From IMG/VR virus record IMGVR_UViG_3300046167_000184, positions 1-41,647 of that record: a stretch of 41,647 bases of DNA; one strand, 5' to 3'. The stretch is from a virus. Numbering within the stretch: the stretch's first letter is position 1; each line of letters starts with the position of its first letter. Under the pieces are notes generated by a model. That model was given only the letters and a program-made list of their open reading frames with translations. It was not told where the DNA came from and made no database searches. This document shows, one piece after another, positions 1-41,647 of the stretch. Made by a program: the position numbers and the translations under genes.

Positions 1-1
1 T

Positions 2-1015
2 TCACTTGATGGGACTAATAGTGGCGTCCAGCATTACAGTCTTTTGACACGTAGTGAGGAAGGGGCTTTGGTAAACCTAGTCCCCCAAGACACAATGGCA
101 GACCTATATCAGACAGTTGCCGATAAGGTCACAGAGAGACTTGTGGTCGATTTAGATGACCCTAGTGCCTTTGGTAAAAATGAGATTACCAAGGCAGAAC
201 TGGCGCGTATCTGGCTAGACTATGGAATTACAAGGGGTAATCAGAAGAGGGCTTGCATGACCTATCCGTATTCTTCGGTTGTCGCTGGTATGGCTGGTCA
301 ATACATGGAAGACGTGATGAAGCCTTTGCAACGATCTGTGTCTTATGGTGAGCTAGAGAAACATCCGATTGCTAGGACTAACAAGGAGCGAAAAGTTGCG
401 GCTAGATACCTTGCTGGTCACAGCTACGACAGCATTGTGGAAACTCTGCCAAAAGCCGCTGAAGCAATGAAGTGGATACAGTCGTGCACCAATGTACTCA
501 GCAAGCAAAACAAGCTGGTCAACTGGACTTCGCCCAGCGGCTTTAGGGTCTTCCACAACTACCTGAAGCGAGACCGAGTAGAGACCAAGATATTCTTGTT
601 TGATACAGCGGTGGGCGAGAGGACTAGGTCTAAAGTTTCTCTATCGATGGACACAGGTAAAGTGGATGTCAGGAAGAATACAGCCAGCGTAGCGGCTAAT
701 CTGATACACTCTTTAGATGCCTCTGGCATGGCAAAGACAATTGTAAAACTTTTAGATGCAGGGGTGACTGAAGACTTCTTTATGATCCACGACAGCTTTG
801 CAATATCAGGAGATGTGGAAGACCTCTACTATGGGGTGCGTGAAGCCCACATTGAGATGTATGAAGCCGAAAACCTGTTGCTAAAGTGGCAAGAAGAACT
901 CAGGCAACAGCTGGATCATCCGTTTGACTTTGAAAAGGCTAATGTAGACCCAATTCCACAAATGGGAAACCTTGACCTACAGCTGATCAGAGAAAGCCAG
1001 TTTTGCTTCAGTTAA
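2..1015 (+). CDS. T7-like single-subunit RNA polymerase, C-terminal part
   Basis: This is the palm and fingers half of a phage DNA-directed RNA polymerase; the gene is cut by the window start and its N-terminal half lies at 40082-41647. The open frame begins at base 2. It carries the motif A region DGTNSGVQHYS (T7 Asp537 region), KRACMTYPYSS matching the T7 Lys631-Tyr639 helix, and IHDSF containing the T7 Asp812 equivalent. The protein ends in FCFS, close to the T7 C-terminal FAFA foot. Joined to the other half it would be about 859 residues, against 883 in T7. It should transcribe the late phage genes from its own promoters. A strong terminator follows. Joining the window ends directly shifts the frame by one base (see findings). 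Confidence 0.96.
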   Translation, partial: SLDGTNSGVQHYSLLTRSEEGALVNLVPQDTMADLYQTVADKVTERLVVDLDDPSAFGKNEITKAELARIWLDYGITRGNQKRACMTYPYSSVVAGMAGQYMEDVMKPLQRSVSYGELEKHPIARTNKERKVAARYLAGHSYDSIVETLPKAAEAMKWIQSCTNVLSKQNKLVNWTSPSGFRVFHNYLKRDRVETKIFLFDTAVGERTRSKVSLSMDTGKVDVRKNTASVAANLIHSLDASGMAKTIVKLLDAGVTEDFFMIHDSFAISGDVEDLYYGVREAHIEMYEAENLLLKWQEELRQQLDHPFDFEKANVDPIPQMGNLDLQLIRESQFCFS

Positions 1016-1091
1016 TACTTATGTCACCCTTCAGAAGCCCCTAGGTCTACTCCCTCCTCCTAAGACACTAGGGACTTCTTCTCCCAAACAT

Positions 1092-1128
1092 AAAAGGCCA
1101 TCTCTAGTCATCTAGGGGTGGCCTTTTT
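1092..1128 (+). terminator. Intrinsic terminator after RNA polymerase gene
   Basis: AAAAGGCCA at 1092-1100 pairs with TGGCCTTTT, and the inner TCTCTAG pairs with CTAGGGG through two G-U pairs, giving a 16-bp uninterrupted stem with a TCAT loop. The 3' arm ends in a T run. It sits in the 133-base gap between the polymerase and the single-strand binding protein gene. No other element is apparent in that gap. Confidence 0.88.
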
Positions 1129-1148
1129 AACTTTAGAAAGACAAAAGT

Positions 1149-1691
1149 ATGGCTAAAAAACAAAAGATAAACTTCCAGACACCAACAGGTGTGGCTAAGT
1201 ACCCTCACCTTAACAAACCTGACACAGCTTTCGATAGCGAGGGCAAGTATAAGTCAGAATTGTTGTTGTCTCCAGAAGAGGCAAAGCCCTTGATAAAGAT
1301 CATTGAGGATGCGGCTAAAGAGGAACATGGGAAGGCTCATTACAGAGTTCCATATCAAGTAGATGAAGAGACTGGGGAAGTAGCATTTAAACTACAGTCT
1401 AAGTACCAACCGAAATTCTATGACACAGCTGGTCAATTAGTGCCAGAGGGCAGAGAACCAAGGTTAGGTGGTGGCAGTCGTTTAAGACTAAAAGGCTACC
1501 TCAATGTCTATAAAGTCTCAGGTCAGGCTGGTGTGTCTATACAGCTAACTGCCTGTCAGATAGTTGAAGCAGTCCAAGGTATGAATGGGTCAGGCTTTGA
1601 TGCTATCGAGGAAGGTGGGTTCACTGTGGACACATCAGCAATCGATGAACCATTCGCACCAACAGGAAACGCAGACAACTTTGACTTCTAA
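1149..1691 (+). CDS. Single-stranded DNA-binding protein, T7 gp2.5-like
   Basis: The 180-residue product resembles the gp2.5-type SSBs of T7-like phages, which coat single-stranded DNA at the fork and contact the DNA polymerase and primase-helicase. Support comes from the length, the N-terminal start MAKKQKINFQTPTGVAKYP, a glycine/basic stretch GGGSRLRLKGYLNVYKVSG typical of the OB-fold strands, and an acidic C-terminal tail ending in aromatic residues (NADNFDF); a terminal Phe is functionally important in gp2.5. The ribosome binding site is weak (AGAAAG at about 1134). The gene is first after the polymerase terminator and its end overlaps the start of the endonuclease gene, as in the T7 order 2.5-3-4. 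Confidence 0.85.
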   Translation: MAKKQKINFQTPTGVAKYPHLNKPDTAFDSEGKYKSELLLSPEEAKPLIKIIEDAAKEEHGKAHYRVPYQVDEETGEVAFKLQSKYQPKFYDTAGQLVPEGREPRLGGGSRLRLKGYLNVYKVSGQAGVSIQLTACQIVEAVQGMNGSGFDAIEEGGFTVDTSAIDEPFAPTGNADNFDF

Positions 1692-2112
1692 CCATAGATA
1701 CCGAGGTATCAAAGAAGGCTATAGGTCAGGTCTTGAGGTTGGGGTAGCAGAAGAACTCAGGAGATTAGGTATCCCATTTACCTACGAAACTGAGAGACTG
1801 TCCTACCTAATCCCAGCGCGGACTGCCAAGTACACTCCAGACTTCATTCTCCCGAAGGCTGGCGGTGTATGGTTCTTAGAAACTAAAGGACGCTGGGTGA
1901 CTGCTGATCGACAGAAACATGTGTTGATCAAGAAGCAACTACCTGACCTTGACCTACGTTTTCTTTTTCAGAATGCAAACGCGAAACTGTATAAGGGGTC
2001 AAAGACTTCTTATGCTGACTTTTGCATCAAGAATGGTTTCGAATGGGCACATAAGCGAATACCATCAGAGTGGATTGAGGAATGCCACATCGGCATGAAG
2101 CAAGCCAAATAA
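1645..2112 (+). CDS. Endonuclease I, T7 gp3-like Holliday junction resolvase
   Basis: This is a PD-(D/E)XK junction-resolving endonuclease that also degrades host DNA in T7. Motifs line up with the T7 active site: RSGLE (Glu20), YETE (Glu35), YTPDF (Asp55) and LETKG (Glu65/Lys67), followed by the family's conserved KLYKGSKTSYADFC and IPSEWI. The ATG at 1645 gives 155 residues, near the 149 of T7 gp3, and overlaps the end of the SSB gene by 47 bases. An in-frame TTG at 1681 (143 residues) is an alternative start, and the earlier ATG at 1585 would add an unrelated N-terminus. The terminator that follows closes this small transcription unit. Confidence 0.93.
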   Translation: MNHSHQQETQTTLTSNHRYRGIKEGYRSGLEVGVAEELRRLGIPFTYETERLSYLIPARTAKYTPDFILPKAGGVWFLETKGRWVTADRQKHVLIKKQLPDLDLRFLFQNANAKLYKGSKTSYADFCIKNGFEWAHKRIPSEWIEECHIGMKQAK

Positions 2113-2121
2113 AGAGAGCAG

Positions 2122-2147
2122 AGGGCGGTCTTCGGATCGCCCTTTTT
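2122..2147 (+). terminator. Intrinsic terminator with UUCG tetraloop
   Basis: AGGGCGGTC pairs with GATCGCCCT (one G-U) around a TTCG loop closed by C-G, the extra-stable cUUCGg form, followed by T5. It lies just after the endonuclease I stop and before the primase-helicase ribosome binding site. Confidence 0.92.
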
Positions 2148-2167
2148 CTATTATAGGGAAGTAACAA

Positions 2168-3754
2168 ATGAATGAACAAGAAGAGAGCACTTTTGTGTCT
2201 CACGAACAATGCGATGCCTGTGGGTCATCGGATGCAAACAGCTTATACAGTGATGGACATATGTTCTGCTTTAGTTGTCTAAAACACACCCCAGCTGAAA
2301 GTGAAATATCACCTGTCGAAAAGACAAATGCAGCCAACTCTTTTTTGAACGGCGATTACATGGAATTAAGGTCACGAAAGTTGACTGAAGCTACATGCCG
2401 TAAGTTTGGTTACTTTGTGACTAAAGACAGCAAAGGTGAGCCAATACAGGTAGCAACCTTCAAGGATGCCAAGGGTAAGACAACAGGCCAGAAGATACGC
2501 ACTAGAGACAAGCAGTTTCCTACCATTGGAAAGATCACTGGTCTCTTTGGTATGCACCTTTGGTCAGCTGGTAAGAAGCTGGTGATTACAGAAGGCGAGA
2601 TAGACGCCATGAGCGTCAGTCAAGTACAACAGCATAAATTCGCTACAATATCTGTGAGGAATGGCAGTGCTGGGGCTAAGAAGAACCTGTTGGAGAACAT
2701 AGATTACCTCAACAACTTTAAAGAGATAATCTTAATGTTTGATCAGGATGAAGCTGGACGTAAGGCCGCCATTGAGTGTGCTGAAGTCTTGCCCATAGGC
2801 AAAGTTAAGATTGCTGTCTTACCTCACAAGGATGCTAATGAGTGTCTTGTGAAAGGTGAGGCTGGAGCAATCATCAATGCCATACACCAAGCGGCTGACT
2901 ACAGACCTGATGGCATAGTTCAGATGTCTGACATGAGAGAGACTGTAGCAACTCCAGACGCTGAGAGCCCAATGAAGTACCCATATCCAAGAGTGAACAA
3001 TATGCTCAAAGGTATACGTCAGGGAATTGTGACTATAGTGGCTGGTAGTGGCACAGGTAAGTCCACATTAATCCGTGAGATTGCTTACAACTTACACATG
3101 ACAGGAACACGGGTTGGCATGTTGATGCTAGAAGAAAGCACTAAGCGTACAGCCCAAGGTCTCGTAGGTCTCCATATCAATAGAAACATTGTGATTGATG
3201 AGGATGCGGCAACACCAGAGGAGATAAAGACTGGCTTTGATGACTTGCTGTCTCATGGTCAAATCTACCTCTTTGATCACTTTGGGTCATTTGACATAGA
3301 CACCATTTGTAATCGTATCAGGTACATGAAGCATGGGCTTGGGTGTGATGTCGTCTTCTTAGACCACATTAGTATTCTCGTTAGTTCGTATGCTGGTGCA
3401 AGTGACAACGAGAGGGTGCTCATAGATCACATCATGCACACTCTGACAGTCTTATGTACTGAGTTGGACTTAGCGTTGATCCTTGTGTCACACTTAAAGA
3501 GGCCAAACTCCGAAAGAGGTCATGAAGGCGGCGATAGAGCACAGCTGTCACAGCTACGAGGAAGCCACAGCTTAGCACAGCTGGCGACTGCTTGTATTGC
3601 TATGAATGTGGACAGCGAAGACCCAACATCAGGCAAGCGAGAACTTGTCGTACTCAAGAATAGGCATACAGGATTTGTAGGCCAAGCGGATGAACTTCAG
3701 TACAACCGCGAAACAGGCAGACTTACTGCCACAGATAGTAACTTCGGTTTCTAA
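2168..3754 (+). CDS. DNA primase-helicase, T7 gp4-like
   Basis: This 528-residue bifunctional replication protein makes RNA primers and unwinds the fork. Domains in order: a zinc-binding primase domain with Cys15/Cys18 and Cys34/Cys37; a TOPRIM domain with TEGEID (Glu142) near 141-146 and the metal-binding FDQDEAG near 191-197; then a RecA-like DnaB-family helicase with Walker A GSGTGKST at 293-300, LMLEES at 319-324, Walker B VVFLDH near 395-400, VSHLKRP near 440, and a C-terminal LRGSHSLAQ arginine/sensor region. T7 gp4 is 566 residues, so this is near full length. The ATG at 2168 is preceded by AGGGAAG with good spacing. It directly precedes the small winged-helix gene and the polymerase cluster. 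Confidence 0.97.
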   Translation: MNEQEESTFVSHEQCDACGSSDANSLYSDGHMFCFSCLKHTPAESEISPVEKTNAANSFLNGDYMELRSRKLTEATCRKFGYFVTKDSKGEPIQVATFKDAKGKTTGQKIRTRDKQFPTIGKITGLFGMHLWSAGKKLVITEGEIDAMSVSQVQQHKFATISVRNGSAGAKKNLLENIDYLNNFKEIILMFDQDEAGRKAAIECAEVLPIGKVKIAVLPHKDANECLVKGEAGAIINAIHQAADYRPDGIVQMSDMRETVATPDAESPMKYPYPRVNNMLKGIRQGIVTIVAGSGTGKSTLIREIAYNLHMTGTRVGMLMLEESTKRTAQGLVGLHINRNIVIDEDAATPEEIKTGFDDLLSHGQIYLFDHFGSFDIDTICNRIRYMKHGLGCDVVFLDHISILVSSYAGASDNERVLIDHIMHTLTVLCTELDLALILVSHLKRPNSERGHEGGDRAQLSQLRGSHSLAQLATACIAMNVDSEDPTSGKRELVVLKNRHTGFVGQADELQYNRETGRLTATDSNFGF

Positions 3755-3797
3755 AAACTCCCCCAACTTAAAACATTAGTAAAGCAAAGGAACACGT

Positions 3798-4091
3798 ATG
3801 CGTGGTTTATCAAGCACGTCTCGCGAGGCGTATGCAAACACAGATTTAACAAAGAATACTAGGATGGTCTTTGATGTCATCCAAGCCGCTGGCGACAAAG
3901 GTTGCATCAGTGCACAGGTACAGCTGGCACTCAAGCACATGCCGTATGGCTCAATCACTAACCACTTTAAATGGCTGAAAGACGCTGGGCTCATAGAAGT
4001 CATAGGGAAGCGCAAAAGTCCGTATGGACGCAATCAGCAAATCTTCAAAGCAACAAGACAACTCAATGCACAAGGGGAGCTATTCAGATGA
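3798..4091 (+). CDS. Small winged helix-turn-helix-like protein
   Basis: This is a 97-residue protein of unknown exact role. Residues about 20-75 fit a winged-helix fold: NTRMVFDVIQAAGDKGCIS then SITNHFKWLKDAGLIEVIG, where the second stretch has the usual recognition-helix-then-wing wording (WLKDAGLIE). It is probably DNA-binding; a role in replication or regulation is only inferred. The ribosome binding site AAAGGAAC resembles the leaders of several early genes. Its stop overlaps the start of the MazG-like gene as ATGA, so the two are translationally coupled. Confidence 0.6.
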   Translation: MRGLSSTSREAYANTDLTKNTRMVFDVIQAAGDKGCISAQVQLALKHMPYGSITNHFKWLKDAGLIEVIGKRKSPYGRNQQIFKATRQLNAQGELFR

Positions 4092-4450
4092 AAACTACAG
4101 GCATCCATGAATACACTATGAATGAATATCAAGCAGATGCGGCGTCTACAATGATCTACAAATGGAAGGTCATCTATCCAGCTTTAGGTCTGGCAAATGA
4201 AGCTGGTGAAGTCCTTGGTAAAATCAAGAAACTCATCAGAGATCAAGATGTAACCTTTGATGGCATGGACACAATCCCAGCGCAAAAGAAAGCTGAGATA
4301 TGCGACGAGTTAGGAGATGTGCTTTGGTATATCGCGGCACTTTCAAAAGACCTTGGCATTACTATGAATGAGGTAGCCGCCATGAACCATGAGAAGCTAC
4401 AGTCTCGAAAGAAACGTGGTGTTATCAAGGGCTCTGGTGACAAGCGATGA
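4088..4450 (+). CDS. MazG-like nucleotide pyrophosphohydrolase
   Basis: The 120-residue protein matches the all-alpha NTP pyrophosphohydrolase (MazG/dUTPase) superfamily: LANEAGEVLGKIKK gives the first metal-binding helix (ExxE type) and DELGDVLWYIAALSKDLGI gives the second (ExxD). Such phage enzymes hydrolyse dNTPs or alarmones; the substrate cannot be read from sequence. The ATG at 4088 has GGGGAG upstream and overlaps the previous stop by ATGA; the frame stays open upstream, but the earlier codons lie inside the neighbouring gene. Its own stop again overlaps the DNA polymerase start as ATGA, placing it in the replication/nucleotide operon. Confidence 0.85.
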   Translation: MKTTGIHEYTMNEYQADAASTMIYKWKVIYPALGLANEAGEVLGKIKKLIRDQDVTFDGMDTIPAQKKAEICDELGDVLWYIAALSKDLGITMNEVAAMNHEKLQSRKKRGVIKGSGDKR

Positions 4451-6216
4451 GTCGGTGGGGCTTTGATTTAGAGAGCAACGGCCTCTTAGATACCATCCAT
4501 ACTATCTGGTGCATTGTCTGCCGTGAGGTGGACACTGGCGAGGTACGCACTTTTAACCCAGACCAGATCGAAGACGCACTTGAGCTACTAGCAAATGCTG
4601 ATGAGATCATAGGTCACAATATCATAGACTACGACATACCAGCTATACAGATTGTATATCCAGAGTGGACAACAAGAGCCAAGGTAACTGACACTTTAGT
4701 TCTCTCTCGCCTTATACATGGAGACCTATTCAATGAGGATGCTGAACGCAACTTTAGTGTCGCTAAGTTCCCAAAGAAACTCTGGGGAAGCCACAGCCTA
4801 AAGGCTTGGGGTCTTCGCCTTGGTGACTTTAAGGATGACTATGATGGTGGGTGGGAAGCCTACAGTGAAACGATGATGTCATACTGTGTTCAAGATACTC
4901 AGGTGACTGACACGTTATACAAGAAGTTGATGAAGACTGAGCCTACTCAGAAGTCTATCGACCTTGAGCATCGCATGGCATCCATCTGCCGTGAGATCGG
5001 TAGTAATGGCTGGACATTCGATGAGAAGAAAGCTGGTGAACTCTATGCTGAACTTGCACAGAAACGCCATGTCATCGAGGAAGACTTAAAGGAACTGTTT
5101 CCGCCTTGGGAAGTTACTGAGGACTTCTATCCTAAAGTCAACAACAAGACACGTGGGTATGTTAAAGGTGAACTGTTTGTTAAGTCTAAGACAGTCTACT
5201 TTAACCCAGCGTCTAGGGTGCACATCCAGAAGTGTCTTGTGGACAAGTACAAGTGGAAGCCAAAAGAGTTTACGCCTAATGGTCAAGCAAAGATTGACGA
5301 AACCATCTTGTCTAGTCTTCCGTATCCAGAGGCTAAGAGGCTTGCTGAGTTCTTCTTAATACAGAAGAGGATTGGCATGTTGGCTGAAGGTGCTGGGGCA
5401 TGGCTCAAGAAGGTCAGTCCTGATGGTAAACTGAGACATAGGCTGAATAGTAATAATTGTGTTTCTTCGAGAGCCACAGCGACATCTCCAAACCTACAGC
5501 AAGTCCCAAGTTCTGGCTCGCCGTATGGCAAAGAGTGTCGTGAGTTGTTCACAGCACCAGATAGATGGGTCATTTGCGGCTCTGATCTTTCGGGCATCGA
5601 GTTGCGCCTACTTGCTTCCTACCTTCACCCTTATGATGGCGGAGAGTATTCAAAGCAGATACTTGAGGGTGACATCCACACTTATAACCAACATGCGGCT
5701 GGTTTAGCTACAAGGTCTCAGGCAAAAACATGGGTATACGCCGTGTTATATGGCGGTGGTGATAGGCTCATAGGTGCTATTGCTGGTGGCGGTGCAAAGA
5801 AGGGTAAACAACTAAAGGACAACTACGATCATGCTGTCCCAGCGTTTTCTACCTTAAAGAGAAACCTAAAGACAGCGGCTTCGAGAGGTCACATCAAGGC
5901 ACTCGATGGGCGCAAACTAAGGGTCAGGTCGGAGCACCGATGCCTGTCACAGTTACTACAGTCAGCTGGGGCAATCGTAGCAAAACAGTGGGTCATGATG
6001 ACCTACGACAAAATCAAAGAAAAGCATGGCGACGATGCGTACATCATGGGCTGGATTCATGATGAAATACAAGTTGCCTGTAAAACAGAAGGGATTGCCG
6101 AAGATGTCGGAAATATCGCTGGAACAATGGCACAAGAAGCTGGCATTGCTCTCGGACTTAACATTGCCATTGCCTCAGAATATTCCGTGGGAAAGTCTTG
6201 GGCTGACACGCACTGA
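4447..6216 (+). CDS. Family A DNA polymerase with 3'-5' exonuclease, T7 gp5-like
   Basis: This is the replicative polymerase, 589 residues (T7 gp5 is 704). The exonuclease domain has Asp7/Glu9 in FDLES, HNIIDYD (Asp61) and YCVQD (Asp150). The polymerase domain has SSRATATSPNLQQVPS near 340, motif A SDLSGIELRLLA (Asp380), motif B RSQAKTWVYAVLYGGG with Arg423 and Lys427, and motif C WIHDEIQV (His538-Asp539-Glu540). Four residues after the motif B lysine is Tyr431, the position of E. coli Pol I Phe762 and T7 Tyr526. The start overlaps the MazG-like gene by ATGA. The shorter length suggests a reduced thumb or processivity insert compared with T7; this is inferred from length only. Confidence 0.98.
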   Translation: MSRWGFDLESNGLLDTIHTIWCIVCREVDTGEVRTFNPDQIEDALELLANADEIIGHNIIDYDIPAIQIVYPEWTTRAKVTDTLVLSRLIHGDLFNEDAERNFSVAKFPKKLWGSHSLKAWGLRLGDFKDDYDGGWEAYSETMMSYCVQDTQVTDTLYKKLMKTEPTQKSIDLEHRMASICREIGSNGWTFDEKKAGELYAELAQKRHVIEEDLKELFPPWEVTEDFYPKVNNKTRGYVKGELFVKSKTVYFNPASRVHIQKCLVDKYKWKPKEFTPNGQAKIDETILSSLPYPEAKRLAEFFLIQKRIGMLAEGAGAWLKKVSPDGKLRHRLNSNNCVSSRATATSPNLQQVPSSGSPYGKECRELFTAPDRWVICGSDLSGIELRLLASYLHPYDGGEYSKQILEGDIHTYNQHAAGLATRSQAKTWVYAVLYGGGDRLIGAIAGGGAKKGKQLKDNYDHAVPAFSTLKRNLKTAASRGHIKALDGRKLRVRSEHRCLSQLLQSAGAIVAKQWVMMTYDKIKEKHGDDAYIMGWIHDEIQVACKTEGIAEDVGNIAGTMAQEAGIALGLNIAIASEYSVGKSWADTH

Positions 6217-6481
6217 GAAGAACGATTACTTAGAGAACTTATTACTTCTCTTTATAGTTATTGATCGTGCGTGGCGTAAGCCATTCACAGTCAAATCAGA
6301 CTTCGCAAGAGTAGGAGCACTACACGTTGCCATAGCGGCAAGTGAAGGCTTCATAACAAACCAAATAGATGAAGATAGCTGGGGTAATCGTTGGTTCGTA
6401 ACCCTAGACGGACAGGATATACATGAAGAAATCAGTAGAACTCTTAAACAAGTCATTTACGCGCCCCACATTACTCATTGA
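6104..6481 (+). CDS. Conserved-looking unknown protein between polymerase and exonuclease
   Basis: I do not recognise a family. The frame stays open from within the polymerase 3' end; the ATG at 6104 gives 125 residues (113 bases overlap with the polymerase) and no later ATG is available near the junction. The unique part (after 6216) reads like a real soluble protein, with helical LENLLLLFIVIDRAW and a DEDSWGNRWFVTLDG segment. It overlaps the exonuclease start at 6423 by 59 bases, so it sits in a tightly packed replication operon. The exact start is uncertain. Confidence 0.6.
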   Translation: MSEISLEQWHKKLALLSDLTLPLPQNIPWESLGLTRTEKNDYLENLLLLFIVIDRAWRKPFTVKSDFARVGALHVAIAASEGFITNQIDEDSWGNRWFVTLDGQDIHEEISRTLKQVIYAPHITH

Positions 6482-7190
6482 TGGTGACTTGTATCTCTTT
6501 AGATCGGCTATTGCTGTCGAGGAAGAGATAGATTGGGGTGATGACGTATGGTCACTTTCTACAGACTTAAAAGCAGCTAAAAAACTTTTCGTATCGACAG
6601 TTGATGCGTTCAAGAAAGAGCTGGTTGTAGAAGATGTGATTGTGACCATATCAGGCCAGAATAACTTCCGTAAAGATATTTTGGATACCTACAAAGGTGG
6701 ACGTAAGAAAGTCCGTAAGCCTGTAGGATACAAAGCCTTAGTCGCGTGGGCTATGGAAGAATACGATAGCATCATGGTGAACTGCTTAGAGGCCGACGAT
6801 GTCATGGGCATCATGGCTTCTCTACCAAACACCGAAGCTATAATCGTGTCTGATGACAAGGACATGAAGACTATCCCATGTCGTCTATATAGACCAAACG
6901 ACAATGAACGGCTGGTCATTAGTGACATGGAAGCCAACAGGAACTTCCTCATCCAAGCCCTGATGGGTGACATGACTGATGGCTATGGTGGATGTCCAAA
7001 AGTAGGCATCAAGACAGCTGAGAAGATACTGGGAAACCATCCGACTTGGGATGCTGTCGTCAAACAATATCAAAAAGAAAAACTATCAGCGGACTATGCG
7101 CTGACACAAGCACGTATGGCTCGGATTTTGCGCTGTACGGATTGGGACAACGAAAAAGGTGAGGTCATACTATGGAAACCGATAAGATAG
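6423..7190 (+). CDS. 5'-3' exonuclease, T7 gp6/FEN-like
   Basis: The 255-residue protein belongs to the 5' nuclease (FEN/T5/T7 gp6) family. Acidic metal-binding motifs appear in order: LLIDGD near 17-22, LEADDVMGI near 118, VSDDKDM near 140, then the helix-3-turn region GDMTDGYGGCPKVGIKTAEK near 178-197. It removes RNA primers, degrades host DNA to feed phage synthesis and acts in recombination. It overlaps the previous gene and is followed by the DUF3310 gene, whose start lies inside its end by 19 bases. Confidence 0.93.
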   Translation: MKKSVELLNKSFTRPTLLIDGDLYLFRSAIAVEEEIDWGDDVWSLSTDLKAAKKLFVSTVDAFKKELVVEDVIVTISGQNNFRKDILDTYKGGRKKVRKPVGYKALVAWAMEEYDSIMVNCLEADDVMGIMASLPNTEAIIVSDDKDMKTIPCRLYRPNDNERLVISDMEANRNFLIQALMGDMTDGYGGCPKVGIKTAEKILGNHPTWDAVVKQYQKEKLSADYALTQARMARILRCTDWDNEKGEVILWKPIR

Positions 7191-7429
7191 ATGAAGCTGT
7201 AAACAAACCACCTCATTACAACACAGGATCAATCGAATGCATCGACGCAATGCAAGCGATGGCTGATGGCTCTCTAGTCTGGGGTCACAATGCGTACCTC
7301 TGGCAGAATGCTTTCAAGTACCTATGGCGTTGGCCTTACAAAAAGAAACCCGTCGAAGACCTCAAGAAGTGCCGCTGGTACTTGGATCGACTTATTGAAC
7401 TCATTGAAGAAAAAGAAGAAACACTATGA
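7172..7429 (+). CDS. DUF3310-family protein, possible nucleotide kinase
   Basis: The 85-residue product has the DUF3310 signature: KPPHYNTGSIECIDAMQAM, then WQNAFKYLWRWPYKKKPVED and KCRWYLDRLIELIEE. The same domain is found in T7 gp1.7, described as a nucleotide kinase; whether this short form has that activity is not shown by sequence. Context fits nucleotide metabolism: the stop overlaps the RNR start as ATGA and the exonuclease lies upstream. Confidence 0.8.
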   Translation: METDKIDEAVNKPPHYNTGSIECIDAMQAMADGSLVWGHNAYLWQNAFKYLWRWPYKKKPVEDLKKCRWYLDRLIELIEEKEETL

Positions 7430-9396
7430 ACAACCTTATTGCCTACCTGACTACCAAGTCCTTCATACACACCAGCCGCTATGCCAGATGGATAGAAGAT
7501 GAAGGAAGACGAGAGAGCTGGACTGAGACTGTCTCTCGCTACATGGACAACGTGGTGAAATCCCATGTTAGCCGTGAGATTGCTAATGAGATTGAGCAAG
7601 CAATATTAAACTTAGAAGTGATGCCTTCTATGAGGTCATTGATGGTGGCTGGTAAGGCTTTATCGAGAGACAATACAGCTGGATATAATTGCTCCTATAC
7701 ACCTATAGATCACATGAGATGCTTCGATGAAGTCCTATTCATTCTACTATGTGGAACAGGGGTCGGCTTCTCTGTTGAAAAGAAGTATGTGGACAGCTTA
7801 CCAGACGTTCCTAGACTAACAGCTGGTGATTACAGGATTGTTGTAGAAGACAGTAAAGAAGGCTGGGCGAAGGCATACAGGGAACTCATTGAAGAACTTT
7901 ACAACCACGGCAACATACCGACTTGGGATGTTTCTAATGTTAGACCAGCTGGTGCACGATTAGCCACATTTGGTGGTAGGGCATCTGGTGCTGAACCATT
8001 AGTTGAACTGTTTGAACACACCATAGACACCTTCAAGAAAAAGCAGGGTAGTAAGCTGTCGTCTTTGGATGTCCACAGCATCATGTGCATGATAGGCTCT
8101 ATAGTGGTGGTCGGTGGAGTGCGTCGTTCAGCGATGATCAGCCTAAGTGATCTATCGGATGACGAGATGAGAACAGCTAAGTCAGGCGAGTGGTACATCG
8201 ACAACCCACACCACGCACTCGCTAATAACTCTGTGGCCTTCGAAAGCAAGCCCAGCGGTGTAGACTTCATGAACGAATGGGCGTCATTAGCGGCCTCTGG
8301 TTCTGGTGAACGTGGTATCTTCAATAGACAGGCGGCTAGAGACAAAGCTAAACGCGATGGGACTAGAGATCACATGTGGGAATTCGGCACGAATCCTTGC
8401 AGTGAGATAGTGTTACTTGGACAACAGCTTGAGGAATATGAAGACCCTGAGACTGGTGAAACAAAGACAAGAGGCATCGTAGGCACTGGTGGTCAGTTCT
8501 GCAATCTTACAGAAGCTATCATTAGGGCTACAGATACTGAAGCTGACATCTCGAACAAGATACGTCTTGCGACTATCTTAGGTACAATCCAAGCAACCTT
8601 AACTCACTTTCCTTACTTACGTGACTGTTGGACAAACAATACAGAACGTGAGGCACTTTTAGGTGTATCTATGACAGGCATCATGGACTGTACTCTGACT
8701 AATGGTAGAGAAAACGGACTTGAGGACAGGCTAGATACATGGCGTAGGGTTGCTAGAGAAACTAACAACTACTTTGCAGACGAATTAGGTATCAACAGGT
8801 CAGCTTCTATTACTGCGGTCAAGCCAAGTGGCACTGTATCACAGCTGACATCATCAAGTTCTGGGATACATGCGAGACACTCTGACTACTACATCAGAAC
8901 AGTCCGTGGCGACAATAAAGACCCACTGACACACTTCCTAGCAGACCAAGGAATACCATCAGAACCTTGTGTCATGAAGCCAGCTACTACGACTGTATTT
9001 AGTTTTCCTATGAAGTCACCAGAAGGCTCAGTCACACGTCACGACATGACAGCGATTGAACAGCTGGAGATGTGGCTAATGTACCAGCGTCACTACACAG
9101 ACCATAAGCCATCAGTGACTGTATCAGTTGGAGATGACGAATGGGCAGAGGTAGGTGCGTTTGTCTACAAGTATTTCGATGAGATGTCTGGTGTTAGTTT
9201 CTTACCAAGGTTTGACCACACGTATGCTCAAGCACCTTATCAAGACATCAGCGAAGAGCAGTACGAAGCCGCATTATTCGCAATGCCTAGTAAAATTGAT
9301 TGGTCTCAATTGTCTAATTATGAGACTGAGGACACAACTAAAGGCTCACAGACTTTAGCTTGCAGTTCTGGAACTTGTGAACTTGTAGATATCTAA
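7426..9396 (+). CDS. nrdJ: Class II (adenosylcobalamin-dependent) ribonucleotide reductase
   Basis: The 656-residue monomeric-type reductase makes deoxyribonucleotides using coenzyme B12, so it works with or without oxygen but needs host cobalamin. Visible features: active-site Cys89 in AGYNCSYTPI, the thiyl-radical loop TNPCSEI (Asn323, Cys325, Glu327), the redox partner Cys in QFCNLTE (Cys359), and a C-terminal CxxxxC tail (ACSSGTCELVDI) that relays reducing power. Between Cys325 and Cys359 there is a roughly 20-residue extra acidic loop (LEEYEDPETGETKTRG). No N-terminal ATP-cone is seen. A class II RNR is a hallmark of cobaviruses of Rhodobacteraceae. An NrdR-like zinc ribbon is encoded two genes downstream. 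Confidence 0.95.
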   Translation: MNNLIAYLTTKSFIHTSRYARWIEDEGRRESWTETVSRYMDNVVKSHVSREIANEIEQAILNLEVMPSMRSLMVAGKALSRDNTAGYNCSYTPIDHMRCFDEVLFILLCGTGVGFSVEKKYVDSLPDVPRLTAGDYRIVVEDSKEGWAKAYRELIEELYNHGNIPTWDVSNVRPAGARLATFGGRASGAEPLVELFEHTIDTFKKKQGSKLSSLDVHSIMCMIGSIVVVGGVRRSAMISLSDLSDDEMRTAKSGEWYIDNPHHALANNSVAFESKPSGVDFMNEWASLAASGSGERGIFNRQAARDKAKRDGTRDHMWEFGTNPCSEIVLLGQQLEEYEDPETGETKTRGIVGTGGQFCNLTEAIIRATDTEADISNKIRLATILGTIQATLTHFPYLRDCWTNNTEREALLGVSMTGIMDCTLTNGRENGLEDRLDTWRRVARETNNYFADELGINRSASITAVKPSGTVSQLTSSSSGIHARHSDYYIRTVRGDNKDPLTHFLADQGIPSEPCVMKPATTTVFSFPMKSPEGSVTRHDMTAIEQLEMWLMYQRHYTDHKPSVTVSVGDDEWAEVGAFVYKYFDEMSGVSFLPRFDHTYAQAPYQDISEEQYEAALFAMPSKIDWSQLSNYETEDTTKGSQTLACSSGTCELVDI

Positions 9397-9416
9397 AAAT
9401 AACCAAGGAGAGGCTA

Positions 9417-9623
9417 ATGAACAGAGAAGAACTGCTGTTGATACAGCACAAGTCTGTGGCAGATATTGAAAACAAAAGAATGCGTGAGACATTCAGAATT
9501 AACAGCTACGCATTTGGGGACAACTGGGACTGGCATAGAGCACGTCAGGTTAGTGGTTCCAATGGTGGCAGGCAGAAAGCCCAGAGACCTTGGGCAAGGA
9601 AAGAGAGCAGTGATGAAAGATAG
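9417..9623 (+). CDS. Small unknown protein after RNR
   Basis: The 68-residue product is not recognised. It has a good ribosome binding site (AAGGAGAGG at 9402-9412) and no stop until it overlaps the zinc-ribbon gene by 11 bases. The C-terminal half is basic and polar (GGRQKAQRPWARKESS), which may extend past the functional core. Position suggests co-expression with RNR. Confidence 0.65.
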   Translation: MNREELLLIQHKSVADIENKRMRETFRINSYAFGDNWDWHRARQVSGSNGGRQKAQRPWARKESSDER

Positions 9624-9807
9624 TGTAACGCATTGTCCAAAGTGCATGGTGAAGACTAAAGTAATCGAGACCATCCCCCACTTTAAATACGGCTACCCAA
9701 GTAAAAGAAGACAACGACAATGCCCTCAGTGTGGGATGCGTAGGATGACAGTAGAAATACCAATTGAGCAGGGGGATAAGTATTTCTCATGTTCACAGTC
9801 GAAATAG
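9613..9807 (+). CDS. Mini NrdR-like zinc-ribbon protein
   Basis: The 64-residue product resembles only the N-terminal zinc ribbon of the RNR repressor NrdR: CPKC (Cys8/Cys11), TKVIET, then a basic RRQRQCPQCGMRR (Cys37/Cys40) and TVEI. Bacterial NrdR continues into an ATP-cone that senses dATP/ATP; that part is absent here. It lies just downstream of the phage RNR, so binding to NrdR boxes of host nrd genes is a tempting guess; a generic zinc ribbon is the alternative. The ATG at 9613 was chosen because it begins right before the first CxxC and overlaps the previous gene only slightly; the frame stays open further upstream. Confidence 0.7.
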   Translation: MKDSVTHCPKCMVKTKVIETIPHFKYGYPSKRRQRQCPQCGMRRMTVEIPIEQGDKYFSCSQSK

Positions 9808-10019
9808 AGTCAGACTATGTTAAGGTTGTATCTATAGATGCCGATGGTAAATTTGAAGATGTAGAAATGTATCTTGAAGATGATGGCACATGTTTCATTA
9901 GACAGTTCTCTGATGAACTTAACGAGTTCCAACTAATTGCCATCAACTACAAACAAGTATTAGACCTAATGGCATCATTAGATGCCCATGATGGCGTTTA
10001 TATAACTCAAGTAAAGTGA
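9789..10019 (+). CDS. Small acidic unknown protein, last rightward gene
   Basis: The 76-residue product, strongly acidic (DADGKFEDVEMYLEDDG), is not recognised. The ribosome binding site AGGGGG lies near 9771, inside the zinc-ribbon gene, whose end it overlaps by 19 bases. It is the last gene of the rightward replication operon before the convergent junction. Confidence 0.7.
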   Translation: MFTVEIESDYVKVVSIDADGKFEDVEMYLEDDGTCFIRQFSDELNEFQLIAINYKQVLDLMASLDAHDGVYITQVK

Positions 10020-10027
10020 AGGTGGGT

Positions 10028-10089
10028 GGAGAGCAGGGAAGTCATCTCAAGGATGTCTAGCTACTGCTCTCCGTTGTTACCGAAGTAAC
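10028..10089 (+). terminator. Hairpins ending the rightward operon
   Basis: GGAGAGCAG (10028-10036) pairs perfectly with CTGCTCTCC (10064-10072) around a 27-base loop that itself contains CATC/GATG, and a second hairpin GTTAC-CGAA-GTAAC follows at 10076-10089. Neither is followed by a strong T run, so this may be an mRNA-stabilising or rho-dependent end rather than a classical terminator; the perfect stem is clear. Confidence 0.5.
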
Positions 10090-10123
10090 GCAAACACTAT
10101 GCACTATACTAATGAACATGTCA

Positions 10124-10214
10124 AATGACATAGATTTATAAAAGTATCATATAGAAACAAAAACACAGAATGACATAGATTTATAAAAGTATCATATAAA
10201 AACAAAAAACACAG
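10124..10214. repeat. 45-bp tandem repeat, two copies, AT-rich
   Basis: Two near-identical units lie head to tail at 10124-10168 and 10169-10214. Each begins AATGACATAGATTTATAAAA and ends ACACAG; they differ by one substitution and one extra A. The pair lies between the converging operons and its right edge runs into the inverted-repeat terminator. It encodes nothing obvious. Possible roles include a phage promoter pair, a replication or packaging element, or a recombination scar; none is proven. Confidence 0.9.
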
Positions 10215-10250
10215 ATCGCTGTCTTATGTCGGACGATCTGTGTTTTTTGT
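10202..10250. terminator. Bidirectional terminator between converging operons
   Basis: A perfect 17-bp inverted repeat (arms 10202-10218 and 10234-10250, ACAAAAAACACAGATCG and its complement) with a 15-base loop carries A6 on one side and T6 on the other, so it can end transcripts from both directions. The left-going endolysin stop codon overlaps its edge at 10250-10252. Confidence 0.9.
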
Positions 10251-10765
10251 TATTCTTCTGCCATTTTCATAGCCTGATGAAGTGTCTCAGTGTTCCTTCT
10301 GCTCCATCCTCTACCAAAATGCTTATAGTCATCTAGGCTCTCATAGAATGCCTGTCTGACTGTGTAGACGTAGTCGATGATAAACTTAGGGTCTTTCTCA
10401 GCAACTAAGCCAAGGGTCTGATTACCTATAGCTCCATCTTGAGTAGCACCTACTGCTCTTTGGATAGCCTTGGCAGGGCGACCCGAACCACTGTTCACAG
10501 CCCAGTCAAATGCACACCAGTCTACACCAGATGGCAGTTGGTCGCCTTTAACTCGATCCCAGTAGTTCTTCTTGTAGATGGGAGCAACATCATCAGGTGT
10601 TAAGTCGCGCATTTCTTGTTCGGTCACTGGGCGATCCATCCAGTCTTCATAGACACGTCTAGTCACACCAAGGTTTGTCATGCCACCTCGATCATTGACG
10701 TTGTTCACGTAGCCCCCTTCGTGTTCCAAAAGCATCTCTAGGCACTTATCGAAGTTACTCTTCAT
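10250..10765 (-). CDS. Endolysin, glycoside hydrolase family 108 muramidase
   Basis: The 171-residue peptidoglycan hydrolase has the GH108 start LEHEGGYVNNVNDRGGMTN with the catalytic Glu in EGGY (Glu16), followed by LGVTRRVYEDW and the conserved FDWAVNSGSGRPAKAIQ and DGAIGNQTL stretches of the C-terminal peptidoglycan-binding_3-like domain. It has no signal peptide, so it should rely on the holin encoded directly upstream, whose end it overlaps by 4 bases. It is the last gene of the leftward virion/lysis operon, as expected for late lysis. Confidence 0.94.
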   Translation of the reverse strand: MKSNFDKCLEMLLEHEGGYVNNVNDRGGMTNLGVTRRVYEDWMDRPVTEQEMRDLTPDDVAPIYKKNYWDRVKGDQLPSGVDWCAFDWAVNSGSGRPAKAIQRAVGATQDGAIGNQTLGLVAEKDPKFIIDYVYTVRQAFYESLDDYKHFGRGWSRRNTETLHQAMKMAEE

Positions 10766-11133
10766 TTGTTCACCTTTTTAACCTTCTCGAAGCTACGCAA
10801 GCCGCCAAGACCGAGCATTCCCATCAACACTGGCATCATCACAGATGTATCAGCCTGTGGGACAACTACTCCAAGTGGAGCAAGTAGGGGCGAGATTAGG
10901 AAGTTTACTGCCATCCCTAGAACACAAATCCATGCAACAGCTGGTCTCCATGAAGACTGAAACCAGTTACCTTTGGCTTCCTCTTTGTTGACTGCTAACT
11001 GCGCGAGTGAAAGTTCTTGGGCATGTTTCTCGGACATCGTTGCTATCTCATGTGCAAGAGCCGCCGCTTGGTCTTTGTCAGGAATAAATTTATCTAGTAG
11101 CCCAGCGACAGGGCTTATCAATGATTGTATCAT
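10762..11133 (-). CDS. Holin, GTA-type holin family
   Basis: The 123-residue protein has an amphipathic N-terminal part followed by WRPAVAWICVLGMAVNFLIS, a second hydrophobic stretch LLAPLGVVV and a C-terminal VLMGMLGLGGL segment. The pattern NWFQSSWRPA followed by membrane helices is typical of the holins found in alphaproteobacterial phages and gene transfer agents. It would permeabilise the inner membrane to release the GH108 endolysin, whose gene it overlaps as ATGA-type coupling. Confidence 0.82.
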   Translation of the reverse strand: MIQSLISPVAGLLDKFIPDKDQAAALAHEIATMSEKHAQELSLAQLAVNKEEAKGNWFQSSWRPAVAWICVLGMAVNFLISPLLAPLGVVVPQADTSVMMPVLMGMLGLGGLRSFEKVKKVNK

Positions 11134-11142
11134 GTGTAATCC

Positions 11143-11595
11143 TTAGTTTAATGGATTGCTGGCAAGACTGTCATAAGCCTTCCAGATGTCGTCTATCTCA
11201 GTCTGGTAGACATCCAGCTTATCGCCGATCTGATCCGTGATTGTACTCGACTTTTCAACTTTAGAACGTAAGTCCAGAAGTTCTTTCTGTTGCTCCAGTA
11301 TTGTTTGCATTTGCGTACTAATCGTCGATAGCCGCGTGTTAAGACCTCTAACATCATTATCCTGTACCGCCTGTTCCAGTGCCTGTATGCGTGAGTTGAA
11401 ATCTGTGGCTCTGACGTTGAACATGTCAGCTTCAGTCGTCACAAGATCAATTCCAGTCTCTACCGCATAGAAGCGATTGAGGGTGTCATACCCATAGTAG
11501 ATACCGCCGCTGATTGCAGACAGTATTGGCAAGGCCGCCGCTATGTACCACCCTTTGAAGGTGAAGCCGCCAACCTTTAGTTCTGTGTCTTCCAT
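11143..11595 (-). CDS. Membrane-anchored coiled-coil protein near lysis genes
   Basis: This is a 150-residue protein with one membrane helix (WYIAALPILS-like segment, residues about 16-36) followed by a long heptad-type region from about 60 to 145 (FNSRIQALEQAV, RLSTISTQMQTILEQQKELL). N-terminal anchor plus periplasmic coiled coil is the general shape of an inner-membrane spanin, and it is encoded next to the holin, but no family is recognised and a virion role is equally possible. Confidence 0.65.
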   Translation of the reverse strand: MEDTELKVGGFTFKGWYIAAALPILSAISGGIYYGYDTLNRFYAVETGIDLVTTEADMFNVRATDFNSRIQALEQAVQDNDVRGLNTRLSTISTQMQTILEQQKELLDLRSKVEKSSTITDQIGDKLDVYQTEIDDIWKAYDSLASNPLN

Positions 11596-11598
11596 TGA

Positions 11599-12441
11599 TT
11601 ACATGTCCTTGATTGGTGTTCCATGTTGTTGCATGTAGGTGTTCGCACCATAGATGGCTGTAGCATCCTTCATGTCATCTGTTAGATAACCAGACCAACC
11701 AGTACCATTGCCAGACCATGTGATAACAAACTCATCTACATTCTGTGTGTACGTGATGGCTGTGTAGTTACCAGCGACTAAATTATTAGTGGCTGTGTAG
11801 CTGTCTATAGAAGCAGTTAGATCACTGTTGTTTGCCGCCGCCATAAATGCACCAGCTTGTTGTGCGTACTTTTCGACGTTATCAACTGCATCATTGTAGG
11901 TAGCAACTTCAGATGCTTGTATGGAATACTCATCTGTCTGTATCATTTCCTGTAGTGCCACTTGTTCTGGCTTCGTGTCAGCTTCAGCCGCGACTGCGGA
12001 GACTGATGTAGCTGTAGCTAATACAGATGTTGCTGATGTCAGTAGGTCAACAGCTAGTGTCAATTGGTTCATTGCCGCACTATGCTCTTGAGTAAATAAT
12101 TCAGCTGCATTTGAGGCAGTAGCGTAGTCGTGTGCAACCACCTTATCTAAGGCCGCCTCGTATGCTAAGAACTGGGCATTTGTTATCTTACCATCATCTA
12201 GTGCATCGTCGATGACTACACGTCCAACTGTTGCGTATCCAACAGCACCATTGACCAGCTGTCCACTTGCAAGCAGTTTGTTATTGATGATGTCAATCGT
12301 TCCCTTGAGTTCCGTTATCTTCTGTGCCCCTGTCTGGCTGTACTCCGCTGGTGGCTGATATGACTCTGCGTGTACTGCGGAACCTTTCGCTAATACTGCG
12401 GCTGTCGCTAACAGTAGCAACCTTTGCTTTGGTTTCTTCAT
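11599..12441 (-). CDS. Exported alanine/threonine-rich unknown protein
   Basis: The 280-residue product starts with a clear signal peptide: MKKPKQR, hydrophobic LLLLATAAVLA and a probable cleavage after AVHA near residue 25. The rest is Ala/Thr/Asp-rich and mostly helical-looking, ending in a Gly/Trp segment (VITWSGNGTGWSGYLTDD). No family is recognised. The start at 12441 is favoured by the signal peptide even though it overlaps the upstream gene by 149 bases. It may be a lysis-cassette or exclusion factor acting in the periplasm; this is a guess from location only. Confidence 0.7.
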   Translation of the reverse strand: MKKPKQRLLLLATAAVLAKGSAVHAESYQPPAEYSQTGAQKITELKGTIDIINNKLLASGQLVNGAVGYATVGRVVIDDALDDGKITNAQFLAYEAALDKVVAHDYATASNAAELFTQEHSAAMNQLTLAVDLLTSATSVLATATSVSAVAAEADTKPEQVALQEMIQTDEYSIQASEVATYNDAVDNVEKYAQQAGAFMAAANNSDLTASIDSYTATNNLVAGNYTAITYTQNVDEFVITWSGNGTGWSGYLTDDMKDATAIYGANTYMQQHGTPIKDM

Positions 12442-13033
12442 CGGTTAAATCTTCTCCAATTCGTAATAAGGTGTCCCAAAAGACTTTGCTGGGCTCGTAG
12501 CCAACAATGTATATCTCTGGGTGTTCTCTGTATTTATCGATTGCCGCTTTACCCATTAGGATTTTACCAGTGACCACATCCATAATTGGACAGGGTGTAC
12601 TGGCTAACATCATACTTCGGAATACGTTGCCATCTGGCGAACTACACAGGACACTGATGGCTGAGACTTGTAGCCCTAGTCCTCCGATTTGCTGTGGTGT
12701 TCCTAGTAGTCGGGCGTTCTTGCGGCGGTTACAGTGCTCATCCTGTTGCATACTGCCTTGTGAGAAACCAAACATAGTCATCTGGATTCCGTTGGTAGTG
12801 GGTAATAGACAACTATCGTTACCACCACCGCCCATAACTGTAGGAGCAATGGAGGACATTACAGGTGCGGCCTGAGAAGCCCCAGCCGCATTGTAATTGT
12901 TAGTTTCGTTAGTTGTCGCATTGTTGGAGTCTACAGTGCTGTCGTCGTAGTTGTTACTGAAGTCTCCATCGATGTCATTTGCATACGTTGGGATTACCAA
13001 CAGTATTAATATAGGGGCGAATAGTTTCCACAT
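12293..13033 (-). CDS. Exported cysteine-containing protein common in marine podoviruses
   Basis: The 246-residue product has a signal peptide (MWKLFAPILILLVIPTYA, cleavage near 18), an Asn/Asp-rich linker, and a core with CLLPTTNGIQMTMFGFSQG, DEHCNRRKNARLL, SAISVLCSSPDG and ASTPCP. I recall this spaced-cysteine arrangement from unannotated proteins of marine T7-like phages; function is unknown. The last roughly 50 residues are Arg/Ser-rich and lie wholly inside the overlap with the next gene, so the functional protein may be shorter. Confidence 0.7.
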   Translation of the reverse strand: MWKLFAPILILLVIPTYANDIDGDFSNNYDDSTVDSNNATTNETNNYNAAGASQAAPVMSSIAPTVMGGGGNDSCLLPTTNGIQMTMFGFSQGSMQQDEHCNRRKNARLLGTPQQIGGLGLQVSAISVLCSSPDGNVFRSMMLASTPCPIMDVVTGKILMGKAAIDKYREHPEIYIVGYEPSKVFWDTLLRIGEDLTDEETKAKVATVSDSRSISERFRSTRRVISATSGVQPDRGTEDNGTQGND

Positions 13034-13278
13034 TCTTCAACCATAACTTTCTCTACTTTGTAATCACTGCACATCAGCTTTGTAGCCGCATCCTTGTGAC
13101 CGATGTAGGCCAGTGTCTGTGCGTTAAGGTTACGTTCACATACTGTATCTCCATGAGGACAACTCGACGGAAAGGCTATCGGAGTGTCTACATAGATTTC
13201 GGGGATACAGGCTGTTGTTGTGAGTAAGGTTGCTAGTGCTAGGACAAGCCTAACCATCGCGGTCTGCCATCTTTTCAA
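13006..13278 (-). CDS. Small exported or lipoprotein-like protein, possible outer spanin
   Basis: The 90-residue product starts MKRWQTAMVRLVLALATLL followed by TTTAC, a weak lipobox (Ala at -1 but Thr at -3), so Cys24 might be lipidated. The mature part has several Cys and Pro residues. Its start overlaps the end of the upstream membrane/coiled-coil gene by 29 bases and its end overlaps the next exported gene by 28. The overlapping pair resembles an Rz/Rz1 spanin arrangement in shape only; no spanin homology is recognised. Confidence 0.6.
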   Translation of the reverse strand: MKRWQTAMVRLVLALATLLTTTACIPEIYVDTPIAFPSSCPHGDTVCERNLNAQTLAYIGHKDAATKLMCSDYKVEKVMVEECGNYSPLY

Positions 13279-13522
13279 CTGATGTGCGGATGTGCTCTAT
13301 GTTTACGTCTATTCGTGCCATTGATACAGCTTGGGATTGAACCATCTGTTCTACTTTAGATATACGTTGTCCGAACTCAACGATGTCTGTTTGATTTTCT
13401 TGGATGTCTGCCATCATCATTGAGACAGTCCATACGATTGCTCCAGCTTGTGTGATGAGGCCGAGAAGCAGGGTTGCAGGGACACTCTTGGCTATGTGCC
13501 AGCCATTAGTGTCTGCCATCAT
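13250..13522 (-). CDS. Small membrane protein with coiled coil, possible inner spanin
   Basis: The 90-residue product has one N-terminal membrane helix (VPATLLLGLITQAGAIVWTV, residues about 14-33) and a heptad-patterned tail (IVEFGQRISKVEQMVQSQAV). Proteins of this build (GWHIAKSVP... then a helix and short coiled coil) recur in lysis regions of alphaproteobacterial phages. It overlaps the lipoprotein-like gene downstream, suggesting a possible spanin pair; inferred from layout. Confidence 0.65.
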   Translation of the reverse strand: MMADTNGWHIAKSVPATLLLGLITQAGAIVWTVSMMMADIQENQTDIVEFGQRISKVEQMVQSQAVSMARIDVNIEHIRTSVEKMADRDG

Positions 13523-13764
13523 TCAGCCGTGTAACTATTGCCAGCGGAAATAGCCGCATTAGCCGCTGTCATACTTTCGTCTGTCCAGTAATCTTTAGCA
13601 ACCATTAGTTCTAGGTGCTGAGTATTACGATCAACACAGTCTTGTCGATCTTCTGCATCATCATCTGCCATAGCATTACCAGCAATAACGTCATTGATAA
13701 GTGCAACTGAGTCACCCATAGCTGAGTAGTTCTGTGCAATTTGTTCTGCTGTTAATTCATCCAT
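13519..13764 (-). CDS. Small fibre-associated protein
   Basis: The 81-residue acidic product contains NTQHLELMVAKDYWTDESM near residues 46-65, a wording I associate with small proteins encoded right after tail-fibre genes in marine phages. Function is unknown; assembly helper or fibre partner are possibilities. It follows the S74 fibre gene by three bases and overlaps the membrane protein gene by four. Confidence 0.65.
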   Translation of the reverse strand: MDELTAEQIAQNYSAMGDSVALINDVIAGNAMADDDAEDRQDCVDRNTQHLELMVAKDYWTDESMTAANAAISAGNSYTAE

Positions 13765-13767
13765 TGG

Positions 13768-15555
13768 TTATGCTCCTTCTAGGGTTGCGATACGTGCTTC
13801 TAGTGCATCGTTCTTTGCTGATAATTCTTGTATTGCGGCTGTGAGTAGTGGCACTAGTTTCGAATGATCAATACCTTGTGGTTTAATTATGGTGTTACCA
13901 TCTTCATCTAATTTGTTATCACCTACAGAAACACCATCTGGTCTTTCTTCTCTTGCATCCCAAACTTGAACTTCATCTTTTTCTCCACTAACTGCTTCTG
14001 GAACAACTGTGGATACCTCATGTGCTAAAAAACCATCACAAGTAATATCAGGTTCTGTAATAAAATTAAAACGTCTAGGTTGAAGCTGTTTCACTCTTGT
14101 GATGCTATCAGAAATATCTTCTACATTTTCTTTTAAACGATAATCTGATGTAGTATTATAGTTTACAGATGTACTATTGGCTTGTTTAATAGAACCAATT
14201 TCACTACCTCCAAGTGTAAAGTTTATGTAATAAATACCATTTGATGTTCCAGATGCATGGTTAACATAAGCCTGACCATAATCTCCTTGAATTAACTGGA
14301 CAGCATTTGCATTAGCCAAGTGATTTGCTGAAGTTACTCCTACCAACACATCCCCACTTGGATCAATAACCAACCTAGGATTACCATCCCCATCAGACAG
14401 CACGATGTTGTTGCTTGAGGTGCGGATGTCTAGGCCGTGTTGATTGCCGTTGTAACGTCCAATGATTGTGTTGTCGTGACCTGTGGTTACTACATCACCT
14501 GCGTTTGTACCTATAAAGGTGTTGTTGAAGCCTGTGGTGCATGAGTATCCTGCGGATTGACCAAAAAAGGCATTAAAAACATTGCCTGTATCATTAGATG
14601 TATAACCAGCATTTCGTCCAACAAATGTGTTATAGCTTCCAGTACTGTTAGTATACCCAGCCTTATAACCAATTACCGTGTTGGCGACTGCGGTGGTGTT
14701 GTTGGCTAAAGAAAGATACCCTAAAGCCGTGTTGCTCGTGCCTGTTGTAGTAGCAAACCCTGCGCCACGACCAACAGATGTGTTTGCACTACCCGTAGTA
14801 TTGCTGTACCCAGACTGATACCCAACTGCGGTGTTGTCAGATGCGGTGGTGTTTGCATATAAAGCCTGTTTACCTAATGCTGTATTTGAAGCACCTGTCG
14901 TATTAAATTTTAAACTTTCGGAGCCAACAGCCGTGCTATTACTTGCGGTGGTGTTTGCTGTCAATGAAGCATCACCTATAGCGGTAAGGGCAATACCAGT
15001 TGTATTTGCATCTAGTGCGTATGCCCCCATAGCCACGTTTTCAAAACCAGTAGTGTTTGAATATAAAGTCTGATAGCCAACGGCAGTGTTGCGGTTTGCG
15101 GTGGTGTTGGAGAATAAAGTGCCATGTCCTACAGCCACGTTACTAGCACCTGTACTGTTGCTGTAAAAAGAAGCCCCTCCAACTGCCACGTTTTCATTAC
15201 CAGTTGTATTATTATAACCAGTAGCAGACCCAACAAATACTACATTATTTCCTGTTGTATTACTGTAACCTGCTTTTTGTCCTAAAGCAGTGTTGTAGGA
15301 TGCGGTAGTGTTTAAGAATAAACTTTGATAACCCAAAGCAGTATTATTAGCCCCAGAAGTGTTTGAATATAAGTTATAGTTACCAAGAGCCACATTAGAT
15401 GCACCACTCATAGAAGAGTTAAACATAGCTCTATATCCGACACCTGTATTATGTGCGCCAGTATTATCTTTTAAAGTCTCTTGACCGACAGCAGTGACAT
15501 TGCCATCTACTCTTACATCTTCTAAAATATCAGCAGTGTCTCTTGATTTAGTCAT
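13768..15555 (-). CDS. Tail fibre with 17-residue repeats and S74 chaperone domain
   Basis: This is a 595-residue receptor-binding-type fibre. Residues about 19-372 are around 20 degenerate 17-residue repeats of the form NTAVGxxxLYSNTTGxx, likely a trimeric beta-structured shaft. The C-terminal 126 residues are the intramolecular chaperone/auto-processing peptidase S74 domain: SDYRLKENV supplies Ser470 and Lys475 with the five-residue spacing of the endosialidase self-cleavage dyad, followed by GFLAHEVSTVVPEAV and DHSKLVPLL, and a terminal coiled coil LEARIATLEG. The chaperone trimerises the fibre and then cuts itself off. It is one of several fibre genes in this cassette. Confidence 0.9.
   Translation of the reverse strand: MTKSRDTADILEDVRVDGNVTAVGQETLKDNTGAHNTGVGYRAMFNSSMSGASNVALGNYNLYSNTSGANNTALGYQSLFLNTTASYNTALGQKAGYSNTTGNNVVFVGSATGYNNTTGNENVAVGGASFYSNSTGASNVAVGHGTLFSNTTANRNTAVGYQTLYSNTTGFENVAMGAYALDANTTGIALTAIGDASLTANTTASNSTAVGSESLKFNTTGASNTALGKQALYANTTASDNTAVGYQSGYSNTTGSANTSVGRGAGFATTTGTSNTALGYLSLANNTTAVANTVIGYKAGYTNSTGSYNTFVGRNAGYTSNDTGNVFNAFFGQSAGYSCTTGFNNTFIGTNAGDVVTTGHDNTIIGRYNGNQHGLDIRTSSNNIVLSDGDGNPRLVIDPSGDVLVGVTSANHLANANAVQLIQGDYGQAYVNHASGTSNGIYYINFTLGGSEIGSIKQANSTSVNYNTTSDYRLKENVEDISDSITRVKQLQPRRFNFITEPDITCDGFLAHEVSTVVPEAVSGEKDEVQVWDAREERPDGVSVGDNKLDEDGNTIIKPQGIDHSKLVPLLTAAIQELSAKNDALEARIATLEGA
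14440..15500 (-). repeat. 51-bp degenerate coding repeats of the S74 fibre
   Basis: About 20 imperfect units of 51 bases encode the 17-residue fibre repeat. Conserved parts at DNA level are short (for example GCGGTGGTGTT-like blocks on the + strand). Units differ in many silent and replacement positions, so the array is old or diversified, not a recent amplification. Confidence 0.8.
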
Positions 15556-15571
15556 TGGCTACTATCCTTCT

Positions 15572-15850
15572 TTATATTTCTTGTGCATCCATAGCTGTCT
15601 GGTATGCAGTCTTCACTGCGTCTGTCCAAACAGCATTGCATATTGCTTGTACTTCTGTTGACTCACCTGAGATGTCAGTGTTACCCCATGTGTCACCTGA
15701 TTTAGTTGAGCATTGTAAGACGTGACGATGGAATGATCTGCTGATCTCTGCTCCATCTCTGGCTATCACTGTAGCTGTACGAACTTGCACATGCTTGTGA
15801 TCTCCAACGACTTCAATCTTATCTTCTACTGTTGTTTCTGTTAGTGCCAT
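15572..15850 (-). CDS. Small fibre-cassette protein
   Basis: The 92-residue product is unrecognised, with a beta-rich N-terminal half (VEDKIEVVGDHKHVQVRTAT) and a helical C-terminus (VQAICNAVWTDAVKTAYQTA). A strong ribosome binding site (AAGGAGG on the minus strand) precedes the start. Such 80-95-residue genes alternate with fibre genes here, suggesting partners or chaperones of the fibres. Confidence 0.65.
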   Translation of the reverse strand: MALTETTVEDKIEVVGDHKHVQVRTATVIARDGAEISRSFHRHVLQCSTKSGDTWGNTDISGESTEVQAICNAVWTDAVKTAYQTAMDAQEI

Positions 15851-15871
15851 ATTGGCCTCCTTTGTTTTATC

Positions 15872-15912
15872 GTGGCATTATTGCCACCTGTCCAACCCAA
15901 TCTCTGAGTGGG
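15872..15912 (-). other. Two hairpins in the spacer between fibre genes
   Basis: On the leftward transcript, AACCCA/TGGGTT closes right after the 364-residue fibre stop, then GTGGCA-ATAA-TGCCAC (15872-15887) forms a perfect 6-bp stem. No T run follows, so termination is doubtful; they may protect or process the mRNA between the two genes. Confidence 0.45.
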
Positions 15913-17007
15913 TTATGCGTCTGTGTAATATACTCCAGAAAAATCGTATCTTTTTGTGGAAGCTGTACCAAAAGTAGTAGCCCCTCCCCCAATATTATAA
16001 ACTGAGATTACAGAGCCATTGGAAAGGTAGACCATTCTAAGGGTGCTATCGGTAGTATATCTCATATAAAACCCAGCCGCCGCCTCTGTATTAGAAGATG
16101 ATTGGGCAAATGGTAAACTTGTTATGCCAAACCCTAACCCTGATGAGTTAGACGAAACAATAAGAGTAGCATGAAGGGTTACAACATTGCCTATCTTTGT
16201 GTAAGAGCCGTATGCAGAGTTTGAAAATGAGCCTCCATTAGTAGCTGTCGGAGTCCAACTGCCTTCCTCATAATCCTCTAACTTATTAGCCGACCCAGTA
16301 CCGCCGAGGTATACACCGCCTGATAGGTAAGCGTCTTTGAATGTTGCTAAAGCCGCACCTAGGTCAACAATTCCAGAGGATAATGTACCAGCGGCAGGGT
16401 CAGAAATAGGATACATAGAGTTTGCAGAGGCGTTAAAGTTCAAGTTAACATCACCAGAGCCAATGCTTAGTCTGCTTCCTTGTGTCCCAATACTACCTAC
16501 AGTAACACCATCCTTACGGAACATAGCCATTACATCGTCTGAGCCAGTGTTATTAAGATCAAGGCATGGTTGACCGCCACCAGAACTTTCTCGCTTAACT
16601 CTAAGCGCAACTCCATTAGCATACATCATGCCAGTACCACTTGTGTCAGAGGCCGTCATGCTTGTAGTACCCACCAACACATTTTCATTACTATCAATCG
16701 TGATTGCTGTGGCGTTACCATTGTCGTCAATGCTAGGAGTACCATCTGGTATGCTTGCTGGTGTAAACGTAGTAAATGCAACAACCTCTAGGATGTCACC
16801 TGTAGCCGCACCTGATGCTAGTACAACATCTGAGCCATTGCTTGCCGTATAATCTGCGGAAGCTAACTTAACGCCATTGAGATATACGTCTAAGAAGTTA
16901 GGAGTGTAGCCACCAGTAGCAAATGTTGTCTGCCCAGATGTAGCTGTAAAGCTATCCCTTGTCTGTGTGGCCTGTGGTACTGGCTGTGTGCCTATGTATC
17001 CTGACAT
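15913..17007 (-). CDS. Tail fibre-like protein
   Basis: The 364-residue product opens MSGYIGTQPVPQATQTRDSF and then FLDVYLNGVKLASADYTA, GSDVVLASGAATGDILEV, a module common at the start of tail-fibre proteins of cyanophages and pelagiphages. A middle part with GNVLVGTTSMTASDTSG-like phrases resembles fibre shafts, and the C-terminal 100 residues (YGSYTKIGNVVTLHATLIVS) look like a beta-rich tip. It probably binds a host surface receptor; the target is unknown. Confidence 0.82.
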   Translation of the reverse strand: MSGYIGTQPVPQATQTRDSFTATSGQTTFATGGYTPNFLDVYLNGVKLASADYTASNGSDVVLASGAATGDILEVVAFTTFTPASIPDGTPSIDDNGNATAITIDSNENVLVGTTSMTASDTSGTGMMYANGVALRVKRESSGGGQPCLDLNNTGSDDVMAMFRKDGVTVGSIGTQGSRLSIGSGDVNLNFNASANSMYPISDPAAGTLSSGIVDLGAALATFKDAYLSGGVYLGGTGSANKLEDYEEGSWTPTATNGGSFSNSAYGSYTKIGNVVTLHATLIVSSNSSGLGFGITSLPFAQSSSNTEAAAGFYMRYTTDSTLRMVYLSNGSVISVYNIGGGATTFGTASTKRYDFSGVYYTDA

Positions 17008-17018
17008 GTGTTAGTCTC

Positions 17019-17297
17019 CTATTCTATTGCTTCTGCCGCATCACGTTCTGTCCGTGTCTGATAGTCATCACGAGCAGTAACCAGTGCCACAAAGTCAGCT
17101 TGATTTGATGGGATACTGTCTGTAAAACTATCGTCATTCATCAGCTTAGTTGTCCACTCAGACTGCATACGCTTCCAGCAGTTAGCTTTCTTGCCATCCA
17201 TTGCACCCTGTAGCCAATCGTTTATATTCAGTAAATCGTTTAACAAGATAGCTTGCTCTGTATCTGTTACGTCTACTGTTAGTGTTATTGTTGCCAT
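17019..17297 (-). CDS. Small fibre-associated protein
   Basis: The 92-residue product has a start MATITLTVDVTDTEQAILLN and a Trp/Lys-rich middle (GKKANCWKRMQSEWTTKLM). Similar small genes sit next to tail fibres in marine myo- and podoviruses; role unknown. It has an AAGGAG ribosome binding site on the minus strand and lies between two fibre genes. Confidence 0.65.
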   Translation of the reverse strand: MATITLTVDVTDTEQAILLNDLLNINDWLQGAMDGKKANCWKRMQSEWTTKLMNDDSFTDSIPSNQADFVALVTARDDYQTRTERDAAEAIE

Positions 17298-17336
17298 TGT
17301 TTGTCTCCTTTAAGACAGGGTTATTTCGCCCGTTGG

Positions 17337-18380
17337 TTATCCTAATAAATATCCTTGAAAGAATGTACTGGAGTTTATGTCAGTTTGAGTTGCGCCACCA
17401 TTTTGTTGTATTTGAAAAACTGCCGTATCGTTTGCATCCATATCTGCAATCACATTCATAGCAAAAATAAACATAGAATCTTGGGAAAATTTCACATCTC
17501 TCAATTGATGGTAGGCTCTGTTTGAAGTTTGCAACCAAAAATTATAATAGGATGCGCTTGTGTCTACATTGTCTAATCTTACACCTATACTTAATGAATA
17601 AACCCCTGTTACTGGAGCAGTAAAAGTATTATTAGCAAAGTTACCTCCAGTATCAACATGTTCAGTACCAAATGTTACAGTAGTGTAAGAACCTGCGGTA
17701 ATATTATTTTGGCTAGAAGATTTTTGTACATTAAAATATGGCTGATTTGGCTTGGTGACTGCGCCTGATGCGTCTATGCGCATACGAGCCACAGAGTTAG
17801 AGGAAAAAATTAGGGCATTATCGCTGTGTGAATATTGTACTGCTCCTGCATATTCACCAGCACCAGATGTTGCATCTGAAAAGAAAATAGAACATTCATG
17901 ACTATCAGTTGACCTAAGAGTCATACCCATATGGCCACTGTCTGATATAGTAAGATTGTCAGCTTGTCCTTGACCTTCAGTGGTTGTGCCAATCATCACT
18001 TTACCTAATGCGTTCAGTCTCATACGTTCTGTGTCAACACCATGTATAGGGTTTATACCGCCTGACTTGTAAGTAAAAGCCAGTCCGTTACCAGTATCGT
18101 CTATACCAATACGATAACCGTAATTTTCTACACTGTCTGCAAAAGTAATACTTGGGTCTGCACCAGAGCTAACAGTGTTCTCAAGAAGAATATGTGGAGC
18201 ATTAGCAGAACCAGATGCAATATGTAAGTCTGCACTAGGCGAACTCGTCCCAATACCAACATTAGAGCCACTAACTGTTATAGCACCATTAGGGTCATTT
18301 ACGAACTCAGCATCAGCTTCAGCTTCCGAGTATCCATCAACAAGTGTGACAGATGATTTACTTCCTATATATCCAGCCAT
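17337..18380 (-). CDS. Tail fibre with C1q-like C-terminal head
   Basis: This is a 347-residue fibre. The start MAGYIGSKSSVTLVDGYSE at 18380 is chosen because it begins one base after the upstream stop with GGAG at proper spacing; an in-frame ATG at 18401 would overlap the upstream gene. The shaft contains NVGIGTSSPSADLHIASG, a common fibre module. Residues about 215-347 (YFNVQKSSSQN, FTAPVTGVYSLSIGV, STFFQGYLLG) match the jelly-roll of C1q/TNF-like domains, which trimerise and bind ligands. This is likely a receptor-binding tip. Confidence 0.82.
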   Translation of the reverse strand: MAGYIGSKSSVTLVDGYSEAEADAEFVNDPNGAITVSGSNVGIGTSSPSADLHIASGSANAPHILLENTVSSGADPSITFADSVENYGYRIGIDDTGNGLAFTYKSGGINPIHGVDTERMRLNALGKVMIGTTTEGQGQADNLTISDSGHMGMTLRSTDSHECSIFFSDATSGAGEYAGAVQYSHSDNALIFSSNSVARMRIDASGAVTKPNQPYFNVQKSSSQNNITAGSYTTVTFGTEHVDTGGNFANNTFTAPVTGVYSLSIGVRLDNVDTSASYYNFWLQTSNRAYHQLRDVKFSQDSMFIFAMNVIADMDANDTAVFQIQQNGGATQTDINSSTFFQGYLLG

Positions 18381-18381
18381 A

Positions 18382-18690
18382 TTATGTTTGCTCCAATACA
18401 CTCACGATAACGTCACAAGATGATGCAGTGTCAGATGTTACAACAACTGTGTCTGTAGTCTCTAAGATGATCTTACCATCCAAGACTGATAGAGCAGAAC
18501 CAGAGGGTATCGGTGCACCTTTGATGACGTATGCACCAGCCGCTTGGACATCCACTTTGATCTGTGACGTTGTTCGGTTTGCTAAGTTACATCCAATCAT
18601 TACTGATGTAGTAGACGATGGGACTGTGTATGTTGTAGTTGCACCTGTACCGACAGATGCACTTGTGTAGTTCTTAAACGTATTTGCCAT
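18382..18690 (-). CDS. Small beta-rich virion-associated protein
   Basis: The 102-residue product (MANTFKNYTSASVGTGATTT, then SVMIGCNLANRTTSQIKVDV) looks like one compact beta-sandwich. Comparable proteins occur beside fibre genes of marine phages and are often listed as structural. The stop is separated by a single base from the C1q-fibre start, so translation is probably coupled. Confidence 0.65.
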   Translation of the reverse strand: MANTFKNYTSASVGTGATTTYTVPSSTTSVMIGCNLANRTTSQIKVDVQAAGAYVIKGAPIPSGSALSVLDGKIILETTDTVVVTSDTASSCDVIVSVLEQT

Positions 18691-18696
18691 TTTTGA

Positions 18697-19626
18697 TTAT
18701 CCTAATGCTATACTCAAAGCCAATGCTTCGTCAGTTGTTCCATATCCAGCAGACGCATGATTGCCCCAAGCATGTGCAGTGTCAGCTTTAGTTCCTTGAG
18801 CCGCTGTAGCGTAGTCTGAGGACGCTGTTGCGGCGGCAGTTCCTAGTGTCGGCTTGCCCGATAGTGATGCGTAAGCACCATCAAAGAAACTGTCAGTAAT
18901 TCCATAGCCAGCTAATGTAGTCGGCTTTCCTGTTAGAGAGGCGAAGGCGTGTACGTGAGATGCCGTTGCATAATCCGTAGCGGCTGTAGTTGCCGCTGTA
19001 CCTAGACCTAAGTTTGTTCTTGCAGTCCCAGCGTTTGCTAGGTCAGACAGATTGTTAGCCTTTAGTGCAGCTGAAGATTGTGCCGCAATGGATGCGTCCC
19101 TTGCAACTATAGACGCATCACGGGCGGCTTCGGATGCCACTTGTGCAGTTTCAGCATCTGTTTTTGCTGTTACCGCACTGGCGGCTGAAGTCGATGATTC
19201 AGAGGCTTTTGTTGCTGAAGTTGATGCTGAAGTAGCCGCATTGTTTGCTTGGGTTGTTGCTAGGGCAACTTGTGCTGTCGCTAAAGTAACTTGAGCCGCA
19301 CCATTGGTAGTGGCGTCTGATGCTGAGTTTGCACTTGCGACTTTACTGGCTTCAGATGCTACGGCTGATGCGGCGGCTTCTGTGGCTTTTGAAGATGCAG
19401 TAGATGCTGAAGATGCCGAAGAAACACTAGCGGCAAGGGCATCTGCTTTGTACTGATTTGTCGTAGCTAGTGAAGCACTGGCTGAAGCTGAACTTGCGGC
19501 GGCATTTGATTGGCTGAGGGCGGCGGCTGTTGCTGAAGCGGCGGCGTTTGTGACTGCCGCATCTATTGCGTTTGATTGTGTATTTGTGATTCCAGAGCTA
19601 TTGTAAAAGCTGGTTTTTGAAGCCAT
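18697..19626 (-). CDS. Ala/Ser-rich tail fibre stalk protein
   Basis: The 309-residue product is dominated by Ala, Ser and Thr from about residue 20 to 195 in heptad-like runs (AAASASASLATTNQYKADAL), typical of fibre stalk repeats. The last third has fibre phrases: LSDLANAGTARTNLGLGTAA, FASLTGKPTTLAGYGITD and YASLSGKPTLGTAAATASSD. It is probably a fibre connecting the tail to the distal receptor-binding proteins encoded downstream. The low-complexity composition produces several long but meaningless antisense frames. Confidence 0.8.
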   Translation of the reverse strand: MASKTSFYNSSGITNTQSNAIDAAVTNAAASATAAALSQSNAAASSASASASLATTNQYKADALAASVSSASSASTASSKATEAAASAVASEASKVASANSASDATTNGAAQVTLATAQVALATTQANNAATSASTSATKASESSTSAASAVTAKTDAETAQVASEAARDASIVARDASIAAQSSAALKANNLSDLANAGTARTNLGLGTAATTAATDYATASHVHAFASLTGKPTTLAGYGITDSFFDGAYASLSGKPTLGTAAATASSDYATAAQGTKADTAHAWGNHASAGYGTTDEALALSIALG

Positions 19627-19629
19627 TGT

Positions 19630-20244
19630 TTAATCCTCATAATAGTGAGTAGGGCGCACAACTTGGTTAATACCAGACTGTTCAGCACTGTTTGCGTGTT
19701 CCTGTATCTCCAATAGAAACGATGAAGACTTTGCATCAAATACTGCACTACGTTCATCTAAGAAGTAATCTGCGGCATACGACAGTGCTGTGTATGTCAG
19801 GAGATCAGAAGCAATAGTGGTAAGCATATTCGTGTCGCTGTCTGATGTTAGGACTTCTTGTTCAGCATAGTAATTTAGATACAAAGTCCCAGTGCTGGGC
19901 ATTGGGTGTATCTTGATATTACCTTGCTCACGGCAGAAGAACTTTGGTGTCCCTAGTTCTCCAGTTTTTTGATGCTGTATCATCTCATGTAGTGGTATGC
20001 GAACCAACGTGTCACCATCATAATAGAGTTCAATGATCTCTAATGTGTCAGCTGGTATTGTTACTTTGGATGTACCAGTTGCGGATGTCACATTGTATTG
20101 GTTCTGCTTTTCCATTGCTGGGACACGTAGCTGTCTTTGTATTCTAGTGATTGCTTGATTAATGAAGGTGTCAGCCAAAGCATTCGAACAGTCACTACGA
20201 TTTAGAAGAGCAATAAAGTGTGCTCGGATTTCACCTTTGTTCAT
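19630..20244 (-). CDS. Head-tail adaptor protein
   Basis: The 204-residue protein has the build of phage adaptor proteins (T7 gp11 role): an N-terminal helix bundle (ALADTFINQAITRIQRQLRV, residues about 22-41), then a beta section (VTIPADTLEIIELYYDG, GTLYLNYYAEQEVL) and C-terminal helices (LTYTALSYAADYFLDE). It would sit under the portal and start the tail. It follows the capsid gene group and precedes fibres. Assignment is by family resemblance and position. Confidence 0.75.
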   Translation of the reverse strand: MNKGEIRAHFIALLNRSDCSNALADTFINQAITRIQRQLRVPAMEKQNQYNVTSATGTSKVTIPADTLEIIELYYDGDTLVRIPLHEMIQHQKTGELGTPKFFCREQGNIKIHPMPSTGTLYLNYYAEQEVLTSDSDTNMLTTIASDLLTYTALSYAADYFLDERSAVFDAKSSSFLLEIQEHANSAEQSGINQVVRPTHYYED

Positions 20245-20247
20245 GAT

Positions 20248-20418
20248 TTATGTTGCCCTCTTTTTCTTAGGTTTGCTTTTCTTAGGTTTCTTCTTAGGCT
20301 TTTTGGCAGTGAGTGCCGCCCTAGCAAAGTCTGCATCTGTAGGTGCTCCAGCTGAACCAACTCTGCGTGGTTTTTTACCTGATGCTTTTCTTTTTCTCAT
20401 GTTATCGTATAAACTCAT
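20248..20418 (-). CDS. Small lysine-rich conserved protein
   Basis: This is a 56-residue gene with the sequence start MSLYDNMRKRKASG, a middle SAGAPTDADFARAALTAKK and a very basic tail of K and P. The motif MSLYxN...GAPTxADF is one I recognise from many marine podoviruses between the capsid and adaptor genes. Function is unknown; DNA or capsid-interior binding fits the charge. It starts three bases after the upstream stop. Confidence 0.8.
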   Translation of the reverse strand: MSLYDNMRKRKASGKKPRRVGSAGAPTDADFARAALTAKKPKKKPKKSKPKKKRAT

Positions 20419-20421
20419 TAG

Positions 20422-20730
20422 CTAGACCCTCTTGTTGGTTGTGAGGAACATATCTAAGTCCTCGTTCTTCAGTTTACGGACAATCTCTGATCCCTTGGCT
20501 TCCCAGATATTGAATCCTTCTCGCATCCACTTCTCGACAACAGCTGTCGGTATGGAGGCTACTCGCATCATCTCCCCTGTAGGCTTCGAACCACTGTCGT
20601 TTCGAGCGTCTTTCAGATCATCAAGAAATGATTGTGAGATGTGCTGTGTGTGCTTTTGAAATAGGTTTCCGTGGTCACTCACGAAGTCTGTTTCTGTTTG
20701 TAATAATGTTGGCTGTGTTTTGTTAGTCAT
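20422..20730 (-). CDS. Conserved unknown virion-module protein
   Basis: The 102-residue product is mainly helical, with PTAVVEKWMREGFNIWEAKG near residues 61-80 and a C-terminal DLDMFLTTNKRV. Proteins ending in LDxFLTTNKR are frequent in this spot of marine podovirus genomes; function unknown. It begins just after the capsid-gene terminator, so it may be expressed at a lower level than the capsid. Confidence 0.75.
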   Translation of the reverse strand: MTNKTQPTLLQTETDFVSDHGNLFQKHTQHISQSFLDDLKDARNDSGSKPTGEMMRVASIPTAVVEKWMREGFNIWEAKGSEIVRKLKNEDLDMFLTTNKRV

Positions 20731-20748
20731 TTTGCTACCTTAGAATGT

Positions 20749-20808
20749 GAAAAGGCCACCCATAGACAACAGTAAGGAGAGCAAAACCTGAGTGTCTTTG
20801 GGTGGCCT
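20749..20808 (-). terminator. Terminator after the major capsid gene
   Basis: On the leftward transcript AGGCCACCCA (20808-20799) pairs perfectly with TGGGTGGCCT (20762-20753), a 10-bp stem with a 36-base loop, followed by TTTTC. The long loop makes it weaker than the other terminators; it may give partial read-through into the adaptor and fibre genes. Confidence 0.65.
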
Positions 20809-20836
20809 AATAAAGACCTAGTGGCCTATTTCGAAC

Positions 20837-21721
20837 TTATGATAAGCCAGTGATTTTCACTGAGTCACCAAAGTTGGTATGTTTGCAAGAAACCTCGCCC
20901 ACAATGTGATGTCGATCTGAGTCTCCATTTTTCGCTAGGAGTGTTCTTGTAAATGGACGCAACGTACATGTTTTGAACATTGTTGGGTCTATTAGTAGTG
21001 CGTGAGTTGTCTTTAACTCGCGGTTTAATACTACACGATATTCGCCGTAGGGGCTTACATATAAATCAATCGCATTGACCAATGTTTTGCCTTGTGAGAT
21101 TTCACGATTACGACCTGATGCCGCTGAGAAACCAGCTACGATTTGTGCATCTGCTGGCTTGATCATGAATGTGTCAACATCAGAACCATTGTCGTATGCT
21201 GTTTGACCAGCTACTAATAGCTTACTTTCGGTAAGTGCGTCGGTAGCATTACTTCCTGCATCTACAGCTGTAGAGATTTGGTTTAACAAAGAAGTCATCT
21301 TACGTGCTGTTGAAGCATTACCAGCAACTGCGGCTTGCTCTACGCCAACCATTGCACGTTCATAGTCCTTCTTAATTTCCTTCAATTTCTTAGCTAATTG
21401 ATGTGCAGTTTCCTTTGCACGCCCGTATGTAGCTACTGCATCAGCTGTTGCTGATACTTGGAAGGCTTTAGACATGATCTGAGTGTTGTTTGTACGCTCA
21501 GTTGCATCTGTCAATGTTGCCATACTTGCGTCGGCTCCTTCAACTACGGCGTTCACTGCTGAGTCTGCTAATGAATCTTCAAGGAATGAGAAAGTTCTAG
21601 CTGATACTTTTTCGTTCTTGATCATCGCTTGCATAGGTGTAGCGAATGGTGAAATGTTGGAAATGATGTCTGAAACATCTTCCTTTTTTCCAACTTGGTT
21701 ATAGGTTGTGTATGTACTCAT
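20837..21721 (-). CDS. Major capsid protein, SU10/DUF5309-type HK97 fold
   Basis: The 294-residue protein begins TTYNQVGKKEDVSDIISNIS with PFATPM, the entry motif of SU10-like capsid proteins, and continues with EGADASMATLTDATERTNN, a long helix AKKLKEIKKDYERAMVG (the spine helix) and a C-terminal TTHALLIDPTMFKTCTLRPF. It forms the icosahedral shell. Position supports it: scaffold gene upstream, own terminator downstream. This capsid type differs from the T7 gp10 lineage and is usual in marine podoviruses such as cobaviruses. Confidence 0.9.
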   Translation of the reverse strand: MSTYTTYNQVGKKEDVSDIISNISPFATPMQAMIKNEKVSARTFSFLEDSLADSAVNAVVEGADASMATLTDATERTNNTQIMSKAFQVSATADAVATYGRAKETAHQLAKKLKEIKKDYERAMVGVEQAAVAGNASTARKMTSLLNQISTAVDAGSNATDALTESKLLVAGQTAYDNGSDVDTFMIKPADAQIVAGFSAASGRNREISQGKTLVNAIDLYVSPYGEYRVVLNRELKTTHALLIDPTMFKTCTLRPFTRTLLAKNGDSDRHHIVGEVSCKHTNFGDSVKITGLS

Positions 21722-21761
21722 TTAATTGTCCTCACAATTTTAGGATTAAGTTTGAAAAGAT

Positions 21762-22820
21762 TTACTCTTCCCAGCGGCTCATGAGTGCGTCTGCAATATC
21801 ATCTAAGTCTTTAGCACTACTCAGGCTGTCCATTTGCTTCTGTTGTTTAGCTTTCTGGATAGTCTTTTTAGAGGGTGGTGCTTTCTTGGAACTAAGAACC
21901 TTCTTGCCACTTTTCGACTTCTTGAGTTTGGCCTTGGCTTTCTTGCTGTTGGCGGACTCTTTTGACTGGTCGTAAAGTCTGGCTTTGTTAATCAGCATGA
22001 TGACCTGTGGGTCTGTGTACTGATCGACTTGATCCTTGGGTAATCCCGATTTCACAGCATAGTCACGAATGTCTGCATAGAGTTGATTGCCCCAGTCAGG
22101 TAATTGTTCCTGTAGAACCTTTACGCAATCTGCGGCGGCTACTCTAGTAGCTTCCTGATGTTGTTGCTGTGCTTGGGATACAAGCTGACCACTTTCTTCC
22201 TGTAGGAACTTTAAGTCGTCTTCTGCTTGCTTCGCGTCTTGGCGTAGTTGAGAGAATGTTTCTGCATCCATCTCGCGTGACGCTACTAACATATCAATGT
22301 CAGCATAAGGTTTGTACCTTGCTTCTGCGCGTTCCAATAACTTTTGATATGACATCTGCGTTTGAGCCAGTTGTTCTTCTGACTGCTTTCGCTGGGTAGC
22401 CAAATCTTGAGACTTTTTAGTTAGAGATGCTTCTTGACCATAAAGCCGCTTTAAGTCCTTTACAGATACCAGCTTAGACTCACCATTGACTGAGATGTCC
22501 ACGATTTGATCATCAGAAGCGACTGTATGTTCGTCGTCGTCTTCCTCTTCATCATCATCGTCTTCAACATCTTGATCTTCGTCTTCATCAACAGTGTCGT
22601 CTTCGTCAGGGTCTTCAAGGTCTAACTCGTCTTGATCGTCCTCTTCATCTTCTATTTCATCTTCATCTACCTCTGTCTCGGCAAGGTCTTCAGATGTTGC
22701 ATCTTCTACTTCGACTTCAGATAAGGTTTCCCCGTCGTCCCATCGTCCTAAGATTGCGTCTGCCGCATCATCAATATCTAATGCTTGCGGCTCAGAGTTT
22801 ACATTTTGCTCGTTGTTCAT
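21762..22820 (-). CDS. Capsid scaffolding protein
   Basis: The 352-residue assembly scaffold has a very acidic low-complexity region (residues about 30-100, D/E runs), central helices with coiled-coil character (QLAQTQMSYQKLLERAEARY, DDLKFLQEESGQLVSQAQQQ) and a Lys-rich C-terminal part (KKAKAKLKKSKSGKK). It would direct capsid assembly and leave before DNA enters. The N-terminus (LDIDDAADAILGRWDD) and the C-terminus (KDLDDIADALMSRWEE) carry almost the same motif (see findings). It lies directly upstream of the capsid gene, and its start overlaps the preceding small gene as ATGA. Confidence 0.87.
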   Translation of the reverse strand: MNNEQNVNSEPQALDIDDAADAILGRWDDGETLSEVEVEDATSEDLAETEVDEDEIEDEEDDQDELDLEDPDEDDTVDEDEDQDVEDDDDEEEDDDEHTVASDDQIVDISVNGESKLVSVKDLKRLYGQEASLTKKSQDLATQRKQSEEQLAQTQMSYQKLLERAEARYKPYADIDMLVASREMDAETFSQLRQDAKQAEDDLKFLQEESGQLVSQAQQQHQEATRVAAADCVKVLQEQLPDWGNQLYADIRDYAVKSGLPKDQVDQYTDPQVIMLINKARLYDQSKESANSKKAKAKLKKSKSGKKVLSSKKAPPSKKTIQKAKQQKQMDSLSSAKDLDDIADALMSRWEE

Positions 22821-23095
22821 GGAGCAGTCTCCTCTTGGCTGTTGTCGCCGTTCTGCTGTTCAATAATGCTGTCACGCACTTGAACTCGCTGTTTCAGAGT
22901 ATCCACCACGTCTACTAATGCGCGATAGTGGTTATAGGCATACTCCCGTTTATCCTTGTCTGCTGGTTCAGTGTTTACAAACGTCTGAAATGCTCTTTCG
23001 ACAAGTTCATTGATAACTGAATTGAAGGCGGAACCGTTTAGTACGGCTCCAGCTTCATCTCCAGCCATCACAAGTTGCTCTTCTTGTGTAGCCAT
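22817..23095 (-). CDS. Small helical protein between portal and scaffold
   Basis: The 92-residue acidic, helical product (NSVINELVERAFQTFVNTEP, YNHYRALVDVVDTLKQRVQV) is not recognised. It starts after the portal stop and is coupled to the scaffold by ATGA overlap, so a head-assembly helper role is likely by position only. Confidence 0.7.
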   Translation of the reverse strand: MATQEEQLVMAGDEAGAVLNGSAFNSVINELVERAFQTFVNTEPADKDKREYAYNHYRALVDVVDTLKQRVQVRDSIIEQQNGDNSQEETAP

Positions 23096-23118
23096 GTGCT
23101 TTCCTTATTGTGTTGTGC

Positions 23119-25150
23119 TTATCCGTTTGGACTTGCGATTGCCCTGACATCATCAGCCTTACGTGCTATCTCTAGCTCCTCTAAGTTTACGAACTCTTTG
23201 TGTTCAAACTCAGTCTCGTTAAGGTCTTGTTTGTCAGATTGTAGGGCGAATGCTTGTTGAGCCTTCATAGTGTCTAACTCATGTTTCATTTGCCGCATTT
23301 GTGCATCCAGTTGTACCTTCATTTCAGCGACAGCTGTTTGTCGTTCTTGAAGTTGCATCTGTTGCTGTGCCATCTGCATCTGCATCTCAGCATTTGGATC
23401 AGGTGGCGGTGGAGGTATCATCGCTGGGTCTGTTAAGAAGTCAGCAACATTCTTGATACCTGATTTCTCTAGGACTGATGCCAGCATCTTGAACTTGTTC
23501 TGCGGAGAGTACATTTGTCCAAGTGTAGGATCAGCGGAGAATAACTGATGGAACGACAAGTGTTTTTGAACCAGCTGCTCCTGATCGCCGTAGCCCAAGT
23601 GGAACTCAACTTGTACGTCACGTTTATCTGCCCATTGCGATGGGTCGATAGGTACATAACGTCCAGCTAACTCAACAATCTTCTCTTCAGACTCGTTCTC
23701 TACAACCAATGAATAGACCATTGAGAATAGAGGCTTTAAGAAGTTGTTCGCAAAGTTACGCGCAATAATCTTCTGTCGCTGTTGGCTCATTGTCGCCAAC
23801 TGCTCGACCATTGCCGCTGAGTTTTGTTTGCTTATAGCGTCTTTATTAAGACCTTGGGATAGGCGAGAGACACCAGAAGTGTCTTCTTTATCCTCATCCA
23901 ACATCTGAATAGTTTGGAATACAAACGGGTTCAGAGATGCTTGAGGCATAGGGCTAATAGCATCAGGGCGTGATATATTCACGATACCACCGACACGATT
24001 GTCTATTAGTTCTCTTGGGTTCGTAAGGCCACCTTTCACCACTGTATAACGTGGGTTGTTAGTAACCATAGCGTGATCAAGTATAGAACGTGTTAATACT
24101 GTACGTGCATTCTGTATGCCTAGTAGTTTCTCAGCGAAGTTGTTGCCGTGGAAAGCATGTGGGATAGGCAGGGGTACAAATGCTACGAAAGGTCGTCGCT
24201 TTACTATCTCTTTCTCAAGTAAGATGTTTGATGCTTTGACTACTTTGTAGAGTTCAGCAACACCAGTTCCTTCACAGGTCTAGCTCAATGAATGCCTCGA
24301 CTACAGTTACCTGTCGTGTTTGCCGTTGATAGCCTTTTGCATTGAAGCCTCGATCTGCACCGATGTCGTCAAAGCGAGATAGTATCTCAGGGTCATTGTC
24401 AAAGTCTGTATCTTCATTGTCAGAAATTTTAGCAACCAAGTCTTCGTCGTAGCCCATCTCTATGAGTTCAGAGATAGACTTCTTAGTTCGGTGTGCACAA
24501 AAGCTAACATCATCTAGTGACTTTGCTTGTGGTTCAATCAAGAACTCCTCTGGTGCAATAGCCTCAACCTTAACCTGTGATGTGTCACGGGTCACACGTA
24601 GCTCACCAGAGAACATACCAGCCTCTTCAGTAAGTTCTTCGATTTCTACATTATCTTCTGCTAGAAGAGCATCAAGTTCTTCCTCTGTTAGACCTTCGAC
24701 ATACTCCAGTGTGCTTTCGTCTTGCATACACCAGTAAACTTTAGCTACGCCAGCACGGGCGATGAGACCATCGTGAATAACAGTCTGCATAGTTTCAAAC
24801 AGGTTGTTCTGACGATGTAGAACGTAGTCGGTGTACTCTGTGCAGACTTCAGCTGTAGGAACATCATCAGCATTCTGTGGTGAGAACCTGAGTGTCTTGT
24901 TGCCTGTGCTAAATGTCTCTAACAAAGATGCCTTCATGCTTTCTACAGCGTCATAGACGTCTTGGCTGACATACTTACTATTACCATCATGCGCTGGGCG
25001 TGGTAGTTTAGCTGAATAGTAGTCCATTACCTGTCTACGTTCTTTCGACAACTCACTGTCATAATATCCAATAGAACGTCTTAAATTAGTATCGACTATG
25101 GACACAATCTGATCGTCGTCGAGTTTTTTATAATCTTTATTTGATTTCAT
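23119..25150 (-). CDS. Portal protein, broken by a +1 frameshift
   Basis: This is a podovirus portal (head-tail connector) of about 676 residues once a single extra base is ignored. The first frame (25150-24272) covers residues 1-292, from SIGYYDSELSKERRQVMDYY and ARAGVAKVYW to EAFIELDL, then hits TGA at 24274-24272. Reading one base later, the text continues EGTGVAELYKVVKASNILLE, PIPHAFHGNNFAEKLLG, then SGVSRLSQGLNKDAISKQN, the usual portal core, and ends with a Gln/Met-rich coiled-coil tail. The extra base lies within 24274-24278. No ribosome binding site restarts the second part. A sequencing indel is likelier than two genes. It sits between terminase and scaffold, as expected. Confidence 0.9.
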
Positions 25151-25152
25151 AT

Positions 25153-26751
25153 CTAAACCATCTCAATATAGTAATCGTCAACTGCGTCTATGGGCTCCCA
25201 AGCACCTTCATGAATATGATTGGCTAGGGCTAAACTCATGACACAGTCATCAAAGCATCCAGCTTCTGCCTCCATCCCACCACTTTGTGTGACGATGTAT
25301 GTTAGCATTTCCCGAATAGTGACTTTATCGTTTAGTTCGATCTTACCCTCTCGAACTGAGGCTCTGAGTTCATCAATGATCAGAGGTTTTGTCTTGGATG
25401 TCGTAGTAAAACCTAATTTGACTGTCTCTTTGTCAGTTAGCTTATCTACTTGTACTTCTGTGTAGAAGTTAGGGTAGGCCATGTCTTTTCCAAGACGGGT
25501 ACATGTTAGAATACCATGACTGTTGTTCTCTACAATTATGTAGGCAAAGTTAAAGAACTCACCTAGCTTATAGAGCACTGTAGCAAAGTAATCAGGATGA
25601 ACTTGGGCACGATAGGTTGCCACCTGTCGTTTCTTGCTGTCGAGAACTTGGGCAACTGACCAGTCACCACCACGGACACCCATAGCAACGTCTGCTCCTA
25701 TGGTGTACTTCTCGCCATCATCTAGTTTGCGATAGAGTGTTAGTTCTCCACGCATGTTATCAAGCCAGTCTTCACCTTCTAGTGCCAGACGTGCTTCAAC
25801 ATCTCTCGATGTCTTTAGGTCATCTTGCAATGACTCTGGATTAAACACAGGACGCCCAGTGGTTAAGAAAGCCTCTTCGGGCTCCGCTGGATATTCCTGT
25901 TTGAACAAGTCGATGCCGTTCTGGGCAATCTTTCGCCGACGAAACATCAGCTGTTCGTTGTCTAGGTCGTATTTCTTAGATAAGTCCTCTTCCTCTGGAG
26001 TTATCTTAAAGTTCTCAGGTACAGGCTCACGATACTCTGGGTCTACATACCAAGGAATAAACACAGGGACGTAGCCGTTAGAGCCATCCACTGCACCTTT
26101 CCATAGATCATAGAATATACCAGAGACACCATTAGCTGTGCTCTCAACGAATACAGCTGTGCCTTTCTTGTTAGGTACGGCTTGCGTCATACCATTCCAG
26201 TTCTCTAGGGCAGTTGATTTCTGCCAGAAGGCAAGTTCTGATGCGTGAACATGTGTAAGTGTCTCACCACGTCCAATGCTCTCACCACCAGCTGTAGCAA
26301 CCACGTAAGAACTATCAAGAACATCAAAGGTCAACTCTCGTCGAGATGAATACTTTGTATGTGGCTTGAGTAGTTCTGGGCAGTTCTCATGGTAGCGTTT
26401 AGTCATGTCAAACAGTGCTCTTGTACTGTCAGAATGGTGTGTGACCACCATTGCTTTACATGCTTTGCGCTGGGAAACATTAAAGTAAAGATAGCCGCCT
26501 ACATAAGTTGATAGACCTTGCTGTCTAGCCTTCAAGATTATTATGCGAACCTTACCCTCAGTAGCCATCTGTTTATCTACAGCTTCTTGTAGTATAGTCT
26601 GTGCTGGCTTTAGTTTGAGGGGCTTGATGTCTCCATCTTTGGTTCTGATCTTGAGTGCTGACTTAGAGTAAAAGTCAAATTCGTCATATAGTTTGCGGCG
26701 TACTTCTTTAAGTTTCTTTTCCATCGTCAGTTTGCTCTTCCTCTGGTTCAC
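25153..26751 (-). CDS. Terminase large subunit
   Basis: The 532-residue DNA packaging motor has an ATPase domain with Walker A-like KARQQGLST (residues 74-82), THVHASELAFW as the Walker B/adjacent region, and ESTANGVSGIFYDLWKG; the nuclease domain has TIGADVAMGVRGGDWSVAQ, YIIVENNSHG and the acidic AGCFDDCVMSLALANH. It pumps concatemeric DNA into proheads and cuts it. The start overlaps the small-subunit candidate by 44 bases, and the portal follows two bases after the stop. Confidence 0.95.
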   Translation of the reverse strand: MNQRKSKLTMEKKLKEVRRKLYDEFDFYSKSALKIRTKDGDIKPLKLKPAQTILQEAVDKQMATEGKVRIIILKARQQGLSTYVGGYLYFNVSQRKACKAMVVTHHSDSTRALFDMTKRYHENCPELLKPHTKYSSRRELTFDVLDSSYVVATAGGESIGRGETLTHVHASELAFWQKSTALENWNGMTQAVPNKKGTAVFVESTANGVSGIFYDLWKGAVDGSNGYVPVFIPWYVDPEYREPVPENFKITPEEEDLSKKYDLDNEQLMFRRRKIAQNGIDLFKQEYPAEPEEAFLTTGRPVFNPESLQDDLKTSRDVEARLALEGEDWLDNMRGELTLYRKLDDGEKYTIGADVAMGVRGGDWSVAQVLDSKKRQVATYRAQVHPDYFATVLYKLGEFFNFAYIIVENNSHGILTCTRLGKDMAYPNFYTEVQVDKLTDKETVKLGFTTTSKTKPLIIDELRASVREGKIELNDKVTIREMLTYIVTQSGGMEAEAGCFDDCVMSLALANHIHEGAWEPIDAVDDYYIEMV

Positions 26752-27211
26752 TTACTAAAAGCGACTCCAAGAAGGCTTCTGCTTTACCAACAGTGACTTC
26801 GCTCTTTGAAACTGGTTTCGTCTTAGTAAAGTCTAAGACCATTCTTGCGGCTGTTAGTTTGTCTCGGTTCTGCGCTGGTTCGCGCATGATCTCGACAGCT
26901 GTTTTAAGAGCCTCTACCGCATATTCGTCATCAATATTATTTTCTTTAGCCATAATAGCCACAATCCTTTCAGCGTCTTTCTGTGCTTGTTTTCGGATGG
27001 GGGTGATGGCCTCTAACGTGTAGCCATCTGGAGTGCCTACTGGCCTTCCTCCGTTCTTACGTTTTTTGGTTGACCACTGCTTTCGTAGTGCTCTTCCTTC
27101 CTCAGTTTGCATTAGTTTTGAGAAATAATTATCTTTGCCCTTTCGAGCCTTCTTTGGGTGCGTTAGTTCCTTCTTTGGTGACTTCTTTCTTGGTTCCTTT
27201 GGTGCTCCCAT
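26708..27211 (-). CDS. Probable terminase small subunit
   Basis: The 167-residue protein has a highly basic N-terminal third (KEPRKKSPKKELTHPKKARK), a GGRPVGTPDGYT segment and helices (KDAERIVAIMAKENNIDD, AVEALKTAVEIMREPAQNRD), then an acidic tail. Charge, helical content and placement just before the large subunit fit a DNA-recognising small terminase; no family match is certain. It is first after a terminator, so it starts the packaging/head transcription unit. Confidence 0.65.
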   Translation of the reverse strand: MGAPKEPRKKSPKKELTHPKKARKGKDNYFSKLMQTEEGRALRKQWSTKKRKNGGRPVGTPDGYTLEAITPIRKQAQKDAERIVAIMAKENNIDDEYAVEALKTAVEIMREPAQNRDKLTAARMVLDFTKTKPVSKSEVTVGKAEAFLESLLVSEPEEEQTDDGKET

Positions 27212-27227
27212 TGTGCTCTCCTAGTGT

Positions 27228-27259
27228 CCTTGAAATAATAAAGCCCCATTGCTGGGGCT
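27228..27259 (-). terminator. Intrinsic terminator after the internal virion protein gene
   Basis: On the leftward transcript AGCCCCA-GCAA-TGGGGCT (27259-27242) is a perfect 7-bp stem with a GNRA tetraloop, followed by the T-rich TTATTATTT. It separates the internal virion protein gene from the terminase unit; this 56-base gap holds nothing else besides the small terminase ribosome binding site. Confidence 0.85.
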
Positions 27260-27267
27260 GTATGTTG

Positions 27268-30200
27268 TTATGCTGATAGGATGCCATCTTGAGGACTGAG
27301 TATGCCTTCATTTGGCTCTTCGTCCTCGCCAGAGTTCATCGCAACCATTGCTGTGACTATGGCTAATACTGTTGCAAGAGGATGTCCGTAGAACTTAATC
27401 TTACCATTGTTTGCTTTATCAAACTCTTTCTTTATTAGCTTTGAGTTTATAGGCATTAGCTCTTTGGCAAGTTTTGGGTTCATTAAGTATACCCACATAG
27501 GATCAACAGATAATTCAGCTGTCAGAGTGGTGTATGCACGAGTTTGCTTCAGTCTTTTCTTCAAACTTTTGACTGTATCAGGATTATTGCTGATTTTGAT
27601 GTGCGTCAACATTTTCCTAATATCTCTAGCTTCGACTTTGCTATCTGGGTCTTTCTGTGTAAATGCTTTCCCAGCTTCTTGGAATGCAAGTATTTCTTTA
27701 ATTGCTGGGTGGTTTTTACCTTTACCTTCAAGGATAGGTTTCATAACAGATTTGTTGTAACTATTACCACCAACAAAGTTTTCTTGACCGCTAAACGGGT
27801 TTTTGACTGTGTCTAGCCCAAACTCACCCTTACCATCCATGTTACCTTGTGTAAGTGAATGACCCATTTCGTGAAGTAGTGTCATTAAAGAGTTAATTTT
27901 TGTAACCTTTTTACCAAAAAGTGTACCGCCTGCTTTTATAGCAAATACACTACTACCAAAACCTTCCATCTCAGGACGCCAAGAATGCAAAGCGGCAGTA
28001 CCCTCATCAACACCTGTTAGGTTTTGTAAGTCAGTATCACTATTTAGCATCTTCGCTGTGATACCTAAAAGGTTAGCCACCTCTAAGGCAGTATCAACGT
28101 CCTGTATTCCGTTTTCGTACTTCGTACCTTTTTTGCCAATTTGTATTATTGCTTCAGTATCAGGTATTATGTCCTTAACGGCTTTTACTGTGACCTTTTT
28201 TACTTTTGGTGTTTCTTGGGTGGTTGTTGCGAGTACACCAGATGAGGCCAATTGAGTGGGTTTAGCTTCTCCAGTTCCTTGTACGGCTGTTTGTCCACTA
28301 GCAGTTCCTTGTCCACTTGGTTGAGGAGTTTCTTGAGGTGTGGGGGTAGTTTTGGTTGGGGCATTCTTCTTACCTTTTACCTTTGTCTCAGCTTGCTGTT
28401 GTAAAACTCTTTTATGATACGGCATTAAATACTTATCTACAAGTTTTGGGTCAGATATGTTTTCTTTAGCGCGATCAATAATAGCCTGTGATGCTGTAAC
28501 TGGGTTTTTTCCAAGGCTCATCAAATACTGATCTAAAGACGTATTTAATAAACCCCTATCTTTAAAATTAACCGCATTATCCTTGTTTAAGTCATCTATT
28601 AGCTTCTGCACAAACTTTCTGTTGTCATCAATACCCTGTTGTACCGCTGGACTATTTTGCAATGGTGCAGGGGGTGTAGGTGCTACTGGTGACGTAGGGT
28701 GCAGCTGGATCAATTTCTGGAAAATTAAAACGCTCACGTATTGCGGCTATTGCAAGACTAAGTGTTTGGTCGCCTTTTGGCATTGCACCTAGACTATTGA
28801 AGTTAGCATAAGTTCTAAGAGACTTCTTTTCTTCTTTAGATGTACGTTTGTCTGCTAACCTCTCATCAATAATACGCTGTATTTCAGTATCTATCTCCTT
28901 AATAGACATCCCTTTAAGGCTGGCTTTTTGAGCAAGTGCGTTGTGCACTGTGCCTCTAGGGTCAGCTTTCTGGTTAAGTCTTGGGTCTCCATAGTTAGGG
29001 GCGTAACCTTCGTTATACTTTACAACATTCTGTGCCGCTTGATCTTTGCTCTTTCTGCTTTTGCGGCGGCTATCTTAGCATTGTTTGCCGCTTTTTGGGC
29101 ATTTTTTAGACGCTCTGTTCTACCTTCAACAGCAACTCCGACAGGAGAGGACATCCCCGTAGACTTTCTGTTCTTTTTGACAAAGCGGTTCACTTTAGAC
29201 CTACGGCCTGTAACTGCATCTATTGCACGTCCACCAGCAACTAAAGGTACTTGTGTTAATAAAGATGAACCACCTGTACCAGCAATAGCACCTAAGTTTA
29301 ACATAGTGCCTATTGATCTTGCTGGGTCGTATGATTTACCAATTTGAGGTATTGGGTTGAAGTTGTCAGTAAACTTTGAAAAGCCGCCTTTAAGACCAGC
29401 CGCATATAACTCTGTGACAACATTTGATTTATAAAGTGACTGAACAAGCTGTTGGCCTTCTAATGTTTTGCCCTACAGTATCTTTTATAAATTTAATGTC
29501 TTCATTAGAAACTACAGTACCTACTTTAGTATTGGCGTTTTTAATTGCTTGGTTAAACCTTTGTCGAGTAAAAGTATCTGCACCTTTAAGAACTTCTTTG
29601 CGAAGGATTTCAGCGGCAGTGTTTATATCAGTAGTATTTTTTGATCTCGCTGTGTCTAAGGCAGTGTTTGCACCCTTTTTTGATGTAGGGATCAATGTTT
29701 TTTAGGATTAAGACCCTCATCACTAGCAATTTCATTTAGCATCCTAGCGACATCGCCAGCCGCTTGGTCAACTTCTGGATCAAGTTCTTGGCGTGGCTTG
29801 AAGACAACCTCTCCAGTTTTACTTACTGTAGATATGGCTGTGTTTACACCACCAGCTGATGCTCCACCAATAATGCCTTCACCAACTGCTTGTCTTGGGT
29901 CAATATTAAGACCAGCTTCAGTGTTTACTGATGTACCCGTCTGCTCAACAACACTCTGTAAAGACTCTGTACCAAACTCTTTGAGGGCTGTTGCAAAAAC
30001 CTTACCACTACCTAGTCCCAGAGAGTCCAGAAGTGCTATTCCAGCGGTTGTAGTTGAAGCATACAAGAAGTCATCTTTGTTAGGCTTTTCTCTACCTTGG
30101 TTTCTTGCGCGTTCTTCTGCAATACCACCAAGATGCTGTACGGCACTGACAATGACAGGTGCGGATATACCACCTATGACTGACCCTGCTGGGCTAAACA

Positions 30201-30639
30201 TAGACCCAACAGCCGCGCCGCCAACCCTTGCTAACTGCTGACCAGCAAACTGTGCGCCTTGCTCTACTGCCGCTTTCGGTAAGTACCTGTATGCGTAAGA
30301 GCCATCTTCATCACCTTCAATAAACTTAGCAGATGCTGACTCATAACCTTCTGGTGCATCAGTTAAGTTTGTTAGAAACTCACCAGTCTTTTCAGCACCT
30401 AAGACTCTAGCAGTTGTACCCATAGCATCCAAAGGTGCGTCTACGCCTTGCAAGAAAGCCTCTTTGAAGCCACCTGTAGGACTGTTTATACCAGTGTTAT
30501 TATTGTTAGCATTGGGTGCTGGCTGTTCTTGTCCATCATCTCCTAAGTGTTTCTTTAAAGCCGCTAATGCGCCTTCCTGTGTTTCACCTGTGATGTCATA
30601 TACTTTACCATCTGGTGCAGTGATTTCAAATGTTGGCAT
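27268..30639 (-). CDS. Large internal virion protein with zincin motif, broken by four frameshifts
   Basis: One gene of about 1,123 residues is inferred from five consecutive fragments in two frames. Fragment 1 (30639-29692) starts MPTFEITAPDGKVYDITGET, a common start of phage internal/ejection proteins. The frame shifts near 29698-29703 (A6), 29471-29473 (G3), 29045-29047 (A3) and 28697-28699 (C3), with net change zero; correcting each restores continuous protein, e.g. NPKKTLIPTSKKG, DTVGKTLEGQQLVQS, AERAKDQAAQNVVKY and EIDPAAPTSPVAPTPP. The last part (28737-27268) has HEMGH at about 27873-27859, a zinc metalloprotease signature, and a hydrophobic PLATVLAIVTAMVAM near the C-terminus. It probably enters the cell with the DNA. 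Confidence 0.82.
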
Positions 30640-30650
30640 ATTTGTACCTA

Positions 30651-32267
30651 TTATTTCTGTTTAGTTACTATTGAATAGCCTCCAACCACAGCTGGCTCTA
30701 CCGAGTTATTTTTTGGCTCTGGTACATCAACACCTTGCATTCTGTACCATTCGCGTTGCTGGGCTTCTACAGCGGCAACAGCTTTCTTGTACTGGGTCTC
30801 TATTGAATTTAGATTCTTAACAAACTGTTCTCTTGATGATGATTGCTTCAATGAACCTAGTGATTTTCTTAACAGTGCAAGTTCTATGTTTGAAACCTGA
30901 CCTAAAGCACCACCTGTAGGTGAATCATCACGCATCTTCTGTAGCCTGTCGAAACCAATGGATGCTTCGATTGTATCAATAGCGTTTGCTGTATCGTGTG
31001 CATCTGTACCAGCTACGTGAGACATGGCATAGCCAAATAGACCAGTATTGTTGTCAAATGGGTTAAATCCACTTTCTTTTGCTAATCTACCTTTAATGTC
31101 GGTAATAGCAGTCAATGCGGCCTGTTTATAGATAGCACTAGGCATACCCATTGCTCTCTTTTTCTTGTCAGCCTTGTCTTTCTGCGCTTGTATTTTAGCT
31201 TCAGCAAGTCTTGTTGCTTCTGCTTTATTAAATGCGTTAGTCTCTGCAAGCCTGTTAGCATCTTGAATGTTACCATATTCATCTGTCGCGGCTTTCATTG
31301 CACCAGTGTAACCTTGTGATGAACCACCGACCATAGCACCGCCGATACGGATTAATGCCTCGTTTCTGTCAATCTTAGCGAATGGCATCATAGAGCCACG
31401 GGCGTTTGCAGACACTGCGCTACCTTTGCGATCATTAGATGATGTAGTATCTAAGACACCTTTATCATTGGCTTTAGGATCATTTTTGTTACCTAGTACG
31501 CCATTTGAAACACCTGTTTTAAAAGTTTCATCATACGGGTCTTCAAGTGCTTCTCTCAGTACAGGAGGTGTCTCGTCGTATGGGTCTCCAAGTGCTTCTT
31601 TTGAAACAGGGAATGTTTCATCGTAAGGGTTTTCAAGTGCCCCTTTCATTTCAGAGTCTGGCATAAGAGTGCCATCAGACATTCTGTGGTAGTTCTTTGG
31701 TACATCCATGTAAGGGTCTAAACGTGCGCCTGTAGGCATTGGTGAAGTAAAATCAGCCAACAACGCTGGTTCTTTAGCTTTACTTAACTGTCCGTAATCA
31801 TTTGCTTCTGGGTTGTTGTAAAAAAGAGGTTCATTATAAACAGGTGGAACTACATTACCATCATCGAAACGAGTGGTGAAAGGGTCTTTCTCTGCGCGAC
31901 TTATTGCGGCAAGAGACTGAGCACGTTGGTCTAGTGCATAATCTTCACCAAATTCTTCAGCATCTTTTCTCTGCTGATCTATAACGCCTACGCGGTTTGC
32001 GTCAGTGAATGCAGTTTTAAGCATGTCATATTCACGCGGTGCTTCTAGCTCTTCCAAAGCTGTCATTTCAGGGTCTTTGGCTACTTCTAAAAAAGAGTTC
32101 GCCATATGCACAAGTGTCTTTGGGTCGTTTTTGTATTTTTCGTATATTTCTGGATTAGTAATTTTTAATCTAGCAATGTTTTGTTCTATAACACTATTTG
32201 AGTTGCCCATATCCAACACTGGAGGCATATAATTAGGGTTGCTTTGTGATAGTATAGGACTTCTCAT
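30651..32267 (-). CDS. Internal virion protein, long helical
   Basis: The 538-residue structural-type protein is not assigned to a named family. The N-terminal half is acidic and disordered-looking and contains three 15-residue repeats around DPYDET (31528-31642). The C-terminal half is helical (RLAETNAFNKAEATRLAEAK, then KKRAMGMPSAIYKQA and LKQSSSREQFVKNLNSIETQ). Its place between the protease-bearing virion protein and the next internal protein resembles the gp14-gp15-gp16 ejection group of T7. The start MRSPILSQSNPNY follows a GGAGG-type ribosome binding site. Confidence 0.72.
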   Translation of the reverse strand: MRSPILSQSNPNYMPPVLDMGNSNSVIEQNIARLKITNPEIYEKYKNDPKTLVHMANSFLEVAKDPEMTALEELEAPREYDMLKTAFTDANRVGVIDQQRKDAEEFGEDYALDQRAQSLAAISRAEKDPFTTRFDDGNVVPPVYNEPLFYNNPEANDYGQLSKAKEPALLADFTSPMPTGARLDPYMDVPKNYHRMSDGTLMPDSEMKGALENPYDETFPVSKEALGDPYDETPPVLREALEDPYDETFKTGVSNGVLGNKNDPKANDKGVLDTTSSNDRKGSAVSANARGSMMPFAKIDRNEALIRIGGAMVGGSSQGYTGAMKAATDEYGNIQDANRLAETNAFNKAEATRLAEAKIQAQKDKADKKKRAMGMPSAIYKQAALTAITDIKGRLAKESGFNPFDNNTGLFGYAMSHVAGTDAHDTANAIDTIEASIGFDRLQKMRDDSPTGGALGQVSNIELALLRKSLGSLKQSSSREQFVKNLNSIETQYKKAVAAVEAQQREWYRMQGVDVPEPKNNSVEPAVVGGYSIVTKQK

Positions 32268-32279
32268 TAGAAACCTCCT

Positions 32280-33326
32280 TTATCTCGTATGTGGGTTGGG
32301 TGTACTGCCTCTATAGAAAGACCCTGTACCTTGCTGACCGCCTTGCGGCATGTACTTACTTGCATATCCAAACCCTTGCATACCACCGCCTATTGCCGCG
32401 GCCATTGGGTCATTCATGTTAGCTTGGTATGTGTTGTTAGTATCTGGAGCCTTGCCCAACATACCAGACTGATACTGCATACGCTTCTCAAGTTCAAAGT
32501 CACGTTGGTCTTCAAATCTTTTCTTCTGGTCATTCAGCTGTGCTTGATTGAATCCTTGTAAGGAGTTACCAGCGTTCATACCAAAGTTAGCACCTGTTCC
32601 TAATGTATCCATGCCCATACCATAAGCACTCATGAGGTTTGTGTTTGCTTGTCCAGCACCCTGCAATGCAGAGCCTTGGTCACGGAACTGTTGTGCCTGT
32701 TGGTTTAGACTGCGATCTATAAGACTATTCTGGATGTTTGTAGCTACATCGGCACGTCTGTCGTCATATGCTCGGTTAGCTACTGCTTCCGCTACACCAG
32801 CGCGACTAGAGTTCATGTTGCCAGAGCCCATTGCCGCCATGTCTATGCCAGTCAAAGTGTTCTCTTGTAGGTTACGACGATCATCACGCATTGCGGCATC
32901 TACTAGAGAGCCTGAGTTTGCTGATGCGTAGTTCATAGCATTACTAAGTCGGTCTTGCTGTGCCGCATCTGCCATACCTTGATACTGTCCGTACAATGAG
33001 TTTGCATTGTTACCAAAGCCAGCTGTATTGCCCATCATGGCGTTACCACTGTTCATCATGTTAGTACCAAAGTTGCCCATAGTGTTTGCAGTGCCAGTTT
33101 GGAACTGGTTAGGTGCGGCTAGAGTGTCACCTTGGTAGGCTCCTGTGCTCAACACACCATCCAGTGCACCTTGACTGCCTTTTAGGTTAGCATCCACGTA
33201 TGGTTTGTATTGGTTGAACGAAGCCATGTTAGCCGCATTAGCCGCATTCTGTGCATCTGCCTGTTTCTTTGAACCTAGATAACTAGCCCCTGCGCCTATG
33301 ACAGCCCCTGCTATTTGTCCCCACAT
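32280..33326 (-). CDS. Internal virion/DNA ejection protein
   Basis: The 348-residue product begins MWGQIAGAVIGAGASYLGSK, a glycine/alanine-rich hydrophobic start found in internal virion proteins of marine podoviruses (T7 gp14-like role), followed by KQADAQNAANAANMASFNQ and a long Asn/Met/Gly/Gln-rich region with helical stretches (RFEDQRDFELEKRMQYQSG). The hydrophobic start could insert into the outer membrane during ejection. Role is inferred from position and composition. Confidence 0.75.
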   Translation of the reverse strand: MWGQIAGAVIGAGASYLGSKKQADAQNAANAANMASFNQYKPYVDANLKGSQGALDGVLSTGAYQGDTLAAPNQFQTGTANTMGNFGTNMMNSGNAMMGNTAGFGNNANSLYGQYQGMADAAQQDRLSNAMNYASANSGSLVDAAMRDDRRNLQENTLTGIDMAAMGSGNMNSSRAGVAEAVANRAYDDRRADVATNIQNSLIDRSLNQQAQQFRDQGSALQGAGQANTNLMSAYGMGMDTLGTGANFGMNAGNSLQGFNQAQLNDQKKRFEDQRDFELEKRMQYQSGMLGKAPDTNNTYQANMNDPMAAAIGGGMQGFGYASKYMPQGGQQGTGSFYRGSTPNPHTR

Positions 33327-33342
33327 ATAATATTCCTTTTGT

Positions 33343-33624
33343 TTATACGGCTACCCAAGCTGTGCCGTTGTAGACAACAAGTTTAGATACGCCTGATCCT
33401 AATGGTTCCCAAGGGTAAACGGCATAACGCACCATGCCCTTTCTTGGGTTGGTAGGTTCTCTATCGGTTACTTGGGTACTTGCGTCTGCTAATGATTTTA
33501 TAGACGCTTCTATTTCTCTCAGTTCTTCCTGTAGGTAGTTGGGAAGGAACTCTGGAGAGAGTGTTGGTGCTGTGCGCCTGACATAAGCAGACACCAGCAT
33601 ATTAATTTTATCTGAGATAGCCAT
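33343..33624 (-). CDS. Small tail-associated protein
   Basis: The 93-residue product has a helical first half (FLPNYLQEELREIEASIKSL) and a C-terminal beta part (GMVRYAVYPWEPLGSGVSKL then VVYNGTAWVAV). The ending resembles short modules of fibre and neck proteins that wrap around tails (YNGTAWV). It lies between the tail nozzle gene and the ejection protein; function unknown. Confidence 0.7.
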   Translation of the reverse strand: MAISDKINMLVSAYVRRTAPTLSPEFLPNYLQEELREIEASIKSLADASTQVTDREPTNPRKGMVRYAVYPWEPLGSGVSKLVVYNGTAWVAV

Positions 33625-33627
33625 AAG

Positions 33628-35232
33628 TTACCTCCGACCAGTCACAGTGATCTCAACATCCATACCAGTGAAGTTGAAGTCCTTGTCAGCTGTAGTTTCC
33701 AGCTTGTATGACAGGTATCTGCCAGACATACGTGCATCAACTTTGTAGTCAGTAAGAGCATTAAAGGTTACTGCACTGCCGTAGTTAGGAGTGGCATGAG
33801 GTGTATCGGCAGCTCCAAAAGTAAAATTAAACTGACCATTAGAACTGTCAGTAGATACCTGTGGGGCTATTCTTGAGATAACTTTGTAGCCTGTCAGTGG
33901 TATTCCTTGCTCATCAAGATCAAGACCCACACGTTCTATAAAGAACGGCTTAGATACTGCCGTGTCTATAGCCTGTGATAGACTACCTTTTTCAATCAGG
34001 TCGATACCATAGACCTTGCTGTTAGCTACCCCACCCCCAGCTTTTGCTAGGACAAGTGGATGTCTTTGGTATGGGCTTTCTTGTGAGTGGTATGAGCCAC
34101 CTACAGTTTCATAAGTAGTCGTAGCGTCTGCGTAGGTTGACGCTGTGTTTACGTTGGCTTCAGCACCAGCAACTACGTTAGGTAAATCATAGAATGACCA
34201 GATGTCTTCTTTGTAGTTGTAGACTGCGGCTCGATTACATGCATCGCCATCTGCATACTCAGCCATGTCATCGCCACTGTGGTAACAGAAGTATACTTCT
34301 TCTAGCATTGAGTTATGCAAAACAAAACATTGTTCAGTCTTAGAGTTATCTAGTCCATTGAAGATGTAGTCTCGGACTCTTCCGTCACATATTGATTGGC
34401 GTGTGTTACCATCAGTTACATAGATGTCATCCCTGTCAAAGACATAGTGTTTACCTTCGATCTCTTGGATGCAATGCTGATTGATTACACCAGAGTCATC
34501 AAAGAGTTTTCTAAAGTTAAAAATGAATGCACCACCAACAAACTCCATCATCCACACTTGGTCTTGTGAATAGACAAGGAAGTTGGAGCCTAGAGTAGCA
34601 CCATCAACTATGGGGGTCTTCATTTGCACTAAGTCATTAAAGCCAGCACTGTTGGTTAAGTCTGAGGCATCCCATGTACTAGGGACTTGGTTAGCTAACA
34701 CGGGGTCACTAAAGCGAACCCTGTTAGGGAACTCTACGCCACTTTCTATAGTACCTAGTGCAAGTAAGAAGTCACCATATGAACGTATAGCTGTCGTGGT
34801 TACACCAGAAGGCCAGTTAGGCAATGCAGTAAAGTTAGTTGCGCTGGGCACTCTATGTACTGGCACTGTGTTTGCTCTGTTGATGTATTGGACATCTGCA
34901 AGAATAGAGGCTGTCACAGGTGTGATAGACGATGCAGATAGTGAACTGTTGAACTTCTGTGCTAGGACACCATTAGTCATCTCATAGATGTCAAAGGTAT
35001 CATCCACCACTAATACTGTATCAAAACCAGAGAGAGCACTGACACCATAGATGAACTTAGGACTAACTGTAAGGTTGCCTGAGATGCTTCTGTAGATGGG
35101 TGCTCTGGTTACTTTGGCCTCATTGAACCTGACGTTCTTAGCGCGTGTATAAGCATTGATGGGTAGGCTGTATGGGTCGATGTCTGTAACGACACCAACA
35201 GACCCAAGCCCACGGATAGGGAGGTTAGTCAT
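33628..35232 (-). CDS. Tail nozzle (tail tubular B-like) protein
   Basis: The 534-residue product starts MTNLPIRGLGSVGVVTDIDP and AYTRAKNVRFNEAKVTRAP, typical of the tail nozzle/stabilisation proteins of marine podoviruses that play the T7 gp12 role. The body is beta-propeller-like with repeated short strands (SFDTVLVVDDTFDIYEMT-type phrases, FLVYSQDQVWMMEFVGG, HYVFDRDDIYVTDGN). It ends in beta strands (FNFTGMDVEITVTGRR). It forms the distal tail tube to which fibres attach. Assignment rests on start motif, length and position. Confidence 0.75.
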   Translation of the reverse strand: MTNLPIRGLGSVGVVTDIDPYSLPINAYTRAKNVRFNEAKVTRAPIYRSISGNLTVSPKFIYGVSALSGFDTVLVVDDTFDIYEMTNGVLAQKFNSSLSASSITPVTASILADVQYINRANTVPVHRVPSATNFTALPNWPSGVTTTAIRSYGDFLLALGTIESGVEFPNRVRFSDPVLANQVPSTWDASDLTNSAGFNDLVQMKTPIVDGATLGSNFLVYSQDQVWMMEFVGGAFIFNFRKLFDDSGVINQHCIQEIEGKHYVFDRDDIYVTDGNTRQSICDGRVRDYIFNGLDNSKTEQCFVLHNSMLEEVYFCYHSGDDMAEYADGDACNRAAVYNYKEDIWSFYDLPNVVAGAEANVNTASTYADATTTYETVGGSYHSQESPYQRHPLVLAKAGGGVANSKVYGIDLIEKGSLSQAIDTAVSKPFFIERVGLDLDEQGIPLTGYKVISRIAPQVSTDSSNGQFNFTFGAADTPHATPNYGSAVTFNALTDYKVDARMSGRYLSYKLETTADKDFNFTGMDVEITVTGRR

Positions 35233-35246
35233 GGGCTACTACTCCA

Positions 35247-35987
35247 TTAAGTTTTCATTATGTACGCTAGGGCATAGTATGGGGGTCTGTTCTCATGTGA
35301 ACTTCCGCTACCAGTGTTGCCTGTTGTACCACTGACTGAGAATGTGTGGTTGTGGCTACCAGCGGCTCCTGTGGAGTTCCCAAGTTTGTTGAACTCATTA
35401 AGACCTGTCACTGGAGAACCAGAGTCACCATCTCGTCCAGTGTCTGTAGGATGCGGCTGTGCTACGTCAGGGTGCGTGTGGTTTCCTATAGTGCTGGTAG
35501 TACCAGAGCCACTAAAGCTGTGACTGTGTGCTGGTATGTTGGCTGTAGACAGTGAGACACTATCAGTACCACCAGTGTCATTGACTGCATAAGATGAGCC
35601 AGCACCCACCACAAACCGATTACGAAGGTCTGGGGTACTGTTGGAGCCATTACATAAGACCCAACCACTAGGTATCGCTGAGACTGCCCCAGACCACATA
35701 ATGATACCACCAGAAGGTATGCCACCAGTGGCGGCTATAGCATTCAACTGTGCTGTCGTAGCAGTCAATCCGTCTAGCTTATTGATCTCTGATGCAGACG
35801 CTGTAACGCCAGTAAGGGCATTGAGTTCTGTGTGTGACGATGTGATTGCTCCAGTGACGTTGGGCAACGTAGATTTGATGGTAGACTTTAGTAGTCTGAT
35901 GTGGTCATCAGCTTGCGCCAAGCCGTCTGTGGAGGCTGGGTTTGAGGCGTTGAGGCTGTTGATGTAAGTTCCTGATTCAAGTGCCAT
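35247..35987 (-). CDS. Tail fibre with phage collar domain
   Basis: The 246-residue product has an N-terminal module ADDHIRLLKSTIKSTLPNV and ITSSHTELNALTGVTASASE typical of short tail fibres, then a collar domain: GIIMWSGAVSAIPSGWVLCN, STPDLRNRFVVGAG, several His-x-His motifs (AHSHSF, NHTHPD, SHNHTF) that in related fibres bind metal, and the terminal ENRPPYYALAYIMKT. It is likely the tip of a short fibre. It is first in the leftward virion operon, directly downstream of the divergent control region. Confidence 0.85.
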   Translation of the reverse strand: MALESGTYINSLNASNPASTDGLAQADDHIRLLKSTIKSTLPNVTGAITSSHTELNALTGVTASASEINKLDGLTATTAQLNAIAATGGIPSGGIIMWSGAVSAIPSGWVLCNGSNSTPDLRNRFVVGAGSSYAVNDTGGTDSVSLSTANIPAHSHSFSGSGTTSTIGNHTHPDVAQPHPTDTGRDGDSGSPVTGLNEFNKLGNSTGAAGSHNHTFSVSGTTGNTGSGSSHENRPPYYALAYIMKT

Positions 35988-36041
35988 ATCTGGGGTTCCT
36001 GACTATTGTGTTTCTGGGGATGGCTCTTGTTTCGAAGGCCG

Positions 36042-36065
36042 AACAACAACAACAACAAGAACAAC
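36042..36065. repeat. AAC-type microsatellite
   Basis: About eight imperfect AAC units (AACAACAACAACAACAAGAACAAC) lie about 55 bases before the collar-fibre start, in its leftward 5' untranslated region, where they read as GTT repeats. Confidence 0.85.
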
Positions 36066-36152
36066 CTTTAGCCTTCTTTTTGAAATTGATGTTATTTTAA
36101 GTGTACGGGGGGTCTAAAATCCTGTGAACCTATAAAAAACTAGGGTCGATCC

Positions 36153-36405
36153 ATGCTAACCTGTTGTAATTGCTGTATAATCATAGGTGAAGGATCAAGT
36201 ATCCCTCAGCATACGCTGGTAAACGTAGTAGACTATCTCATGACATTAGACATTGATTGTGAAATTTGTCTGGCTGTAGATTTCGAATGTTTTACAGAGA
36301 TTGGGACGTACTAGAGAAACCGCAGACATCACAAGACAGAACCAAGACATCGAGAAGAAACCATTCTTCCTTGGTCAACATCAGGATAACAACAGCTGGC
36401 GATAA
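36153..36405 (+). CDS. Possible small Cys-rich early gene, frameshifted
   Basis: An ATG at 36153 (AGGG upstream at 36142) opens 53 codons ending in TAG at 36312: MLTCCNCCIII, TLVNVVDYLMTLDIDCEICL and FECFTEIG. If one G of the GGG at 36303-36305 is removed, the frame continues as RTRETADITRQNQDIEKKPF to a TAA at 36403-36405, 83 residues in all, and reads like ordinary protein. Cysteine pairs (CCNCC, CEIC) could bind metal. No family is recognised. This fits the homopolymer-indel pattern seen elsewhere but may be chance. Confidence 0.35.
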
Positions 36406-36427
36406 GATAGACAATCAATCTAGGGTT

Positions 36428-36535
36428 ACTTTAGTTGTCTTTAGTAGTCTTTAGTTACCTTAGTTGTCCTTGTTCCTCTTCTTTGATTTGCTGGTAGAGG
36501 ATGATCGAAGGTCGTCTTTAGTAGTCTATAGTTGT
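36428..36535. repeat. 10-bp phased CTTTAGT repeats
   Basis: ACTTTAGTTG, TCTTTAGTAG, TCTTTAGTTA and CCTTAGTTGT follow each other with exactly 10-base spacing at 36428-36467. A second cluster (GTCTTTAGTAGTCTATAGTTGTCTT) lies at about 36510-36536. One helical turn spacing suggests a protein-binding array or bent DNA. Possible roles are integrase arm sites, a repressor or origin; none is proven. Confidence 0.8.
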
Positions 36536-36795
36536 CTTGGCCTTGGGAGCATCAGTTACTCAAGGGAAGTCTGAGGGACTGTAGCTCAACCAAGGCCATC
36601 ACAAGCCTATATAGTCTGGCTTTGTGGTCTCTGTCGTCGGTATGTTGGTGTCTGTTTGTTCTAAAGGGTGACACAAGTATTCTATAGTTAATTAATTGCC
36701 ATATATGCATTGACGAGGGATGCATCTTTTGATATTCCTTGGGCATACCGAAGGCATTTGCCCGAAGACTAAAGATGGGCGACAGGCCGCAAGGT

Positions 36796-36824
36796 GTGGC
36801 AGGGGACTGTAACTCCCTCCACCA
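36796..36824 (+). other. Stable hairpin with tRNA-like 3' end; candidate attP core
   Basis: GTGG-CA-GGGGA-CTGTAAC-TCCCT-CCAC folds into a strong hairpin (one 2-base bulge). The right arm ends ACTCCCTCCACCA, which reads like the 3' acceptor end of a tRNA gene, and the loop CTGTAAC looks like a Tyr anticodon loop. No full tRNA can be folded around it. Because this phage encodes a tyrosine integrase, and such enzymes often use tRNA 3' ends, this is a candidate attachment core. Weak but testable. Confidence 0.3.
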
Positions 36825-36887
36825 AAGCGGATCAGATCGCACCACCAGAGCCAACAACAGGCCGAGGGATTAGTCAGACAGCAAGTA

Positions 36888-36907
36888 CCTTCTTAACCAA
36901 AGAAGGA
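36888..36907 (+). promoter_or_regulatory. Hairpin covering the ribosome binding site of the first early gene
   Basis: CCTTCTT (36888-36894) pairs with AAGAAGG (36900-36906) around AACCA, hiding the AAGGA ribosome binding site of the gene at 36916. Such a stem could lower translation until opened, or stabilise the 5' end of the early mRNA. Confidence 0.6.
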
Positions 36908-36915
36908 ACTACAGA

Positions 36916-37272
36916 ATGACAAATGAAATCAAAAGCAACATCATCAGAGACCTACAAGGCAACGTACTTGCAGGGGATCACTACACAATCAATATGTTCT
37001 CTTGCTGGCTCGATGGGTCTTACTTAGGCGAGAGCCACTACAGACAGAACCTAAAGCGAATTGGGGAATGCGAGGGCAACCGCAAGAAGCTACGTTCTTT
37101 CATCATCAGAGAGTTCACAAGCTATATTGCTCATGATGCGGCTTGTTCTTACGGATATGCACAGAAGGTACTGGTCGAGCACTTAGGCTTAGACACACTT
37201 GAAAAGCTGAATGATCGTTTGATCAACTGGGCAATCAACTTCCACGCTGAACAAGTGGGAGAAGTAGCATGA
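36916..37272 (+). CDS. Unknown early protein
   Basis: This is the first clear rightward early gene, 118 residues: NIIRDLQGNVLAGDHYTINM, then RFIIREFTSYIAHDAACSY-like helix-rich text (LRSFIIREFTSYIAHDAACS). Soluble, no membrane segment, no family recognised. The leader AGAAGGAACTACAGAATG matches two other early genes. Early T7-like genes at this place usually counter host functions; that is only a positional guess. It ends in ATGA overlap with the next gene. Confidence 0.75.
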   Translation: MTNEIKSNIIRDLQGNVLAGDHYTINMFSCWLDGSYLGESHYRQNLKRIGECEGNRKKLRSFIIREFTSYIAHDAACSYGYAQKVLVEHLGLDTLEKLNDRLINWAINFHAEQVGEVA

Positions 37273-37439
37273 GCGATCTAGCTAAAGACATTGAAATAGA
37301 TGGCCTTCTTGCGCAAATCCGCAGTGAGACAGACAGCATCAAAAGAGCATCTGACAGAATTGTCAGTCTACAGTCTGAAATCTACAAAATCCAAAAGCAC
37401 AAGGAACGGCTTGAGAGCAAAGTTGAGGTGCAGTTATGA
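37269..37439 (+). CDS. Small coiled-coil early protein
   Basis: The 56-residue product is nearly all helical with heptad spacing (IDGLLAQIRSETDSIKRASD, RIVSLQSEIYKIQKHKERL), so it probably oligomerises. It is coupled on both sides by ATGA overlaps with the genes at 36916 and 37436. Function unknown. Confidence 0.7.
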   Translation: MSDLAKDIEIDGLLAQIRSETDSIKRASDRIVSLQSEIYKIQKHKERLESKVEVQL

Positions 37440-37543
37440 GAGACCTAGTCAACCGCTTATCAACTCCTGAGTTCTGGGCAGACTTTGCCTTGGCTTGTGC
37501 AATCATGGTTACGCCCTTCGTTGCCTTCTACGCATACAACTGA
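37436..37543 (+). CDS. 35-residue single-membrane-helix peptide
   Basis: MRDLVNRLSTPEFWAD is followed by the hydrophobic FALACAIMVTPFVAFYAYN, one predicted membrane helix ending the peptide. The ATG overlaps the upstream stop (ATGA), supporting translation. Small inner-membrane peptides in early regions can affect host membrane or exclusion; role unknown here. Confidence 0.6.
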   Translation: MRDLVNRLSTPEFWADFALACAIMVTPFVAFYAYN

Positions 37544-37555
37544 GCCTACTGGTGC

Positions 37556-37575
37556 ACCCATGCTACGGCGTGGGT
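37556..37575 (+). promoter_or_regulatory. UACG-tetraloop hairpin in an early mRNA spacer
   Basis: ACCCATGC (37556-37563) pairs with GCGTGGGT (37568-37575) through one T-G pair, with a TACG loop closed by C-G (stable UNCG type). No T run follows. It sits in a 73-base spacer before the gene at 37617 and may be a processing or stability element. Confidence 0.6.
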
Positions 37576-37616
37576 CATCCAGTGGGATTAGCCACGACAA
37601 CAGAAGGAACGAAAGA

Positions 37617-37835
37617 ATGCAACCAGACTACAAATACAAAAGAGCCGATGGAGACGAGGTTTATTGCTATGGGAAGATTGAGGAAGACAGCAACTTTTCC
37701 ATCGTCTGTGATGATGAAGACTACGATGGCATCGCGGCAGATATAGACGCCACCATCTACAATACATTTCGGAAAGTTTGCAAATACTTGGAAGCAAACT
37801 ACCGCACTGACATTGCACAAATCGAAACTTGCTAA
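37617..37835 (+). CDS. Small acidic early protein
   Basis: The 72-residue product is tyrosine- and acid-rich (DYKYKRADGDEVYCYGKIEE, CDDEDYDGIAADIDATIY). The start at 37617 is set by the leader AGAAGGAACGAAAGAATG; the frame stays open upstream but without a site. Acidic small early proteins sometimes mimic DNA; this is a guess. No family is recognised. Confidence 0.7.
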   Translation: MQPDYKYKRADGDEVYCYGKIEEDSNFSIVCDDEDYDGIAADIDATIYNTFRKVCKYLEANYRTDIAQIETC

Positions 37836-37848
37836 GAGGAGAACGCGA

Positions 37849-38133
37849 ATGAGACTTTACACAAGCCCCAAGGGCGAATGGTCAGGAACACAGGCAGACG
37901 CAAAGAAGCTAGGGGCATTCGTTGAGACTGATGTTCCTACAGTCAAAGCTGATCTATTGGCTTTCTTAAATGATCACAGCGTCATGATTAATAAGCTGAA
38001 GGAACTAGGCTACGAAGCACCACAGCCAACCACAGCACCAGCTGAACCAGCCAAGCCCAGAGAGATCAAGCAGAACTCATTGGGTCTCATGGGCTTACGA
38101 GCGATTGAGAAGGGGTCAGAAGGCAGACGCTGA
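37849..38133 (+). CDS. Unknown early protein with Ala/Pro linker
   Basis: The 94-residue product has MRLYTSPKGEWSGTQADAKK, then helical TVKADLLAFLNDHSVMINKL, a Pro/Ala linker (APQPTTAPAEPAKP) and a basic end. The opening YTSPKGEWSGTQADAKKL resembles short modules in which a phage protein tags or binds DNA processing factors, but I cannot name a family. Strong ribosome binding site AAGAGGAG. Confidence 0.7.
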   Translation: MRLYTSPKGEWSGTQADAKKLGAFVETDVPTVKADLLAFLNDHSVMINKLKELGYEAPQPTTAPAEPAKPREIKQNSLGLMGLRAIEKGSEGRR

Positions 38134-38193
38134 AGCAATGCTTCTCAAGGGTCTAAAGATACAGCGAGAACTAGCCAGTTGATTACATCAGTT

Positions 38194-38269
38194 AGCCCAG
38201 CGTCAAGGCGTTGGGTTTGCTCATGCAATCAAGCATGAAGTAGCGGAGCTACGAAACTAGCGAAGCTAG
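38194..38269 (+). promoter_or_regulatory. Cluster of four consecutive hairpins in an early leader
   Basis: Four perfect or near-perfect stems follow in 76 bases: AGCCCAGCG/CGTTGGGTT (9 bp with two G-T, 38194-38217), TCATGC/GCATGA (38221-38238), GTAGC/GCTAC (38240-38252) and CTAGC/GCTAG (38257-38269), the last two with three-base loops. They fill most of the 157-base gap 38134-38290, which has no convincing gene, and end about 6 bases before the next ribosome binding site. Confidence 0.75.
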
Positions 38270-38290
38270 AACTAAAGAAGGAACAAAAGA

Positions 38291-38491
38291 ATGAATACAA
38301 TGGAAACTTTTAAAGTGAAAGATTTGAGAACCAATGAACTATATAAATGGTCTCTTGAGGAAGTTCTCTATGTAATCAACTTAGGTCATTCTGATCAATG
38401 GACTTTATACACAGCCGACGATTGGAAAGAGGGTTGGGCTAATTGGGTTGAAGGGTGTGGGTGGTACAGCATGGAGATGAACCATGACTGA
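38291..38491 (+). CDS. Small Trp-rich early protein
   Basis: The 66-residue product has seven Trp residues (WSLEEV, QWTLYTADDWKEGWANWVEG, CGWYSM). The leader AGAAGGAACAAAAGAATG supports the start. It follows the hairpin cluster and overlaps the next gene by 8 bases. No family is recognised. Confidence 0.7.
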   Translation: MNTMETFKVKDLRTNELYKWSLEEVLYVINLGHSDQWTLYTADDWKEGWANWVEGCGWYSMEMNHD

Positions 38492-38654
38492 AGAACGCAA
38501 AAGATACCGCATCTTACTTGAAGACGAGAAGTACAGCGTTGACCTTCGCACCTACAACGACAGGGAAACAGCTGAACATCACGCAAAACTTTATGCACAA
38601 ATCACTGGCGGAAAGACGTCAGTATTCGAGGAGGTTTACTACAATGATTATTGA
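38484..38654 (+). CDS. Small unknown early protein
   Basis: The 56-residue product is mixed-charge (MTEERKRYRILLEDEKYSVD, then TYNDRETAEHHAKLYAQITG), compatible with a small alpha/beta fold. It overlaps the previous gene's end and the start of the next (38644), so it is translated as part of a compact early operon. Function unknown. Confidence 0.65.
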   Translation: MTEERKRYRILLEDEKYSVDLRTYNDRETAEHHAKLYAQITGGKTSVFEEVYYNDY

Positions 38655-38859
38655 TTACACAGCAGAAACAGCAGTTGAAGCCTTGCAAGTAGCTTTGTTC
38701 AGAAGCCTTACAGCAAGCACTGTAGAAAAAAGTTCAGCTGCATCTAGCCTAGCGCAAGCAATGGCTAACAAATTAACAGCACAGGAACTGGAGCAAGCCA
38801 AAGCTGGAGCAATAGAGATGGCAGTTCGTGAGCATTACGAAAGGAAAGCAAATGGGTGA
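38644..38859 (+). CDS. Small helical early protein
   Basis: The 71-residue all-helical product (AETAVEALQVALFRSLTAST, ASSLAQAMANKLTAQELEQA). The start at 38644 has GAGGAGG at 38628-38634; the frame is open upstream but that part overlaps another gene. Function unknown. Confidence 0.65.
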   Translation: MIIDYTAETAVEALQVALFRSLTASTVEKSSAASSLAQAMANKLTAQELEQAKAGAIEMAVREHYERKANG

Positions 38860-39061
38860 AGTAATTCAATTGAATGCTGATTATGCGCTAGGAATGCAGT
38901 CAGCAAGGGAAGCAGTAGCATCAGGCGACATCTACTGTATCGAAAGTGCGCTAATGCTTTACGAGCAAGACCCAGCGGACAGCGAGTTTCAAAGGGGACA
39001 CCACAGGGCACTTATAAATTTACATCAGCAACAAGGAAGGAAGTCCAATGACCTTTCTTGA
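38852..39061 (+). CDS. Small early protein before integrase
   Basis: The 69-residue product (MGEVIQLNADYALGMQSARE, CIESALMLYEQDPADSEF, HHRALINLHQQQG) is helical and resembles a short tetratricopeptide-like hairpin, without a confident match. It starts inside the previous gene's end and overlaps the integrase start by 14 bases. Confidence 0.6.
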   Translation: MGEVIQLNADYALGMQSAREAVASGDIYCIESALMLYEQDPADSEFQRGHHRALINLHQQQGRKSNDLS

Positions 39062-39941
39062 GTTAGTCCAAATGGACGCAAAGCTAATTTGGGACGGAGA
39101 AGCACACCGAGCCCGAAGCATAACCAAAGCCGAGCGATTTGCCTCTTTCTCTGATTATGAGACAAGGGGCATCGGCGACTTTAAGCCTAGCCATATTCAC
39201 AAGTTCTTTGACAGTCTCGCGGAGCAGGGGTTGTCTAATAATACTATAAACCACTATGGGGCTATGATAGTCAAAGTGTTCTCTCATGCTGTCTGTGAGG
39301 AGCTGATTAGCCATGTACCCAAATTTAAGTATAGGAAGGTTAGAGGTAACAAGCGGCCTTTATACTTTACAAAGTCTCAAATAGACTTAATGTCGTCCTA
39401 CTTTCGAGATAGTGCTGACTTCAGAGACCTAGAGTTTTATTTGATCATTGGCATTCAAACAGGAATGCGTATTGGTGAGATAAGGAGCATAAACGAACGC
39501 ACATTAATTATTGATGCAACTGGTGGTTATTCAGTCTACTTAGCTGACACCAAGAACGGCGACAGCCGCACAGTACCCATCAATGATCAAGCCCTAAGAG
39601 CCATCAGGAAACTAGGAACTGATGTCTCTAAGAATTGGAACAGCAAGTTGTTTTATCGTGGTTGGAAACACATGAGAAGGGCAGTCCTTAACGACGACAG
39701 CCGTTACACCTTCCACACAACAAGACATACTTGTGCAACAACGCTGGCTAACAGTGGGGCTTATAATACGGACATCATCGGAAAGTTTTTAGGACACCGA
39801 GACCTAAACACCACCCGAAAATACATAAAGACAGCACCAGAGACCCTTCGGTCTATGGCAGAACTAATGAGAGGAGAGCAAAGCAAAACTATTGCAGAAC
39901 CACAAGCCAGACAGACTGATCTGTTTGGACTGGAAATATAA
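39048..39941 (+). CDS. int: Tyrosine recombinase (integrase)
   Basis: The 297-residue site-specific recombinase has all catalytic residues: Arg141 in TGMRIGEI, Lys169 in ADTKNGDSRTVPI, His223 and Arg226 in FHTTRHTCATTLA, His250 in KFLGHRDLNTT and the nucleophile Tyr259 in TRKYIKTAPE. The N-terminal SAM-like core-binding part is present (FKPSHIHKFFDSLAEQGLSN) but the very N-terminus is short, so an arm-binding domain is small or absent. It lies just upstream of the RNA polymerase gene, the same place as in temperate-type T7-like cyanophages and pelagiphages. It would insert the genome into the host chromosome; no excisionase or repressor is recognised. Confidence 0.95.
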   Translation: MTFLELVQMDAKLIWDGEAHRARSITKAERFASFSDYETRGIGDFKPSHIHKFFDSLAEQGLSNNTINHYGAMIVKVFSHAVCEELISHVPKFKYRKVRGNKRPLYFTKSQIDLMSSYFRDSADFRDLEFYLIIGIQTGMRIGEIRSINERTLIIDATGGYSVYLADTKNGDSRTVPINDQALRAIRKLGTDVSKNWNSKLFYRGWKHMRRAVLNDDSRYTFHTTRHTCATTLANSGAYNTDIIGKFLGHRDLNTTRKYIKTAPETLRSMAELMRGEQSKTIAEPQARQTDLFGLEI

Positions 39942-39959
39942 AAAGGGAAGTAAAGTAAG

Positions 39960-40085
39960 ATGAACAACAAAGTAAGCGAGAATAATAACCAACAAGGGTT
40001 CTTCGGTATCCGATTGTCTAGCTGGTGTAATCCAGAGACTGCCCCACCTGTAGTAACCAACAAAGCAGGGGGAGCCAAAACATGA
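39960..40085 (+). CDS. 41-residue ORF coupled to RNA polymerase
   Basis: The short gene (MNNKVSENNNQQGFFGIRLS, then WCNPETAPPVVTNKAGGAKT) has a good ribosome binding site (AGGGAAG near 39944) and its stop overlaps the polymerase start as ATGA. It may mainly serve translational coupling; the Asn/Pro-rich peptide has no known match. Confidence 0.6.
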   Translation: MNNKVSENNNQQGFFGIRLSSWCNPETAPPVVTNKAGGAKT

Positions 40086-41647
40086 GCAACGATAATACAC
40101 AGGCCAACCCTATTTCAGAAGCCTATAATGAGACCATGAAGGAAGATGGTAGAAGTAAGTGGAACGACAGGTATAAACAGGCAGACAACGTCACTGAGCA
40201 AGCACCAGAATACAACCAGTTAAAGCAAGTCTTGGACAAGGTTGCAGAAGGACTTACAAAAGATATAGAGGAAGCTAGAAGAGGCAAAGGCCGCCGCCCA
40301 ACGTGGCTTAACGACCTTATGCACCTTGACCCACGACAGCTGGCACTTATTGGCCTCCAAAGCTGTTACAATGCAGTTCTCAAAGACAGCACTATGAACT
40401 CAGTAACTCAGGAAATCGGTGGACTGATAGACAGGGAATGTCTTGCACTTGAGCTATTGCACAGTGAGGATGAGGAAGCCAACAAGAACAACGCTAGAAT
40501 TGTTAAGATGGTCTCTGAAACTCATACTTCAGCACATGTTAGACTGAAGGCACTCAGGAACATAGCAACCAAGAATGGCACCAAATCTGTATACTTTGGA
40601 ATATCTGAGACCAAGGCAGACAGGAAGATGCACAAGAAAAGACGCACAGCAAACTCTGCACCAGTTCTTTCAGCTATCTTTCAGTATTGTAATGTCTTTC
40701 AAAAGGACACCCAATATACAACACCAAAGAACAGCATTACTCGCCTTGCGTTTACTGATGAAGCCCAGCGCGAACTTGAGAGAAGCAAAGAGTATCTGCA
40801 ATGGTCACAGCCACTCCTAAAACCCATTCCTATGGACACTCCAAACCCATGGAAAGGATACCACACAGGAGCCTATAAGGACTGGCGGTTAGCAGAGCTA
40901 GTGAAGCTGGTCAGAGGGGCTTCAGTAAAGCAGATTGAGGCCATAGAGCACAGTTTTAAGGGTGAAACTCCAGAGCACTTTAGAGCCCTAAATGCACTCC
41001 AAGAAACGAGGCTTTGTATCAACGAAGAGATGTTGGAAGTAGTTGAGTGGTGCTGGGAGACACGGCAGTCATTCGGTAAGTTTCCAAAGAGAGATAAACC
41101 AGAGTTTCCAAGGCTACCCAAAGATCACATGACCATGTGCCAAGAGCTGAAGAAAGCAATCAAAGAAGACCAGCGTGAATGGAGAAATACGGAGAGGCGT
41201 GTCAAAGGTGCTGAAGCAGTCATGAAGCAAGATTTGCAGATTGCTAATGAACTAGCAGTACACGATTGGTTCACGATCCCTTGGGCTTGTGATTTCAGAG
41301 GCCGCTTCAATATGGTTCCGTCATTTAACTATCACAGGGACGATCACATTAAGTCGCTCTTCCAGTTTCAAAGAGGTCGTGTAGTTGATGGGCAGAACAT
41401 CAGGTGGCTGAAAATACACATTGCCAACTGTAGTGGTTTTGAGAAGATCGACAAAGCACCTCTTGAAGATCGTGTGGCTTGGTTTGATAAAAATGAGGGT
41501 GTGCTGTTGGACATGGCTAAAGACTATAAAAACAGTCTGGGTCAATGGTCAGGTGCAGACAAACCTTTTCAAATGTTAGCCGCAATCTTTGAATATTCCA
41601 GATACCTTGAGGAAGGTGACGACTTCGTTGGTTTTATTCCGTATTCT
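40082..41647 (+). CDS. T7-like RNA polymerase, N-terminal part (continues at base 2)
   Basis: These are the first 522 codons of the single-subunit RNA polymerase. The ATG at 40082 has AGGGGGAG upstream. The N-terminal domain includes NDLMHLDPRQLALIGLQSCY; further on are the conserved WTGAYKDW-type region (YHTGAYKDWRLAEL), FTIPWACDFRGRFNMVPSFN (the T7 DYRGRVYA region) and PFQMLAAIFEYSRYL. The frame ends at the window edge in GFIPYS, just before the motif A that opens the window. In this genome the polymerase is the bridge between the early/integrase region and the replication operon. Confidence 0.95.
   Translation, partial: MSNDNTQANPISEAYNETMKEDGRSKWNDRYKQADNVTEQAPEYNQLKQVLDKVAEGLTKDIEEARRGKGRRPTWLNDLMHLDPRQLALIGLQSCYNAVLKDSTMNSVTQEIGGLIDRECLALELLHSEDEEANKNNARIVKMVSETHTSAHVRLKALRNIATKNGTKSVYFGISETKADRKMHKKRRTANSAPVLSAIFQYCNVFQKDTQYTTPKNSITRLAFTDEAQRELERSKEYLQWSQPLLKPIPMDTPNPWKGYHTGAYKDWRLAELVKLVRGASVKQIEAIEHSFKGETPEHFRALNALQETRLCINEEMLEVVEWCWETRQSFGKFPKRDKPEFPRLPKDHMTMCQELKKAIKEDQREWRNTERRVKGAEAVMKQDLQIANELAVHDWFTIPWACDFRGRFNMVPSFNYHRDDHIKSLFQFQRGRVVDGQNIRWLKIHIANCSGFEKIDKAPLEDRVAWFDKNEGVLLDMAKDYKNSLGQWSGADKPFQMLAAIFEYSRYLEEGDDFVGFIPYS

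Follow-up and report, generated by a model that had tools for sequence, protein, structure and literature searches.

Hairpins ahead of an early gene of a T7-like phage contig: a stop-anchored hairpin most likely of the mRNA-processing kind and a double-hairpin insertion that appears to be mobile

The dense hairpins in front of the early gene at 38291 of this phage contig are two unrelated things side by side: a long, imperfect intercistronic hairpin (M3) and a short double-hairpin insert. The window, that is, the whole stretch of DNA analyzed here, is an IMG/VR virus record of 41,647 bases, taken at full length. We consider it probable, although well short of certain, that the region is a composite of one or more processing hairpins on the early mRNA and a mobile insertion of ∼31 bp. 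M3 and its sister hairpin M2 are best read, from their anatomy, as RNase III-type mRNA-processing hairpins, and this is most likely what they are, while the insert appears to be a DNA-level element. Computation shows, for the long hairpins, a predicted fold that is conserved and anchored on a stop codon and around which genes are exchanged.

The features discussed are collected in Table 1. Genes for T7-like endonuclease I, helicase-primase, and family A DNA polymerase come after the RNA polymerase (RNAP) in gene order. The RNAP gene leaves the window at 41647 and, judged by eye, seemingly resumes at position 1, and the contig therefore looks permuted. Relatives, all of them IMG/VR contigs and labeled here with L numbers, comprised the best 80 by terminase, 30 loci by integrase (27 by alignment), and 37 loci by RNAP. 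The nearest cultured match by terminase, Roseobacter phage CRP-7 (39.5%), is distant, and a terminase search for a host returned four loci, a Gammaproteobacteria MAG contig (76%) and three Sphingomonas genomes (49 to 51%). Cultured phages searched with the DNA of 37900 to 38700 gave no match, and no close relative was confirmed in IMG/VR via the gene at 38291; among 12 M3 rows, a relative of this open reading frame (ORF) follows M3 in L107 only. Leaders resembling that at 38274 to 38290 precede the ATGs at 36916 and 37617 and are also found in relatives.

Table 1. Positions of the hairpins, insertion sites, and genes discussed in the text
Feature	Position	Strand	Remarks
Empty site B	33339..33340		Before minus-strand gene 32280-33326; element there in 12 related contigs
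Empty site C	36008..36009		Between GACTATTG and TGTTTCTGG, before minus-strand tail gene 35247-35987; 31 extra nt in L022 and kin
M1, small hairpin CCTTCTT..AAGAAGG	36888..36906	+	Pairs with Shine-Dalgarno-like sequence of first early gene (36916)
Small early ORFs	36916-41647 region	+	Without PHROG matches
M2, 22 pairs (one broken in window), 4-nt loop	37540..37591	+	z -4.91
Early ORF behind M2, 72 aa	37617..37835	+	No PHROG match
M3, imperfect hairpin	38179..38232	+	z -5.24; two 1x1 mismatches, 4-nt loop
Mini-hairpin TCATGC/GCATGA	38221..38238	+	Mutually exclusive with lower stem of M3
Double-hairpin insertion, 31 nt	38239..38269	+	A + GTAGCggaGCTAC gaaA CTAGCgaaGCTAG
Start leader AAAGAAGGAACAAAAGA	38274..38290	+	Precedes ATG at 38291
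Early ORF, 66 aa	38291..38491	+	No PHROG match
Tyrosine integrase	39048-39941	+
T7-type RNA polymerase, first part	40082 to window end	+	phrog_414, E 3.4e-74

Some further features of the window were noted in passing. The portal protein (23119 to 25150, minus strand) lies in two frames, both matching phrog_1216, which a frameshift or sequence error seems to separate. At 19061 to 19580, very strong predicted structure, partly on both strands, overlaps a tail-fibre-like ORF. Clustered CTTTAG-type repeats at 36424 to 36538, upstream of the early genes, are reminiscent of the short repeat arrays that T7 DNA carries near its ends. Before the first early gene, 36740 to 36860 folds strongly and holds a block, GGCAGGGGACTGTAACTCCC, kept in relatives although the adjoining bases differ; the block resembles an anticodon arm, yet ARAGORN found no tRNA gene in 15 loci.

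The first-pass annotation described four back-to-back hairpins in 38194 to 38269, and all four stems are there (38195 to 38216, 38221 to 38238, 38240 to 38252, and 38257 to 38269). Its impression of excess structure was also borne out: as RNA, these 76 bases fold at -30.7 kcal/mol against -19.87 (SD, 2.7) for shuffles (z = -4.01), and none of the 200 dinucleotide shuffles, which served as the null for the fold z-scores, was as stable. The absence of a T run after the stems was likewise correctly seen. The stems do not form a single four-hairpin cassette, since the 76 bases divide between a long hairpin (38179 to 38232) and a separate insert (38239 to 38269). The first stem is the tip of the longer hairpin, and the second is an alternative fold built from the 3' arm of M3's lower stem. 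Hairpins 3 and 4 alone have a z of -2.18, with 8 of 200 shuffles as stable, and in L082 and L083 both are missing: the match to 38101 to 38237 continues at 38269, and the two parts are contiguous in the relative. Of the functions first suggested (a small RNA, mRNA processing, and translational control), mRNA processing is the best fit for the first half (M3), but the GTAGC/CTAGC hairpins fall outside any such cassette. Rfam 15 gave no match in the window at the gathering score. A both-strand scan of 60-nt folds ranked M2 (37528 to 37605) first in the window at -32.0 and M3 (-26.7) 12th among 30 merged places at or below -23.5.

M3 reads TTGATTGCAT C AGT T AGCCCAGCGT CAAG GCGTTGGGTT T GCT C ATGCAATCAA, with a TGA (38180 to 38182) within the base of its 5' arm. 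It occurs in 19 contigs including the window, 16 found by pattern and two more besides. The alignment holds all 12 of the distinct 77-base sequences, 11 of which are distinct over 61 columns, and the consensus of the relatives has 23 pairs, one of them broken in the window, where (as in L082 and L100, making 3 of 12 rows) an A breaks one lower pair. Across the aligned relatives 95.7% of cells are paired. Two pairs are changed on both sides, both in one row (L143), and one pair shifts from G-U to A-U in two rows; 17 of 23 pairs are invariant, in three others the only variation is loss of pairing, and 5 of 11 rows have the outer pair broken. Because its covariation score is reached in 19 of 500 shuffles and most pairs are invariant, M3 taken alone is weak evidence. 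The paired changes that the first-pass annotation had proposed to look for in relatives are thus slight in M3 itself, and they are clear in its sister M2. Among 13 records searched, several of them fragments, 7 matched M3 model R1 and 9 matched R2; M3 is missing while M2 is present in the record of L106 (40,309 bases), and both are missing from that of L069 (40,729 bases). M3 was also considered as a coding sequence and rejected: its start is not conserved (TTG, CTG, or GTG), and in L084 the corresponding frame through M2 is interrupted by a stop. The frame through M3 (LIASVSPASRRWVCSCN..) stays open, and loop changes are synonymous in that frame, as read by eye.

M2 holds the upstream TGA (37541 to 37543) in its base, and the start leader AGAAGGAACGAAAGAATG comes after the hairpin. 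Its alignment comprises 12 of 13 distinct sequences (L122 was left out), with 98.1% of cells paired and three pairs changed on both sides (9 cells) in rows L085, L089, and L100. None of 500 shuffles reaches its covariation score, and slid controls contain no double change. Two of five measures, double-changed pairs and pair types, are not above shuffles (141 and 130 of 500), and the three double changes may represent a single event or lineage, because the same three rows carry all of them. L176, which is distantly related (its RNAP is 58% identical), carries a 20-pair hairpin, very different in sequence, between a stop and a start codon ahead of its integrase; M3 model R1 matches it at an E value of 0.022, which is weak on its own. 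The stems of M2 and M3 contain G-U pairs, and the plus strand folds better than the minus strand in 24 of 24 rows (12 M3 and 12 M2), which favors folding as RNA over folding as DNA. The much smaller M1 exists in seven variants among the loci of relatives: in one (L100 and kin) a pair is changed on both sides, in one (L097 and kin) there is a mismatch, and in two the outer pair is lost.

The position of these hairpins relative to genes is more constant than the genes themselves. In all 12 M3 rows and all 18 M2-type rows, L176 included, the upstream frame ends at a TGA in hairpin positions 2 to 4; measured from the preceding stop or the contig end, these frames span 38 to 201 codons. The proteins so ended vary at their termini (ELAS, EKAS, GSTS, DFLD, GVEE, and others) but mostly belong to one family per hairpin, i.e., in 10 of 11 clustered M3 rows and 15 of 18 M2 rows. 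No intact gene ends at the TGA of the window's own M3; its 57-codon upstream frame has no proper start and was too short to be clustered. Downstream, a start was found in 29 of 30 rows (the M2 of L097 gave none and was dropped), 23 to 42 nt behind the hairpin and, in the window, 58 nt behind it. The proteins that follow fall into 14 families in the 29 rows, 7 after M3 and 10 after M2, with three common to both; one gene can therefore follow either hairpin, and one hairpin can precede many genes.

The gene at 37849 to 38133 in the window runs out of frame into the end of the upstream frame of M3. It seems to be a fusion, with the N terminus of one type of relative and, out of frame, the C-terminal end of another; its relatives have a constant start (MRLYT..) and a variable end.

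Exchange of flanking genes raises the question of site-specific recombination, with M3 as an attC-like site. A tyrosine integrase is encoded nearby at 39048, and the M3 stem holds GTTGGGT, which fits GTTRRRY. In integrons, however, the attC heptamer GTTRRRY stands at the foot and there are many sites per array, whereas the heptamer of M3 is near the loop and each record has one M3 place and one M2 place where these are present. The best cultured matches of the integrase are pelagiphage integrases, at ∼30% identity, and homologous recombination at a conserved island would account for the exchange. We regard an attC-like role as extremely improbable.

A processing role fits the anatomy and the place of both hairpins. 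Each is a predicted imperfect hairpin of 22 to 23 pairs, about two helical turns, between early genes of a phage that encodes a T7-type RNAP, and both lie upstream of the RNAP gene at 40082. We propose that early transcripts fold at M2 and M3 with the upstream stop codon in the 5' foot and that host RNase III would cut both, freeing separate early mRNAs that each start just ahead of the start leader of the next gene. The mobile element of ∼31 bp, acting at the DNA level, would have landed between M3 and such a leader. In this T7-like phage group, stop-hairpin-start modules stay fixed while the surrounding genes are swapped, which would tie mRNA processing to modular evolution of early genes.

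The stop codon in the base of the stem, present in 30 of 30 rows, could instead point to translational control, in which M2 and M3 either shield the downstream start from ribosomes terminating at the TGA or act as a two-fold switch. A mini-hairpin on the 3' side, mutually exclusive with the long fold, is kept in both: it is paired in 66 of 66 cells over the 11 distinct M3 rows and in 57 of 60 cells of M2, and L176, read by eye from its sequence, could form TCGTGG/CCACGA at a like place. Changes in the mini-hairpin are one-sided only in both M3 and M2, and 5 of the 6 pairs in M3 are invariant, for which plain conservation could suffice. The start codon lies outside both folds, at the distances given above, and the long form wins in 24 of 24 rows (12 M3 and 12 M2); in M3 its lead is 1.2 to 2.8 kcal/mol in the window, L082, and L100 (2.8 in the window) and 8.8 to 11.0 kcal/mol in the other nine rows. 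Translational control is accordingly judged unlikely. Since a stopping ribosome would cover the 5' foot, a translation-dependent switch is nevertheless conceivable as a possible extra step to processing: the ribosome stopped at the TGA would melt the lower stem, the 3' arm would then form the mini-hairpin at 38221 to 38238, and the long form would be present only on RNA free of ribosomes. This switch is a weakly supported side idea.

The second half of the region behaves differently. The segment 38239 to 38269 appears to be a mobile double-hairpin insertion, a view suggested by filled and empty alleles at four sites in the window and the loci of relatives. Its 16 distinct contexts there divide into one at site A, nine at B, five at C, and one at D (the order and spacing of the two hairpins were set by the pattern). 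At site A, behind M3, the window has 31 nt more than L100. At site B, the filled alleles of L133 and L014 exceed the empty ones of L012 and L119, respectively, by 31 nt each, and L141 exceeds L112 by 30 nt around the junction. At site C, the difference is 31 nt between L022 and the window and 33 nt between L103 and L089, L128 and L020, and L130 and L007; at site D, it is 32 nt between L098 and L128. Presence at four sites requires at least four insertions. No long target duplication is found; at site C, three of the five filled alleles show a repeated TG. Sites B and C share one identical 30-mer.

Occupancy is sporadic. Among the 19 contigs with M3, the whole insert stands at site A in one (the window), the second hairpin only in four, a shorter remnant in one (L107), and nothing in 13; the single hairpins and the remnant represent decayed inserts. 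At site B, 12 contigs carry the element, 16 do not, and one (L118) has a decayed copy; at site C, 8 contigs carry it and 17 do not. The window counts among those without it at both sites. These filled fractions are biased, as part of the filled contigs were fetched by the insert pattern. A pattern with free loops found 20 IMG/VR stretches, all at sites B to D of this phage group, and a stricter pattern found no GTDB genome. Against cultured phages, the letters of the insert gave only a weak partial match (E 0.3) to one Enterobacter phage in two records. A match was present in 4 of 13 records, with 0 to 2 copies per record. A single small hairpin, CTAGC..GCTAG, lies inside an apparent coding region in L010 (L010:5519, minus strand) and L141; it was not counted as an insert because no empty counterpart was seen.

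The two small hairpins might instead be a functional part of the leader, for example, an mRNA stabilizer, kept by selection. The element lies just upstream of the start leader at sites A, B, and C, and its stems are kept while its loops vary: both stems are perfect in 8 of the 9 filled contig-sites at B and C that came from loci fetched without the insert pattern, and loops and spacer are variable at these sites. Against this, more contigs lack the element than have it at A, B, and C, with flanks alike; the site C copy is inverted relative to the gene, and the site D copy lies ∼650 nt upstream of the first early gene in L098. A leader function is thus unlikely, and the insertion is preferred. 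As DNA, the small hairpins are about equal on both strands (-6.1 and -5.6). The insert may have spread by recombination between phages at single sites.

Comparison with T7 supports the reading of M2 and M3 as processing hairpins. Five early gaps of at least 40 nt in the T7 sequence (NC_001604) were folded from the stop codon. The hairpins at 0.4/0.5, 0.7/1, and 1.2/1.3, which we take to be RNase III sites, resemble M2 and M3 in lying between genes of the early region and in consisting of an upper stem, an internal mismatch, and a lower stem. That at 0.4/0.5 (19 pairs) has the TGA of gene 0.4 paired in its foot, as in M2 and M3, whereas those at 0.7/1 (18 pairs) and 1.2/1.3 (17 pairs) are not stop-anchored; the 0.6/0.7 gap has no comparable hairpin, and the hairpin at 1/1.1 lies further on. 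The sequences are unrelated to those of M2 and M3, which differ also in being stop-anchored in every row and in having neighboring genes exchanged between phages. Three other integrase-carrying T7-like phages were compared. HTVC019P has two 21-pair hairpins and HTVC109P one 20-pair hairpin at or a few nucleotides from a stop codon, but all of them lead into T runs and are possible terminators; in LUZ100, strong folds are not stop-anchored, and one is inside an annotated terminator. Such pelagiphage hairpins, and the stability and intergenic position of M2 and M3, would be in keeping with termination of host or phage polymerase at the latter. M2 and M3, however, lack the T run, in contrast to hairpins at 1092 to 1127 and ∼2120 to 2147 of the same genome, and the integrase and RNAP genes lie downstream of them on the same strand, so that a terminator role is highly unlikely. 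(The hairpins at 1092 to 1127 and ∼2120 to 2147 end in T5 behind the RNAP and endonuclease I genes and are likely intrinsic terminators.) The RNase III-type reading is therefore made by anatomy and place. The literature matches listed, from open-licence papers, held nothing on RNase III sites in such phages. Most likely, M3 and M2 belong to a known kind, the T7-like processing hairpins, and are an unusual version of it, stop-anchored and exchangeable.

The insert is of a kind that we did not find described for phages among the literature matches listed (open-licence papers). REP/BIME elements, as described in PMC3733652 and PMC8266576, are like it in being small palindromes with stems of 5 to 13 bp and short loops, often paired, with GTAG. 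The GTAG of the insert, unlike theirs, is paired inside the first stem rather than preceding the palindrome, and the insert is not high copy. A RAYT-type transposase (Y1_Tnp, PF01797) was found in none of 8 records, with control genomes positive in 5 of 14; a transposase may be supplied by the host.

The nearest description is that of the double-hairpin elements and GC clusters of fungal mitochondrial DNA, to which the insert is likened by description: these are tens of base pairs long, hairpin-forming, sporadic, and variable in their loops. A study by Paquin from 2000 is reportedly on Allomyces. According to PMC2800124 and PMC4478555, those of Allomyces are without flanking duplications, and those of yeast have flanking AG or ACT and changes in their loops; hairpin elements of fungal mitochondrial DNA are also treated in PMC5910586. 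As in the fungal elements so described, two hairpins form a unit, flanking duplications are absent or of 2 to 3 nt, and presence is sporadic, with empty counterparts at sites A to D. The insert differs from them in residing in a phage and in having few rather than many copies per genome. Both phage and mitochondrial DNA are copied by T7-like enzymes, and such an element may therefore spread by a hairpin-dependent replication error rather than by a transposase; candidate errors would be template switching or the cutting of extruded hairpins by endonuclease I. That the insert is a true phage-borne double-hairpin transposable element of ∼31 bp, with no gene of its own and of the same kind as the fungal mitochondrial ones, is possible but doubtful. 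If true, it would carry these elements, a long-standing puzzle of mitochondrial DNA, into phage, where movement could be measured in culture and can be tested with the naturally occurring filled and empty alleles of the four sites.
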